51,269 nt of DNA. Source: an uncultured Spartobacteria bacterium. GTDB lineage: Bacteria; Verrucomicrobiota; Verrucomicrobiia; Chthoniobacterales; Chthoniobacteraceae. Of this stretch, positions 1-51,269 are shown in pieces. The stretch covers positions 1 to 51,269 of the forward strand of contig CAIXGS010000044.1 in the NCBI GenBank assembly GCA_903919125.1. The letters run 5' to 3'. Numbering within the stretch: the stretch's first letter is position 1; the number at the start of each line of letters is the position of its first letter. The notes beneath the pieces were generated by a model. That model was not told the origin of the DNA. It worked only from the letters and a program-made list of their open reading frames with translations, and did not search any database. The position numbers and the translations under genes were made by a program.

Positions 1-2
1 GC

Positions 3-113
3 AAAGCAATGGAGCCGGCCCTGCGTCGCTTTTGGGAAGATGCAGCGGCCGTGCTTTCCCTGGTTGGTCGCCCGTGGTTGCACTCTGAAGCAAACGTTTC
101 GTACAAAACCTAA
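3..113 (+). CDS. C-terminal end of an unidentified protein (truncated by window start)
   Basis: The third frame is open from the window edge to a TAA at 111-113 and gives about 36 residues ending SEANVSYKT. The amino-acid mix (KAMEPALRRFWEDAAAVLSL) resembles an amphipathic helical C-terminus, while the other two plus frames look less protein-like. The rest of the gene is outside the window, so neither family nor function can be named. From 114 to the next gene at 277 I see no coding signal or convincing hairpin. The neighbour at 277 is on the opposite strand, so the two genes would be convergent. Confidence 0.4.
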   Translation, partial: KAMEPALRRFWEDAAAVLSLVGRPWLHSEANVSYKT

Positions 114-276
114 TACTCCAGAAAACTTAAAGAGGTGATATTAATCCCATTTTAAACCGATAAGCGGGGGCTTTCGTGCGCTGTTGCTGGCTATTGAACC
201 GTCTTTGAGTCGAAAAAATTGCCGGAAAGCCTCCGAACGGGCCGAGAATGCCTACCTGTGCGATCAGGCGAGAGGC

Positions 277-1563
277 CTACCAGCGAGTGGCTTTGAAGGT
301 CCATTCGGGAACCTTCTTTCGCATCTCGACTTGGTCATCGCGTTCCGCCAAACCGCAACGCAAATAAGACTCGTGGGCGCGCGCCAAAGCGGGACGGTCC
401 AACTCGACCCCGAGTCCGGGGCCTTTGGGGAGTGAGACGCATCCGTCCTCGATAGGAAGCCGTCCACCGATAATAATTTCCTCCCACTGCCAAGGATAAT
501 GAGTATCGAGGGCGTAGCTTAAATTGGGCATAGCGGCGCCGAGATGGGTCATGGCGGCCATGGAAATTCCGGCGTGATTGTTGGAGTGCATCGAGATCCC
601 CCGAGCAAAGCTCCGGCAAAATGCGGCCAACTCCATCGAGGAGTGGAGCCCGCCCCAATAGTGATGGTCCGTTAAAATGATGTCTTCAGAATGGGAAAGA
701 ACGCTTCCCGGAAGGTCCGCAAAGGATGTCGTGCACATGTTGGTGGCGAAGGGCAGCTTCACGGAGCGGCGCACTTCAGCCATTGCCTGCTGTCCTCGCA
801 CTGGGTCCTCGAAGTATTCAAGAACGTCTTCTAATTCCTTACCGTAGCGGATAGCAGTTTCCACCGTCCATAAGGCATTGGGATCGTATCGAATGGGGAC
901 TTCGGGACCGAAGGCAGAGCGCAAAGCACGCAAGGATTGGACCTCTATCTCGGGTTCAAAAACACCGCCCTTCAGTTTGAGGGAACGAAAGCCAAACTCC
1001 GCCACCATAGCGCGCGCTTGGTCGACGATTCCATCGGCATCCAGAGCAGGACGTTGGCGGGCGGCGTCCCAGCCCTTGGCATTGGGATCCGTGCCGAACT
1101 CCAAAACGCCACCGGCACCCTCATATTTATAGAAGAGATAGGCGGAATACGGCACCTTTTCGCGGACGACACCGCCCAACAGCGTCGCGACTGGGACGCC
1201 GAACGCTTTTCCCGCAATATCCAGACAGGCAACGTCCAAGGCACTGAAAACCTGCACGACTTTACGTTGATCCCAAGGAGCGTCTCCCCTTGCAGCAGAG
1301 GACTCGGGTTGAAAATAGGTTTCCAACCGAGCCTTGAGTGCGTGCCAATTCAAGGGATCAGCCCCTAAAACGACGGAGCGGGCCTCATTGAGCAGGGCAT
1401 CGACGGATAGGCTACCTGGCACCTCAGCCAACCCGGAAATGCCATCCTCAGTCACGAGTTCTACTACGGTGCGCAGCGCGTAGGGCGCGTGCAAACCAGC
1501 TGCATTAAGGAGCGGCGGATCACCGAGGGCGATCGGCGTGACGTGCATTTTTGCGAGACGCAT
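277..1563 (-). CDS. gudD: Glucarate dehydratase family protein (enolase superfamily)
   Basis: 428 aa, close to the usual length for glucarate dehydratases, which convert D-glucarate to 5-keto-4-deoxyglucarate in the cytosol. The mandelate racemase/muconate lactonizing fold is recognisable. The K-x-K base pair is K196/K198 (SLKLKGG). Metal ligands D227 (RYDPN), E252 (YFEDP) and N275 (ATNM) follow. D299 and H326 (SMHSNNH) match the second-face Asp/His pair. The text around ISMHSNNHAGISMAAMTHLG is typical of this family. It is the last gene of a minus-strand operon, 44 bp after the aldolase, and the two upstream genes supply the next two steps of glucarate breakdown. The start ATG at 1563 gives a normal N-terminus. 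Galactarate or idarate activity cannot be separated by eye. Confidence 0.9.
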   Translation of the reverse strand: MRLAKMHVTPIALGDPPLLNAAGLHAPYALRTVVELVTEDGISGLAEVPGSLSVDALLNEARSVVLGADPLNWHALKARLETYFQPESSAARGDAPWDQRKVVQVFSALDVACLDIAGKAFGVPVATLLGGVVREKVPYSAYLFYKYEGAGGVLEFGTDPNAKGWDAARQRPALDADGIVDQARAMVAEFGFRSLKLKGGVFEPEIEVQSLRALRSAFGPEVPIRYDPNALWTVETAIRYGKELEDVLEYFEDPVRGQQAMAEVRRSVKLPFATNMCTTSFADLPGSVLSHSEDIILTDHHYWGGLHSSMELAAFCRSFARGISMHSNNHAGISMAAMTHLGAAMPNLSYALDTHYPWQWEEIIIGGRLPIEDGCVSLPKGPGLGVELDRPALARAHESYLRCGLAERDDQVEMRKKVPEWTFKATRW

Positions 1564-1607
1564 TGGAAATAAAAAGTTGAGGGAGGATGAAAAGCTAGAG
1601 GGAGCTA

Positions 1608-2372
1608 TCAGGCACGAAGTGAAACCAAAGCCTGCCGCAAACCCGCACTAACGGCAGCCCCATCGCTGCCCAAGGCTAGCACAGTATAACCCTCAGCTTG
1701 CAGGGTTGCCACCTGCGTGGGCGCTGTGGCCAGAATGCCTGCCGCTTTCCCAGCTCGCCGAGCAGCCTGAGCAACTTGAAGACGGGCTTGGACGAATGCG
1801 GGATGTTCAAACTGTCCCTGAATTCCCATATTGGTGGTCAAATCCAAAGGTCCCACAAAAAGAACGTCGACTCCATCTACGGCGGCGATTGCGTCCAGAT
1901 TCAGGAGCGCTTCAGGGGTTTCGATTTGAGCCATGGTCACCAAACGCTCGTGAGAGTGCGCGTAGTAGTCGTCGAAATCCTGCCCGAAACCAGCGGCCCG
2001 ATTAAACTTGGACACCCCGCGAATGCCGTGGGGTGGGTAACGAACGGCAGCCACAGCAGCGCGCGCCTCCTCAGCAGTATTAACGTAGGGCACCATCACT
2101 CCTCCAGCGCCGAGATCCAACGCCCGTTTAAAGCGTGGCGTCTCATTCGCTGCCAAACGGACTATGGTAGCGGCGGCAGTTCCCGAAACGGCCTGCAACT
2201 GTTGGAGCAGGGTCTCGTCCGAACCTGGGCCGTGCTCAAAGTCGAGCATGAGCCAGTCGAAGCCGGCGCGACCGGCGATTTCCGCCGTCAAAGGGGAACC
2301 CAGATTGAGGAAGGTGCCTGCGAGCCACTCTCCAGCGAGAACTCGTTTACGAAAAAGAGGTGAAGTGCTCAT
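1608..2372 (-). CDS. garL: HpcH/HpaI-type aldolase, likely 2-dehydro-3-deoxyglucarate aldolase
   Basis: 254 aa class II aldolase of the HpcH/HpaI family. It is expected to split 5-keto-4-deoxyglucarate into pyruvate and tartronate semialdehyde using a divalent metal. Residues matching the GarL active site are H47 (DFEHG), R72 (IVRL), Q149 and E151 (AQIETP) and D177 (GPLDLT). An upstream in-frame start at 2420 would add 16 residues, but the ATG at 2372 is preferred because it overlaps the TGA of the upstream reductase as ATGA, a normal coupling arrangement, and gives a family-typical N-terminus. It lies between the tartronate semialdehyde reductase and glucarate dehydratase genes, which is the main support for this substrate over other HpcH/HpaI substrates. 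Confidence 0.85.
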   Translation of the reverse strand: MSTSPLFRKRVLAGEWLAGTFLNLGSPLTAEIAGRAGFDWLMLDFEHGPGSDETLLQQLQAVSGTAAATIVRLAANETPRFKRALDLGAGGVMVPYVNTAEEARAAVAAVRYPPHGIRGVSKFNRAAGFGQDFDDYYAHSHERLVTMAQIETPEALLNLDAIAAVDGVDVLFVGPLDLTTNMGIQGQFEHPAFVQARLQVAQAARRAGKAAGILATAPTQVATLQAEGYTVLALGSDGAAVSAGLRQALVSLRA

Positions 2373-3244
2373 TGGGCAAGGTACAAACGATAAAGAGCTT
2401 GGGTTCCACAATCTTCCCACCCCCGCTCGGCGACCTGCTCGTAAAGTTTGCGAGCGATGGCGAGTCCTGGGAGATCCAGATGCAACTCCGCAGCGCTATC
2501 CAAAGCGATGCGCATGTCTTTGAGAATGTGTTTAACGTAAAAGCCCGGAGCGAAGTCGCCGGAGAGAGCGCGCGGGGCGAGCGTGGTGAGCGCCCAACTT
2601 CCAGCGGCGCCGCCACTGATACTTTGATGGACGGCGGCGGGTGCCAATCCAGCTTTCTGGGCGTAAGCGAGCGCTTCGCACCAAGCCACCATGCCGACAG
2701 CAACTGCGATTTGGTTGGCCATTTTACAGTGTTGACCAGCTCCTGGCGCCCCCAAAAGTGCGATGTTCTTGCCCAATAATTCCAACACAGGTTTGGCTCG
2801 CTCGAAAGCAGCAGCCTCGCCACCAACCATGATTACCAAACGTGCCTCGCGGGCCCCGATGTCCCCGCCTGAAACCGGGGCGTCCAACGCCTCCAAGCCG
2901 CGAGCTGCAGCCGCTACGGAAATGCGCTGCGCCAGCAAGGGACTGGAGGTCGTCATATCAATTAAAAGCGCACCCTGCTTAGCTTTCTCCAAGATGCCGC
3001 CTTCCGAAAAATAACAGGTCTCCACATCGATGGGAAATCCAAGCATTGTAATCACAACATCCGCAGCAGCAGCCACAGCGCCGGGGGACTCGTGCCAATG
3101 CGCGCCGGCATCGAGCAAAGTTTGCGCCTTTTCACGGGTGCGATTGTAAACATGCACAGTATGGCCAGCATGAAGCAGATGGGAAGCCATGCTACGCCCC
3201 ATCACGCCTGTTCCAACGAATCCAATAGCTAGAGAATTTGACAC
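2369..3244 (-). CDS. garR: Tartronate semialdehyde reductase-like (3-hydroxyisobutyrate dehydrogenase family)
   Basis: 291 aa, the family's usual length. An N-terminal Rossmann fold has the GFVGTGVMG nucleotide motif at residues 8-16 and NRTR near 34, which suggests NADP preference. The substrate motif DAPVSGG is at 121-127, and the catalytic lysine is K174 in GQHCKMANQ. Beta-hydroxyacid dehydrogenases of this type reduce tartronate semialdehyde to glycerate or act on 3-hydroxyisobutyrate. The neighbouring aldolase and glucarate dehydratase favour the former. It is the first gene of the minus-strand operon and its stop overlaps the aldolase start. The 132-bp intergenic region to the divergent permease should carry both promoters. 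Confidence 0.88.
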   Translation of the reverse strand: MSNSLAIGFVGTGVMGRSMASHLLHAGHTVHVYNRTREKAQTLLDAGAHWHESPGAVAAAADVVITMLGFPIDVETCYFSEGGILEKAKQGALLIDMTTSSPLLAQRISVAAAARGLEALDAPVSGGDIGAREARLVIMVGGEAAAFERAKPVLELLGKNIALLGAPGAGQHCKMANQIAVAVGMVAWCEALAYAQKAGLAPAAVHQSISGGAAGSWALTTLAPRALSGDFAPGFYVKHILKDMRIALDSAAELHLDLPGLAIARKLYEQVAERGWEDCGTQALYRLYLAQ

Positions 3245-3302
3245 TTAGCGGCGATAAAAGAACAGCGCACAAAGATAAAGCGAAAAGCAACGGCGCCTCG
3301 AC

Positions 3303-3312
3303 ATTTGCAAAT
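3303..3312. promoter_or_regulatory. Perfect 10-bp palindrome in the garR/permease divergent region
   Basis: ATTTGCAAAT lies between two divergent genes of the same pathway, 60-65 bp from each start codon. Position and symmetry suit a dimeric regulator, but the site is short and AT-rich, and no regulator gene is adjacent. The call rests on position only. Confidence 0.25.
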
Positions 3313-3376
3313 TGGATTACGCTCGCTAAGGCTTCTGGGATTCGACAGCAATAACGGCGAATAGGCTTCCCCCTTT

Positions 3377-4786
3377 ATGAATCCATATCCCCTCGCCCTC
3401 ATTATTTCACCGCTTGGCGGATTGGCCATCAGCGTTCTTTTTATCGTTTTGGTGATCGGCTTCCTACGCGTGCATTCCTTCTTTGCGCTCATCTCCGCTG
3501 CGATGCTTGTGGGGTTGCTCAATGCACTAAACCAAACCGGTGAGCAGCGTTTCACCAAAGCCATCGAAATGGTGATGACGGAGTTTGGCGCAACAACGAG
3601 TAAAATCGGATTCACCATCGCGGCGGCAGCCGTCATTGGAATGTGTTTAATGGAAAGCGGCGCTGCGGAAAAAATCATCCGCCGATTCATTGCACTAATT
3701 GGAGAGGCTCATGCGGGGTTAGCACTTTTAACGTGCAGTTTCGCACTCTGCGCTCCGGTCTTTTACGATACGGTGATTATGCTCCTTCTCCCCTTGGCAA
3801 GGACGCTGAGCCTTCGCACAAAGAAGCATTATCTCTTATACGTTCTAGTGATTTGCGCCGGCGGCGCCATCTCCAACGGACTCATACCACCAGCACCAGG
3901 ACCGCTTTTTGTTTCAGAATCACTCAAAATTGATTTAGGGGTCGCGATTTTGGGCGGGATTGCCTTCGGTATTTTACCAGCGCTCGGAGCGTACGGAGTG
4001 GCGCTTTGGATGAACCGCCGCATGGTGGTTCCAGTGCGGGAATTGCCTGGATCGGCCCTCGAATCGCTGAGCGCGCTGGCGGCTCGACCTGAAAGTGAGT
4101 TGCCGAGTTTACTGGCATCGGTGAGCCCGGTTGTGGTGCCCGTGGGGCTCATTGCGAGTGGATCATTTTTGAGTCTGTTCCGTTCGCAAGTTTCACCGGA
4201 AGTGGCGCAGCTGATTACATTTTTAGGAAACAAAAATATCGCTCTCTTTATTGCTGGAATTCTCGCACTCGCACTTCTCGCTCATCAGAAACGAACCGGA
4301 TTGCGCGATGTGAGCAAGGTCTTGGGGCCACCCTTGGAAACTGCGGGAGTGATTATTCTCATTGTCTCCGCTGGTGGTGCGTACGGGGCGATGATCAAGA
4401 ATTCGGGGGTGGGCGACGCGATCAGGACGTTCGCCGGCGGCAACACTACGCACTACGTACTTCTGGCGTGGATTATTTCCGCAGCGATCCGCGTGGTGCA
4501 AGGCTCTGCCACGGTCGCGACGATCACAGCGGTGGGAATTATGCAGTCGGTAGCGGGCAGCGAGGGGTACGGAGTGCACCCGATTTACATCATGGTGGCC
4601 ATCGGGTTTGGGTCGAAATTCCTCAATTGGATGAACGACTCGGGCTTCTGGGTGGTGAACCGTTTTAGCGGGCTGACCCAAGGCGAACTTCTACGCAGTT
4701 GGTCGATTTTAATCAGCGTGGTATCCCTGCTGGGGCTCGCCGAAGTGCTTTTGGTGGCGCGGCTTTTCCCTCGTTTCCTGCTTTAA
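3377..4786 (+). CDS. GntP-family sugar-acid permease
   Basis: 469 aa with about 12 hydrophobic segments spread over the whole length. Family-like segments include ALISAAMLVGLL near the N-terminus, CAPVFYDTVIMLLLPLA in the first half, GGAISNGLIPPAPGPL in the middle, and ATITAVGIM plus GFGSKFLNWMNDSGFWVV toward the C-terminus. GntP proteins are inner-membrane proton symporters for gluconate and related aldonates or sugar acids. Its divergent placement opposite garR-garL-gudD implies uptake of glucarate/galactarate or a sugar acid feeding that pathway. The ATG at 3377 starts a clean hydrophobic N-terminus. Only 12 bp separate its stop from the convergent ispE. Confidence 0.88.
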   Translation: MNPYPLALIISPLGGLAISVLFIVLVIGFLRVHSFFALISAAMLVGLLNALNQTGEQRFTKAIEMVMTEFGATTSKIGFTIAAAAVIGMCLMESGAAEKIIRRFIALIGEAHAGLALLTCSFALCAPVFYDTVIMLLLPLARTLSLRTKKHYLLYVLVICAGGAISNGLIPPAPGPLFVSESLKIDLGVAILGGIAFGILPALGAYGVALWMNRRMVVPVRELPGSALESLSALAARPESELPSLLASVSPVVVPVGLIASGSFLSLFRSQVSPEVAQLITFLGNKNIALFIAGILALALLAHQKRTGLRDVSKVLGPPLETAGVIILIVSAGGAYGAMIKNSGVGDAIRTFAGGNTTHYVLLAWIISAAIRVVQGSATVATITAVGIMQSVAGSEGYGVHPIYIMVAIGFGSKFLNWMNDSGFWVVNRFSGLTQGELLRSWSILISVVSLLGLAEVLLVARLFPRFLL

Positions 4787-4798
4787 CCCAAGAAAACC

Positions 4799-5632
4799 TC
4801 ACGCGAGGGTTTCGCACAAAAACACCCAAAGAGCCGTGCCGAACTCCTGAGCAAGCCGCTCGCCAAGGGGATAACCGTCGGCCTTTTCGCGAAGCACCGC
4901 AAACACCGTCGATCCAGAACCCGACATCAGGGCCGCCTCGACTTCCGGTTGAGCGCAAAGCCAAGTCTTGAGGTCAGCAAGAAGGATATACTTTTGAAAC
5001 ACCGGCCGCTCCAGATCGTTGACTAGTTCCCCGGAGTCACAACGCTGCGGGGCGTATAAAACACCAGGTATTTCCTCGGAATCCTTCCAGTGCTGATAAG
5101 CCCAGGGCGTGGGAACCCCGAAGGGCGGCTTTACCAACAAGAGCGGAACATTTGGCAGAGAGGCCACCGGTTCGACGCGTTCCCCTCGCCCGCTGATCCA
5201 AGCGGCACTTTGATAGAGGAAAAACGGCACATCAGAACCAAGTTCCGCAGCAAGTTCCGCCAGCGTCTCGCGAGGAAGATGCGTCTCAAACAACGCATTG
5301 AGCGCTAGAAGAGTCGTCGCGGCATCGCTGCTCCCTCCCCCTAAACCTGCACCGTGAGGAATCTGTTTTACCAATTCCACCCGTAACCGGGGCAAAAAGC
5401 CGAAGCTCCCACAGAAAAGGCGCACCGCACGGACCACGAGATTTGAGTCGTCCAACGGGATTTCGGGTGCGGCACACACAAACTCCAAGTCCCCGTCCTC
5501 TTTATGTTCGAAGCGCAACTCATCAAAAACGGAAATGGGCACCATCAAGCTGCGTAAATCGTGAAAACCGTCTGGTCGACGTCCGAGAATACGGAGCGAG
5601 AGATTTATTTTGGCGGGGGCGAGCCAGTCCAT
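4799..5632 (-). CDS. ispE: 4-diphosphocytidyl-2-C-methyl-D-erythritol kinase
   Basis: 277 aa GHMP kinase that phosphorylates CDP-methylerythritol in the MEP route to isoprenoids. The N-terminus has the conserved PAKINLSL with K8. The ATP-binding glycine motif PHGAGLGGGSSDAA spans 92-105, and the catalytic aspartate D134 sits in GSDVPFF. The C-terminal motif MSGSGSTVFAV matches the third GHMP motif. Length and start are typical. It is the downstream partner of a small exported protein gene 27 bp away and is convergent with the permease. Presence of ispE indicates that this organism uses the MEP pathway. Confidence 0.95.
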   Translation of the reverse strand: MDWLAPAKINLSLRILGRRPDGFHDLRSLMVPISVFDELRFEHKEDGDLEFVCAAPEIPLDDSNLVVRAVRLFCGSFGFLPRLRVELVKQIPHGAGLGGGSSDAATTLLALNALFETHLPRETLAELAAELGSDVPFFLYQSAAWISGRGERVEPVASLPNVPLLLVKPPFGVPTPWAYQHWKDSEEIPGVLYAPQRCDSGELVNDLERPVFQKYILLADLKTWLCAQPEVEAALMSGSGSTVFAVLREKADGYPLGERLAQEFGTALWVFLCETLA

Positions 5633-5659
5633 GAAGGATTTTCCAGAGAAACCGCGAAA

Positions 5660-6019
5660 CTACTGACCGGGCTTCACATAGACTGCGGCCCCAGCGTTTT
5701 TGACCAGTCGCACGACGTGCCCCTCCATATCGACCTCCGCACCGGTTTCGCTGCGCCCCAAAGCGGCAGGAATCGCTTGCGACCAGCGGATGGTCCAATG
5801 CCGTGAGCGGCTCATTGCCGAACTTTTTTCCAAAACGACCGATTCAATAAACACGGTCTTTTCCAAGCCTCGAATATCCAACTGTTCCTGAGCAAGCGCC
5901 AAAGCCCTCACCAAGGGAAGAACTGGCAACTCGGGGGCAACTGCCGAGACGACAAAGTTGAAGCCACAATTTAGCAGTACAACGGAGGGTAAAATAAGTC
6001 GTAAAATTTTCATTCGCAT
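5660..6019 (-). CDS. Small exported protein of unknown function
   Basis: 119 aa. Residues 3-27 (MKILRLILPSVVLLNCGFNFVVSAVA) form a signal peptide with a basic start, a hydrophobic core and a plausible AxA-type cleavage, so the mature protein is about 90 aa in the periplasm or outside. The mature part has alternating hydrophobic residues and ends in VVRLVKNAGAAVYVKPGQ. It could be a PepSY-like fold, but I do not recognise a family. Two start ATGs lie six bases apart (6019 and 6013), with no clear ribosome binding site for either. It is probably cotranscribed with ispE, 27 bp downstream. Confidence 0.6.
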   Translation of the reverse strand: MRMKILRLILPSVVLLNCGFNFVVSAVAPELPVLPLVRALALAQEQLDIRGLEKTVFIESVVLEKSSAMSRSRHWTIRWSQAIPAALGRSETGAEVDMEGHVVRLVKNAGAAVYVKPGQ

Positions 6020-6411
6020 ATGGAAAGGTGTAACGCTTGAATCCCATCAGCGGATCCCAACATGACGTTTTTGTGGGGAGTGATTTTTGAACATCCGTTT
6101 ATCCGTATCGTTGCCGGCACCTTTGGAAATTTGAATCATGAAAGGGGCACTGGAATCCATGCACCCGCGAAAGAGTCCCAAGGTCTGCTAAGCGTTATTA
6201 AAAGCGTTATTAATATTGTAAGCAACCGCGGTGAATTTGCCGTAAGCCACGCCGAACAAATCCGCTAAAGGGACGATCATATCCAAAGCGTACGCGTAAC
6301 TTGACTGAGAGCCAAGTGAGGACTGAGTCGGCTCCTCAACAAAGAAGCATTAGAACTACGTCATAAAATGTTGAACACCTATGGGTGCGCCTTGTTTATT
6401 CTTCGTTTCCA
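6020..6411. other. Intergenic region without a supported gene
   Basis: 392 bp between divergent genes. An open frame from 6062 to 6268 encodes a composition unlike the neighbours and I do not support it. GAGCC and GGCTC around 6310-6335 form a small inverted repeat without a following T-run. Promoters for both flanking operons must lie here, but I could not identify convincing -35/-10 pairs. Confidence 0.4.
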
Positions 6412-6696
6412 ATGAGTGACAAACTCGACGTCCGCTATACCGCCCAACTTGCCCGACTGGAGCTTTCCGAAGCCGAGGCGACCCGCTTTCAAACGCAACT
6501 CTCTCAGGTTCTTGTCTACGTGGAGAAGCTGAGGGAAGTTAATGTGGAGGACGTGGAACCCACGGCGCATTCCTCCGCGCTGCACAACGTTTTCAGAGAG
6601 GACGCTCCCCGAGACTGGTTCACGAGCGAAGAGGCGCTGCAAAATGCGCCCAGACAGGCAAACCACCTGATCATCGTTCCGAAAGTCATCGAATAA
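6412..6696 (+). CDS. gatC: Asp-tRNA(Asn)/Glu-tRNA(Gln) amidotransferase subunit C
   Basis: 94 aa from the ATG at 6412. An upstream in-frame start at 6385 would add nine residues that do not fit the family. GatC is the small subunit that stabilises GatA and GatB in the complex converting Glu-tRNA(Gln) and/or Asp-tRNA(Asn) to the amidated forms. The protein shows the usual pattern: VRYTAQLARLELSE near the start, LSQVLVYVEKLREVN in the middle, VEPTAHSSALHNVFREDAP, and a C-terminal NHLIIVPKVIE. gatA follows 11 bp downstream. gatB is not in the window, which is common. Confidence 0.93.
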   Translation: MSDKLDVRYTAQLARLELSEAEATRFQTQLSQVLVYVEKLREVNVEDVEPTAHSSALHNVFREDAPRDWFTSEEALQNAPRQANHLIIVPKVIE

Positions 6697-6707
6697 TACT
6701 GCCCCAC

Positions 6708-8156
6708 ATGGACTTGCATACTCTCACTTTGACAGCCCTCCAAGCCCGCTTGCGGTCTGGGGACTGCTCTGCGGTAGACGCTCTGGAGGCTCTTGAACAG
6801 CGCATTGCCCACGTTGATCCAAAAGTTGGTGGCTACCTGTCGCGTAACTTCCAAACTGCCCGCGCTGAGGCGGAGCGGGCGGATGTATCCCTACCCCTTG
6901 GCGGAATACCCATTGCCATCAAGGATGTTATCAACGTGCAAGGAGAACCGTGCACGGCTGCGTCCAAAATACTCAGCAATTACACCGCCCCCTACAACGC
7001 GACAGTCATCAACAAACTGCGCGCCGCCGGAGCTATCCCATTTGGGCGGTTGAATCTGGACGAATTCGCGATGGGCTCTTCCACGGAGAATTCCGCGATA
7101 CAGCGCACAGCAAACCCGTGGGATTTGACCCGCATTCCGGGCGGTTCCAGCGGTGGATCTGCTGCTGTTGTTGCTGCAGATGAAGCGTTTGCATCACTAG
7201 GCTCGGACACAGGCGGTTCCATCCGCCAACCGGCGTCCCTGTGTGGTTGCGTCGGGATGAAGCCGACTTATGGGAGAGTTTCGCGATTTGGCCTGATCGC
7301 GTTCGCCTCCTCGCTGGACCAAATCGGCCCTTTCACCAAGACGGTCGAAGACTCTGCACGCATGCTTAGCGTTTTGGCGGGAAGGGACCCACAGGATTCA
7401 ACGAGTTTGGAGCTGCCAGCGGAGGACTTCACCCGCTTGGTGGGGCGCGACATTAAGGGGCTCAAAATCGGGATGCCCAAGGAGTATTTCATCGAAGGAA
7501 TTGATCCTCAGGTGGATGCCGCCGTGCGGGCAGCGGTACGCCAGTACGAGTCTTTGGGCGCAGAAATTGTGGAAGTCTCGCTTCCCCACACGGAATACGC
7601 CGTTGCGGTGTACTACATTATCGCGACGGCAGAGGCTTCCGCGAATCTGGCGCGCTACGACGGCGTGCGGTACGGACGACGCGCTGAGGAGGTACGCAAC
7701 CTGCAAGATCTTTATATTCGCTCGCGCTCTGAGGGCTTTGGGGAGGAGGTCAAACGTCGAATTATTCTCGGCACCTACGTTCTTTCGAGCGGCTACTACG
7801 ACGCTTATTACCTTCGGGCACAGAAGGTGCGTACCTTAATTCGACAGGATTTCAGCCGTGCGTTTGAAAAGGTGGATGCGCTGATTTGCCCGACCTCACC
7901 GGAAACCGCGTTCAAAATCGGCGATCGCTCGGATGATCCGATGAAAATGTATTTAGCCGATATTTTCACCATCGCCACGAACCTCGCGGGCATCCCCGGC
8001 CTGAGCCTCCCGTGCGGCTTCGCCCAAGTGGATGGACGGCCCCTCCCAATCGGGGTACAACTTCTGGGCAAGCCGCTGGAAGAGGCTAACCTATTCCAAA
8101 TCGCCCACGCCTACGAGCAGTCCACGCCTTGGCACAAAGCCCGTCCAACACTGTAG
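6708..8156 (+). CDS. gatA: Asp-tRNA(Asn)/Glu-tRNA(Gln) amidotransferase subunit A
   Basis: 482 aa amidase-signature enzyme that releases ammonia from glutamine for transfer to misacylated tRNA. The Ser-cisSer-Lys triad is visible: K72 in IAIKDVI, S147 in PGGSSGGS and S171 in GSDTGGSIRQP. These match the spacing of characterised GatA proteins. The C-terminal half contains LICPTSPETAFKIG and the family-typical ATNLAGIPGLSLPCG. It is cotranscribed with gatC, and the start ATG at 6708 gives a normal N-terminus for GatA. No degradation of active-site residues is seen. Confidence 0.95.
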   Translation: MDLHTLTLTALQARLRSGDCSAVDALEALEQRIAHVDPKVGGYLSRNFQTARAEAERADVSLPLGGIPIAIKDVINVQGEPCTAASKILSNYTAPYNATVINKLRAAGAIPFGRLNLDEFAMGSSTENSAIQRTANPWDLTRIPGGSSGGSAAVVAADEAFASLGSDTGGSIRQPASLCGCVGMKPTYGRVSRFGLIAFASSLDQIGPFTKTVEDSARMLSVLAGRDPQDSTSLELPAEDFTRLVGRDIKGLKIGMPKEYFIEGIDPQVDAAVRAAVRQYESLGAEIVEVSLPHTEYAVAVYYIIATAEASANLARYDGVRYGRRAEEVRNLQDLYIRSRSEGFGEEVKRRIILGTYVLSSGYYDAYYLRAQKVRTLIRQDFSRAFEKVDALICPTSPETAFKIGDRSDDPMKMYLADIFTIATNLAGIPGLSLPCGFAQVDGRPLPIGVQLLGKPLEEANLFQIAHAYEQSTPWHKARPTL

Positions 8157-8174
8157 GCCCAAAAACTCTTTCCC

Positions 8175-9335
8175 ATGCCAAACGCCGCTGCTTCTCGCCT
8201 CGTCCTTGAGCCCTTTTCGGAGGAAGCTGTCATCAACGCCGCTCGGGGTTGCCTTCAGGAAATTGGCCAAAACCCCAGCTTGGTCTTCGCGTTTGTCACC
8301 TCTGATTATCGACCGCATCTAGCGGACTTTTTGGAATTACTTCAGCTTCACGCCCATGCAAACCTCATAGTCGGAGGCAGTGCCACAAGCCTCGTGGGCA
8401 CCGGAAAGGAGGCCGAGGGCACGTCCGGTTTCTCTATCCAACTGCTCTCCCTTCCGGAAACCAAGTTGTGCGCCCGCGCTTTCACGGAGGACGAGTCCGA
8501 CAACTTCACGGCTCTGGAATGGAAAAACGCGTTTCCCACCGGCAGGGATTCCGATGTTTGGATCGTTTTGGGCAACCCGATGAAAATCGCCACCGAACCT
8601 TGGTTGAGGACGTGGTCCGAAGCGTTTCCTAAAGTGCCAATGCTCGGAGGACTACTCAGCGGCGGGCAGCGCGGGGACGACGTGTTCGTCTTCCATAACC
8701 GCAAGGAAGTGGATGCCGGAGTTCTTATTGGGCTCCAAGGCGGAGTAAAATTGCACGCAGTGGTTAGTCAGGGGTGCCGCCCGATTGGCGAACCCCACGC
8801 CATCACGGGGGCGCAGGAAAACGTGGTGAGTTCTATAGGTTCGCTGCCGGCTTACGAGCGACTTAATGAATCCTTCGAATCTTTGACCTCGGAAGACAAG
8901 GCGCACGCAGCGGGAAACATCTTCGCCGGCCTCGCTGTCAACGAGTACGTCGACGACTTTAAGACGGGCGACTTTCTGATTCGCAACCTTCTGGGAGCCG
9001 ACCCGGATTCCGGAGCCGTGGAGCTCGCGGCTTATCCGAGAGTCGGGCAGACGTTGCAATTTCAACTGAGGGACAAGCATTCGGCGGACGAGGAGCTCGA
9101 TCATCTCCTCGCGCAAAAGGCCAGAGAGCGCGTGCGCCCCTTCGCGGCTCTAGTCTTTGTCTGTGGCGGCCGGGGCGTGGGACTTTTCGGCAACCCGGAC
9201 CACGATGCGCTCGCCCTCCAACGCCATTTCGGCCAAATCCCGACCACTGGTTTATTCTGCAATGGCGAGATTGGACCGGTTTGCGGGGCAAACTTTGTCC
9301 ACGGCTATACGGCCGTTATCGGATTATTGGCGTAA
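8175..9335 (+). CDS. FIST-domain sensory/ligand-binding protein
   Basis: 386 aa, the common length for stand-alone FIST proteins, which pair a FIST_N and a FIST_C domain and are thought to bind small ligands such as amino acids. The N-terminal half has the SLVFAFVTSDYRPHL and ANLIVGGSATSLVGTG elements and then GVLIGLQGGVKLHAVVSQGCRPIG. The C-terminal half ends with the diagnostic FCNGEIGPVCGANFVHGYTA. No kinase, PAS or other output domain is attached, so the partner is unknown. It begins 18 bp after gatA and could be read through from that operon. It is convergent with the Nudix-epimerase gene. Confidence 0.85.
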   Translation: MPNAAASRLVLEPFSEEAVINAARGCLQEIGQNPSLVFAFVTSDYRPHLADFLELLQLHAHANLIVGGSATSLVGTGKEAEGTSGFSIQLLSLPETKLCARAFTEDESDNFTALEWKNAFPTGRDSDVWIVLGNPMKIATEPWLRTWSEAFPKVPMLGGLLSGGQRGDDVFVFHNRKEVDAGVLIGLQGGVKLHAVVSQGCRPIGEPHAITGAQENVVSSIGSLPAYERLNESFESLTSEDKAHAAGNIFAGLAVNEYVDDFKTGDFLIRNLLGADPDSGAVELAAYPRVGQTLQFQLRDKHSADEELDHLLAQKARERVRPFAALVFVCGGRGVGLFGNPDHDALALQRHFGQIPTTGLFCNGEIGPVCGANFVHGYTAVIGLLA

Positions 9336-9365
9336 GCAATTCCAGTCTTGTTCCGCTCGCCCCGC

Positions 9366-10718
9366 CTACTCGCTACGGGCGCCGGCGACCAAATCAGGAT
9401 CAAGTTCTACCGCATCCAAAAACGAAGGGAACGCTGGGGTCCAGCCCAGTGCCCGTAACTTGGAATTGCTCACCTGTTTGTGAGTCCAACCTCGTTTGCG
9501 ATCCAGATTGATTGGCCCTTCCGGAGGCAGCGGTTGGTTGAAGCGCCGCGCCAAGTCCTCGTACAAGGCACGCTGCTCTAGAGGCACACTATCCCCCAAG
9601 TTAAACAAACCGGGCGCACGGCTTTCCGCAAGATGGAGCAGTCCGCGGGCGGCGTCGTCCCGGTGAATCTGGTTAATCCAGCGCCGACCGTCCCCCTCAA
9701 TAATGGCCTCCCGGCTAAAGAATTTGCGCAATAAAACGGAGCGTCCCGGCCCATAAATACCCGCTAGACGGGCCACTGACCCGCCAAGAGAAAGCACCCA
9801 GCGTTCGGTTTCCAAAAGGATTTGCCCCGTCTCGCGCGGGGGCTCTGCGGGGCTTTCCTCTGTCACCCATTCCCCATCCACTTGGGCGTAAACCGAGGTG
9901 CTGCTGGTGAAAATAAAGTTTCGCGGCGCAAGAATTCCGCCCAACACCTGAGCACCGCGCAAATACACTTGGCGATACGCATCCGCGCCACCCTTGCCCG
10001 AGCTCGCGCAGTGGAGCACCAAGTCCAACCCGTGCATCCCACCCAGAGCGGATTCCACCGACGCTTCCTGTGAAATATCACACGCTACCACGGGAAACGC
10101 TTCCCCCGCCAACGCCGCCGCTGACTCCGCTGAATGCGTGCAACCCACTACCCGCCAACCCGCCCGGTGCAGCAGACGCGCCGTCGCCAAACCCACAAAA
10201 CCACACCCAGCCACCAAAGCGAAACGCCCCCGCTCCGCCTGAAACGGGCCGTGTATGCGCACGTCCTTCTCTACCATCCTCTCGCCATCAAAAAGAAAGG
10301 AGCCCGTAAAAGTGCCGCCCTCCAAAATCGTCGGCAGCCATTCCCGGTCATCAGCCCACATTTCCGTGTAGGGCACCTCGTCCACGGGCACCCAAATAGG
10401 GTCCGCTTCAGGAGTCGAAACGGGCTCACCCACCAAATCGTGCGCCACAAAAACGAGGCAACTTAATGCGTAACCATCCGTAAATTGAAACCGCAGTAAC
10501 CCACGCTCTTCCAGATGCAAAGGGGTGACGCCCACCTCCTCCTGGGTCTCTCTGATCGCAGCCTCCAGCCCAGTCTCACCCGCTTCCAACTTGCCCCCCG
10601 GTGCATTGATTTTTCCAGCCCCCAAGCCGCGCTTCTTATGAATGAGAAGCACACGCCCCGCCTTAATAATGAAACAAAGGTTCGCGCGTTCCGAGGGAAT
10701 CCAAGTGGTCCAATCCAT
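9366..10718 (-). CDS. Fusion of Nudix hydrolase and NAD(P)-binding epimerase/dehydratase-like domain
   Basis: 450 aa from the ATG at 10718; an upstream in-frame start would add four residues. The N-terminal ~150 residues are a MutT-like Nudix domain. The full Nudix box is present: G42, E48, R56-E57, E60-E61 and G63, in the order G-x5-E-x7-RE-x2-EE-x-G. From about residue 168 a Rossmann domain begins with ALVAGCGFVGLATARLL, followed by FTSSTSVYAQ and LAGIYGPGRS, as in extended SDR/YeeZ-like sugar epimerases. The tail HKQVSNSKLRALGW is typical of such proteins. The Nudix part resembles 8-oxo-dGTP or nucleotide-sugar hydrolases. The substrate of either half is unknown, but the fusion suggests a shared nucleotide-linked substrate or product. 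Confidence 0.85.
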   Translation of the reverse strand: MDWTTWIPSERANLCFIIKAGRVLLIHKKRGLGAGKINAPGGKLEAGETGLEAAIRETQEEVGVTPLHLEERGLLRFQFTDGYALSCLVFVAHDLVGEPVSTPEADPIWVPVDEVPYTEMWADDREWLPTILEGGTFTGSFLFDGERMVEKDVRIHGPFQAERGRFALVAGCGFVGLATARLLHRAGWRVVGCTHSAESAAALAGEAFPVVACDISQEASVESALGGMHGLDLVLHCASSGKGGADAYRQVYLRGAQVLGGILAPRNFIFTSSTSVYAQVDGEWVTEESPAEPPRETGQILLETERWVLSLGGSVARLAGIYGPGRSVLLRKFFSREAIIEGDGRRWINQIHRDDAARGLLHLAESRAPGLFNLGDSVPLEQRALYEDLARRFNQPLPPEGPINLDRKRGWTHKQVSNSKLRALGWTPAFPSFLDAVELDPDLVAGARSE

Positions 10719-10888
10719 AGCAAAGAGCAAACCGAGGTTGGGGCAGCGAGGAAAGCACTTTGCACGTTGAATTTTTTCACCGTGTTCCGCGGCTAGAGCT
10801 ATGCCGGATTCGAAGCGGCAGACCCTTACAATTGATTGGTTACAAATTTAGCCGCTTGCGTCCAAGCGATCTCTTGCAAGCATGGGCA

Positions 10889-12952
10889 ATGCGTATTTCT
10901 ACAGTCCCCCTGCTCTGCGTTGCCTTCCCACTGTGCTCTTTTGCCGTCCAAAAGGCAGATGTGGTCATTTACGGAGGCAGTTCGGGTGGAATTACTGCGG
11001 CCATTCAAACCGCCAGAATGGGCAAAAACGCTATACTCATCGAGCCCTCGCACTTCCTAGGGGGCCTCACCACCGGCGGACTTGGCGCCACCGACATCGG
11101 CAACAAAAAAGCCATTGGAGGACTCTCCCTCGATTTTTACACAGCCATCCGAGAGTATTACAAAAAACCGGAGAACTGGAAGCAGGAGACCCCAGAACTC
11201 TACTTCACAACGCGCACCCGTAGTTCCGGAGCAGAAGCCGCCCAATGGACTTTCGAACCCAAGGCGGCGACCGCAGTCTACGCCGCGATGCTCGAGAGTG
11301 TGAAGGACCGAGTCACGGTGGTGTACGGCGAGCGGTTGGATCTGAAAAACGGCGTCAAAAAAACGGGCGCGCAAATCACCGAGATCGTGATGGAAAGCGG
11401 CAAATCCTTCTCCGCGGAAATGTACATCGACGCCAGCTACGAAGGCGATTTGATGGCCAAGGCAGGCGTCGCCTACCACGTCGGCCGGGAGGCTAACAGC
11501 GTCTACAACGAGAGCATTAACGGCGTGCAGGCTGAGGGCGCAAAACACCACCAGTTTACCCAACAGGTAGACCCCTACGTGCGCAAAGGGGACCCTTCCA
11601 GCGGCCTCTTGCCGGGAATTAATCCACACGGTCCGGGCTTGGAATTCTCCGGCGACCAAAAAATCCAGGCCTACAACTTCCGCATGTGTACGACCGACGT
11701 CCCAGAAAACCGCCGAGACTGGGAGAAACCCGCTCACTACGACCCGCAGTGGTTCGAATTGGCGTTGCGCAATGCAGAAGCCGGAGACACACGCGTCTCC
11801 TGGAACCCCGTGGCAATGCCCAACCGGAAGACGGATACCAACAACAATTTCGCGGTCAGTTCGGATTTTATCGGCATGAACTGGGACTATCCGGAAGCCG
11901 ATTATGCCACGAGGGAGCGCATCTGGAAGGCCCACGAAGACTGGCAGAAGGGGCTTTTTTGGACACTCGCAAACTCTCCGCGTGTACCGGAAAAGCTGCG
12001 CGAAGCGTACCGTAAATTCGGCCTCGCCAAAGATGAGTTTACGGACAACGACAATTGGCCCCGGCAACTTTATGTGAGGGAAGCGCGCCGGATGATCGGC
12101 GACTACGTGATGACGGAAAAAAACTGCAAACGCACTGAGATCGTCGAGGACAGCGTCGGCATGGGAGCCTACAACATGGACTCACACCATGTGCAGCGGT
12201 ACGTCAGTAAGGAGGGGTTTGTGCGAAACGAGGGCGATATCCAGATCGCAACGAAGCCTTATCCGATCAGCTTTAGGAGCATTCACCCAAAGGCTGCCGA
12301 ATGCACCAACCTACTAGTGCCGGTGTGTCTGAGCGCGAGTCACATCGCGTATGGAAGCATCCGTATGGAGCCAGTTTTCATGGTGATGGGGCAGAGCGCG
12401 GCGACTGCTGCAGTGCAGGCCATCGAACAAAAAACGACCATTCAAGCCGCCAATTTGGAGAAACTTAAAGCACGGTTGCTTGCGGACAAACAGGTGCTGG
12501 ATTTAATCCCAGATCCAAAAGAAGCCCGCGGAAACATGACGCTATTAGGCATCGTGGTTGACGACACAAAGGCCCAACTCGAAGGATTCGGTGCAGACGG
12601 CGCCGCCGGTGCAGGTTACTTCGGAACCGGCTACCGCCACGACGGCAACACCGATAAGGGTCGCCAGAAGGCGCGGTATACCCCCGAACTCGCCTCTGCG
12701 GGCCGCTACAGAGTGGCCATCACGTACACCGCGATGGGGAACCGCGCGAATAAGGTTCCCATTGTCGTCCATCACGCTGAGGGCGAAACCACCGTTTACG
12801 TCAACCAACAGGAGCCGCCCTCGGGCCCCGACGGGGTACAGGTGCTTGGAAACTTCCGGTTTGAAGCAGGCAAATCGGGTTGGCTGGAAATCCGCAACGA
12901 GGGAACCAAAGGGCACGTCATTGCGGACGCCGCCCAGTGGCTGGCGCAGTGA
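10889..12952 (+). CDS. Secreted FAD-dependent oxidoreductase with golvesin-like C-terminal domain
   Basis: 687 aa from the ATG at 10889. An upstream in-frame start at 10760 would add 43 residues before a good signal peptide (MRISTVPLLCVAFPLCSFAV), so the later start is preferred. Immediately after comes a FAD-binding motif, ADVVIYGGSSGGITAA, and GGLTTGGLGATDIG, as in the FAD_oxidored group of polysaccharide- and sulfatase-associated enzymes. The end of the catalytic part has VPVCLSASHIAYGSIRMEP. The last ~135 residues (GAGYFGTGYRHD, GRYRVAITYTAM, NFRFEAGKSGWLEI) resemble the golvesin/xanthan-lyase C-terminal beta domain, often a carbohydrate-binding module. The likely location is periplasmic or extracellular; the substrate is unknown. 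Confidence 0.8.
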   Translation: MRISTVPLLCVAFPLCSFAVQKADVVIYGGSSGGITAAIQTARMGKNAILIEPSHFLGGLTTGGLGATDIGNKKAIGGLSLDFYTAIREYYKKPENWKQETPELYFTTRTRSSGAEAAQWTFEPKAATAVYAAMLESVKDRVTVVYGERLDLKNGVKKTGAQITEIVMESGKSFSAEMYIDASYEGDLMAKAGVAYHVGREANSVYNESINGVQAEGAKHHQFTQQVDPYVRKGDPSSGLLPGINPHGPGLEFSGDQKIQAYNFRMCTTDVPENRRDWEKPAHYDPQWFELALRNAEAGDTRVSWNPVAMPNRKTDTNNNFAVSSDFIGMNWDYPEADYATRERIWKAHEDWQKGLFWTLANSPRVPEKLREAYRKFGLAKDEFTDNDNWPRQLYVREARRMIGDYVMTEKNCKRTEIVEDSVGMGAYNMDSHHVQRYVSKEGFVRNEGDIQIATKPYPISFRSIHPKAAECTNLLVPVCLSASHIAYGSIRMEPVFMVMGQSAATAAVQAIEQKTTIQAANLEKLKARLLADKQVLDLIPDPKEARGNMTLLGIVVDDTKAQLEGFGADGAAGAGYFGTGYRHDGNTDKGRQKARYTPELASAGRYRVAITYTAMGNRANKVPIVVHHAEGETTVYVNQQEPPSGPDGVQVLGNFRFEAGKSGWLEIRNEGTKGHVIADAAQWLAQ

Positions 12953-13016
12953 TGGGAAAAGTGGGCTAAATTTGGCTTTTGGGAGAGGGCGCTGACTTGT
13001 TAATGGGCTTAAAACT

Positions 13017-13046
13017 AAAAAAAATTCTCCACTTGGTTGCGGAGAA
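13017..13046 (-). terminator. Intrinsic terminator-like hairpin reading on the minus strand
   Basis: Arms TTCTCC and GGAGAA flank a 10-nt loop, and the plus strand has eight A before the hairpin, so a minus-strand transcript would see stem-loop then U8. No minus-strand gene ends here, which leaves its role open (antisense RNA or a block on read-through). Confidence 0.5.
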
Positions 13047-13122
13047 GCGATTAAGCGAAAGCACTCTCAAGGATAAATACCCGTTTACCTGATCTTGCAC
13101 CCGACCAACTGCCCTCTTTACA

Positions 13123-14181
13123 ATGCACGACATGTTCCGATTAGCCGAGGCACCCCGCCCAAGCTGCACCGCCGTCGAATTCCCCGAGACTTATCGGCGA
13201 GCGTACCGCTGGATGCTACTTGCTCGCGTTGCAGAAGAAAAAATCGCCAGTCTCTACCGTGGTGGAAAAATCACCGGAGGCGTTTTTCTCGGTAAAGGTC
13301 AGGAGGCCATCAGCGTTGCCACCGGAATGGCCCTGCGCGACGGCGACATTTTCGCTCCGCTTATTCGCGATCAGGCAGGGCGCCTTGCCTTTGGAGAGAG
13401 CCTTTTGGACTTCACCCTCACCTACCTCGGCGCGCGCTCTGGACCCATGCGCGGGCGGGATGGCAATGTTCACCGTGGGCGCCCCAAGGAAGGGCTGCTT
13501 CCGATGATTTCACACTTGGGTGCGATGGTGTCTGTAGTCAACGGCATCCTCATGGCGCATCGCTTTCAGAAAAAGGAGAATACGGTCGGAGCCGCGTGCC
13601 TGGGAGAAGGGGCAACATCCACGGGAGCCTTCCACGAGTCGCTGAATCAGGCGGCTGTGGAAAAACTCCCGTTGATTCTGGTAGTCACCAACAATCAATA
13701 CGCCTACTCGACGCCGAACCATCGGCAATTCGCGTGCAATGATTTAATCGACAAAGCGATCGGCTACGGCGTGAAAGGCCATTCCGTCGATGGCACCGAC
13801 CTGAGCGCCTGTTTAGAAACCATTGGCGGAGCCGTCGCAGCGGCGCGCGATGGAGAAGGGCCCCAACTCGTCATTGCCTCCAATTTGCGACTCGCCGGCC
13901 ACGGAGAACACGACGATGCCCATTATATTTCCCAGCATTTTAAAGAACTACAACTGGGACGCGACTGCATGGAAGTCGCCCAAAATCATATGCTCGCCCA
14001 AAAATGGGCCGACTCTTCGATGTTCGACCTCTGGCATAGAGACTCCCAATCCCTTGTAGAGGAAGCCGTCGCCCACAGCCTGCGAGAGCCCGCTCCAGAC
14101 CCAGCCAAAGAAGATTGGTGCGCCTTGGCCAGTCGCCATCTGCTCGAAGGCAACCCGCCCCAACCCACGCACAATCACTAG
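13123..14181 (+). CDS. pdhA: 2-oxoacid (pyruvate-type) dehydrogenase E1 component alpha subunit
   Basis: 352 aa thiamine-diphosphate enzyme subunit that decarboxylates a 2-oxoacid with E1 beta and hands the acyl group to E2. The family landmarks are ARVAEEKIASLYRGGKITGG, MRGRDGNVHRG, and the ThDP/Mg site G161-E162-G163 through N190-N191 (VVTNNQYAYS). The usual motif is GDG, so the metal-side Asp is Glu here. The start may be 13123 or the ATG nine bases later. Upstream lie 170 bp with an oppositely oriented terminator. E1 beta and E2 follow on the same strand. Pyruvate, branched-chain oxoacids or acetoin are all possible substrates, and no E3 is nearby to help decide. Confidence 0.88.
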   Translation: MHDMFRLAEAPRPSCTAVEFPETYRRAYRWMLLARVAEEKIASLYRGGKITGGVFLGKGQEAISVATGMALRDGDIFAPLIRDQAGRLAFGESLLDFTLTYLGARSGPMRGRDGNVHRGRPKEGLLPMISHLGAMVSVVNGILMAHRFQKKENTVGAACLGEGATSTGAFHESLNQAAVEKLPLILVVTNNQYAYSTPNHRQFACNDLIDKAIGYGVKGHSVDGTDLSACLETIGGAVAAARDGEGPQLVIASNLRLAGHGEHDDAHYISQHFKELQLGRDCMEVAQNHMLAQKWADSSMFDLWHRDSQSLVEEAVAHSLREPAPDPAKEDWCALASRHLLEGNPPQPTHNH

Positions 14182-14264
14182 GCCGTTGATTTCACGAGTT
14201 CTTCCCACAGGCCGCCCCATAGGCCAATAAGGCCAACATTGAAACCGGCCCACCTTCCACCCTC

Positions 14265-15227
14265 TTGATTACCTATCTCGAAGCCATCCGCGAAGCGCAA
14301 CGCCAAGCTCTCGAAAACGACCCGCGCGTCTACATCTATGGTCAGGATGTGGGTGCTTTTGGCGGCGCTTTCAAGGCTACTAAATCCCTTGCCCAGAGCT
14401 TTCCCGGCCGCGTCCTAGACTCGCCCATCAGCGAAGACGCCATGGTCGGTTCAGCCATCGGTGCCGCGCTTCAAGGGATGCGCCCCATCGTGGAGATGCA
14501 GTTCGCCGACTTCTCCACGGTCGGCTTCAACCAAATAGTCAACCAAGCGGCCACCATGTTTTGGCGTACGGGCCTCCCCTGCCCCATCACGGTGCGCCTC
14601 CCAAGTGGCGGCACGCCTGGCAGCGGTCCGTTTCATTCCCAAAATTTAGAGGCCCTCTACGCCCACTATCCCGGACTGATCCTAATGACTCCCGCCACCG
14701 TCGAGGACGCGTATGCCATGCTTTTGGAGGCGGTCGCCATCGATGATCCAGTCATCTTTTGCGAACATAAGTACCTCTATTACCACCTCAAAGCAGACAC
14801 GCTTCCCAAGGAAGCCCTTCCCGCAGGGAAAGCGCGCGTCGCCCGGGCTGGTCGGGATGCCACGGTAGTTACCTACAGCGCAATGGTGCATGAGTCGCTA
14901 GCCGCAGCTGACGAACTTGCCACCGAGGGCTGGGAAATTGAAGTCATAGACCTGCGCACCATTAAACCACTGGATACCGACACCGTTCTCGCCTCCGTCG
15001 CCCGCACGGGCCGTATCCTTGCAGTCGGCGAAGCTTGGCCTTGGGGCGGGGTTACCGCAGAAATTCTGGCCCGCGTCGCAGCAGAGGGGTTCAACTTGCT
15101 CGACGCTCCTCCTATGCGACTCAACAGCAAGGACACGCCCGTTCCCTACCATCCCAACCTCTGGGGAACTCATCGCCCCACGGCCCGTAGCATTGCCGAT
15201 TCGCTCAGAGTTCTGCTGCGCAGTTAG
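14265..15227 (+). CDS. pdhB: 2-oxoacid (pyruvate-type) dehydrogenase E1 component beta subunit
   Basis: 320 aa. The transketolase pyrimidine-binding domain opens with TYLEAIREAQRQALENDPRV, YGQDVGAFGG and DSPISEDAMVGSAIGAALQG; the glutamate in ISEDA corresponds to the cofactor-activating Glu. FWRTGLPCPITVRLPSGG and HSQNLEALYAHYPGL follow. The C-terminal transketolase domain contains EVIDLRTIKPLDTDTV. The start is TTG at 14265: no ATG gives a normal N-terminus, and this codon places the family-conserved YLEAI at residues 4-8. It sits 83 bp after E1 alpha and 33 bp before E2, so the three genes probably form one transcript. Confidence 0.9.
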   Translation: MITYLEAIREAQRQALENDPRVYIYGQDVGAFGGAFKATKSLAQSFPGRVLDSPISEDAMVGSAIGAALQGMRPIVEMQFADFSTVGFNQIVNQAATMFWRTGLPCPITVRLPSGGTPGSGPFHSQNLEALYAHYPGLILMTPATVEDAYAMLLEAVAIDDPVIFCEHKYLYYHLKADTLPKEALPAGKARVARAGRDATVVTYSAMVHESLAAADELATEGWEIEVIDLRTIKPLDTDTVLASVARTGRILAVGEAWPWGGVTAEILARVAAEGFNLLDAPPMRLNSKDTPVPYHPNLWGTHRPTARSIADSLRVLLRS

Positions 15228-15260
15228 TTCGCTCACCCGATCGTTTTCCCATTTTTCGTT

Positions 15261-16493
15261 ATGCCACGCATCCCAATCGTCATGCCCCAGTTGGGCGAGT
15301 CCATAGCAGAGGCCACCATTATAGCGTTCAACTTTCAAGCAGGTGAGGAGGTTGCCGTGGATCAGGACATTTTAGAGGTCGAGACCCAAAAGGCGACCAT
15401 GGGCGTCACCTCCCCTTGTTCGGGCCGGGTGGTTGAGTGGTCCGCCCAGCTGCAAGAGAGTTACGCGGTCGGCGACACGCTAGGTTACGTCGAATGTTCT
15501 GAGGAAGAAGCGCACCGCCTCGGACTCGACGTCCCAGCCACACCCGAGGTGGAACACAGGGAATCTCTGCCCCACGGCTATTCTCCAGCGGATGAGGCGA
15601 CTTCCTTTGTGCGAGGCCTCACTGGCAATCAGTCCTCCGGAGTGGCTCCAACTCTACGGGGACTCCCTGTTCCAGCCCACGCCTCAGGCATGAGCTTTCT
15701 CTCCCCCAGACTCAAAGCCCGCATGGCTGAACTCGGCCTGCACGCCGCAGATCTCGCCGGCATTGCAGGCAGCGGCGCAGCTGGACGACTGACTATCGAG
15801 GACTTTGAAAAGTTCCTCTCACAGTTGGATCAGCAAAAACTCTCCCAAGCCTCCTCGATGCGGGTCGCTGTCGCCGATGCCATGCGCCGCTCTTGGACCA
15901 GGCCTCTGGCTACCGTAGGCATGCCCGTAGGCATCGACTCCATGCTGTCCCATCGCAAAACTTGCGACCCTAAACCCGGCCCCGCATTGTACGCCTTGCG
16001 CGCCCTTGCCCTTGCCCTTGGAGAAAATAGCGCCCTCGCCGGACGCCTTATCGGAGATAAAATCGTGCACCCGCGCTCTATCGACGTCGGCTTTGCTGTT
16101 GAGGCTGAAGATGGTGTCCTTGTACCGGTTTTGCGCAATGCTGACCGGACGCCTCTGTCGGAGTTACTCGTACGCTACAACGACTTGGTCGACCTCGCTA
16201 GGCGCCGTCGCCTCCCTCCCGATGCTACCGGCGGTTCGATCGCTACTGTGACAAATTTCGGAACTTTTGGACTGGAATGGGCGACACCCATCCCGCTTCC
16301 AGAGCAAACTTTGGTTCTTGGCATGGGGGCCGGACGCGTCGTGCCCCGTTGGCATGCGGAGTCCTCCACCTTCCAGCCTGCCACCGAAGCGCAATTTACT
16401 CTTTCGTTCGATCACCGAGTTCTCGATGGAGGGGGAGCGGGACGACTCGTGAGCCGAATCGCTGAATTGCTCAACAGCCCGGATATTCTCTAA
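15261..16493 (+). CDS. pdhC: 2-oxoacid dehydrogenase complex E2 (dihydrolipoamide acyltransferase)
   Basis: 410 aa with the classic three-part E2 layout. One lipoyl domain (about 1-78) carries the lipoylation lysine K44 in VETQKATMG. After a linker, a peripheral-subunit-binding domain lies at about 150-187 (SPRLKARMAELGL through AGRLTIEDF). The catalytic domain ends with SFDHRVLDGGGAGR near residue 385, where the active-site His and Asp-Gly are intact. It transfers the acyl group from lipoyl-lysine to coenzyme A. Only one lipoyl domain is present, common in bacterial acetoin/branched-chain and many pyruvate complexes. The E3 subunit must be encoded elsewhere. Confidence 0.92.
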   Translation: MPRIPIVMPQLGESIAEATIIAFNFQAGEEVAVDQDILEVETQKATMGVTSPCSGRVVEWSAQLQESYAVGDTLGYVECSEEEAHRLGLDVPATPEVEHRESLPHGYSPADEATSFVRGLTGNQSSGVAPTLRGLPVPAHASGMSFLSPRLKARMAELGLHAADLAGIAGSGAAGRLTIEDFEKFLSQLDQQKLSQASSMRVAVADAMRRSWTRPLATVGMPVGIDSMLSHRKTCDPKPGPALYALRALALALGENSALAGRLIGDKIVHPRSIDVGFAVEAEDGVLVPVLRNADRTPLSELLVRYNDLVDLARRRRLPPDATGGSIATVTNFGTFGLEWATPIPLPEQTLVLGMGAGRVVPRWHAESSTFQPATEAQFTLSFDHRVLDGGGAGRLVSRIAELLNSPDIL

Positions 16494-16803
16494 CAAACCG
16501 GCCAGCAACGCCTGCCTGCCCCAAGTTCCTCCCACAAAGGACCAAGGCCTGCGCTCAAGAGCTCCGTTTTACTTGGAAAACATACCCCAAAGGAACTCGG
16601 CTGGACCACCAATACCCAGTTGCGCAATCGTGCTGGATTTTTTGAAAACATCTTCCCGTGAGAGGCAGCGCAGCGGCCTCCGTACACCATTTTAGCCTAA
16701 AAATCCGTTGACGTATCGAAGCGGCGGACACTAGATTCCCGACCCCAGAAATCAGGGAGCACCCTCTCCGTGAAATCTCTAGTCCTGCCTGCCCAGAGCT
16801 CAA
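16494..16803. other. Intergenic region after the dehydrogenase operon, no gene supported
   Basis: About 310 bp. Minus-strand frames through this stretch have compositions unlike the neighbours and no ribosome binding site, so I do not call them. No terminator with a T-run was found directly after the E2 stop. The region leads into the structured leader of ndk. Confidence 0.4.
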
Positions 16804-16885
16804 TCGAGTTAAACAACGTTCTCCACAACACCAAGTGGTGCTGAGCGATACGTGACTCGCAGGGCTCTTCAGCGGGCCCTTTTTG
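16804..16885 (+). promoter_or_regulatory. Structured leader with terminator-like hairpin before ndk
   Basis: A long imperfect stem can be drawn from 16804 to 16859: CGAGT with ACTCG at the base, then ACGT with ACGT, CTC with GAG, and CACC/GGTG closing an AAGT loop. It is followed by arms AGGGC and GCCCT (16861-16880) and then TTTTTG, so the second hairpin has the form of an intrinsic terminator ending four to five bases before the ndk ATG. No Shine-Dalgarno lies between. This could be an attenuator, a riboswitch-like leader, or the terminator of a short upstream RNA. The structure was derived by eye, not computed. Confidence 0.4.
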
Positions 16886-16888
16886 TCT

Positions 16889-18052
16889 ATGTCTGAACAA
16901 CTTTCCTACGTCCTCGTCACCCCTTACTCCATCCGCAAATCGCGGACAGGAGCGATCTTATCACGACTCATCTCGCGGACCGCTCTGGAATTGGTGGCAG
17001 CCCGCATTTTCGCCCCGAGCAAGGCCCTAGTGGAGGCTTTTGCCGACACTCTAGTCACCTCAGACAGCCCTTCTCACCGCGGGGTACAAGAACTCCTTAA
17101 GGATTACGTCCTCACCAATTTTTCTCCTAACGCTGACTACCATCCGCGAGTCCTGATGCTTGTTTTCAAAGGCGATAATGCTGTCGACAAAATCAGAGGA
17201 GCCGTCGGTCACATTCTTCACGACGACCCCGCAGGACATACAATCCGCGAGACCTTCGGGGATTACATTACGGACAAAGATGGCTCAGTGACATACTTCG
17301 AGCCGGCTGCGCTTGCTCCCCGGGACGCAGAAACCGCAAAACACGACCTCTTACTTTGGGCTCAATATTCCGATAAGGATGGCGGAATCATGGAGTCTGC
17401 AGTTCATTTCGCACCGGGCGAAAACGTTGAGAAGACTCTGGTGCTCATTAAACCAGACAATTTCCGCGAACCCAGCACTCGTCCTGGCGGCGTGATGGAT
17501 GTTTTCTCACGTTCCGGCCTTTACATCGTGGGCTTCAAGGTTCACCGCATGAGCGTCGCACAAGCCGAGCAGTTTTACGGCCCAGTCCTCGAAGTCCTTC
17601 AGGAAAAGCTCAAAGAACCGGCCGGCAACCAAGCGGCCAAGGCACTAGAGGCGGAATTCGGACTTCCCATCAGCGCAGAAACCCGCGCCAAATTAGGGGA
17701 AATCCTTGGCCCCATCAACGGTCGCGAAAACTGGGAACAAATTGTCAAGTTCATGGCCGGACGCAAACCCAGCGACTGCCCGCAGGAACTCCGCAACTCT
17801 CCGGGCACAGAAAAATGCATAGCACTTGTTTATCAAGGTGCCGATGCAGTGCGCAAAACCCGTGAAGTCCTCGGACCAACAGACCCCTCCAAGGCACCTC
17901 CGGGATCCATCCGCCGCGAGTTCGGCAAGACGATCATGATTAACGCCGCTCACGCGTCTGACTCCGCAGAAAATGCAGCCCGTGAAATGGCCATTATCGG
18001 AGTCTCTGAAAACAACTTCAAATCTCTAGTGGAAGATTGGTTCTCACACTAG
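16889..18052 (+). CDS. ndk: Double-length nucleoside diphosphate kinase, first domain degenerate
   Basis: 387 aa from the ATG at 16889, more than twice the usual ~140-150 aa. An in-frame TTG two codons earlier is less likely. The N-terminal copy (about 5-150) begins YVLVTPYSIRKSRTGAIL and has LVFKGDNAVDKIRGAVGH, but lacks the N-x-x-H-G-S-D-S catalytic motif. The C-terminal copy begins TLVLIKPDNF near 185, contains VYQGADAVRKTREVLGPTDP, and has the catalytic region NAAHASDS with H355, where the usual Gly is Ala. A helical insert (about 240-300) separates the kinase halves. NDK transfers the gamma phosphate between nucleotides. Only the second domain should be catalytic. Oligomeric state is probably altered relative to normal NDK. 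Confidence 0.88.
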   Translation: MSEQLSYVLVTPYSIRKSRTGAILSRLISRTALELVAARIFAPSKALVEAFADTLVTSDSPSHRGVQELLKDYVLTNFSPNADYHPRVLMLVFKGDNAVDKIRGAVGHILHDDPAGHTIRETFGDYITDKDGSVTYFEPAALAPRDAETAKHDLLLWAQYSDKDGGIMESAVHFAPGENVEKTLVLIKPDNFREPSTRPGGVMDVFSRSGLYIVGFKVHRMSVAQAEQFYGPVLEVLQEKLKEPAGNQAAKALEAEFGLPISAETRAKLGEILGPINGRENWEQIVKFMAGRKPSDCPQELRNSPGTEKCIALVYQGADAVRKTREVLGPTDPSKAPPGSIRREFGKTIMINAAHASDSAENAAREMAIIGVSENNFKSLVEDWFSH

Positions 18053-18134
18053 ATTCGAAGAGCCATTCTTCACTCTGATCGCTCCGGAAATTCCGCTCAC
18101 TACTCTCCTAACCGCCCCTTACTAATACCTTGCC

Positions 18135-19298
18135 ATGGAACTCGCTCATCGCGCCACTATCCTCACCCCGTCCCTGACCCTGTCCATCGACTCAAAAGCC
18201 AAAGCGATGAAAGCCGAAGGCCTCGACGTCTGCAGCTTCGGTGCTGGCGAGCCAGATTGCGACACCCCAGAGCACATTAAGGCCGCCGCCATGGCCTCCC
18301 TCGACGGAGGCTTCACCAAATACACCCCCTCAAGCGGCATCCCAGAATTGCGTCAGGCCATCGCGGATAAATTCAAGCACGATAATCATATCGATTATAA
18401 GCCCTCGCAAATCATCGTTTCCAACGGCGCCAAACACTCCTGTTACAACGCGATCCTCGCCGTTTGCCAACCTGGTGATGAGGTCATCATCCCTGCTCCC
18501 TACTGGCTCTCTTACCCAGAAATGGTGCGTCTCGCAGGGGCCGAACCCGTCATCGTCCAAACTACCGAAGCCAATCATTGGAAAATGACCCCCGAGGACT
18601 TCGAAGATGCAATGACCCCACGCACCAAAATGGTCATCATCAACTCCCCGGGCAATCCGACCGGTTCCGTCTATTCCAAAGCAGAACTCGAGGCACTCGT
18701 AGATATCGCAGCAGAGGAAGACATCTGTATTCTCTCTGATGAGATCTACGAAAAGCTCACCTACGATGGCGCGGAGCATGTTTCAATAGCCTCCCTTTCC
18801 AAGACTGCCTACGACCTCACCATCACCGTCAATGGTTTCTCGAAAGCCTACGCCATGACAGGATGGCGCCTCGGCTACCTTGGCGCGCCAGAGGCCGTCG
18901 CAAAAGCAATCGACGCCATTCAAAGCCATTCCACCTCAAACCCTTGTTCCTTCGCCCAACAAGGCGGTCTGGCCGCTATCAAGGGCGATCAAACTCAGGT
19001 GGAAGAAATGCGCCAAGAATTTGACCTGCGCCGCCAATATATGCTTCAGCGCCTCAGCTCAATTCCTCGCGTCACTGTTGTCGAACCTAAAGGCGCCTTC
19101 TACATCCTAGCCAATATTTCCCAATTTGGACTGAACTCCAGCAACTTTGCCGAGCGCCTTCTCTCCAAACACCACGTAGCAGTAGTGCCCGGCGTTGCCT
19201 TCGGCGATGACCGCACCATCCGCCTCTCTTACGCCACGGGCTTGGACATCATCAAAAAGGGCTTGGACCGGATCGAGGAGTTCTGTCAATCCCTCTAA
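18135..19298 (+). CDS. Class I aspartate aminotransferase family enzyme
   Basis: 387 aa PLP enzyme. The aminotransferase I beta signature is clear: SFGAGEPDCDTPEHI, YTPSSGIPELRQAIA, PLP-contacting N174 in SPGNPTG, Schiff-base lysine K237 in NGFSKAYAMTGWRLGY, and the C-terminal carboxylate-binding Arg in RLSYATG. Enzymes of this group use aspartate and oxaloacetate, and some also accept prephenate. It starts 83 bp after ndk and ends 233 bp before rpoA. No amino-acid pathway gene is adjacent, so the physiological acceptor cannot be fixed from context. Confidence 0.9.
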   Translation: MELAHRATILTPSLTLSIDSKAKAMKAEGLDVCSFGAGEPDCDTPEHIKAAAMASLDGGFTKYTPSSGIPELRQAIADKFKHDNHIDYKPSQIIVSNGAKHSCYNAILAVCQPGDEVIIPAPYWLSYPEMVRLAGAEPVIVQTTEANHWKMTPEDFEDAMTPRTKMVIINSPGNPTGSVYSKAELEALVDIAAEEDICILSDEIYEKLTYDGAEHVSIASLSKTAYDLTITVNGFSKAYAMTGWRLGYLGAPEAVAKAIDAIQSHSTSNPCSFAQQGGLAAIKGDQTQVEEMRQEFDLRRQYMLQRLSSIPRVTVVEPKGAFYILANISQFGLNSSNFAERLLSKHHVAVVPGVAFGDDRTIRLSYATGLDIIKKGLDRIEEFCQSL

Positions 19299-19507
19299 AT
19301 TCCCGCTAGTCAGAATTGCACTGATTGAAGACTCACTAAAAATAGTCTTGGCTCACTTTTTTACTTGCCCAACGGACCTTCTGTCCCTTGGCTAACCAAC
19401 CCATTTAGTAAGCGCATCCTTAATCCTTCACCGTTGGTCCTTGAGCGGTTGACTTTAGTCTACCCGCCATCTGCGCCAAGGGAAACCCGGTGAATTCAGA
19501 ACCCAAA

Positions 19508-19521
19508 GCCGCTTAAGCGGC
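19508..19521 (+). promoter_or_regulatory. Perfect 14-bp palindrome just upstream of rpoA
   Basis: GCCGCTTAAGCGGC ends ten bases before the rpoA ATG at 19532. In RNA it would form a five-base stem with a TTAA loop in the translation-initiation region. Autogenous control of rpoA or ribosomal-protein translation is possible but not shown. Confidence 0.35.
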
Positions 19522-19531
19522 CCTCTATTAT

Positions 19532-20551
19532 ATGCCAGTTCGTCTCGGTCGATTTGAAATGCCGTCCTCTCTTGTCAAAGATGAGGCTTCGCGCACAGAC
19601 ACTTACGCGCGCTTCATCGCGGAACCCTTTGAGGCCGGTTACGGTCACACTGTCGGCAACTCGCTTCGTCGAGTACTACTTTCCTCATTGGAAGGCGCGG
19701 CAATCACTGCGGTCAAAATCCAAGGTGCCCACCACGAATTCCAAACCCTTCCACACGTCGTTGAAGATGTTACAGACATCATCCTCAACCTCAAAAAGGT
19801 GAAGTTCAAGGCCCACGATCACGACATTCGTAATCTCACAATTTCCGTCAATAAAGAAGGCGCCATCACCGCAGGTGATATTCAAGATTCCGCCCAGTGC
19901 GAAGTCGTCAACAAGGATCAACTGATCTGCACCTTGGACAAAAAGATCAAGTTTGACGCCGAACTCGAAGTCCGCGTTGGTCGTGGATTCGCCTCTGGTG
20001 ACGCCAACAAGCGTCCTGAGCAACCCATCGGACTCATTGCGATTGATTCCATTTTCTCGCCCGTCACCCGAGTGAAGTACGCAGTCGAAAACACCCGCGT
20101 CGGCCAGCGTACCGATTACGACAAGTTGATTCTCGAGATCTGGACGGACGGACGCCTGAGCCCAGAGGAAGGCCTCGTTCAAGCCTCCAGCATTCTGAAG
20201 CGCCACTTCGAACCCTTCTACGGTTACGATGAAAATGCCGTTGAATTCGCGGAGGAACAACCCCAGCAGAGCCAGGAAAATCAAAAGCTCAAAAAGCTTT
20301 TGAATATGAGTGTCAACGAGATCGAGCTCTCCGTGCGCGCCGCAAACTGCCTCAACAACGCCAATATCACCACCGTGGGTCAACTGGCGCAGAAGTCGGA
20401 AAGCGAAATGCTCAAGTACCGCAACTTCGGCAAGAAGTCTCTCAACGAGATCAAGGACAAATTGCAGCAACTGCAGCTCTCCTTGGGCATGAAATTCGAG
20501 TCCGGCCTCGTCGATATCAGCGCCAGCGATACCTCACTCATTCCTCGCTAA
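19532..20551 (+). CDS. rpoA: DNA-directed RNA polymerase alpha subunit
   Basis: 339 aa, normal length. The N-terminal assembly domain has FIAEPFEAGYGHTVGNSLRRVLLSSLEGAAIT and, later, RPEQPIGLIAIDSIFSPVTRVKY. After a Gln/Glu-rich linker (EEQPQQSQENQK) comes the C-terminal DNA- and activator-binding domain with ELSVRAANCLNNANITTVGQL and LKYRNFGKKSLNEIKDKL. It forms the dimer that nucleates RNA polymerase. rplQ follows 118 bp downstream, as usual, but the ribosomal-protein genes normally found upstream (rpsM, rpsK, rpsD) are replaced here by an aminotransferase. The start at 19532 gives MPVRLGRFEMP. Confidence 0.97.
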   Translation: MPVRLGRFEMPSSLVKDEASRTDTYARFIAEPFEAGYGHTVGNSLRRVLLSSLEGAAITAVKIQGAHHEFQTLPHVVEDVTDIILNLKKVKFKAHDHDIRNLTISVNKEGAITAGDIQDSAQCEVVNKDQLICTLDKKIKFDAELEVRVGRGFASGDANKRPEQPIGLIAIDSIFSPVTRVKYAVENTRVGQRTDYDKLILEIWTDGRLSPEEGLVQASSILKRHFEPFYGYDENAVEFAEEQPQQSQENQKLKKLLNMSVNEIELSVRAANCLNNANITTVGQLAQKSESEMLKYRNFGKKSLNEIKDKLQQLQLSLGMKFESGLVDISASDTSLIPR

Positions 20552-20669
20552 GAATCTCAGAAATTCATCCGGGCTTCTCTTGAGGAGCTCGGTTCTTCTC
20601 CAGTCTTAGATCCACCTGTCTTAGGTTCAGTCTTTCAGTTCTCATCCCTTATCCCTTCTTTAGTTTCTC

Positions 20670-21125
20670 ATGCGCCACAAAAAGAAAACCATCAAACTTG
20701 GCCGCTCTCAGTCCCATCGTGACTCTCTGCTGGCAAATCAGGTCATCAGCCTGATCGAACATAGCCGCATCAAAACCACCCTCGCCAAAGCACGCGCCGT
20801 GCGCCCATTTGCCGAGAAGATGGTCACCATCGGCCGTAAAAACACGCTCCACGCGCGTCGTCTCGCTCTTTCCTATCTCCACCACAATCAGTCAGCGGTC
20901 AAGTCGCTGTTTGAAAAAGTTGTCCCCCGCACAGGCAATCGCCAAGGCGGGTACACTCGTATCGTCAAACTCGGCAATCGCCATAGCGACGCTTCCGAAA
21001 TGGCCTACTTAGAGTGGGTCGATCAGGCTCCAACCGAGGCCGCCGCCGAGACTCCCGCAGTGGCTGCTCAAACAGAGACGCACGCTGCACCGGCAGAAGC
21101 CACACACACCACTCCGCACGAGTAA
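20670..21125 (+). CDS. rplQ: 50S ribosomal protein L17 with C-terminal tail
   Basis: 151 aa. The first ~115 residues are standard L17: MRHKKKTIKLGRSQSHRDSL, LIEHSRIKTTLAKARAVRPFAEKMVTIG and GGYTRIVKLGNRHSDASEMAYLEW. The last ~35 residues are Ala/Glu/Thr-rich and low-complexity (EAAAETPAVAAQTETHAAPAE), an extension beyond the minimal protein seen in several phyla. L17 lies near the exit tunnel of the large subunit. The gene follows rpoA on the same strand and ends 49 bp before a strong terminator, so rpoA-rplQ is a self-contained unit. Confidence 0.96.
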   Translation: MRHKKKTIKLGRSQSHRDSLLANQVISLIEHSRIKTTLAKARAVRPFAEKMVTIGRKNTLHARRLALSYLHHNQSAVKSLFEKVVPRTGNRQGGYTRIVKLGNRHSDASEMAYLEWVDQAPTEAAAETPAVAAQTETHAAPAEATHTTPHE

Positions 21126-21174
21126 GTCTCAACTGCCGGAGCAAGGGCACCGGCCTTACTTACTTAACAATCAG

Positions 21175-21206
21175 GGCGCGCTCCATTTTTGGAGTGCGCC
21201 TTTTTT
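21175..21206 (+). terminator. Intrinsic terminator of rpoA-rplQ
   Basis: A ten-base near-perfect stem (GGCGCGCTCC with GGAGTGCGCC, one G-U pair), loop ATTTTT, then six T. It is the clearest plus-strand terminator in the window and lies between rplQ and the convergent ABC permease gene. Confidence 0.9.
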
Positions 21207-21286
21207 GTGCCCAGACACCTTGCAAAACGCACCTCAAACGTTCGCCAAAGGTTCGAAATGATGTGCTCCCCCAGCAACCCACAACC

Positions 21287-22087
21287 TTACCCACCCACTG
21301 CCTGATACTTTCGGACACCGCGCATCCACAGAAACTTCGCTAATCCAAATGTAATACAAACCCACATTAGCTGGATTAGAAAACCTTCAACCATCGATTT
21401 AAAATCGAGGCGCTCCAAAAGAATCTGAACTGGGAAAAAGAGTTCGTATGGAAAAGGCAGCCAATGCAGAACCTCCTGCATTTTTGGGGACAGCAAATCC
21501 AAAGGAAATACGTGACCACTTAAAAAGTATTCAAAGGAGTATAGAATAAAAATTAATGTCGATACCTCTAAAATCCAAAACGCAAGCATCGCCAAAGCGT
21601 AAGCGATAAAAAACTGGATCAGAGCAGAACCGCATACTGCCAGACTAAACCAAAGCCACGTCATCAAATGTTGAGGCCACTCCAGATGATTCGCGAAAGC
21701 CCATAACACCACCCCAAGCACAGGCAGCGTAACAATCGAATACAAAAAACGATACGCGAAAAACAATGTCAGGCGATACGCCAGATAATCCAACGGCTTG
21801 GTTAATATTGCACTAATTTGTCCCTCGCGAATTTCCGCCGCAATTCGCCATTCATCCTCCGTCGGACTTGCCAGATTCTCCACCAACAGCACCCCCACAA
21901 AATAGAAAACCATTGCCGAAAAACTATACCCCGGCAACCCCTGCCCGGATTCACAAACGGCTTTCCAAACCGCAACAGTTCCAAGCAACGGAATAAGGCT
22001 AAACAAACTTCGCAACAAAAAGTTCCAGCGATAAACAAACGTATCCTGCAAGCCTATCCCAAAGACGCGCCGATATAATGCGCTCAT
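21287..22087 (-). CDS. ABC-2 type transporter permease
   Basis: 266 aa with six predicted membrane segments, for example near residues 27-45, 60-75, 110-130, 145-170, 172-190 and 235-255. The phrase FLLRSLFSLIPLLGTVAVWKAV and the cytoplasmic EIREGQISAILTKPLDYLAYRL match the ABC2_membrane_6 family, which works with a second permease and an ATPase for export. Neither partner is in the window. Its ATG overlaps the pdxA stop by four bases, so it is translationally coupled to pdxA, an unusual partner. The substrate cannot be inferred. Confidence 0.8.
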   Translation of the reverse strand: MSALYRRVFGIGLQDTFVYRWNFLLRSLFSLIPLLGTVAVWKAVCESGQGLPGYSFSAMVFYFVGVLLVENLASPTEDEWRIAAEIREGQISAILTKPLDYLAYRLTLFFAYRFLYSIVTLPVLGVVLWAFANHLEWPQHLMTWLWFSLAVCGSALIQFFIAYALAMLAFWILEVSTLIFILYSFEYFLSGHVFPLDLLSPKMQEVLHWLPFPYELFFPVQILLERLDFKSMVEGFLIQLMWVCITFGLAKFLWMRGVRKYQAVGG

Positions 22088-22995
22088 AAAATAGGTGCCT
22101 TCAGTTTAGCGACCATTTCCGCCGCCAAATTCAGAGCACACAGCATGCTCCCAGCGTCCGCCCGCCCCGTCCCCGCCAATTCATAAGCCGTCCCGTGATC
22201 CGGACTAGTGCGTGGAAAAGGCAATCCCAGCGTGATATTCACCCCCTCGTGAAATGCTACCAGCTTCAGCGGTATCAGCCCTTGGTCGTGATACATGCAA
22301 ACCACTCCGTCAAACTCACCGTTAGACGCCCGGTAAAACACCGTGTCGGGTGACAATGGCCCCGTGAACTTGCCCACCCCACTCGCGCCTAATCGCTCGA
22401 CGGCGGGACCAATGACAAGGGCCTCCTCTGAACCAAACAAGCCGCCCTCGCCCGCATGCGGATTCAAACCAGCCACAGCGACCCTCGGCAGTCGCCCTAA
22501 CCGCCTCTCCAAAAACGCTGCCAGCAAAAGCCCAGTTTTTTCAATCTCCCTGACCGTAAGCAGACTGGGCACTTCGCTCAGGGCGATATGCGCGGTCACC
22601 AACCCTACGCACAGCGGCCCGCCTGTCAGACACATCACGTAATCCTTCACCCCACAGCGAGACGCAAAAAATTCAGTCTGTCCAGGAAACCCAAATCCCA
22701 CCTCCTTCATTCTCTCCTTATTCACCGGCCCAGTCACCACCGCCGCGTACTTACCCGACAGAGCGCCAGCGACAGCCGCCTCCAACGCGGCAAATGCCCA
22801 TCCGGAACCTCGGGCTGTAGGCACCCCAGACTTAAAGGACACTTCCTGCTCTCCCACCAACTCAAACCTAAAACCCCGAGCCAAATCGGGCGAGGACAGT
22901 GCCGCACGAACCACCTCCGGCCCCACGCCCGCAGGATCCCCCGCCGTCACCGCAATACACGGAAGAGACGCAACCCGAGTCGCTTCACTCTGCAT
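22084..22995 (-). CDS. pdxA: 4-hydroxythreonine-4-phosphate dehydrogenase
   Basis: 303 aa. It oxidises 4-phosphohydroxy-threonine in the DXP-dependent route to pyridoxal phosphate. Family motifs are AVTAGDPAGVGPEVV at the N-terminus, TGPVNKERM, FPGQTEFFA, VAGLNPHAGEGGLFG, CMYHDQGLIPLKL and TSPDHGTAYELAGTGRAD. Metal-binding histidines appear in PGQTEFFA-neighbouring and MYHDQ/SPDHGTA contexts as in the family. The start codon overlaps the stop of the upstream surA-like gene by one base (TGATG), repeating the surA-pdxA linkage known in enterobacteria. PLP is needed by the aminotransferases elsewhere in the window, though no regulatory link is visible. Confidence 0.95.
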   Translation of the reverse strand: MQSEATRVASLPCIAVTAGDPAGVGPEVVRAALSSPDLARGFRFELVGEQEVSFKSGVPTARGSGWAFAALEAAVAGALSGKYAAVVTGPVNKERMKEVGFGFPGQTEFFASRCGVKDYVMCLTGGPLCVGLVTAHIALSEVPSLLTVREIEKTGLLLAAFLERRLGRLPRVAVAGLNPHAGEGGLFGSEEALVIGPAVERLGASGVGKFTGPLSPDTVFYRASNGEFDGVVCMYHDQGLIPLKLVAFHEGVNITLGLPFPRTSPDHGTAYELAGTGRADAGSMLCALNLAAEMVAKLKAPIL

Positions 22996-24044
22996 CAGAA
23001 AATCTTGATGTACGCTTTTTTCCGCAACTTAGCCACCCACTCCGACTGAGCCTTCTGACGCTCCTGTCCCAGCATCACCTTCTCCACAATGTCTCGAGAT
23101 TCCTCAAAACTCTGAACAACCTTCGGACGCTTCGCCTCGCAATAAAGCAGGTAAGACGAAGACCCTAATTGCACCGGACGGCTCGTCTCTCCCGGCTTCA
23201 AACCCATGGCTGCCTTTGACAAAGCCTCATTCAAAGTCCCAGGTTGCACCCAGCCCCAATCCCCTCCCGACTCTGCGGTACTGTCCTCGGAATATAACCG
23301 CGCCAAATCCGCAAACTTCGCACCAGAGGACACCTTGCCACGAATTTCCTCGAGAAGTTGCTTACGTTGTTCAGGCGTCCCTTTGTCGTTGGAGCGCAGA
23401 ATAATCATTCTTAATTGCGCCTGCTCTTCTGTTGTGAACTCGGAAATATGTTCCTTATAAAACGCCTTTAACTTTTCAGAAGGTATCACAGTTGCGGTTT
23501 TGACGGCCTGCTGACGCATGCTCTGCACGATAATCTTATTCATTTCCTCTTTACGGAAACGCTCAATAGTAAACCCAAACGAGGCTAGCTTCCGAGCGAA
23601 AGCCGCCCTGTCGCCATTGTGTTCTTCTCGGATGATTGTGTTGAGACGGTCCTCAATCAAATAACTGGGTAATGTAAACCCCTTTTCTTTGAAGTACTGT
23701 AAAATCAACTGCCTATCGACCAGCTCATCAATAGCCTCCACTCGGATTTGCTTGATCTTTTCTTGCAATTCTTTTCCAGAAAGCTGCTCCGAAGCGGCCT
23801 TTTCCTTCGCCGAAACAAGCTCTCTGACCTGAGAAAAAGTGATGGGCTCGTTGTTAACCACTGCCGCTAGTCCGTCCAAAACCTCCTGAGCGTAAACTGG
23901 CATCGCCCCCAGCAGGACAACGGCCGTAAACATAACGGCGGGCGCTATCCAAGCTAATAAACTCGGAGTGCGAGAACCCGTTAGACGACCAAAAAAGCGG
24001 AGTGCACCGAAAGAAATCCGAGGGGTAATTGTGAGCAAAGACAC
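22995..24044 (-). CDS. SurA/PpiC-type periplasmic peptidyl-prolyl isomerase
   Basis: 349 aa. A long N-terminal region (MSLLTITPRISF...) precedes a hydrophobic segment, LAWIAPAVMFTAVVLLGAMPVYAQE, with an AQ cleavage site, so it is exported. The mature part has a SurA_N-like domain (VAAVVNNEPITFSQVRELV, IDELVDRQLILQYFKEKGF) and one parvulin domain (ARLYSEDSTAESGGDWGWVQPGTL, GLKPGETSRPVQLGSSSYLL). SurA-like proteins chaperone outer-membrane proteins across the periplasm. There is a single rotamase domain, where E. coli SurA has two. It is coupled to pdxA. A start nearer the hydrophobic segment is possible but no better codon was obvious. Confidence 0.87.
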   Translation of the reverse strand: MSLLTITPRISFGALRFFGRLTGSRTPSLLAWIAPAVMFTAVVLLGAMPVYAQEVLDGLAAVVNNEPITFSQVRELVSAKEKAASEQLSGKELQEKIKQIRVEAIDELVDRQLILQYFKEKGFTLPSYLIEDRLNTIIREEHNGDRAAFARKLASFGFTIERFRKEEMNKIIVQSMRQQAVKTATVIPSEKLKAFYKEHISEFTTEEQAQLRMIILRSNDKGTPEQRKQLLEEIRGKVSSGAKFADLARLYSEDSTAESGGDWGWVQPGTLNEALSKAAMGLKPGETSRPVQLGSSSYLLYCEAKRPKVVQSFEESRDIVEKVMLGQERQKAQSEWVAKLRKKAYIKIF

Positions 24045-24158
24045 GTGAATTATTCTTTAAACAAACTCTAAACGTCAGAGTTACCAAGTCAAGAGAGGCA
24101 AGCCCGACAACTCATAGAAAATTATTGCACCAGCCTGCCCCTCCTCGCTGTTCATCAC

Positions 24159-25424
24159 TCAAAGTCTGATTGACGCGGATTGACCATGCGCGTCAAGCCC
24201 CTCCAAAGCGCTAAAACCCTCAATCACGCGCAAAGACTTCCGAAGCGACGCTTCATCCATCTTTACCCAGCTAGTCCGCCGCTGAAACATATCGGCCATT
24301 AGACCAGGAAATGACTTCGCTCCACCGCCCGTGGGGAGCGTATGGCTCGGTCCTGCGAGAAAATCTCCCGCTGCTACAGGAGAGTACGCTCCGATAAACA
24401 GGGCTCCCGCATTGTGAATACCCGCCGCCACAGTATCTGCATCCGCCGTCAATATTGCACAGTGTTCGGGCGCGTACTCATTGCAAAGATCCACAGCTTC
24501 AGACATGGACCGCACCTCAACAAGGTAAGCATCTTGCGACAAAACCCCTACCAAATGTTCCCGACGACTTAGCGAAGCGCATTGACTCTCGATTTCACCA
24601 CGTACCGCATCCAGCAACACTCCTGAATCTGTCACCAATACTATACCGCTCCCCTTGCCATGTTCCGCTTGCGCCAAGAGTTCCGCCGCAACCCAAGCGG
24701 GATTCGCCGCGCCATCGGCAATCACAAGCACCTCGCTGGGCCCAGGCAGCAAATCAATTGAAACCTGCCCAAACACTTGGCGTTTGGCTTCTACCACATA
24801 CGCATTTCCAGGCCCGACGATCTTCTGCACACTCCGGATCGTCTGCGTCCCATACGCCAGCGCGCCAATCGCCTGAGCCCCGCCGATTTTATAGACCTCA
24901 GTCGCCCCAGCCCGCTGTAACGCAAAAAGTAAGTCGTTGTTAATGGCCCCAGAGACATCAGCTGGAGTCGCTACCACAATCTCTCCAACCCCCGCCGCCG
25001 CCGCCAAAGTTACCGTCATTACCGCAGTGGAAACCAACGGCGCACTCCCTCCAGGAACATAAACACCGACCCGATCAAACGGTCTGAAACGTTCCCCCAC
25101 CCACGCACCCTGCGCGTTGCGCATCTTCCAATCCTTCCGCAAAGACTTTACAGCAAAACGATGCACATTCCGCCACGCAGATTCCACCACTCGCGCCGTC
25201 TTCCCACTTACCAAAGCCTTCCGCTCTTCCCTCATCTCGCCAGCGCTCAAACGAGGCCCACCAAAAGTCTCTGTGTATTCCAAAACGGCTGCATCCCCTC
25301 GGGTTAAAACCGCCTGCAAAATCTCACGCACAGTGCCCTCAACCCCAGCCCTCGGCACGGCCCTCCTCTTAAGGTTGGCCAGCGCAGCCTGAAAATTGCC
25401 GTCTGTGTGACGCAGGATTTGCAT
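24159..25424 (-). CDS. hisD: Histidinol dehydrogenase
   Basis: 421 aa, typical length. It performs the last two oxidations of histidine synthesis from L-histidinol. Recognisable segments are RFRPFDRVGVYVPGGSAPLVSTAVM, QAIGALAYGTQTI, KIVGPGNAYVVEAKRQVFG, LPGPSEVLVIADGAANP, LAQAEHG, EYAPEHCAIL and GPSHTLPTGGGAKSFPGL. The zinc and substrate residues of the EH and DH-type motifs are in place. No other his gene is nearby. It lies 31 bp downstream of the deoxyhypusine-synthase-like gene on the same strand and may be cotranscribed with it. Confidence 0.95.
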   Translation of the reverse strand: MQILRHTDGNFQAALANLKRRAVPRAGVEGTVREILQAVLTRGDAAVLEYTETFGGPRLSAGEMREERKALVSGKTARVVESAWRNVHRFAVKSLRKDWKMRNAQGAWVGERFRPFDRVGVYVPGGSAPLVSTAVMTVTLAAAAGVGEIVVATPADVSGAINNDLLFALQRAGATEVYKIGGAQAIGALAYGTQTIRSVQKIVGPGNAYVVEAKRQVFGQVSIDLLPGPSEVLVIADGAANPAWVAAELLAQAEHGKGSGIVLVTDSGVLLDAVRGEIESQCASLSRREHLVGVLSQDAYLVEVRSMSEAVDLCNEYAPEHCAILTADADTVAAGIHNAGALFIGAYSPVAAGDFLAGPSHTLPTGGGAKSFPGLMADMFQRRTSWVKMDEASLRKSLRVIEGFSALEGLDAHGQSASIRL

Positions 25425-25455
25425 AACTAAAATAAGGTTCCCGACAGCTGCGATT

Positions 25456-26682
25456 CTATCGTTTCGCCTTTCCAGCTCGGCTCCCCGCGGCCGCTTCCTT
25501 CGTGCTTTCCTTCTTGCGAGAAGCTCCTACTACCGAACGCCCAGAGCGCCCCTTCTTCTCCTTCGCCAAATCCGTGCGATGCCCAATTTTCTCCACCGTT
25601 CCATGCTTGAGATACTGCTTCCGAATGGTCTCCAACATCGCGTCACGTCGATCGTACAACCGCTTAAGGGGCCGAGGAGCCACTCGGTCCAAAGCGTAGG
25701 CCGTCAATAACGGCAACGTTATGGTGGAATCCGCATAACACACTACGCAGTCGGGGAGGGTGTCCGGATCAATCTTTCCCCAACTCACCGCCTCTGCGGG
25801 CGTAGCCCCGGACAGGCCGCCAGTGTCGGGGCGCGCATCGGTGCATTGGAGAAAATAATCGTGCCCGCGTTCTGAAATCCCCATCACTTCCTGAATTTGC
25901 GGCTCTGTTTGGAGCATAAAATTCTTCGGAGAGCCACCTCCCAGGATGAACACGCTGGAAGTTTTACCGCTCGACTTCGCATCATAAACAATCGCAGCAG
26001 TTTGATTCACATCCCGATTCACATCAAATTGCAACTTGGAGGAACGCAACGACATTGCGGCTACATTCATTCCGATGGAACTGTCTCCAGGAGAACTAGT
26101 AAACACAGGCACTCCATGCTGATACGCAGCACTCAGCACGCTAGTCTCCTTAATTCCAAGCTGTAACTCACGCTCGTGCACATACTTTCCCAGCAAATAA
26201 TGAAACTCGTCAGTGCTCATCGTCTTCTGGAACTCCTTGCCCTGAATGACCTGCCGCACAAAGGCGTCAGTGTCCAAAAGGACGTCATAATCAAACAGCA
26301 CGTCGTAGATGCGAATGACACCGTCTTTGCGCAACACAACGTCATCCAGAAACGGAGATCCGGCAAATAGCTCCATACCCAGTCCGTAGTGCAAATCATG
26401 ATAAAGATTTGCGCCAGTTGAGATAATCCAATCCACAAAACCCGCCTTCAACAAGGGTACTAGAGCCGCTCGCCCTAGCCCTGCAGGCGTCAAGGCCCCC
26501 GTGAGAGAGAGCCCAACGGTGCCATCCTGAGCCAGCATTTTTTGCGTAAATAAACGACAAGCCTCGGCCAACCGCCCCCCGTTGTAAGCCTTGAATGCGC
26601 CGTCAATTAGATCCGAGGCTTTGATGCCGCTGGTGATCGGAGTGGGAAGAAGTCGTGGAAATTTTTTGTTTAGCGAACTCAT
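25456..26682 (-). CDS. Bacterial deoxyhypusine synthase-like protein with basic tail
   Basis: 408 aa from the ATG at 26682; an in-frame start 17 codons earlier looks less natural. The body matches the deoxyhypusine/homospermidine synthase family: [59 protein letters not shown] and [17 protein letters not shown]. The catalytic lysine corresponds to K303 (WGK). The enzymes transfer an aminobutyl group from spermidine using NAD. Bacteria lack eIF5A, so the acceptor is probably a polyamine or guanidino-amine, not a protein. The last ~45 residues are Lys/Arg/Ser/Ala-rich and low-complexity. It is upstream of hisD on the same strand. Confidence 0.85.
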
Positions 26683-26759
26683 GACGAAGTGGGTGAGTAG
26701 CCAAAAAGGTACAAGGTGCACCGAGCGGGTCAATCTCCACCGCCCCTACAGATGGTATC

Positions 26760-26797
26760 GGGTTATTACCTAACCCCACAAAACGCTTTTTCAGCGT
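26760..26797. promoter_or_regulatory. Two inverted repeats in the divergent region before the sigma factor gene
   Basis: GGGTTA and TAACCC flank five bases (26760-26776), and ACGCT and AGCGT flank five bases (26783-26797). Both lie within 50 bp of the sigma gene's upstream ATG and about 80-115 bp from the divergent gene. They could be operator sites or mRNA hairpins. Confidence 0.3.
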
Positions 26798-26807
26798 AGT
26801 AATTAGT

Positions 26808-28100
26808 ATGGATACCAGTTCCCCAACAAAGGCCAACCACTCCACTGCCCTGCTCTCTTCTCCTGCTCGGCTCTACTCGCCACCTCAGGTCTCCTCGACA
26901 AGTTCCCCAGATTGTTCGTGCCACGTCCCGCAGAAAATTAGCAAGCCTCCAACCACCAGTGAAACTGCCGGCTTCAACCTGCCCAAAAACTACACGGCAC
27001 TATCCACAGCCCCTCCAACCGGCACTGATGCCCCCTTCCATGCGCGCATCTCAGTCCTTGGGGCTGAGACCTCCTTTTTGCGAACCGAACAAGCCCTATT
27101 AAACCCACTCGCCCCTTCAGTTGGGCTGCAACAAACGTCTCGCGAGCCTCACGCTCCCTTAAAATCCGGCGCCCCGTCTGAATGCGCGACCCGCTCCCCT
27201 TCGGACTCAACCGTCGAAAGAGAAAACTGGGGCAGCCTTCCACCGCACCCGCTCTCACGCTCGGCTTGCTCCACCACAGATCCCATCATTTCTCAAATAA
27301 ACTTAGACGAGTCTCCAAACCCTTTCCCAGAGGCCGAGCCGAGAGAAATCTTTGATCCATTCAAAAGCATTGGGGATGAAAAAGTCCCCAATCCCACTCA
27401 GTCGCATTCGTTTGAGACATCACCATCGGAAACTTCTAACGGCGCAGCGTCCGACGGCGAGACTGACGAGATGCTGCTACTGAGGCTTCAAGCTAGAGAA
27501 CATTCCGCCCTCGCTAAGCTCTGGGCGCGCTACGCTCCCCTGTTGTACTCCCAGTCGCTCAAAATACTGCATAATCCCAGCGAATGCGAAGATGTTGTGG
27601 CAGAGGCTTTCTCCGAGGTCTGGCAAAGAGCCGCAAACTATCACGCCCAGCGCGCTAAACCTGCCGCTTGGCTTGTCACCTTGGTGCGAAGGCGGGCCAT
27701 TGATCGACTGCGGGAACGTCGCAGCTTTGAGCGGGCCGAGGAGCGACTCACCTACGAATTTGCTCGCCGCGCACCCTCCAATAGCGCGGAGGAGCACTTG
27801 CGGCTTGCAGACTTGCGTTGGTTGCTGGATCAGGCTCTCAACAGACTCACTGAGCAACAAAGGCAAACCGTTTCAATGGTGTACTTTCAAGGACTTACTC
27901 AAAGAGAAATCTCAGAGCGCACCCACACTCCGATTGGCACAATCAAAACAAGGCTAGAAATTGCCCTCAGAAAAATGCGGGAGCGCATCCGGGGCACTCG
28001 GCTAAAAACAATGCTCCCATGCCGAGTCAAGCCGTCCCCATCCGCAAGTGCCTCGGGAAACGGGCTAGAAGCACCCATAAAATCCAAAACAGCAAATTAA
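26808..28100 (+). CDS. ECF-type RNA polymerase sigma factor with long disordered N-terminus
   Basis: 430 aa if the ATG at 26808 is used. Residues 1-221 are Pro/Ser/Thr-rich and low-complexity with no recognisable fold. From M222 (27471) the protein is a normal ECF sigma. Region 2 is HSALAKLWARYAPLLYSQ through SECEDVVAEAFSEVW and WLVTLVRRRAIDRLRERR. Region 4 is LNRLTEQQRQTVSMVYFQGLTQREISERTHTPIGTIKTRL. The core alone is 209 aa, the usual ECF length, so 27471 is a serious alternative start. The frame stays open through all 221 codons upstream, which argues for the long form. No anti-sigma gene is adjacent. Neither start has a strong ribosome binding site. Confidence 0.85.
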   Translation: MDTSSPTKANHSTALLSSPARLYSPPQVSSTSSPDCSCHVPQKISKPPTTSETAGFNLPKNYTALSTAPPTGTDAPFHARISVLGAETSFLRTEQALLNPLAPSVGLQQTSREPHAPLKSGAPSECATRSPSDSTVERENWGSLPPHPLSRSACSTTDPIISQINLDESPNPFPEAEPREIFDPFKSIGDEKVPNPTQSHSFETSPSETSNGAASDGETDEMLLLRLQAREHSALAKLWARYAPLLYSQSLKILHNPSECEDVVAEAFSEVWQRAANYHAQRAKPAAWLVTLVRRRAIDRLRERRSFERAEERLTYEFARRAPSNSAEEHLRLADLRWLLDQALNRLTEQQRQTVSMVYFQGLTQREISERTHTPIGTIKTRLEIALRKMRERIRGTRLKTMLPCRVKPSPSASASGNGLEAPIKSKTAN

Positions 28101-28457
28101 GCCGAGCGGAGGCGCCGAGAAGTAATTCCTAAAATGATATTTCCTCACACTAAGACGCGGTTTGTGAGGCACAAACAGAGCACGAACCAATAAAAAACGA
28201 AATGGCACCTCGCACTCTTTGAGCAGGCTTCTTCTTAAACATCAACCTTTAAGGACTTAAAAAGCCGGCAAGAGACGGTCAGGGGCCACACTCACAATTT
28301 AAAGAGAGGGATGTCTGTACGGCACTGAAGTGCTGTGATCCGGTTTTTTCTGGTGATTGAGGACTTTTCTGATGATTAAGAGACACCTCGAAATGACGAA
28401 TACATAAAATGTTTTTCAGCAAACATTTAACCTAGAGATAGGAAATCAGGAACGAAA
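28101..28457. other. Intergenic region between convergent sigma factor and dapL genes
   Basis: 357 bp, AT-richer than the genes. A small hairpin GCACT-GA-AGTGC near 28322-28333 is followed about ten bases later by a T-run (GGTTTTTTC), which might terminate the sigma transcript. No gene is supported here. Confidence 0.4.
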
Positions 28458-29696
28458 CTACCAAGCCATCGCCCGAAGCCGAGAAGCTACCTCTTCCACC
28501 GCTTGCCGAGAGTTGAAGGCGCTAATTCTAAAGTATCCTTCCCCAGCGGAACCAAAGCCGCTTCCGGGAGTGATCACCACATTTGTCTCATGAAGCAAGC
28601 GATCAAACATCTGCCAAGAAGAGGTTTGTGGAGGAGTTCGCACCCACAGATAAGGAGCGTTGATTCCCCCCCAGACGGACAATCCGACGTCGAGCGCGGC
28701 CTGCCGCAACAAAGCGGCGTTTCCCATGTAATGCGAAAGGAGCGCCTGCACCTCAGTTCGGCCCTGCTCAGAGTAAAGTGCTTCAGCGCCCCTCTGAACA
28801 ATGTAGGGAACGCCGTTAAACTTCGTACTCATGCGCCGGTTCCAAAGAGGATGCAATGGATGAGTATCCCCGGATTTCGTCCTGCCCTGCAAGGCTTTGG
28901 GAACCACAGTGAAGGCGCAGCGAGTGCCCGTAAATCCGCCGTTTTTAGAGAAAGAGCGAAACTCGATGGCGCACTCCTTGGCACCCGGAATTTCGTAGAT
29001 GGAATGAGGAATCTCCGGATCGCTGATGTAGGCCTCGTAGGCTGCGTCAAAGAGGAGCAGAGAACCATGCTTAAGGGCATAAGCGACCCAGGCTTCCAGT
29101 TGAGCCCGAGTAGCCACCGAGCCGGTCGGGTTGTTAGGAAAGCAGAGGTAAATCACGTCGGCGATCTCGGTGGGAACGTCGGCGACAAAGCCGTTAGCCT
29201 CAGTGCAAGGCAAGTACAGAAGCCCATCGTACGCACCGGAAGCATTTGCTTCACCCGTGTGTCCGGCCATCACGTTGGTGTCCACGTAAACGGGGTAAAC
29301 AGGGTCCATCACCGCGATACGGTTGTTATCGCCGAGAATATCCAAAATACTCCCGCAGTCACACTTGGAGCCATCGGAGACAAAGATTTCGTCGTTATCG
29401 ATGGCGATTCCGCGCGCGCGATAGTCATTTTCCGCGATAGCGTGCCGCAGAAACTCATAGCCCTGTTCCGGCCCGTAACCACGGAATGTTTCCCGAGTGC
29501 CAAGTTCGTCCACCGCAGCATGCATGGCGGTGCGCACGGCGGAGGGGAGCGGCTCGGTGACGTCCCCGATTCCGCATCGAATCAGCCGTTGTGCAGGTTC
29601 GGGATGAGCGTCACAAAAGGTTTTAACGCGACGGGCTATTTCAGGAAACAGATAGCCCGCGCGGAGCTTGAGATAGTTTTGATTAAGATACGCCAT
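28458..29696 (-). CDS. dapL: LL-diaminopimelate aminotransferase
   Basis: 412 aa, the usual DapL length. It converts tetrahydrodipicolinate directly to LL-diaminopimelate for lysine and peptidoglycan, bypassing the succinylase steps. Diagnostic features are the N-terminal [68 protein letters not shown], the PLP lysine K251 in [16 protein letters not shown], and [19 protein letters not shown] near the end. DapL occurs in plants, chlamydiae, Verrucomicrobiota and some other bacteria, which agrees with the proposed taxonomy. The gene stands alone with long intergenic regions on both sides. Confidence 0.96.
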
Positions 29697-30234
29697 AAAA
29701 AGAGGTGGATGAGGAGAAAGGGAGAAGATCCGTGACTAAAGAAAAATCACGGGGGAGGAAGGGCCAAATTTCTCTGAAAATAGAAAACTTTCGGAGGCCT
29801 ACGTTTCGAGTAGAGGATTCTCTGCTTTGGCCATAGAGGGCAAAGCTCAAGAGGAACGACATTTACCGAACCGATGGCTAACATTTTAAGTATTAGGTAT
29901 TGGTGCTGTCGTTTTTAAACAATCTGAAAGACCACTAGGCACGACGGCGAAAAAACATTTTCGAGCGCACTACTTGGGGCGTGCTTTCGATTGGTCTGGG
30001 TTCAATTGAATTAAGCGGCCGAAGCGAATTTTATCTAAGGGAGCAAATCTCTACTCGCGACGATGTTTTCAAAGCGAACGTTGGCACGCGAACCTGACAG
30101 CAAAATAGAACGAAGATAACGAAAAGCGCGAAGGATCGCAGTGCGGCATCTAACGGTTACGAAGAGAAAACTGAAGCCGTGATAAAATTGAATTTACAGC
30201 ACTATGTCTTTCGGAATGATCCAGAAACTCCTTC
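29697..30234. other. Long intergenic region upstream of dapL, with one hairpin
   Basis: 538 bp with no supported gene. A six-base inverted repeat (CCGTGA and TCACGG, 29730-29752) lies about 35 bp before the dapL ATG, in its probable 5' leader, and might affect its expression. The rest is AT-rich with short purine runs. I looked for lysine-riboswitch-like conserved blocks on the minus strand and saw none. Confidence 0.4.
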
Positions 30235-31140
30235 TTAAGATGGGCCATTGGACGCGTTCCACACGCCGCGCTGGACCTGATCCAACACGTGTGCGCGGAC
30301 GGCTTCCTTCCAAGGGCGAGGCTGCAACCGGGTAAGTGATGCTAATTTTTCCGTCCCCATGGCGGAGTAAATCGGACGCTTAGCGATGAAAGCCTTAATG
30401 GAACTCATTGGGACGCCCCCGACCGTGGAGGTTTTTAACGGAAGGCCGGCTTCTTTGGCGCAATCCAAGGCCCATTGCCCGTATTCCTGCCACGTACAGA
30501 CGCCTGTGTTGGCGAGATGCAATATTCCGCCGCCCTCCACCCTCCGCAGGAAGGGTCGAAGGAGAGTGGCTGAGTCTAGGGTGTAGGTGGGAGTCGCCCA
30601 CTTGTCATCCACAGCGTCCACGCGACTTTCGGAAAGAGCCCTGGAAACGACCTGATCCACAAAACTCACCCGATCCGGACCAAATACCCATGAAACACGC
30701 GCCACCCAATGTCTCGCGCCAGCCGAGAGCACGGCCTCCTCCCCCATGCGCTTTGAGGCGCCGTACACACTGATTGGCACGGGCGTATCGGTCTCGGTAT
30801 ACGGCTTACTTGTGTTGCCGTCGAAAACGTAGTCGGTGCTGATATGAATGCAGCGAGCACCTCGATCTTCGCAATGTAGAGCAATGTCGTTGGCGGCCTC
30901 ACCGTTGATCTTAAACGCCTCTTCGGGATGCGTTTCGCAATAATCTACGTTGGTCAAGGCCGCGCAATTTACGAGAACATCAAATTGGATCTCGTTGAGC
31001 ACGGATTCCACCTTTCCGTCGGTCCCTAAAGACAAGGCAGCTCGATCGAGCCCTACCACATCTTCACCGAGCGCACGCCAAGCGCGAACGAGAGCGGCAC
31101 CAAGGCGCCCACCTGATCCAATAACGACAGTCTTAGCCAT
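30235..31140 (-). CDS. RmlD-like NAD(P)-dependent sugar reductase (dTDP-4-dehydrorhamnose reductase family)
   Basis: 301 aa from the ATG at 31140; an upstream start adds four residues. The extended SDR fold has TVVIGSGGRLGAALVRAW at the N-terminus, NCAALTNVDYCE, STDYVFDG, and the catalytic Tyr126-x3-Lys130 in YGASKRMGE. RmlD reduces dTDP-4-dehydrorhamnose to dTDP-rhamnose; relatives act as dTDP-4-keto sugar reductases or as MAT2B-like proteins. No rmlA, rmlB or rmlC gene is in the window, so the rhamnose role is only the family default. It is the last of three minus-strand genes (xseA, histidine phosphatase, this) spaced about 70 bp apart. Confidence 0.82.
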   Translation of the reverse strand: MAKTVVIGSGGRLGAALVRAWRALGEDVVGLDRAALSLGTDGKVESVLNEIQFDVLVNCAALTNVDYCETHPEEAFKINGEAANDIALHCEDRGARCIHISTDYVFDGNTSKPYTETDTPVPISVYGASKRMGEEAVLSAGARHWVARVSWVFGPDRVSFVDQVVSRALSESRVDAVDDKWATPTYTLDSATLLRPFLRRVEGGGILHLANTGVCTWQEYGQWALDCAKEAGLPLKTSTVGGVPMSSIKAFIAKRPIYSAMGTEKLASLTRLQPRPWKEAVRAHVLDQVQRGVWNASNGPS

Positions 31141-31210
31141 GTTTAAGAGCAAAAGATTTTGAATGCGTTCTTCAAGCTATGAATGAAGGAGAGCGTGAAA
31201 TAAATGCGAC

Positions 31211-31915
31211 TCACTTGTTGAGCATGGAAGGCTGGAGATTTTGACGTTCGGCGTTGATCCCTCTCGCCATAGTGCGATCAGTCAGCGGGCAGAAGTTTAG
31301 CAATTCAATTTCAATGGCGTGCTTTTTCTCGGGTTGAAGTTCCACAATCGTGACGCTGCCATAATCAATGTTGAAGTGCGCCATTCTCGAGAGCGGGATC
31401 CCCAGCAAGAGAGAGAGCATTACGCGCACAATTCCACCGTGGCATACGACGGCCACGTTTTTGTTGGGATTATCATGAAGCACGCGCTCGAGGCACGCGC
31501 GGACTCGACTCACAAGGGAACAGCCTGTTTCGCCGTTTGGCATACCTCCATTTTCCAACAATTCCAACCAGTCAAACGCCTGAACACCAAACTTTTCCTG
31601 GATATCATGCCAACGAAAACCCGTCCAATCACCAAAGTCGACCTCGCGCAAATCTGGCATCACAACAGGGTCGAGACCACGCGCATTGAGCAGGGGTTGA
31701 GCCGTTTGGTGGACACGCAACATGGGACTGGCATAGACCGCGTCCAAAGGGGTTTGACCAAACCAATCGACCAGAGCCTGCGCATGCTCATGCCCAAGAG
31801 GTGAAAGCTCCATATCGATACGGGAACCTCCAAAAATACGATGGTAGCGATGTTCTACCTCACCGTGGCGGATGAAATACAAGCGAGTGGAATGATTTGG
31901 AAGATCGGCTTTCAC
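31211..31915 (-). CDS. Histidine phosphatase superfamily protein (phosphoglycerate mutase-like)
   Basis: About 235 aa if the GTG at 31915 starts the gene. An ATG at 32056 would add 47 residues overlapping xseA by 71 bp, with an Arg/Phe/Pro-rich sequence unlike the family, so I prefer an internal start but cannot prove which. The core begins TRLYFIRHGEVEH, the RHGE phosphohistidine motif, with SPLGHEHAQALVDWF, VYASPMLRVHQTAQPL, LREVDFGDWTGF and the second histidine in VAVVCHGGIVRVML. This layout fits alpha-ribazole phosphatase, cobalamin-related or broad-specificity phosphatases. The substrate is not determined by context. Confidence 0.78.
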   Translation of the reverse strand: MKADLPNHSTRLYFIRHGEVEHRYHRIFGGSRIDMELSPLGHEHAQALVDWFGQTPLDAVYASPMLRVHQTAQPLLNARGLDPVVMPDLREVDFGDWTGFRWHDIQEKFGVQAFDWLELLENGGMPNGETGCSLVSRVRACLERVLHDNPNKNVAVVCHGGIVRVMLSLLLGIPLSRMAHFNIDYGSVTIVELQPEKKHAIEIELLNFCPLTDRTMARGINAERQNLQPSMLNK

Positions 31916-31985
31916 GAAGAGGGTGGAGAAAATACGAATGGATTTGGGACGAAACAGAAATGGCAATCTTCGCTTCAAAAAGGGT

Positions 31986-33347
31986 TTAAATGGCCACCGA
32001 ATCCACGTTGCCGTCGCGCAAGCGAGTGGAAATACGCAGGCCGGGATGGACGTCATTAACGCTGCGAATCACGGTACCAGAGGGAGTCAGGGCGATGCTG
32101 TAACCGCGCTCAAGAGTGCCCTCCGGGGAAAGCAACACGAGTTTTTGCCGAAGTCGCTCGACCTCCTGACGCTTTGCCTGAACTTGCGCAGTTAAGGAAC
32201 GCTCCAGGCGCACAGCCAAAGTCGCCACCTGCTGACGACGCAACTCCAAAACCTGATCCGGCCGGTGCGCCCGAACCGCGCCCGCCAACTGCTCCAAGCG
32301 CCGGGATTGCCGCCCTAAGCGCTCCGCAAGAGCGCGCTGCAACGCCTCCGCCGTGGCGTCCACCCGCTGCGCCGCTTCCGCTAGCCTCGCACGCGGCTCT
32401 CGAAACAGCGCACTGCGCTCCAAAAATTCGACCCTCTGTTGCCAACGGGCCATGCGGTTGCGCAACAAAAGAACACTCCGTTCTCCATGCATTTGAACCT
32501 GCCGCAACAAAGCAACGCTGTCCGGAACAACGGTCTCTGCGGCGGCACTCGGCGTGGGGGCCCGATGGTCGGCCACGAAGTCTGCGATCGTAAAGTCCGT
32601 CTCATGTCCCACGGCCGAGACCACCGGAATAGCCGACTGAAATAAGGCGCGGGCGACGATTTCCTCGTTAAAAGACCACAAATCCTCGGTGCTTCCTCCG
32701 CCTCGTCCCACAATCATCACATCAATGTGCGGCAGAGAAACTCCCGACTCAGCATTCACAAAGCGAATCGCCTCTGCGATTTCCGCCGCCGCCCCCTGCC
32801 CTTGGACGCGCACTGGAAAAACCAGCACCCTGACCCACGGAGCCCTGCGCCCCAAAACGTTCAACATGTCCTGCACCACGGCTCCAGTTGGAGATGTCAC
32901 CAACGCCACGGTTGCAGGACAAAAGGGCAACGCCCGTTTTCGTTCCCGATCAAAAAGCCCCTCTTCCTGAAGCCGCCGCTTGAGTGCCTCGAATTTGGCC
33001 TGAAGCAAACCAGCCCCAGCCGCCTGCGCGGACTGCACATTCACCTGATATTTGCCCTGCGCTTCGAACACCGTGAGCATTCCGCGTATCTGCACCGCCA
33101 TCCCATCGGAGAGAGGAATGGAGCGACTCCCCGCGAACCTGCCACCAAACCAGACGCAAGCCAGCTGGCTCTTAGCGTCCTTCAGAGTAAAATACTGATG
33201 GCCAGACGACTGCAATCGATGGTTACTGACCTCACCTTCGACACAAACCTGACCAATACTACTCTCCAAGGTCTTACGCACATTGGCCGTCAACTCGGAT
33301 ACCGAGTAAACTTTTGTTTCGAGGGCGGGGCTGGTTTCTATCGCCAT
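31986..33347 (-). CDS. xseA: Exodeoxyribonuclease VII large subunit
   Basis: 453 aa from the ATG at 33347; an upstream in-frame start adds eight residues. An N-terminal OB-fold covers about 12-105 (VYSVSELTANVRKTLESS, VCVEGEVSNHR, GHQYFTLKD). The catalytic domain has VALVTSPTGAVVQDMLNVLGRRAPWV, VMIVGRGGGSTEDLWSFNEEIVARA, VVSAVGHETDFTIADFVADHRAPTPSAAAE. The long coiled-coil C-terminus ends with EGTLERGYSIALTPSG. The enzyme degrades single-stranded DNA with small-subunit XseB, which is not next to it here. Confidence 0.95.
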   Translation of the reverse strand: MAIETSPALETKVYSVSELTANVRKTLESSIGQVCVEGEVSNHRLQSSGHQYFTLKDAKSQLACVWFGGRFAGSRSIPLSDGMAVQIRGMLTVFEAQGKYQVNVQSAQAAGAGLLQAKFEALKRRLQEEGLFDRERKRALPFCPATVALVTSPTGAVVQDMLNVLGRRAPWVRVLVFPVRVQGQGAAAEIAEAIRFVNAESGVSLPHIDVMIVGRGGGSTEDLWSFNEEIVARALFQSAIPVVSAVGHETDFTIADFVADHRAPTPSAAAETVVPDSVALLRQVQMHGERSVLLLRNRMARWQQRVEFLERSALFREPRARLAEAAQRVDATAEALQRALAERLGRQSRRLEQLAGAVRAHRPDQVLELRRQQVATLAVRLERSLTAQVQAKRQEVERLRQKLVLLSPEGTLERGYSIALTPSGTVIRSVNDVHPGLRISTRLRDGNVDSVAI

Positions 33348-33539
33348 TACACTAGCAAACCGCAAGAGCACCCGCAGAGAAAGAGCGATATTGAGAATGT
33401 CAAAAATCAGGTCGACCGACTAGAGAAGCTCTCCGAAAAACCCCAACCGTTTTCCCCCTCACGCTGGACAACTCGGTAGCCATACCGCAGGGTGTTGGGC
33501 TTCAATTTTCCATCCCCCAAGACATACGTTTTTATATTT

Positions 33540-34283
33540 ATGCGATTTGCAAATCAAGTAGCAGTGGTCACAGGAGCCGGTCGAGGCATAGGACATGCGA
33601 TTGCCATGATGTTCGCTTCTGAAGGAGCTCGCGTTGCCGTGGTTTCTCGAAACGAGGCCAACGCAATGCGTACCGCAGACCAAATCAACGAACTCCACGC
33701 CGGATTGGCTAAGGCCTACGCCGTGGATGTCGCCAACCGCGGTGCAGTGTCGACTATGGCGGAACAAATTCTCGCGGATTTTTCGCGAGTCGACATCTTG
33801 GTGAATAACGCGGGGGTGACGCGTGACGGCCTTTCCATGCGCCTGAGCGAAGAGGATTGGGATACGGTGTTGGACACCAATCTCAAGGGCGTTTTTAACT
33901 GCATCCAAGCCTTTGAGCGCCCAATGATTAAACAACGCTCCGGGCGCATTATTAACATCGGTTCCGTCGCAGGCCTCATGGGCAACGCCGGACAAGCCAA
34001 TTACGCCGCTTCGAAGGCAGGAGTCCTCGGACTCAGCAAAACCATCGCCCGGGAATTGGCCAGTCGCGGCATCACCTGCAACGTCGTGGCCCCCGGCTTC
34101 ATCGAAACGGACATGACCGACGTTTTGCCAGCGAAGGTGAAGGAAGCGGTAGTAGGGCAAATCCCGATGGGTACGTTTGGCAAACCCGAGCATATCGCCG
34201 GAGCCGTCGCATTTCTAGCCAGCGCCGAGGCCGCGTACATCACTGGACAATGCCTCACTGTGGATGGTGGCATGGTGATGTAA
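33540..34283 (+). CDS. fabG: 3-oxoacyl-[acyl-carrier-protein] reductase
   Basis: 247 aa from the ATG at 33540; an upstream start adds 16 atypical residues. It is a classical SDR with TGAGRGIG at 11-18, NNAGVTRDGLSMRL at 89-102, catalytic S142, Y155 and K159 (YAASK), and PGFIETDMT, all typical of FabG. FabG reduces 3-oxoacyl-ACP with NADPH in fatty-acid elongation. No other fab gene or acpP is adjacent, so a different short-chain alcohol or ketone substrate is possible, although the sequence is very FabG-like. A sixA-like gene follows 38 bp later. Confidence 0.88.
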   Translation: MRFANQVAVVTGAGRGIGHAIAMMFASEGARVAVVSRNEANAMRTADQINELHAGLAKAYAVDVANRGAVSTMAEQILADFSRVDILVNNAGVTRDGLSMRLSEEDWDTVLDTNLKGVFNCIQAFERPMIKQRSGRIINIGSVAGLMGNAGQANYAASKAGVLGLSKTIARELASRGITCNVVAPGFIETDMTDVLPAKVKEAVVGQIPMGTFGKPEHIAGAVAFLASAEAAYITGQCLTVDGGMVM

Positions 34284-34321
34284 TGCGTCGAGATTCGCCG
34301 GAAGATTAGCGTTTTCAATTT

Positions 34322-34783
34322 ATGGAATTACTGTTGTTGCGCCACGCTGAAGCGGAAGACTTCGCTGCCACGGATCAGCTGCGGCGCCTCACGGAAAAGG
34401 GCCGGCGACAGGCGGAGTCGGTCGGAGAGTACTTGAGCGGGCACGAGATAAATGTGGATAGGGTGTTGAGTAGTCCGGCTCTGCGCACGATGGAAACGGC
34501 GGAAATTGTGGCGAGGAAGTTGAAGGCGGAAGTCACACCGGCGCCTTGGGCGTTGCCCGGAATGTCGGCAAGCACCGCGATTGAGTCTCTGGAAAACTTC
34601 CGGCACTGCAAAAGGGTGCTCCTTGTAGGCCATCAACCAGACATCGGCTTGTTAATCGCCAAACTACTCGGCCTGCGCGACGACCGCGGCCTGCATGTGC
34701 GCAAAGCCAGTCTTTTCCACCTTTGCCTTGTCTCCAAGGGGGAGGCCGTCTTAGAAGCTTCCGTCCCATGCAAACTGATGTAG
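34322..34783 (+). CDS. SixA-type phosphohistidine phosphatase
   Basis: 153 aa. The small histidine-phosphatase fold starts MELLLLRHAEAED (R7-H8 at the phosphohistidine site), then RLTEKGRRQAESV, VLSSPALRTMETAEIV, and the second catalytic histidine in LLVGHQPDIG. SixA in E. coli removes phosphate from histidine-containing phosphotransfer domains or PTS proteins. No such partner is encoded next to it. Its end overlaps the start of the 6-phosphogluconolactonase gene by 16 bp in another frame, suggesting cotranscription. Confidence 0.85.
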   Translation: MELLLLRHAEAEDFAATDQLRRLTEKGRRQAESVGEYLSGHEINVDRVLSSPALRTMETAEIVARKLKAEVTPAPWALPGMSASTAIESLENFRHCKRVLLVGHQPDIGLLIAKLLGLRDDRGLHVRKASLFHLCLVSKGEAVLEASVPCKLM

Positions 34784-35463
34784 ATCCCAGAGTCCAGCGC
34801 ACCACGCAATTTAACTTGGACGCCGCCCAACTCATTATCGAGACGGGCCGCGAGGCCATTGCAAGAAATGGACTCTTTCGCCTCGGACTGGCAGGAGGAA
34901 ACACGCCCCGAGCGGTTTACGAACAACTCTCGGCGCAGTCAGACGCGCTTCCCTGGGAACGAGTACAGATTACTTTCGGGGACGAACGTTGCGTGCCGCC
35001 CGAAGATGCGAACAGCAATTACCGCATGGCGAAGGAGTCACTTTTGAGCCGAGTGCCCATTCCCGAAGGCAACGTGTTCCGTGTTAAAGGAGAACTTTCC
35101 CCCGAAGTAGCCGCCAGTGAGTACGAGGCGAAGCTTTCTGCAGTGGCGACGCGGCTCGGAGAGAAGCACTACGCCCACGACTTATTGCTGCTGGGGTTAG
35201 GAGAAGACGGCCACACGGCCTCGTTGTTTCCCGACACTCCTGCGTTGGAGGAAACCGTGCGACTCGTGGTGCCCAACATCGGCCCAAAGCCGCCTCCGCA
35301 GCGCATCACCTTCACTTACCCGCTGATTAATGCGGCGCGCTTCGTCCTTTTCTTACTGAAAGATCCCGCCAAGGAACCGATTCTGCAAGCTGCCCTCCAA
35401 GGGCAATTTCCTTCAGGAAAAGTACGCCCCGAAGCGGGTAAAGTGCTGTGGTTGGTGGGCTGA
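34768..35463 (+). CDS. pgl: 6-phosphogluconolactonase (DevB type)
   Basis: 231 aa from the ATG at 34768. An earlier in-frame start at 34723 adds 15 residues lying entirely inside the sixA-like gene and is rejected. Family motifs are [34 protein letters not shown] and [16 protein letters not shown], with a C-terminal [18 protein letters not shown]. The enzyme hydrolyses 6-phosphogluconolactone in the oxidative pentose phosphate pathway. zwf and gnd are not in the window. It overlaps the preceding gene by 16 bp. Confidence 0.93.
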
Positions 35464-35560
35464 GAAGCCGCAACGCTTTGAGAATCAGGAGACCGCGCTC
35501 GCTGTCCAAAATGTTGCTTTCCTGCTTTGCAGTCTAAACGTTTTCCGTGCACGTTTGGCT

Positions 35561-37162
35561 ATGGCAGACGCAACGCCCCAAGCTCTCACTCCAGCTCCTT
35601 CGGCCCAATCGGCCCAATCCTTGGACAGTTTGTTCTACCAGCCGGCAGACGCCTTTTTTAGGGAACACTCCCACACCGCGCTCACCTACGACGACGTCAC
35701 TCTCGCCACGCTTTTTTCCGACGTCCTCCCGCGTGATGCCCAACTCGATACGCTGCTAGCTGACAACCTTCCCCTGCGTCTGCCCATCGTCTCCGCCGAC
35801 ATGGACACCGTCACCGAAGCGGACATGGCGATCGCTCTGGCGCGTTGCGGCGGGCTCGGCTTGATCCATTGCAACATGCCCGAGCGGACTCAATTATCGG
35901 AAGTCAGCCGAGTCAAAAACAACGTGCACGGGCTCATCGCCGATCCAATCAAGGCGTCCCCCGATCAATCCATAGGCGAATTACTGGCGTATCTTGAGGA
36001 GAAGGCTTTTACGTTCCGCACCTTCCCCGTGGTTGACAAAGACGGGCATCTTCTCGGCTTGCTTCCGGGGCAAGTGGTGCGTCCTCGGCACGCCAACAAG
36101 AAGGTGTTTGAAGTGATGACGCCCCGGGCTATGGCCCCAGCCATTAGCGACACGGAACTGGGCGCGGATCCGATTGAATGCGCGGATCGTTTTTTCTCCG
36201 AGCACGTGGGCACCCACAAGTTACTCGTGGTAGATGCGCAAGATCGGCTGCGCGGCCTCTTCACGCTCTCGGATGTTGAGCGCATCCGACAGGAGCAAAA
36301 CGCCCAAATGAAGCCCTCGCGCGACACGAAGTTCCGTCTGTTGTGCGGAGCGAGTCTGGCGCCTTCGCGAACGGCTGCAGGCAAGCTGGATGGAGAGCGT
36401 ATTCTGGGGCACGTGAGCGGCTTGGTGGAACGCGGTGTGGATGTGGTGGCGATTTCAACCGCTCACGGACATTCCACGGGCGTTGGAGACGCGGTGCGTT
36501 TGGTGCGAAATGCTTTCAAAGATTTGACGATTATTGCAGGGAACGTCACGAGCGGTGCCGGGGTCGAATATCTGGCGGAATGCGGCGCGAATGTGGTGAA
36601 AGTAGGGCAAGGACCAGGATCCATCTGCACAACACGGATCGTCGCTGGTGTGGGCATTCCGCAATTAACGGCTTTGTACGTCGCCAAACAGGCGGCCTCG
36701 CGCTTGGGAGTCACGGTTCTCGCGGACGGCGGCATCACGAAATCGGGCGACGCGGTAAAGGCGCTGACACTGGCAGATGGCGTGGTCTGCGGCGGGCTCC
36801 TCGCTGGATGTCCAGAGGCCCCCGGAAGCGTGATGGAAATTAACGGCAAGCTCTACAAGCAATACCGCGGCATGGGTTCGCTCGCAGCAATGAACGCCGG
36901 CAGCGCGGCGCGTTACGGGCATGCAGCGAAGGATTCGGCGCGCAAAGTGGCGGCGGAAGGCATAGAGGCGCTCAAGGAACTTTCGCCCAAGTTGGACCAA
37001 GTGGTCTTCCAGTTGGCGGGCGGGATTCAGAGTGGCATGGGCTATCTGGGGGCGCGCACGCTGAGCGAATTACGTTCCAAAGCGCGCTACATCCGAGTGA
37101 CTCCAGCCGGGCAACGTGAAAGTGCTCCGCACGACGTGATCGAAGTGAAGACCGGTGGGTAG
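35561..37162 (+). CDS. guaB: IMP dehydrogenase family protein (divergent)
   Basis: 533 aa from the ATG at 35561, two codons after an in-frame TTG. It has the full IMPDH layout: N-terminal [33 protein letters not shown], a CBS pair at about 125-250 ([20 protein letters not shown]), then the barrel with [12 protein letters not shown], catalytic loop [11 protein letters not shown] (C356), [25 protein letters not shown] and [10 protein letters not shown]. Differences from the usual enzyme: AISTAHGHS where IMPDH has an Asp before TAHGHS, and a shortened flap. It should make XMP from IMP, but GMP reductase-like activity of a GuaB1-type paralog cannot be excluded. No guaA is adjacent. Confidence 0.82.
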
Positions 37163-37223
37163 ATGCGAACGGGCTGAAACTGCGCGATGTTGGATGCGCT
37201 TAAAGGCGCTCTCTTCAGCCAAG

Positions 37224-38141
37224 TTACTTCGTCAGCATCCGCTTGACGCGCTCACGGATCTGGCTGGCCATCTTGCCTTCTTCGGACTCGGGCGCGAGGG
37301 CGCTGACATCATCCAGCAGTTTCAGTGCGGCGGCATTGTCTTTCGGCGGCACGAAATAGTTAAGAACGTCCAGTAAGGCGATTTGCTTTTGCTTCGGAGT
37401 CAGTTTGGGGTGCGCCGCGACAAACTGATCCACCACCGCGCGGAGTGAGTCGCTGCCATCGCCCGCTTTTTCCTTGAGCTGCTTTTGAAGGTCTTGCAAG
37501 GCCTGCACCAGACCAAATTTGGAATCCACACCCAGGGTATCCTTAGGATCAAGCCCGCGGATCTCATCCACCGTAGACTTGTAATGGGCTGAAACAAGTT
37601 CATCAGGGAGGATAGCCAGTCCCTCCTGCAACGCCTTTGCCTTATCCAGTCCGGCGAGAGTTTCCGCCTTTTGAAACGAGGCGTCCCGCTTGACGCGATT
37701 GGCGCGCGCCTCCTCCAAACTCTTGAGGTAAGCTTCGGGCCCTCCCTTTTCATATCCCAACTGCGCATACGGGCGGCCCGAGGCGTCGCTCAGGAAGATA
37801 GTCGGGTACCCCTTGATCCCGAATTGATCTTGGAGCTTTTTGTTTTGAGCGCGAGTCGCCTCGGGTTGAGCGGAGGAATCTTGCGGAAAATCGAGTTCGA
37901 CGAGTACGAACTTGGAGGGCGCTTCCTTTTTGAAAAGCTCAGTCTCAAAGACTTCCTTACGCAGACGGATGCACCAAGTGCACCAATCAGAACCGGTGAA
38001 GTCTAGGAGGAGATCCTTCTTTTCAGCGAGCGCCTGGGCCTTGGCCTTCTCAAAATCTACAGACCACCCCTCGGCAGCTGAAAGAGAGACGGTGGAACAA
38101 AGTACAAACGCAGACAGCAGGGAGAACACGCGGGGCTTCAT
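37224..38141 (-). CDS. Exported thioredoxin-fold protein
   Basis: 305 aa from the ATG at 38141. An upstream in-frame start at 38201 puts extra residues before a good signal peptide (KPRVFSLLSAFVLCSTVSLSAAEG), so the later start is chosen. A thioredoxin domain follows with the redox pair in DWCTWCIRLR and the cis-proline in GYPTIFLSDASG. The C-terminal ~160 residues are helical and repeat-like (KALQEGLAIL, LVQALQDLQKQLKEKAGDG), without a recognised domain. The likely location is periplasmic, with a disulfide or redox role. It is divergent from nadA and convergent with guaB. Confidence 0.8.
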   Translation of the reverse strand: MKPRVFSLLSAFVLCSTVSLSAAEGWSVDFEKAKAQALAEKKDLLLDFTGSDWCTWCIRLRKEVFETELFKKEAPSKFVLVELDFPQDSSAQPEATRAQNKKLQDQFGIKGYPTIFLSDASGRPYAQLGYEKGGPEAYLKSLEEARANRVKRDASFQKAETLAGLDKAKALQEGLAILPDELVSAHYKSTVDEIRGLDPKDTLGVDSKFGLVQALQDLQKQLKEKAGDGSDSLRAVVDQFVAAHPKLTPKQKQIALLDVLNYFVPPKDNAAALKLLDDVSALAPESEEGKMASQIRERVKRMLTK

Positions 38142-38256
38142 AAGTTTTTGAGAGCACCCTTTTGTGCAGAAGAAGACAAGACGATTTCCAAAAAACGCCA
38201 CAGAGATACTCCTCGGGTGAGTTGAAATCAGGGCCGTATTGAGTCAGCGTGGAGGC

Positions 38257-39195
38257 ATGACGACTCTAGGTCTCGATTTGGTCCAAGAAATCCACGAACT
38301 CAAAAAGCAGCGAAACGCCGTTATCCTGGCGCACAATTATCAGGTAAAAGAGATCCAGGAAGTCGCGGATTTTGTGGGCGATTCCCTCGGGCTCTCCATT
38401 CAGGCGGCAAAAACGGAAGCCGAGGTGATCGCCTTTTGCGGAGTCCATTTCATGGCGGAGACCGCCAAAATACTGAATCCCAACAAGAAAGTCATCCTGC
38501 CCGACCTCAACGCGGGCTGCTCTTTGGCGGACGCCTGTCCAGCGGAAGCGTTGGAAGCCTTCCTCCGCCAGAACGCCGACAAACATTATTACGTGGTCGC
38601 CTACATCAACTGCTCGGCGGGTGTGAAAGCCCTCTCCGACCTGATCTGCACCAGTGGAAACGCCGTGCGTCTCGTGCAAAAGATTCCCGCAGACCGTAAC
38701 ATTCTCTTTGTACCGGATCAAAACCTCGGGCAATGGGTGATCGAAAAAACAGGCCGCCAGATGGAATTATGGAAGGGCTCATGCTACGTCCACATGGAGT
38801 TCACGAGGCAGGGCATCCACAAAATTCGAGAAGAGCATCCAGGCGCCCCAGTGATTGCCCATCCGGAGTGTACGACCGCCGTGCGACTGCTCGCCGACGA
38901 AGTTTGTTCTACAGAAAAGATGATCAGCTACTGCAAAGCTCACTCAGCAAAAGCGTTCATCATCGTGACGGAATCCGGTATGTTGCACCGTCTGCGCCGC
39001 GAATTACCCGATCGCACGTTCATCCCTGGTCCCACCGATACGTGCGCCTGTGCCGACTGCCGCTACATGAAGCTCAACACTCTGGAAAAACTGCGGGACG
39101 CCCTTTTCAACCTCGAACCGGAAATCGTGCTACCGGAAGCCGTCCGTGCGCGGGCCGAATTGCCGATTCGCAGGATGCTGGAGTGGAGCGAGTAA
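38257..39195 (+). CDS. nadA: Quinolinate synthase
   Basis: 312 aa from the ATG at 38257. The GGAGG motif sits only one base before it, so the exact start is uncertain, and an in-frame TTG at 38239 is possible. The enzyme condenses iminoaspartate and dihydroxyacetone phosphate to quinolinate for NAD synthesis and carries a 4Fe-4S cluster. Visible features are ILAHNYQVKEIQEVADFVGDS, cysteines in NAGCSLADACP, HPECTTAVRLLADEVCST and DTCACADCRYMKLNTLEKL. The cluster ligands are expected among these cysteines. nadB and nadC are not in the window. Confidence 0.94.
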   Translation: MTTLGLDLVQEIHELKKQRNAVILAHNYQVKEIQEVADFVGDSLGLSIQAAKTEAEVIAFCGVHFMAETAKILNPNKKVILPDLNAGCSLADACPAEALEAFLRQNADKHYYVVAYINCSAGVKALSDLICTSGNAVRLVQKIPADRNILFVPDQNLGQWVIEKTGRQMELWKGSCYVHMEFTRQGIHKIREEHPGAPVIAHPECTTAVRLLADEVCSTEKMISYCKAHSAKAFIIVTESGMLHRLRRELPDRTFIPGPTDTCACADCRYMKLNTLEKLRDALFNLEPEIVLPEAVRARAELPIRRMLEWSE

Positions 39196-39259
39196 CACGG
39201 CGAAAAAGCCCAGATAAAGCTGAAGCAGCTTTAAGCAACAAATTAGACCTCACTGCCGG

Positions 39260-40489
39260 CTAGTTTGAAGGCTGATTTTGCGGTTTGATTCGCACGACGA
39301 TTGCCGCAGCGATCAAGGAAAGGAAGGCGGCGAAAACGAAGGCCGCAGAGAGTTGAATTCCGTGATCACGCATCCAGCCAAGGACAACGGTTGCAACGGC
39401 GCCCACGCTGATACTGACCATATTCATGAAGCCGTAACCGGTTGCTCGATGCTCAGGTCGAACGACTTGACAAAGGATGGGCATGTTGTTGCAGTCAAAA
39501 AACCCCCAACCGATTCCAAACACGATCATGAACGCGATCGCCGCACCGAGAGTCGGCGCGAAGCCAAGTCCCAGAAGGGCCGGTACGAGAAGAAGCGTGC
39601 CTAAGGCGCTGCTAAAAATGCGACCCTTTGGCGTTTTACCCATCCACTTATCGGCGACGACACCAGCCAGGAGAACGCCAGCGAAAGAGGCAATTTGGAT
39701 ATAGCCTGTGGCGGATAATCCGGCAGGGCCCTGCTCGAGATGAAACTTGTCTGCGAGAAAGGTCGGGAGCCAGTTTTTCGTCATCCATCCCGCAATCGCT
39801 GGCAGCGTAAAGTAAACGACAAGGAGCCAGAAAGCAGGTTGTTTTAAAAGGGCTCGTAGAGTCTCGGTGATTGAGCCCGGATGGCTTTTGGGCGTGTCTT
39901 TCGAATGTGCGCCTCCGTCTTTAAGCGTCAAAAACAGGACGACGGCATACGCCACACCTGCTGCCCCAAACCAGGTGAAGCAGTTTCGCCACGAGCTGCT
40001 TTGCGCGATGTAGCCGCCGACTCCCCCAAGGGCTAGACCTGCGTAAATCCCAGTCTGATGAATTCCGATTGCACGAGCCTGAGTACCGCCCGGATGGAAA
40101 TCAGTAATCAGGGCAAGGGCGGCAGGCAAGTAACACGCCTCGCTGATTCCCATCAGCGCCCGGCAAATCAGCATTCCATTATAGGTGTGCATGTGACCGG
40201 TGAGATAGGTAACGGCGGACCACACGAATAAACTGCCAATGACCATCCAGCGGCGGTTGAACTTATCCGCGACAAAACCGCCCAGTGGGCTCAGCAACGC
40301 ATACACCCACATGAAAACCGCCATCAACGTCCCAAATTGTTGGTCGCTTGCGATGCCCGGAATATCCATGCGGATGGATTCCCGAATGGTCGAAAGCATC
40401 TGCCGGTCCAGATAGTTGAGCGCGGCCACAGGCCAGAGCAGCAAGACGACAAACCACGCGTAACGAGAGGGAGAATTGGGGGGAGCCAT
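39260..40489 (-). CDS. Major facilitator superfamily transporter (anion:cation symporter-like)
   Basis: 409 aa with twelve hydrophobic segments. The start PSRYAWFVVLLLWPVAALNYLDRQMLS, then GGFVADKFNRRWMVIGSLFVWSAVTYLTG, RALMGISEACYLPAALALITD and the central loop GGAHSKDTPKSHPGSITET match the anion:cation symporter (sugar-acid/hexuronate-type) MFS group. These transporters import organic acids with protons. The gudD-garL-garR locus is 35 kb away, so a shared substrate is only a suggestion. Nothing adjacent on the same strand indicates a pathway. Confidence 0.83.
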   Translation of the reverse strand: MAPPNSPSRYAWFVVLLLWPVAALNYLDRQMLSTIRESIRMDIPGIASDQQFGTLMAVFMWVYALLSPLGGFVADKFNRRWMVIGSLFVWSAVTYLTGHMHTYNGMLICRALMGISEACYLPAALALITDFHPGGTQARAIGIHQTGIYAGLALGGVGGYIAQSSSWRNCFTWFGAAGVAYAVVLFLTLKDGGAHSKDTPKSHPGSITETLRALLKQPAFWLLVVYFTLPAIAGWMTKNWLPTFLADKFHLEQGPAGLSATGYIQIASFAGVLLAGVVADKWMGKTPKGRIFSSALGTLLLVPALLGLGFAPTLGAAIAFMIVFGIGWGFFDCNNMPILCQVVRPEHRATGYGFMNMVSISVGAVATVVLGWMRDHGIQLSAAFVFAAFLSLIAAAIVVRIKPQNQPSN

Positions 40490-41204
40490 GGGGTAAAGCT
40501 GGAAGAGGCGGACTTGTTTTTCGAGTCATAATATTTGGTGCAACCCCCTGCGGGAATTTGTGTCCGGAGAAGGATGCGCGCAAACGCTGGTGAGCATCGC
40601 GTTGGTCGAGTAAGCGGCGTGATGGTCGCGATTGGGTTGGAAAAAGCGACCTTTCCCTCATCGGGCATCGCCATAGATCGAATAGTTCCCGTCGCGGAGA
40701 AAGCGTCCGTGCGCCGAAGCGCCCGTTGTGCCCAGGTGGCAGAGAGGTGTGTGATGCCGAGGCCTTGTACTGAAGAGACAAAGCGAGAATTGGTTAGTGT
40801 AATGCGCTTCTATTTGGATTCTTGAGCGAGTAAAGATCCTCGGGGCAAGCCCCGAGGCATTTAAGTATGCTGGCGGATTTGAACGCTTGGACGAACGAAG
40901 CAAGCTTCGAGGTATTGGACCTGCAAGCGAATAAAATTTCGCAGGGACGATCAGTGTGGGGTTAAGGGAAGAAATAGATGTTCGATCTAATTCTTTGATA
41001 CTCCCAATGAGTCAGGAAGGGACGCCTCACTTTTTTGCGAATCACTCAGCTAACTTAGCGCTGCGATCCGTAGAGTTAATAAGGGTGAATTACTCCCGCC
41101 AAGGTATTCGAGGAGTGGTTTTGGAATAAGGGATCAGTCTATTCGCCTGATAAACCTCACAGTATAGACCGCTGTCCTGTGGGATTCTCTGGAGATGTAG
41201 GTTT
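40490..41204. other. 715-bp intergenic region with REP-like hairpins
   Basis: No supported gene; the open frames here are shadows with atypical composition. Its main content is the hairpin cluster at 40838-40944, listed separately. GGAG ten bases before the ATG at 41205 is the only ribosome-binding-like site. Confidence 0.45.
40838..40944. repeat. REP-like cluster of three hairpins
   Basis: Hairpin one (40838-40857) is a perfect nine-base stem with an AA loop, CCTCGGGGC/GCCCCGAGG. Hairpin two (40896-40909) is CGAAGC-AA-GCTTCG. Both share the core GCAAGC, then two variable bases, CGAGG, one variable base and ATT. A third, weaker inverted repeat (CTGC...GCAG with GAA/TTC inside) is at 40921-40944. 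The shared motif suggests a degenerate repeated element; whether it recurs in the genome cannot be seen here. Confidence 0.5.
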
Positions 41205-43625
41205 ATGAAAACTCAGCAACTGTGGTTCCAAAATAGATTCAGTCGCAAAGCAGGATTTCACTCGGATGCAGTCCATCGAAATCCATACCCTAACCTAGGC
41301 GATATAGTTGTTAGCCGGAATTTCGGCTGCATGAACTGGTTCCCGATCATGATGTTCCTTGTGCTGTCATCGCTCGCGTGGAGTGTCTCAGCCCGAGGCA
41401 GTATAGCCTTCGGCTCAATCAACAACTTCGATGCCGTTAATGACACAGGCGTGGCTTGTCATGGTTTTGAAATCGTTCTCACCGATATTCACAGCAAAGA
41501 TATCACTTACACCTATGATTGGAACCACTATGGGATTCCGGTCATCACCGAAGACAACAGCGATCCACTGCATCCAAAGGTATTTGTACGCTATCAAAGT
41601 GCCAAAAATACAGACGGCTCCTGGATCGCCTTTACAGCCATTCCGTCTGGACCGATTAGCCCAACTGATGGGCACCAGTTTACCAATCCAGCTGTAAACT
41701 TCGGAGGTGAACATTTCGGTGTCGGTTTCTACGGGGCACCCACCGCAATTCAATACAACTGGCTCATTGATAATGGATCGGGCGCATTAATTTACGGCGG
41801 CGCGGTAAATATCGCCACACCAACCTTCACCTACTTCCCACCGGTGCTCGCCGTGCCAGCTCAAGTTCAGGCTGCCATTGTTCCACCACCGCCAATCGCA
41901 CCTCCATTACTCGAATTCGGTGATGCCTCTTGGGTTAAAGAAACCAGAACCGCTTCCCACAATAATAACCGAGTCGAGCTTAAAGATCTCGTTTCTGATG
42001 ACCCCAACGATCCCAATGATCGTAACTGGAAAAACGGCGAAGCAGACGAAGTCGAAGTAGAGTGGCAACTTCTACAAACAGATTTTAACTCGGGTAATGG
42101 GGGCGCGAATGGCGAACTTGTCGGCGCCGCAGAAGGCATCCCAAACGGCGATGAAATAATCACTCGCCGCTATGATTTCTTCAAATACGTAGGCCCAATA
42201 GATCCGGAAACGGGTGAGGCGCTCGCAGACTCAGTCGCACCCGACGGAATTCATGGAGTAGGAATCATAAATATCGGTGGCATCGATGTGGATCTCTCAA
42301 CCATCGTTGTAGTGGGCGACTATATTGGAGCTCAAATGGCAGGGTTCGATTCCGCTGGTAAGATCGGCCTGATTGACCATCTACAAGATGGAGAGATCAA
42401 CGTGCCTTACGTGGAACGAACCGTTGTGATAGGCGGCACTCCGCCAATTCTCACAATTACCTCTGGGGCTATCCCTGTCGGTATGAGCTTCGATGCCACA
42501 ACTGGCGTTCTATCTGGAACACCCTCGGTAAGCGGAACATTCTCCATTACGGTACATTCAACAGATGCTAATGCCGGCGATGTAAGTAACACCTACAAGC
42601 TAGCCATTCTTGATCCTGGAGTCGTCCAGCAGCCTCACGTCACAATCACTACGGTGGCAGTGCCGGCAGAAGGCGGGTTCACCAGTGGAGGCGGAGAGGT
42701 GAGCACGGGCACTTTAGCCACAGTGGTGGCTGTTCCGAACCCAGGCTTCCGTTTTGCTAATTGGAGCGACGGAGGTACGGTGGTCAGCACAACGCCGAGT
42801 TTCCAGTTTACTGGAGATGTGAATAGGAAGCTGGAGGCTAACTTTCTCCACACGTTTATAATAACTGCTGTTGCGCAACCCAGTGCAGGAGGGACAACTA
42901 GTGGGGATGGTGTCTTTGTCGAGGGTGGGACAATCACCCTGCTTAGCGCAGCAAACCCAGGCTACAGGTTCGTGAATTGGACGGAGAACAACGTAGTCGT
43001 TCGAACTTCTCCAACTTACACCTTCATCGTTCAATCAGATCACAGTGCGGTGGCCAACTTTGAACGTATCACTTACACCATAAGTACCTCAGCTCTGCCT
43101 CCCATGGGTGGCACAGCCACTGGGGGTGGTTCAAGCAATAGCGGCGACAGCGTTACTGTAATTGCCTCACCGAATCTAGGGTACACATTCGTCAACTGGA
43201 CGGAAGGCGGCGTAATAGCCAGCAGCCTTGCAAGTTATACATTTAATGCTACAGTCAACCGCGCCCTGACGGCAAATTTCGCAACGATTCCGAGCGCTAT
43301 CACTTTGAAGGAACTGAGAGTGGACTCGCCTGTGGCAGGTGGTTGCAAAACCCGTGGAGAAATTACCCTCAGCGCAAAAGTGAAAACAGGAGACGTCGTG
43401 GTTCAATTAATTAGTTCAGCCCCATCAATCCTTCGGGTTCCGGATTCGGTAAAAATTCCGATAGGGCATAAATCTGCTACATTTCAGGCCACTTCAACCA
43501 ATGTCCAACGCGCCACCAAAGTGATTGTAACGGCCACCCTTGGCAGTTTGGAAAAGACGTTCGCCGTAAAAATCCTACCGCGCAAACAGAACAAGAACGA
43601 AAGAAACAAAGAGGATTCAAATTGA
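41205..43625 (+). CDS. Large exported protein with Ig-like and InlB B-type repeats
   Basis: 806 aa from the ATG at 41205, which has GGAG ten bases upstream. A signal peptide begins only at M43 (MNWFPIMMFLVLSSLAWSVSARG), so 41331 is an alternative start without a clear ribosome binding site. The N-terminal ~400 residues form an unknown beta-rich domain. A putative-Ig (He_PIG-type) domain follows near 402-475 (GAIPVGMSFDATTGVLSGTPSVSG). Three divergent InlB B-repeats follow at about 478-693, each with a GG-x-TSG/TGG element, NPGYRFVNWTE and an ANF end. The last ~110 residues are beta-rich and end in a Lys/Asn-rich tail. No PEP-CTERM, LPXTG or type IX sorting signal is recognised. Likely secreted or surface-attached. 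Confidence 0.8.
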   Translation: MKTQQLWFQNRFSRKAGFHSDAVHRNPYPNLGDIVVSRNFGCMNWFPIMMFLVLSSLAWSVSARGSIAFGSINNFDAVNDTGVACHGFEIVLTDIHSKDITYTYDWNHYGIPVITEDNSDPLHPKVFVRYQSAKNTDGSWIAFTAIPSGPISPTDGHQFTNPAVNFGGEHFGVGFYGAPTAIQYNWLIDNGSGALIYGGAVNIATPTFTYFPPVLAVPAQVQAAIVPPPPIAPPLLEFGDASWVKETRTASHNNNRVELKDLVSDDPNDPNDRNWKNGEADEVEVEWQLLQTDFNSGNGGANGELVGAAEGIPNGDEIITRRYDFFKYVGPIDPETGEALADSVAPDGIHGVGIINIGGIDVDLSTIVVVGDYIGAQMAGFDSAGKIGLIDHLQDGEINVPYVERTVVIGGTPPILTITSGAIPVGMSFDATTGVLSGTPSVSGTFSITVHSTDANAGDVSNTYKLAILDPGVVQQPHVTITTVAVPAEGGFTSGGGEVSTGTLATVVAVPNPGFRFANWSDGGTVVSTTPSFQFTGDVNRKLEANFLHTFIITAVAQPSAGGTTSGDGVFVEGGTITLLSAANPGYRFVNWTENNVVVRTSPTYTFIVQSDHSAVANFERITYTISTSALPPMGGTATGGGSSNSGDSVTVIASPNLGYTFVNWTEGGVIASSLASYTFNATVNRALTANFATIPSAITLKELRVDSPVAGGCKTRGEITLSAKVKTGDVVVQLISSAPSILRVPDSVKIPIGHKSATFQATSTNVQRATKVIVTATLGSLEKTFAVKILPRKQNKNERNKEDSN

Positions 43626-43638
43626 TCCAAGAGGATTG

Positions 43639-43670
43639 GGAGCGCGGACGTCAAAACCGTCCGCTGCTCC
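43639..43670 (+). terminator. Strong hairpin after the InlB-repeat gene
   Basis: GGAGC and GCTCC (one bulged T) outside GCGGACG and CGTCCGC, with a seven-base loop, 14 bp after the stop codon. There is no T-run, so it may be an mRNA stabiliser or a Rho-independent terminator of weak type. Confidence 0.55.
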
Positions 43671-43817
43671 AGATTTGGTACGGAAACGGGATTAATAATC
43701 GGCGGTAGACATTAAGCTGCACGGGCCCGTGTCCTCGGGAATCTAGTCCCAAGCCTTAGGCCGAGTTCCGCAGTTAAAAAAGTCTTTTTCCTCATTTCAA
43801 ACGACTTACATCCAATT

Positions 43818-44108
43818 TTAGCCGTTTTTCTCCACTACATTCTGCACCGTTTTTGAGCGACTTGGCAGACGAAGCCCCAAGTGGGACAGCACTGCACGAA
43901 GGTCTTCAAAGGACGGGAAGGAGGCTAAACCCGCTGAAACTATGGGGTACCAGTGCCAAGAAAGCCGCGCCTCAAAAAGAGACAAAAACGAGTCCTTTGT
44001 CAGAGATCTCCCAATGCTTTCGATTTCAGCGTGGAGGGGAGGTTCCTGAGCGGTGTTTAAAACTGCCTTCAGACTGAACACAACAAACGGCGGTGTATTT
44101 TTTGTCAT
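43818..44108 (-). CDS. Small helical protein of unknown function
   Basis: 96 aa from the ATG at 44108; longer in-frame starts run into the next gene upstream. The protein reads MTKNTPPFVVFSLKAVLNTA, then QEPPLHAEIESIGRSL, then KDSFLSLFEARLSWHWYPIV, SAGLASFPSFEDLRAVLSHL and a basic tail RSKTVQNVVEKNG. The pattern looks genuinely protein-coding (amphipathic helices, balanced composition) but I do not recognise a family. It lies 44 bp downstream of the arm-domain-like gene on the same strand and the two probably form an operon behind the RNA element at 44487-44747. Confidence 0.5.
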   Translation of the reverse strand: MTKNTPPFVVFSLKAVLNTAQEPPLHAEIESIGRSLTKDSFLSLFEARLSWHWYPIVSAGLASFPSFEDLRAVLSHLGLRLPSRSKTVQNVVEKNG

Positions 44109-44152
44109 ACGGATGGGGTGTGAAATAATGGAGTTGGGTGGACGTGGGTGGA

Positions 44153-44440
44153 TCAGGCTGCCGCACGGTTGGACTCGGAGCCTGAAATCTGACGTGCTGC
44201 ATTTTGGAGTTCCTCGAACAACCAATCCCTCCGTCGACGAGCCACAAATACGTTGTTCGTGCGCAGCGTCCGGCGCCGACGTGCTTTGGTATGGTCTGGC
44301 AGATGCAGTGTAAAATGGACCCACCACGACCCATTATTGTTCCAAATGTGGTGGTTCAGATTTTCGTCATTAATGCGCGTGGCGACTTTGGTTTCGGTCT
44401 CCTCCTCGAATGGGAGGTTGCTGGGTAAGGTTGTTTTCAT
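44153..44440 (-). CDS. Free-standing integrase arm-type DNA-binding domain protein
   Basis: 95 aa from the ATG at 44440, the first Met after the upstream terminator. The open frame continues further upstream through the RNA element, but that part looks non-coding. The central stretch NNGSWWVHFTLHLPDHTKAR, then RRRTLRTNNVFVARRRRDWL, has the strand-strand-strand-helix rhythm of the arm-type/AP2-like N-terminal domain of tyrosine integrases; the integrase at 46423 has a comparable N-terminus (SRYYHAGFIDKNGKRRNAS). No catalytic domain follows. A role as DNA-binding accessory protein, excisionase-like factor or regulator is inferred only. It is followed by the 96-aa gene. Confidence 0.55.
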   Translation of the reverse strand: MKTTLPSNLPFEEETETKVATRINDENLNHHIWNNNGSWWVHFTLHLPDHTKARRRRTLRTNNVFVARRRRDWLFEELQNAARQISGSESNRAAA

Positions 44441-44486
44441 TGGATTGGTGGCATGGGTTTCGATGCACCAGGAAAACAACGGGACA

Positions 44487-44519
44487 TAAAAAAACCGCCG
44501 GTCCATCAGGACGGGCGGT
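44487..44519 (-). terminator. Intrinsic terminator ending the putative RNA
   Basis: On the minus strand: outer arms ACCGCC and GGCGGT with inner GTCC/GGAC closing a four-base loop, followed by seven or eight U. It lies about 47 bp before the ATG of the arm-domain gene at 44440, so it is either the end of an RNA or an attenuator in the leader of that gene. Confidence 0.8.
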
Positions 44520-44747
44520 ATTGAAGCTCCGGGAGATTTTGGCGTACCAACGGATTTTACTCCGTCGCACATCGGTCCATTTCTGAACCAAACCACCGTG
44601 GGGATCTCCGCCGGATCTCCGCCCTCGGTTGGCAGCCTGCGGTTTGACCCGCATGCATTCCTGATGCTGGTTACGACCTTAATGAGACGCATTGGTTTTG
44701 GGCAACCAAGATCTGTGTCATAGCAGGAAAGCGTCGGACAGCTTCGG
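44487..44747 (-). ncRNA. Predicted structured RNA of unknown class
   Basis: Read on the minus strand. A closing helix is formed by AGCTTC at 44740-44745 and GAAGCT at 44523-44528 (plus two G-U pairs), enclosing about 220 nt. Inside are three clean hairpins: TTGGTT/AACCAA (44692-44709), TGCGG/CCGCA (44638-44653) and ACGGA/TCCGT (44550-44565). A perfect tandem duplication of 11 bases lies at 44602-44612 and 44613-44623. The intrinsic terminator follows directly. I compared it by eye with tmRNA, RNase P RNA, 6S RNA and SRP RNA and saw no match. Structure was not computed. Confidence 0.5.
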
Positions 44748-44908
44748 GGAGGGCGCCTTCGTGCGCCAGATGGCAACAGTCTGAGGCCGGGGAGCGCTCA
44801 AGAGAGGCCACCTCTACAGGCGGAGGGAGCCACAACAGCCCCTCGAAGCGTGCTACTGCCCCAATGTTTGCGCTGGTGGTCAGACCATGCCGTGCGCCAG
44901 GTGTAATC

Positions 44909-45412
44909 TCACTGTAAGAACTTAATTAAATAAACCGTGGTTTTATCCCAAGAGATCGGTGCTGAGTAACTTGGATTTGCGTAAGTGGTGGCCACGCCTG
45001 TTTGTGTCCCAGCGTAGCTTCCAAACCCTGTGGGGCGGAGTGACGATTGCCCTTGGTAAACAGTGGTCCCGCCGCCTCCAAAATTCATCAACCCTCCGTT
45101 TACGGTTTGCCGATCGACAATCATGGCAGCCTCAGCTTGGTACTTCCTGCCAGATGCTGCGATCTCCGCGTTCATATACTGAGGATATTGTTCCACAGTT
45201 AACTCGCCCACCACAGCATACGGCCTGTCAGGAAGGCCTTTGTAGATCGGAAATCCTTTGTGCATTGAGACAAACCCTCCAGGAGCAGTAGGCCAATTGC
45301 GCTGCGCCCCCATATAGGGAATGAAGTTCTTTATGGCACAACCCGTTAATGTAAATGCGACAGTCAAAAAGACGGCTGTTGTCTGGAAAAAATGAGTTTT
45401 GAGTTTGAGCAC
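44909..45412 (-). CDS. Small lipoprotein of unknown function
   Basis: 167 aa. The signal peptide MLKLKTHFFQTTAVFLTVAF ends in a lipobox, LTGC, with Cys25 as the expected lipidated residue, so it should be anchored in a membrane facing the periplasm or cell surface. The mature protein is glycine- and tyrosine-rich (GGLMNFGGGGTTVYQGQSS, GSYAGTQTGVATTYANPS) with an internal YAVVGELTVEQYPQYMNAEI reminiscent of a small beta-sheet domain. No family was recognised. The 468-bp region downstream on the same strand contains the predicted RNA. Confidence 0.7.
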   Translation of the reverse strand: MLKLKTHFFQTTAVFLTVAFTLTGCAIKNFIPYMGAQRNWPTAPGGFVSMHKGFPIYKGLPDRPYAVVGELTVEQYPQYMNAEIAASGRKYQAEAAMIVDRQTVNGGLMNFGGGGTTVYQGQSSLRPTGFGSYAGTQTGVATTYANPSYSAPISWDKTTVYLIKFLQ

Positions 45413-45516
45413 TTCGCGGAAACCTTAGCTAATGCTGCAAGTTGAAGGCAAGCACCTTAAAGGGGGGTTCAGCATGATGATGCACTGCAAGTTGCTCCTT
45501 GTGGCTATTTTGAATT

Positions 45517-45759
45517 ATGGAAAAACCAAAATCTAATTTACAAGCGTGGGCTGCGCTCGCCGTTGTAATGTTACTGTGGGCAACTCAAGATAAAAAAGTT
45601 TCAGAAGCCCACTTCAATTCAAGGGACGAATACTACTGCTCTGTAATAAACAGCATTGGACAGCGCGCTCGCGAGGCTGAGAATAAAGCGGACAGCCTCG
45701 CATCGAAAGTGCGTGATCTAGAGAATGACGTTGACCGTTTAAAGCGCACTTTGCGATAG
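45517..45759 (+). CDS. Small membrane-anchored coiled-coil protein
   Basis: 80 aa. Residues 8-23 (LQAWAALAVVMLLWAT) form one hydrophobic segment. From about residue 45 a heptad-like coiled coil runs to the end (QRAREAENKADSLASKVRDLENDVDRLKRTL). Such N-anchored coiled-coil proteins are common but not diagnostic. There is no clear operon partner. Confidence rests on the combination of membrane anchor and heptad pattern. Confidence 0.5.
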   Translation: MEKPKSNLQAWAALAVVMLLWATQDKKVSEAHFNSRDEYYCSVINSIGQRAREAENKADSLASKVRDLENDVDRLKRTLR

Positions 45760-45816
45760 CCCGAAAGCTCCGCCCGCGTGGACAGCTTTGCATTAAACCT
45801 CTATTGGCGCTGGGCG

Positions 45817-46275
45817 TTAAAACGCGCTTGTGTTAGCGAGGCAAACGGCAAGCCATTGGACTAGCTTTTTCGGCGACTTAGCCACACTCCTCTGCTTCCT
45901 GTGCAACTTCATTCCAATTTGATCCACGTTGCGCCCCAGCGGCCATCCTGGCGTTATACCTCTCGGTACTGAGCCGTGGTTCCGGTAATGCTCCAAACGT
46001 AGCTCACGCTTGAGCAACATCCGCCCCCAGTGGGTTGGGTGTTCCTGTCTGACCGCATCGATTTCCTGAACCGTAAGGCGGGTTTCTCGGGCCGCATCCT
46101 TTATTGCGGCGGCATACACGCTCCGCTCCACTGAGGGGGTAGACCAGGCGGTGACGGAGGTCTTTTCCTTTTGGTTTTCGCCCCGTTTAGACTTAGCCAA
46201 ACAAAGATGAATCCAGACGGACACAAGGGGAGAAACAAGGGGAGTGAGAGTCACCGTATTCTGTAAGTTGTTCAT
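45817..46275 (-). CDS. Hypothetical protein, weakly supported
   Basis: 152 aa if the ATG at 46275 is used, only nine bases from the tmRNA 3' fragment, which leaves no room for a promoter and makes this start doubtful. The middle part (VYAAAIKDAARETRLTVQEID, HWGRMLLKRELRLEHYRN) reads like real protein with helices, and a start near the internal Met at GRMLLKREL or an upstream non-ATG codon is possible. I do not recognise a family. It lies on the chromosome side of the inferred island boundary. Confidence 0.3.
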   Translation of the reverse strand: MNNLQNTVTLTPLVSPLVSVWIHLCLAKSKRGENQKEKTSVTAWSTPSVERSVYAAAIKDAARETRLTVQEIDAVRQEHPTHWGRMLLKRELRLEHYRNHGSVPRGITPGWPLGRNVDQIGMKLHRKQRSVAKSPKKLVQWLAVCLANTSAF

Positions 46276-46281
46276 TTACAG
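46261..46281 (-). other. Small hairpin next to the tmRNA fragment
   Basis: CTGTAA and TTACAG form a six-base stem with a nine-base loop directly downstream of the tmRNA 3' end on the minus strand. It may be a remnant of the native terminator region; no U-run follows. Confidence 0.4.
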
Positions 46282-46283
46282 AG

Positions 46284-46345
46284 TGGTGGAGGCGAGGGGA
46301 GTTGAACCCCTGTTTCGCCTACAGGCATCCCCATATGTCCACCAA
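46284..46345 (-). tRNA. 3'-terminal fragment of tmRNA gene, inferred attachment site
   Basis: On the minus strand the sequence ends AGGGG-TTCAACT-CCCCT-CGCCTCC-A-CCA: a T-stem/T-loop with TTCAACT as in bacterial tmRNA, then an acceptor 3' strand CGCCTCC and encoded CCA (TGG at 46284-46286). The upstream part (ATATGGGGATGCC) also resembles the region before the T-arm in tmRNA. The remaining ~300 nt of a tmRNA are absent; the integrase gene occupies that position. Hence it is the displaced 3' end left by site-specific integration. A tRNA origin is possible but the T-loop favours tmRNA. Confidence 0.7.
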
Positions 46346-46422
46346 TATCTGATTTTGTTGCACTTACGCAATCATGGATCTCTCTGGACACCCCGGGACT
46401 GTACTAGTATAAGTACTACACC

Positions 46423-47565
46423 ATGGCCTTCGTTTTCAAGCGTCCTCACTCCCGGTACTACCACGCAGGCTTCATCGACAAAAACGGAAAGAGACGCAAC
46501 GCGAGTACAGGAGTCACCAGCAGCAAACAGGCTCAGAAAATTGCCGACGCATACGAGGCAGCGGCAAACAAGCGACGCTCGGCGAAGCAAGTTCGAGATG
46601 TCATAGCGGACCTGCACAAGGAAATTACAGGGGAAGACCTCACCGCTCAGTCCTTCAAGACGTTTTCCGAGGCATGGTTGGTGACAAAGGGGCCCGAGGT
46701 CTCGGCGGCAACCCTAGTGTTTTACAAAAACGCAGTGAACAAGTTTACCCTCTTCCTTGGAGAGAAAGCCAACGAGGACATAACCACGATCACGCAAGAA
46801 GACATCACCCGGTTTCGCAACCAAGAGGCCAAAACGCTCGCATCTAAGACCGTCAACCACGATCTCAAGTGCCTGAAAATGCTCTTTAAGGCAGCTCGCA
46901 GAGACCGAGTTATCAGTGATGACCCATCGGAGTTTGTTAAGACTGCCAAAAGGACGCAGCCCACAACAAGACGACCGTTTACAACCGAAGAATTACAAAA
47001 GGTGCTAGCTGCGGCTGATGACGAGTGGCAAAGCCTTATTCGGTTTGGATTATACACTGGCCAGAGACTTGGAGATCTGGCGGCCCTCACCTGGCAGAAC
47101 GTCGATCTGGAACGCGCCGAGCTACGAATCACAACGCAAAAAACGTCAAAATCTCTGATTCTTCCCCTCCCCCCACATCTTCTAGAGCGCCTCAAAGAGG
47201 CGGTTGGAAACAAAGTGACAACGGGGCCGATTCACCCCTCCGCATACGAGTCCTGGAAGCAATCAGGAAAGACCTCAACGATTTCAAGCCAGTTCGTCAA
47301 CCTACTGGCAAAGGCCGGTCTGAGAAAAAGGAAACCTCACAGAAAATCTGCAAATGCTCCGGGACGCGGAGTTGGCAGCAGTACGGGCGGCCTGAGTTTC
47401 CATTGCCTGCGTCATACGGCTGTCAGCATGATGAAGGATGCGGGCATACCAGAGGCGGCCGTCATGGAACTGGTTGGCCACGACAGCGAACAAATGAGCG
47501 CCCATTACACGCACGTGGGGCGAGACGCCTTGAAAAAAGCTGCAGAATCGCTGCCTGTGCTGTAG
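46423..47565 (+). CDS. Tyrosine-type site-specific integrase
   Basis: 380 aa. An N-terminal arm-like domain (FKRPHSRYYHAGFIDKNGKR) and a core-binding domain (AWLVTKGPEVSAATLVFYKN) precede the catalytic domain. Catalytic residues are visible: the first Arg in LYTGQRLGDLAAL, His-x-x-Arg in HCLRHTAVSMM, His in LVGHDSEQM and the nucleophilic Tyr in SAHYTHVG. It should catalyse integration and, with a partner, excision of the island at the tmRNA 3' end. No excisionase gene is recognised in the window; the free-standing arm protein at 44153 lies outside the island boundary. Confidence 0.93.
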   Translation: MAFVFKRPHSRYYHAGFIDKNGKRRNASTGVTSSKQAQKIADAYEAAANKRRSAKQVRDVIADLHKEITGEDLTAQSFKTFSEAWLVTKGPEVSAATLVFYKNAVNKFTLFLGEKANEDITTITQEDITRFRNQEAKTLASKTVNHDLKCLKMLFKAARRDRVISDDPSEFVKTAKRTQPTTRRPFTTEELQKVLAAADDEWQSLIRFGLYTGQRLGDLAALTWQNVDLERAELRITTQKTSKSLILPLPPHLLERLKEAVGNKVTTGPIHPSAYESWKQSGKTSTISSQFVNLLAKAGLRKRKPHRKSANAPGRGVGSSTGGLSFHCLRHTAVSMMKDAGIPEAAVMELVGHDSEQMSAHYTHVGRDALKKAAESLPVL

Positions 47566-47680
47566 TCTCTCCATCTTGGGCGATTAGGGTGGCGAAAGGA
47601 GTAAGGCCGCCGCGCTCAATGGTTGACGGGAAACCGCAAAAGTACCCCAGCTCAGCGCAGTAACTGCGAAAACGCCTAAG

Positions 47681-48202
47681 ATGAATCTAAAAAACGTGCT
47701 GTTGGAAGTTAATGCGATGGCAGCGGATGGCATTATTGACCGGTACGCCATAGGGGGCGCTGTGGGCGCGACATTTTACCTCGAGCCAGTTGCAACTCTC
47801 GACATAGACATATTCATCTCATTTAAGCCCCAAACGGGGAGTTTGTTGATAAGCCCAGAGCCCTTGTACAAATATCTCACTGAGAGAGGGGCACGCATCG
47901 AGGGCGAGTACTTGATCATCGCGGATTGGCCTGTTCAATTTTTGCCCCCAACCGGTCCACTGGTAGAAGAGGCGCTTGAGGAAGCCGTTGATGTAAATGT
48001 TGAAGAAGTAAGAACAAGGGTGTTCACTGCGGAACATCTTGCTGCGATCGCCCTGCAAATAGGTCGGCCGAAAGACAAAGCGCGACTGTTGCAATTCCTA
48101 GAATCCGGCACACTGGACGTAGAGCGCTTCCAGCAAGTTCTTGAACGCCACGCGCTCCTAAAGGTTTGGAAAAAATTTGAACAACAATTTCTTGAGTTAT
48201 GA
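47681..48202 (+). CDS. Nucleotidyltransferase-fold protein, possible toxin-antitoxin component
   Basis: 173 aa. The N-terminal half has the nucleotidyltransferase signature DRYAIGGAVGATFYLEPVATLDIDIF, with the GG and D-x-D (LDIDIF) positions intact, as in AbiEii/MNT-type proteins. The remainder is helical (AEHLAAIALQIGRPKDKARLLQFLE, HALLKVWKKFEQQF). Full AbiEii toxins are nearly twice as long, so this is a short form. Its stop overlaps the start of a 64-aa gene as ATGA, the arrangement of coupled two-gene systems. Which of the two would be toxic cannot be told from sequence. It lies right behind the integrase. Confidence 0.72.
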   Translation: MNLKNVLLEVNAMAADGIIDRYAIGGAVGATFYLEPVATLDIDIFISFKPQTGSLLISPEPLYKYLTERGARIEGEYLIIADWPVQFLPPTGPLVEEALEEAVDVNVEEVRTRVFTAEHLAAIALQIGRPKDKARLLQFLESGTLDVERFQQVLERHALLKVWKKFEQQFLEL

Positions 48203-48393
48203 CCTTTGAAATCGCGCAGATTATCAAGAGTAAAGAAGCATTTAGGAAGCAGTTAGCGGCACGTCCGGTAGCTGAGAAGCTGCGTGTCTTGGAGGAATTG
48301 CGCAAGCGGGCTATAGCGATTGCAGCGAGTCGCGAGGAAATGAAGCAGAGAACAGCCGTCGCGACGTCGCCATCGGCGCTTTTTACAGCGTGA
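48199..48393 (+). CDS. Small helical partner of the nucleotidyltransferase
   Basis: 64 aa, starting inside the stop codon of the nucleotidyltransferase gene. It is helical and charged (FEIAQIIKSKEAFRKQLAAR, RPVAEKLRVLEELRKRAIAI) and lacks a DNA-binding motif that I can recognise. Size, position and coupling resemble antitoxins or partner proteins of nucleotidyltransferase modules, but no family was identified. Confidence 0.65.
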   Translation: MTFEIAQIIKSKEAFRKQLAARPVAEKLRVLEELRKRAIAIAASREEMKQRTAVATSPSALFTA

Positions 48394-48473
48394 TCAAGCC
48401 CTCCCAAACGGCCCAACTCCTCCAAGGTTCGTTCTACGGCCCAAACGGACCATTTTGAACCTCGGCTCTAGGA

Positions 48474-49466
48474 CTAAGCTGCCTCAACGGCTTTTCCTGA
48501 TGCCTCCATGTGTTCAGGCAAAAGGGCAACGTGTTTCCAGCCGTGCGTCGAGGTTCCAGAGTCCGTCTTGATGTCGTGGCGCAGGCGTAGCTGGAACCGC
48601 TCGTAAATCAGTTCTCCTGCTGAGGTCTTGAAGACGGAATACTCAGCCTTGGGAAGATTGTTTCGATCGCAATAAACGGCATAGGCAAGATAGGCCTCAC
48701 TGGCGCTCATCAAGGCACCTTCCTGCCGTGCCACTGCACTTTTGATAAACAACTGCGGCGAGGGCTCAAGCAATGCCAGAACACGCTTGCCTTCAATGTA
48801 GCGCGTTTGACCGTTGGCGCCTTCGAAGAATCGCTGGTCAGTCTCAAGCACGGTTTTGGCCTTGTTCACGATTCGATTCAGAACCGAAGGACGCCTGTGT
48901 TCAGTGAAAAGCAGCCTCGTATCCGCGAAAGGTTCCAACGCCTCCCCGCATTTCACAAGGTAGTTGCTCAGTAGAAGCTCGACCTTGCTGTCGCTTGTTG
49001 GGCAAAAAGCGTCGACTCTCGGATCGTAGAACCAGAAGCCGTCGCCGGGACAGTACACCATCCGATGCCCTAATCTCTTTTCACCAGAGAGGATGGCGGC
49101 GAAGAAATCCTCGTTGAGAATCAGGGGAATCTCCACCTGAGCGCCATGAAGGTTCGGCTTGGTTTCATTGAAAAACGCCCTTCCAAATCGCCGGACAGCC
49201 TCTGGAAATCTCACCTGGAACCACTCATTGGGGGTTCTGGGTTCATGATCCATCTCTGAACCAAGTTTACGGACTCGGTTGAACCATTGGTCCATGCCGG
49301 CAATGTCCTCTGGGATTGAGCTGATCGTGCGCAGAATACCGAGGATTCGCTCACTCTCCCTCCAGCGTTGAGTCATCTCAGCCCTCAAACACTCAGCAGC
49401 TTCAGCCTCACGCTGTCTGCGAAGCGACTCAGCACTAACCCCGCGTTCAAAATCAAGGTAGCTCAT
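48474..49466 (-). CDS. Island protein of unknown function, possibly primase-like
   Basis: 330 aa. The central part MVYCPGDGFWFYDPRVDAFC and the C-terminal SASEAYLAYAVYCDRNNLPK with GELIYERFQLRLRHDI recall the C-terminal regions of phage/plasmid D5-type primases, where a winged-helix part follows, but the helicase motifs (Walker A/B) of that family are absent. The N-terminus is a helical, charged stretch (ESLRRQREAEAAECLRAEMTQ). The primase link is a guess from sequence flavour. It follows the 137-aa gene on the same strand by 22 bp. Confidence 0.6.
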   Translation of the reverse strand: MSYLDFERGVSAESLRRQREAEAAECLRAEMTQRWRESERILGILRTISSIPEDIAGMDQWFNRVRKLGSEMDHEPRTPNEWFQVRFPEAVRRFGRAFFNETKPNLHGAQVEIPLILNEDFFAAILSGEKRLGHRMVYCPGDGFWFYDPRVDAFCPTSDSKVELLLSNYLVKCGEALEPFADTRLLFTEHRRPSVLNRIVNKAKTVLETDQRFFEGANGQTRYIEGKRVLALLEPSPQLFIKSAVARQEGALMSASEAYLAYAVYCDRNNLPKAEYSVFKTSAGELIYERFQLRLRHDIKTDSGTSTHGWKHVALLPEHMEASGKAVEAA

Positions 49467-49488
49467 GGCATTTGCTCACACGCCGATT

Positions 49489-49902
49489 CTATAGGACTTT
49501 TTCACTGAATTGGAATGTGCCGGATGGAAGCAATTTGCTTACTACTGAAAACGGATTTTCGTGTTTAGCGTTTTTAATCGTTTCCACAATCGCATCAGCT
49601 TCTTGATCTATCAATTTATCAGTATCTAGCTTCCCGACCTCATCTTTCAGAGAAGCGAGGTCATCTCCGAATATCCTCACCAGATCAGCGATCAACTCAG
49701 TGCTGGAACCTTCTTCAAAAGAATAGTTTTTAGCGAGTTTGTACTGATAATAGCTTTTATTCGGCCACAGGACATCCCAGGTGATCCGAAGTGTTGTTTC
49801 GCCGGTTTGAGGATCGACCTTTTCAATCAGTTTTGAGAAGACAACGTGATATTTTCCAGCGGGAACAGTGTATAGTGGTATGTTTTCGAGTTCTATTTTC
49901 AT
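49489..49902 (-). CDS. Island protein of unknown function
   Basis: 137 aa. A beta-rich N-terminal part (PAGKYHVVFSKLIEKVD, PQTGETTLRITWDVLWPNKS) is followed by a helical part (STELIADLVRIFGDDLASLK). The combination resembles small phage or island DNA-metabolism proteins, but no family was recognised. Its ATG at 49902 faces an XRE regulator across an AT-rich 118-bp region with two palindromes, so it is probably the first gene of the regulated minus-strand operon. Confidence 0.6.
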   Translation of the reverse strand: MKIELENIPLYTVPAGKYHVVFSKLIEKVDPQTGETTLRITWDVLWPNKSYYQYKLAKNYSFEEGSSTELIADLVRIFGDDLASLKDEVGKLDTDKLIDQEADAIVETIKNAKHENPFSVVSKLLPSGTFQFSEKVL

Positions 49903-49919
49903 GATTATTTAACCTTTCA

Positions 49920-49932
49920 TATAATGATTATA
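49920..49932. promoter_or_regulatory. Palindrome TATAATGATTATA between divergent island genes
   Basis: A perfect 13-bp palindrome with a central G, 17 bp upstream of the 49902 start codon. The left half reads TATAAT, so it may be a -10 element, an operator, or both. Confidence 0.4.
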
Positions 49933-49989
49933 TAAAACCCTCGGTGAGATTGCAAAATAAATCCAGCTGAAATGTAATCTTTATTTACA

Positions 49990-50013
49990 AATCATCCGAT
50001 TTCGGAGATGATT
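49990..50013. promoter_or_regulatory. Inverted repeat before the XRE-type regulator
   Basis: AATCATC and GATGATT separated by ten bases, ending seven bases before the ATG at 50021 and overlapping the GGAG ribosome-binding region. The position suits an autoregulatory operator or an mRNA hairpin that hides the start. Confidence 0.4.
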
Positions 50014-50020
50014 GGGTTAT

Positions 50021-50428
50021 ATGAAAAGACTATCAACAGAAATTATTACACGAAGGAAAACGCTTCGATTAAAGGGCAAGGAACTCTCAAAACGGGCCTG
50101 TGTGCCTGAAACTCTAGTGTCAGGGCTTCAAAACGACTCACGCAAGATCGGTGAAATTCAGGCCACTAGGATTGGCAAAGCATTAGGTTTATCAGGGAAT
50201 GACCTCCTGGAGTTCGTTTATCTAGCATTAAACGAATCAAAAGGGCGATTGTTGAACTCATCGAAGCTCTACTGCGCTGAAATCCTCAACTACCTTCCCA
50301 ATTTAATCGCTATTTATGGAATAACGGCAGAGGAGATTGCGGATGCTGCAATTCTTGAAGAAGGGATCAAGCTCAGCCTTAAGAGCGGAAGCACAGCAAC
50401 AGTGAGTGCCCTTGTGGTTTTGAATTAA
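50021..50428 (+). CDS. XRE-family HTH transcriptional regulator
   Basis: 135 aa from the ATG at 50021; an in-frame TTG three codons earlier is less likely. The N-terminal helix-turn-helix reads IITRRKTLRLKGKELSKRAC, then PETLVSGLQNDSRKIGEIQATRIGKALG, typical of Cro/C1-type repressors. The C-terminal ~65 residues are helical (IYGITAEEIADAAILEEGIK) and probably mediate dimerisation or ligand binding. It is divergent from the 49489-49902 gene and flanked by palindromes, so it probably controls that region. Confidence 0.72.
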   Translation: MKRLSTEIITRRKTLRLKGKELSKRACVPETLVSGLQNDSRKIGEIQATRIGKALGLSGNDLLEFVYLALNESKGRLLNSSKLYCAEILNYLPNLIAIYGITAEEIADAAILEEGIKLSLKSGSTATVSALVVLN

Positions 50429-50460
50429 AAATGAAAAACGGCCCGTTTAACCTAAAAGAA

Positions 50461-50488
50461 AGCCCCAAGACTCTCACATCCTGGGGCT
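50461..50488. other. Hairpin after the XRE gene
   Basis: AGCCCCA and TGGGGCT enclose a 14-base loop. On the minus strand the hairpin is followed by a T-rich stretch, on the plus strand it is not. It may act as a terminator for transcripts from the right. Confidence 0.45.
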
Positions 50489-50515
50489 CACTGAACTCTA
50501 AATACCAACTCTGTT

Positions 50516-51269
50516 ATGTCAATTATACAAAAATATCACCAATTTGGAAATGAAAATCTACCTATTTATCGAAATGATAGCTATGGGCTTTATGCTCTAC
50601 AATCTCCATCTCCTGAATCAAATTCAGAAGAAATCGTTGAAAAGCAATATCCTGAAGGAGCTGAAGAGCAGACCCTCAGATTCTTCAACCCGGATCTAGC
50701 TATCGATGTTCAAAAAAAGCTAAAATCAAAGAAGCCCGACATTACGGGTGCCTTTGTTCTGCGCTATCTGCAATCGTGGAAAAAGGCAGCAGGCAAGGGG
50801 TTCACTGGAAGCAGGGTTCAGAATGCTGTTTATCGGTCTCTTGAGCAAATCGAGGACAATCTGCAGTGGATGGACAAAGCGACCGTTCAGAGAGCCATCG
50901 GGCGCTTGGAGAGGGCGTTTCCCAAGGACTTCAAGGTCGACCGGCTGGGCTCAAAGGTCACGAACTACCTGATAAGCGACCGTTTGACCCGTGACTACTT
51001 CGGCAAGCGGGCCCGGAACTTGAGTGTTCGCGTTAATGACGCGGTGCGTCATGGAATCTTGGAAGCAGTACTGGTGCGTAATCTGGAATATAAAACTCAA
51101 CCCGAGAATGTAACGAACCCAGTCACGGACGAAATTGGGCGCATCTACGGCGAAATGAGCGCCATGGCCCTTACTGCCCCGAGGGAGAGTCGAAACGCTG
51201 ACAATGAGGTAAAGAGAGCAATTCTGCCGTTTGGACGTCAGGCTGTGCAGGAGAGCATCTCAAATTTGA
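50516..51269 (+). CDS. Unknown island protein, truncated by window end
   Basis: The frame is open from the ATG at 50516 to the last base, 251 codons without a stop. The N-terminus is AT-rich and polar (MSIIQKYHQFGNENLPIYRN). From about residue 75 a helical part follows (ITGAFVLRYLQSWKKAAGKG, RSLEQIEDNLQWMDKATVQR and AIGRLERAFPKDFKVDRLG) that resembles a winged-helix replication or DNA-binding domain, but that assignment is weak. No good Shine-Dalgarno precedes the ATG. The protein is certainly longer than seen here. Confidence 0.6.
   Translation, partial: MSIIQKYHQFGNENLPIYRNDSYGLYALQSPSPESNSEEIVEKQYPEGAEEQTLRFFNPDLAIDVQKKLKSKKPDITGAFVLRYLQSWKKAAGKGFTGSRVQNAVYRSLEQIEDNLQWMDKATVQRAIGRLERAFPKDFKVDRLGSKVTNYLISDRLTRDYFGKRARNLSVRVNDAVRHGILEAVLVRNLEYKTQPENVTNPVTDEIGRIYGEMSAMALTAPRESRNADNEVKRAILPFGRQAVQESISNL

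Follow-up and report, generated by a model that had tools for sequence, protein, structure and literature searches.

We observed that the minus strand of the window (the whole stretch of DNA analysed, 51,269 nucleotides) carries an RNA that is, by its homology, nearly certain to be a SAM-I/IV riboswitch (RF01725). It is followed by a gene for a 95-aa protein that resembles the arm domain of tyrosine integrases without the catalytic part. We put the probability of the riboswitch reading at roughly 85%; in it the unit is a SAM-I/IV OFF switch, working on transcription and translation, placed ahead of a gene for a small, putatively DNA-binding protein. The features are given below in the direction of transcription, and all are on the minus strand.

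44714-44722, minus: promoter-proximal conserved box TATGACACA (TTATGACACA class), 8 nt upstream of a -35-like TTG and present upstream of most riboswitch copies
44700-44705, minus: -35-like hexamer TTGCCC of a putative promoter, at a position conserved in upstream regions
44526-44666, minus: whole aptamer of the SAM-I/IV-type riboswitch (cmsearch match of model R1; homologues above RF01725 gathering)
44663-44666, minus: 5' strand of P1, CATC, with which the antiterminator strand CATCAGGA(A) begins; the P1 pairs are nearly invariant in alignment A4
44635-44656, minus: P2 hairpin, a single helix without a kink-turn internal loop, as in SAM-I/IV; compensatory changes in 8 of 8 pairs (helix 2, A4)
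44593-44633, minus: P3 with the predicted ligand pocket, GCCAACC (44633-44627) with GGTGG (44597-44593); positions matching SAM-I contacts 44-47 and 57-58 are kept
44600-44621, minus: tandem duplication of 11 nt within the P3 loop; GGAGAT, present in both copies, complements the 3' tail and is a possible PK-2 strand
44574-44589, minus: P4 hairpin
44570-44573, minus: 3' strand of P1, GATG
44547-44568, minus: P5 hairpin; compensatory changes in 6 of 6 pairs (helix 4, A4)
44532-44537, minus: ATCTCC, possible 3' strand of PK-2 pairing with the P3 loop, by sequence complementarity
44488-44519, minus: intrinsic terminator, hairpin plus T7
44504-44511, minus: candidate antiterminator segment TCCTGATG in the terminator, complementary to the RNA 5' end CATCAGGA; the match to its own tail is 8 bp, which 0.7% of shuffled tails reach
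44465-44474, minus: second segment TTCCTGGTGC, complementary to GCATCAGGAA and otherwise in a hairpin covering the arm-gene start region (fold -14.8 kcal/mol)
44153-44440, minus: gene for the 95-aa orphan integrase-arm-like protein (homologues, purifying selection, PF20172/PF13356 matches in members)
43761-43891, minus: insertion-sequence remnant (transposase tail), outside the unit, source of the C-terminus of a spurious 96-aa ORF (43818-44108)

Class and structure of the leader RNA

A stable minus-strand RNA had been proposed in an earlier note on this DNA, and this was borne out, since 44488-44670 folded at -78.2 kcal/mol (z -3.5) and none of 200 shuffles was equally stable. The 11-base tandem duplication (CGGAGATCCGG at 44621-44611 followed by CGGAGATCCCC at 44610-44600) and the terminator (ACCGCCCG..CGGCGGTTTTTTT at 44519-44488) that it described were also present. 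Its long-range closing helix probably corresponds to the complementarity between CATCAGGA (44666-44659) and TCCTGATG (44511-44504). This complementarity is real, but it belongs to the alternative antiterminator and does not close the aptamer, whose P1 closes with GATG at 44573-44570.

Rfam at its gathering cut-off gave no match in the window, where the RNA scores below the RF01725 threshold; this miss plausibly comes from the 11-nt duplication, which lengthens the P3 loop. Homologous leaders were located through the homologues of the arm protein. Six of them (L016, L022, L015, L008, L018 and L010) were at or above the gathering cut-off of RF01725, and nine further leaders matched it below that cut-off, including both other intact copies in the window's genome. 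A covariance model (R1) was built from 24 relatives with the window copy left out, and a cmsearch with it gave a single window match, full length, at 74.9 bits (E ~1e-17). The earlier note knew of no class for the unit as a whole; the homology to RF01725 places its RNA in a known class and rules out a new one.

We further examined covariation. Compensatory changes, on which the earlier note had staked its RNA, were abundant: they occurred in 17 of 28 pairs of an alignment not fitted to the structure, a cleaner test than the 95-row alignment (A4), which was fitted to the model. In A4, 92% of the cells were paired, there were 567 both-side changes (mean of 200 in shuffled alignments), and the covariation score was 0.53 as against 0.14 when shuffled, while slid controls over the same 95 rows all fell to 32-39%. 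A coding extension of the 44153 ORF was also considered, as its frame is open up to 44776; we rejected it, as the RNA is conserved as a structure that covaries and many other loci have the upstream frame closed before or within the RNA.

When we examined the architecture, the window RNA had a short P1, an unbroken P2, a P3 with GCCAACC/GGTGG, a P4 and a P5, and no PK-1. SAM-I/IV riboswitches have a single P2, with P4 present and PK-1 absent (PMC6890682), and their P2 is without an internal loop (PMC2864571). Because P4 and a single P2 are present and PK-1 is absent, the window RNA fits SAM-I/IV rather than SAM-IV. The SAM contacts in SAM-I numbering are 6-8, 11-12, 44-47, 57-58 and 87 (PMC6890682), and at the equivalent positions in P1, J1/2 and P3 the window copy has the pocket bases AUC, GA, CAAC, UG and A. 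Position 59 differs, as a compensated pair. The GGAGAT in the P3 loop, found in both copies of the repeat, is complementary to the tail ATCTCC (44537-44532), as PK-2 would need; these strands vary together in many homologues (e.g. GGGAGCG/CGCTCCC), and the comparison of own with cross pairings was weakly positive in the mean (5.4 vs 4.6).

Promoter, switching and ligand

Most copies have the TTATGACACA word ahead of them, usually 8 nt upstream of the -35-like TTG and in some cases in reverse orientation. The pattern box-N6..9-TTG gave four matches in the window's genome, one for each of the three units and one for a fourth copy, at C80, that an insertion has disrupted. The paralogues on contigs C19 and C32 share 90% identity over the stretch that begins at the box and runs into the arm gene, whereas the sequence ahead of the box cannot be aligned; since the two match from the box on despite a dS of ~0.7, the constrained region begins there. 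A search of the window's genome with YTATGACACA gave eight matches (three for the reversed control), four of which belong to this unit, and hence no wider regulon by exact word. The box may be the operator of the arm protein. Riboswitches of G013 and G068 carry it as well, although no arm gene was seen in these two genomes, and a different protein may therefore bind it.

We then compared the two ends of the leader. CATCAGGA, which lies at the RNA 5' end and supplies the 5' strand of P1 with its first four bases, is the exact complement of TCCTGATG; GCATCAGGAA is complementary to TTCCTGGTGC (44474-44465) with one G-U. Both downstream complements recur in most terminator-bearing relatives, and across the copies the complementarity of 5' end and tail averaged 5.3 with the own tail and 1.6 with shuffled tails. 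Where the 5' end varies (CATTCCGA, CATCGCGA, CATCGGGA), the downstream complements are often altered to match. When not paired to its antisense partner, the second segment forms a fold with the arm-gene start region (-14.8 kcal/mol). Inspection of copies that have no terminator (e.g. L007, L008 and L010) showed a helix that might conceal the start codon.

As pairing of the 5' end with the tail and formation of P1 are mutually exclusive, we infer the OFF direction, and the simplest reading would be an OFF switch that acts twice, on transcription and on translation. A sigma-70-like promoter, with the conserved TTATGACACA box ahead of it, would produce the leader transcript. When SAM is plentiful, it would sit in the P1-P3 pocket and hold P1 (CATC/GATG), the 5' end would be unavailable, and the terminator would form; in transcripts that read through, the second hairpin would cover the start of the arm gene. 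When SAM is scarce, CATCAGGAA would be freed to pair with the terminator loop, giving antitermination, or alternatively with TTCCTGGTG, opening the start so that the 95-aa arm-domain protein is made. An attenuating leader, which the earlier note had given as its fallback, was the right reading of the RNA, a riboswitch leader with a terminator.

Among the genes that SAM riboswitches control, SAM synthetase is a classic example. We observed the leader directly before metK in three genomes (G031, G369 and G200), and the order leader, arm gene, metK at five loci (L040, L045, L011, L256 and L283). A further arrangement, in which leader and arm gene are followed by a MoxR-type AAA ATPase, a VWA_CoxE protein and a divergent MetK, was found on contig C19 of the window's genome and in L049, L080, L106 and G071; that of G071 was assembled from two pieces of one contig, its MoxR gene and MetK-like gene being seen in L148 and L146. 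Since the same leader class controls metK, SAM appears by far the likeliest ligand, and the window copy itself would be expected to bind it. The window locus is a lone copy beside an insertion-sequence remnant, and is without the metK or MoxR-VWA-MetK genes of the other loci.

On C19 (L150, 188-4923, minus strand), where the riboswitch-arm pair heads the MoxR-like ATPase, VWA_CoxE and MetK genes, the divergent MetK scored 171 bits to TIGR01034, as against a cut-off of 309. PADLOC returned nothing convincing as anti-phage for the arm, MoxR, VWA or MetK-like proteins. Elsewhere, an ordinary SAM-I riboswitch (L228, C54:89750-89889, minus strand; RF00162, 81 bits) precedes a threonine synthase-like gene, an unusual riboswitch target that lies at the homoserine branch point.

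The arm-domain protein, its distribution and its possible roles

The 95-aa ORF claimed at 44153-44440 is a real gene: homologues were found in 32 of 97 relatives, and the low dN/dS among the genus homologues (mostly 0.02-0.17) places it under purifying selection. The family has a nearly invariant core, N-P-x-H-H-L-W-N-N-N-G-T-W-W-x-H...TK.R.RRSL.T...AR..RD. A Pfam search with the window protein itself reached no family; among 20 members, 18 match DUF6538 (PF20172, best E 7e-6) and three match Arm-DNA-bind_3 (PF13356, 9e-4). In a tyrosine integrase (L271) the N-terminal domain is DUF6538, the weak matches of the family profile include full-length tyrosine integrases with Phage_integrase domains, aligned at their N-termini, and hhalign to the integrase L266 gave 89.5% over 31 columns. 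The earlier description of the protein as resembling an orphan integrase arm is supported, the family being homologous to the N-terminal domains of tyrosine integrases.

The predicted structure is beta-beta-beta-alpha, with three strands and a long helix (pLDDT 81). A structure search with this model (Foldseek, VIA) gave no significant match to a solved arm domain, and a PDB sequence search gave only chance-level matches, to designed WD-repeat proteins. The arm protein is predicted to bind DNA, and since the model matched no solved arm-domain structure, this prediction rests on sequence profiles. The unit most likely provides a small DNA-binding regulator that is repressed by SAM and linked to SAM synthesis. 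More specifically, and tentatively, at a little under even odds, the protein could have arisen from an integrase arm domain and regulate SAM/methionine metabolism by sequence-specific DNA binding. In the C32 copy of the window's genome (L151, near 5887), the arm gene stops early, right after the conserved domain (...SIRDTQFSSVR*), and its similarity to the orthologue ends at the same point.

A species-level genome collection gave 393 arm loci, and most of the 80 that were kept are labelled Verrucomicrobiota. Among 387 sampled genomes of the phylum, 92 had matches to the arm profile (some of the weak ones are integrases), and 74 RNA sites were found. The RNA is conserved together with the next gene, as the earlier note had proposed: 46 of the 74 sites lie directly upstream of the arm domain on the same strand, 43-237 nt before its core, and the pairing occurs in 41 of the 60 RNA-bearing genomes. 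Some of the other sites precede metK (G369, G200) and others precede other genes, including small unknown families. The arm gene is found without a SAM riboswitch in several lineages. The pairing is frequent and old, but it is not obligatory; as many arm genes lack the RNA, the role of the protein is not tied only to SAM. A search of a phage collection with one member of the arm family gave no match, and among viral contigs two were related, one of them with the RNA.

Several other arrangements were seen. The same riboswitch class precedes a family of ~210-aa proteins (MKKYRGIRYQFRPENYW...) in two genomes (L136/L152 and L143/L155), with no arm gene found, and more distant RNA copies (L273, L278, L279 and L280) precede another small family (M-I-.-.-N-V/R-P-.-.-.-R-N-W-A-.-C...). 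In L248 and L249 the arm gene lies just downstream of a ribosomal protein L28-like gene, without a SAM riboswitch. In L021/L156 (around 390-1102, minus strand) there are tandem SAM-I/IV riboswitches, the first before a small unrelated ORF and the second before the arm gene.

We also evaluated the 96-aa ORF at 43818-44108, which had been put forward as a partner gene. It has no Pfam match, and its last ~25 codons fall in a 131-bp repeat (43761-43891) that is 89% identical to C38 and 86% identical to part of C80. The C38 copy of the repeat forms the C-terminal end of a longer ORF that is transposase-like (...LSHLGLRLPSRSKTVQNVVEKNG). The C-terminus of the 96-aa ORF is the transposase tail of an insertion-sequence remnant, and the ORF was rejected as a partner in the unit. 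The fourth copy of box and riboswitch in the window's genome (L003 on C80, ~3291-3600) has its P3 loop cut by an inserted segment, after which comes the same insertion-sequence tail as beside the window copy. On the plus strand of the window, 41205-43625 encodes an 806-aa protein with putative Ig and InlB B-repeat domains.

Other readings of the unit were weighed against the same observations. The arm protein might be a partner or modulator of MetK or of a MoxR-VWA-MetK-like machine, or might act on RNA, which would be compatible with the riboswitch. The operon-like linkage to metK or a divergent MetK at ten loci speaks for such a role, as does the fact that no TTATGACACA-box regulon is evident beyond the unit's own promoter; however, the sequence homology of the protein is to integrase N-terminal domains and metK is absent next door at most loci, and we regard this role as somewhat unlikely. 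Much less probable is a drift in specificity, by which a SAM-clan aptamer would now recognise a ligand other than SAM, for example SAH or some related nucleoside, and control the arm protein in response to it. The support for SAM is the SAM-I/IV homology, a class that could include variants with an altered ligand, and the window copy has an enlarged P3 loop; yet the SAM-I contact positions are retained in P1, J1/2 and P3, and the same leader class lies ahead of metK in several relatives.

The mobile unit of the earlier note, in which RNA and arm domain would form a selfish, non-autonomous element moved by an integrase in trans, found no firm support and appears the most improbable of these readings. 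It would fit the four copies in the window's genome, the insertion that broke one of them at C80, the sharp start of paralogue similarity at the TTATGACACA box and the integrase origin of the arm domain. However, the paralogues are inherited in place within the genus: for C19-type and C32-type copies alike, its other genomes have orthologues whose upstream flanks match, and since dS between C19 and C32 is ~0.7, flanks free of constraint would in any case not be alignable between these two. In a group of Opitutae-type loci the gene lies in fixed chromosomal synteny, no integrase was recognised as a recurrent neighbour, and the integrase in the window (46423-47565) is unrelated in sequence to the arm protein. 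The unit does not resemble an active mobile element, and the sole sharp boundary seen is the box.

Significance and comparison with known systems

The RNA class is known, while its target protein family is, as far as we searched, unreported in the open literature. That search gave no paper linking an orphan arm-domain protein to a SAM riboswitch. SAM-I/IV riboswitches have been described mainly from metagenomes (PMC2864571), and they now gain a biological target and a phylum-wide distribution. The analysis also exposes a widespread small protein family that is related to an integrase domain and is tied by its leader to SAM levels, and it brings to light a riboswitch-led operon of a MoxR ATPase, a VWA protein and a MetK paralogue whose function can now be tested. 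As a tentative proposal, which we would not yet place at even chances, a domesticated integrase arm domain may serve the Verrucomicrobiota, under the control of a SAM riboswitch, as a transcription factor (or as an accessory factor of MetK) with feedback on SAM synthesis; in some lineages it may also have become part of an undescribed MoxR-VWA-(divergent MetK) system that responds to SAM.

When compared with RavA-ViaA and other MoxR-VWA pairs, the loci of C19 and its relatives are alike in that the riboswitch-arm pair heads an operon of MoxR ATPase, VWA_CoxE and divergent MetK, although the MetK-like third member is unusual and the window locus has no such genes. With the integrase N-terminal domains (DUF6538, PF20172; Arm-DNA-bind_3, PF13356), the arm protein shares the profile match, a small beta-sheet with a long helix, and the R-x-SLxT...AR..RD core. 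Unlike them, it stands alone at 65-100 aa without a catalytic part, and it has the additional nearly invariant N-P-x-H-H-L-W-N-N-N-G-T-W-W-x-H motif.

SAM-IV (PMC6890682) resembles the window RNA in P1, P3 and P5, in a P3 loop complementary to the tail and in the same pocket, but the window RNA has a P4 and a single P2 and is without PK-1. The likeness is greatest to SAM-I/IV (RF01725; Weinberg et al. 2010, PMC2864571), which shares the core sequence, the P1-P5 layout with its unbroken single P2, the possible PK-2 and the pocket bases, and which in the relatives has metK among its targets. The window copy differs from that class in its 11-nt P3-loop duplication and its score below the threshold, in a leader with two successive predicted OFF elements, a terminator and then a start-covering hairpin, and in its target, an undescribed arm-domain gene.
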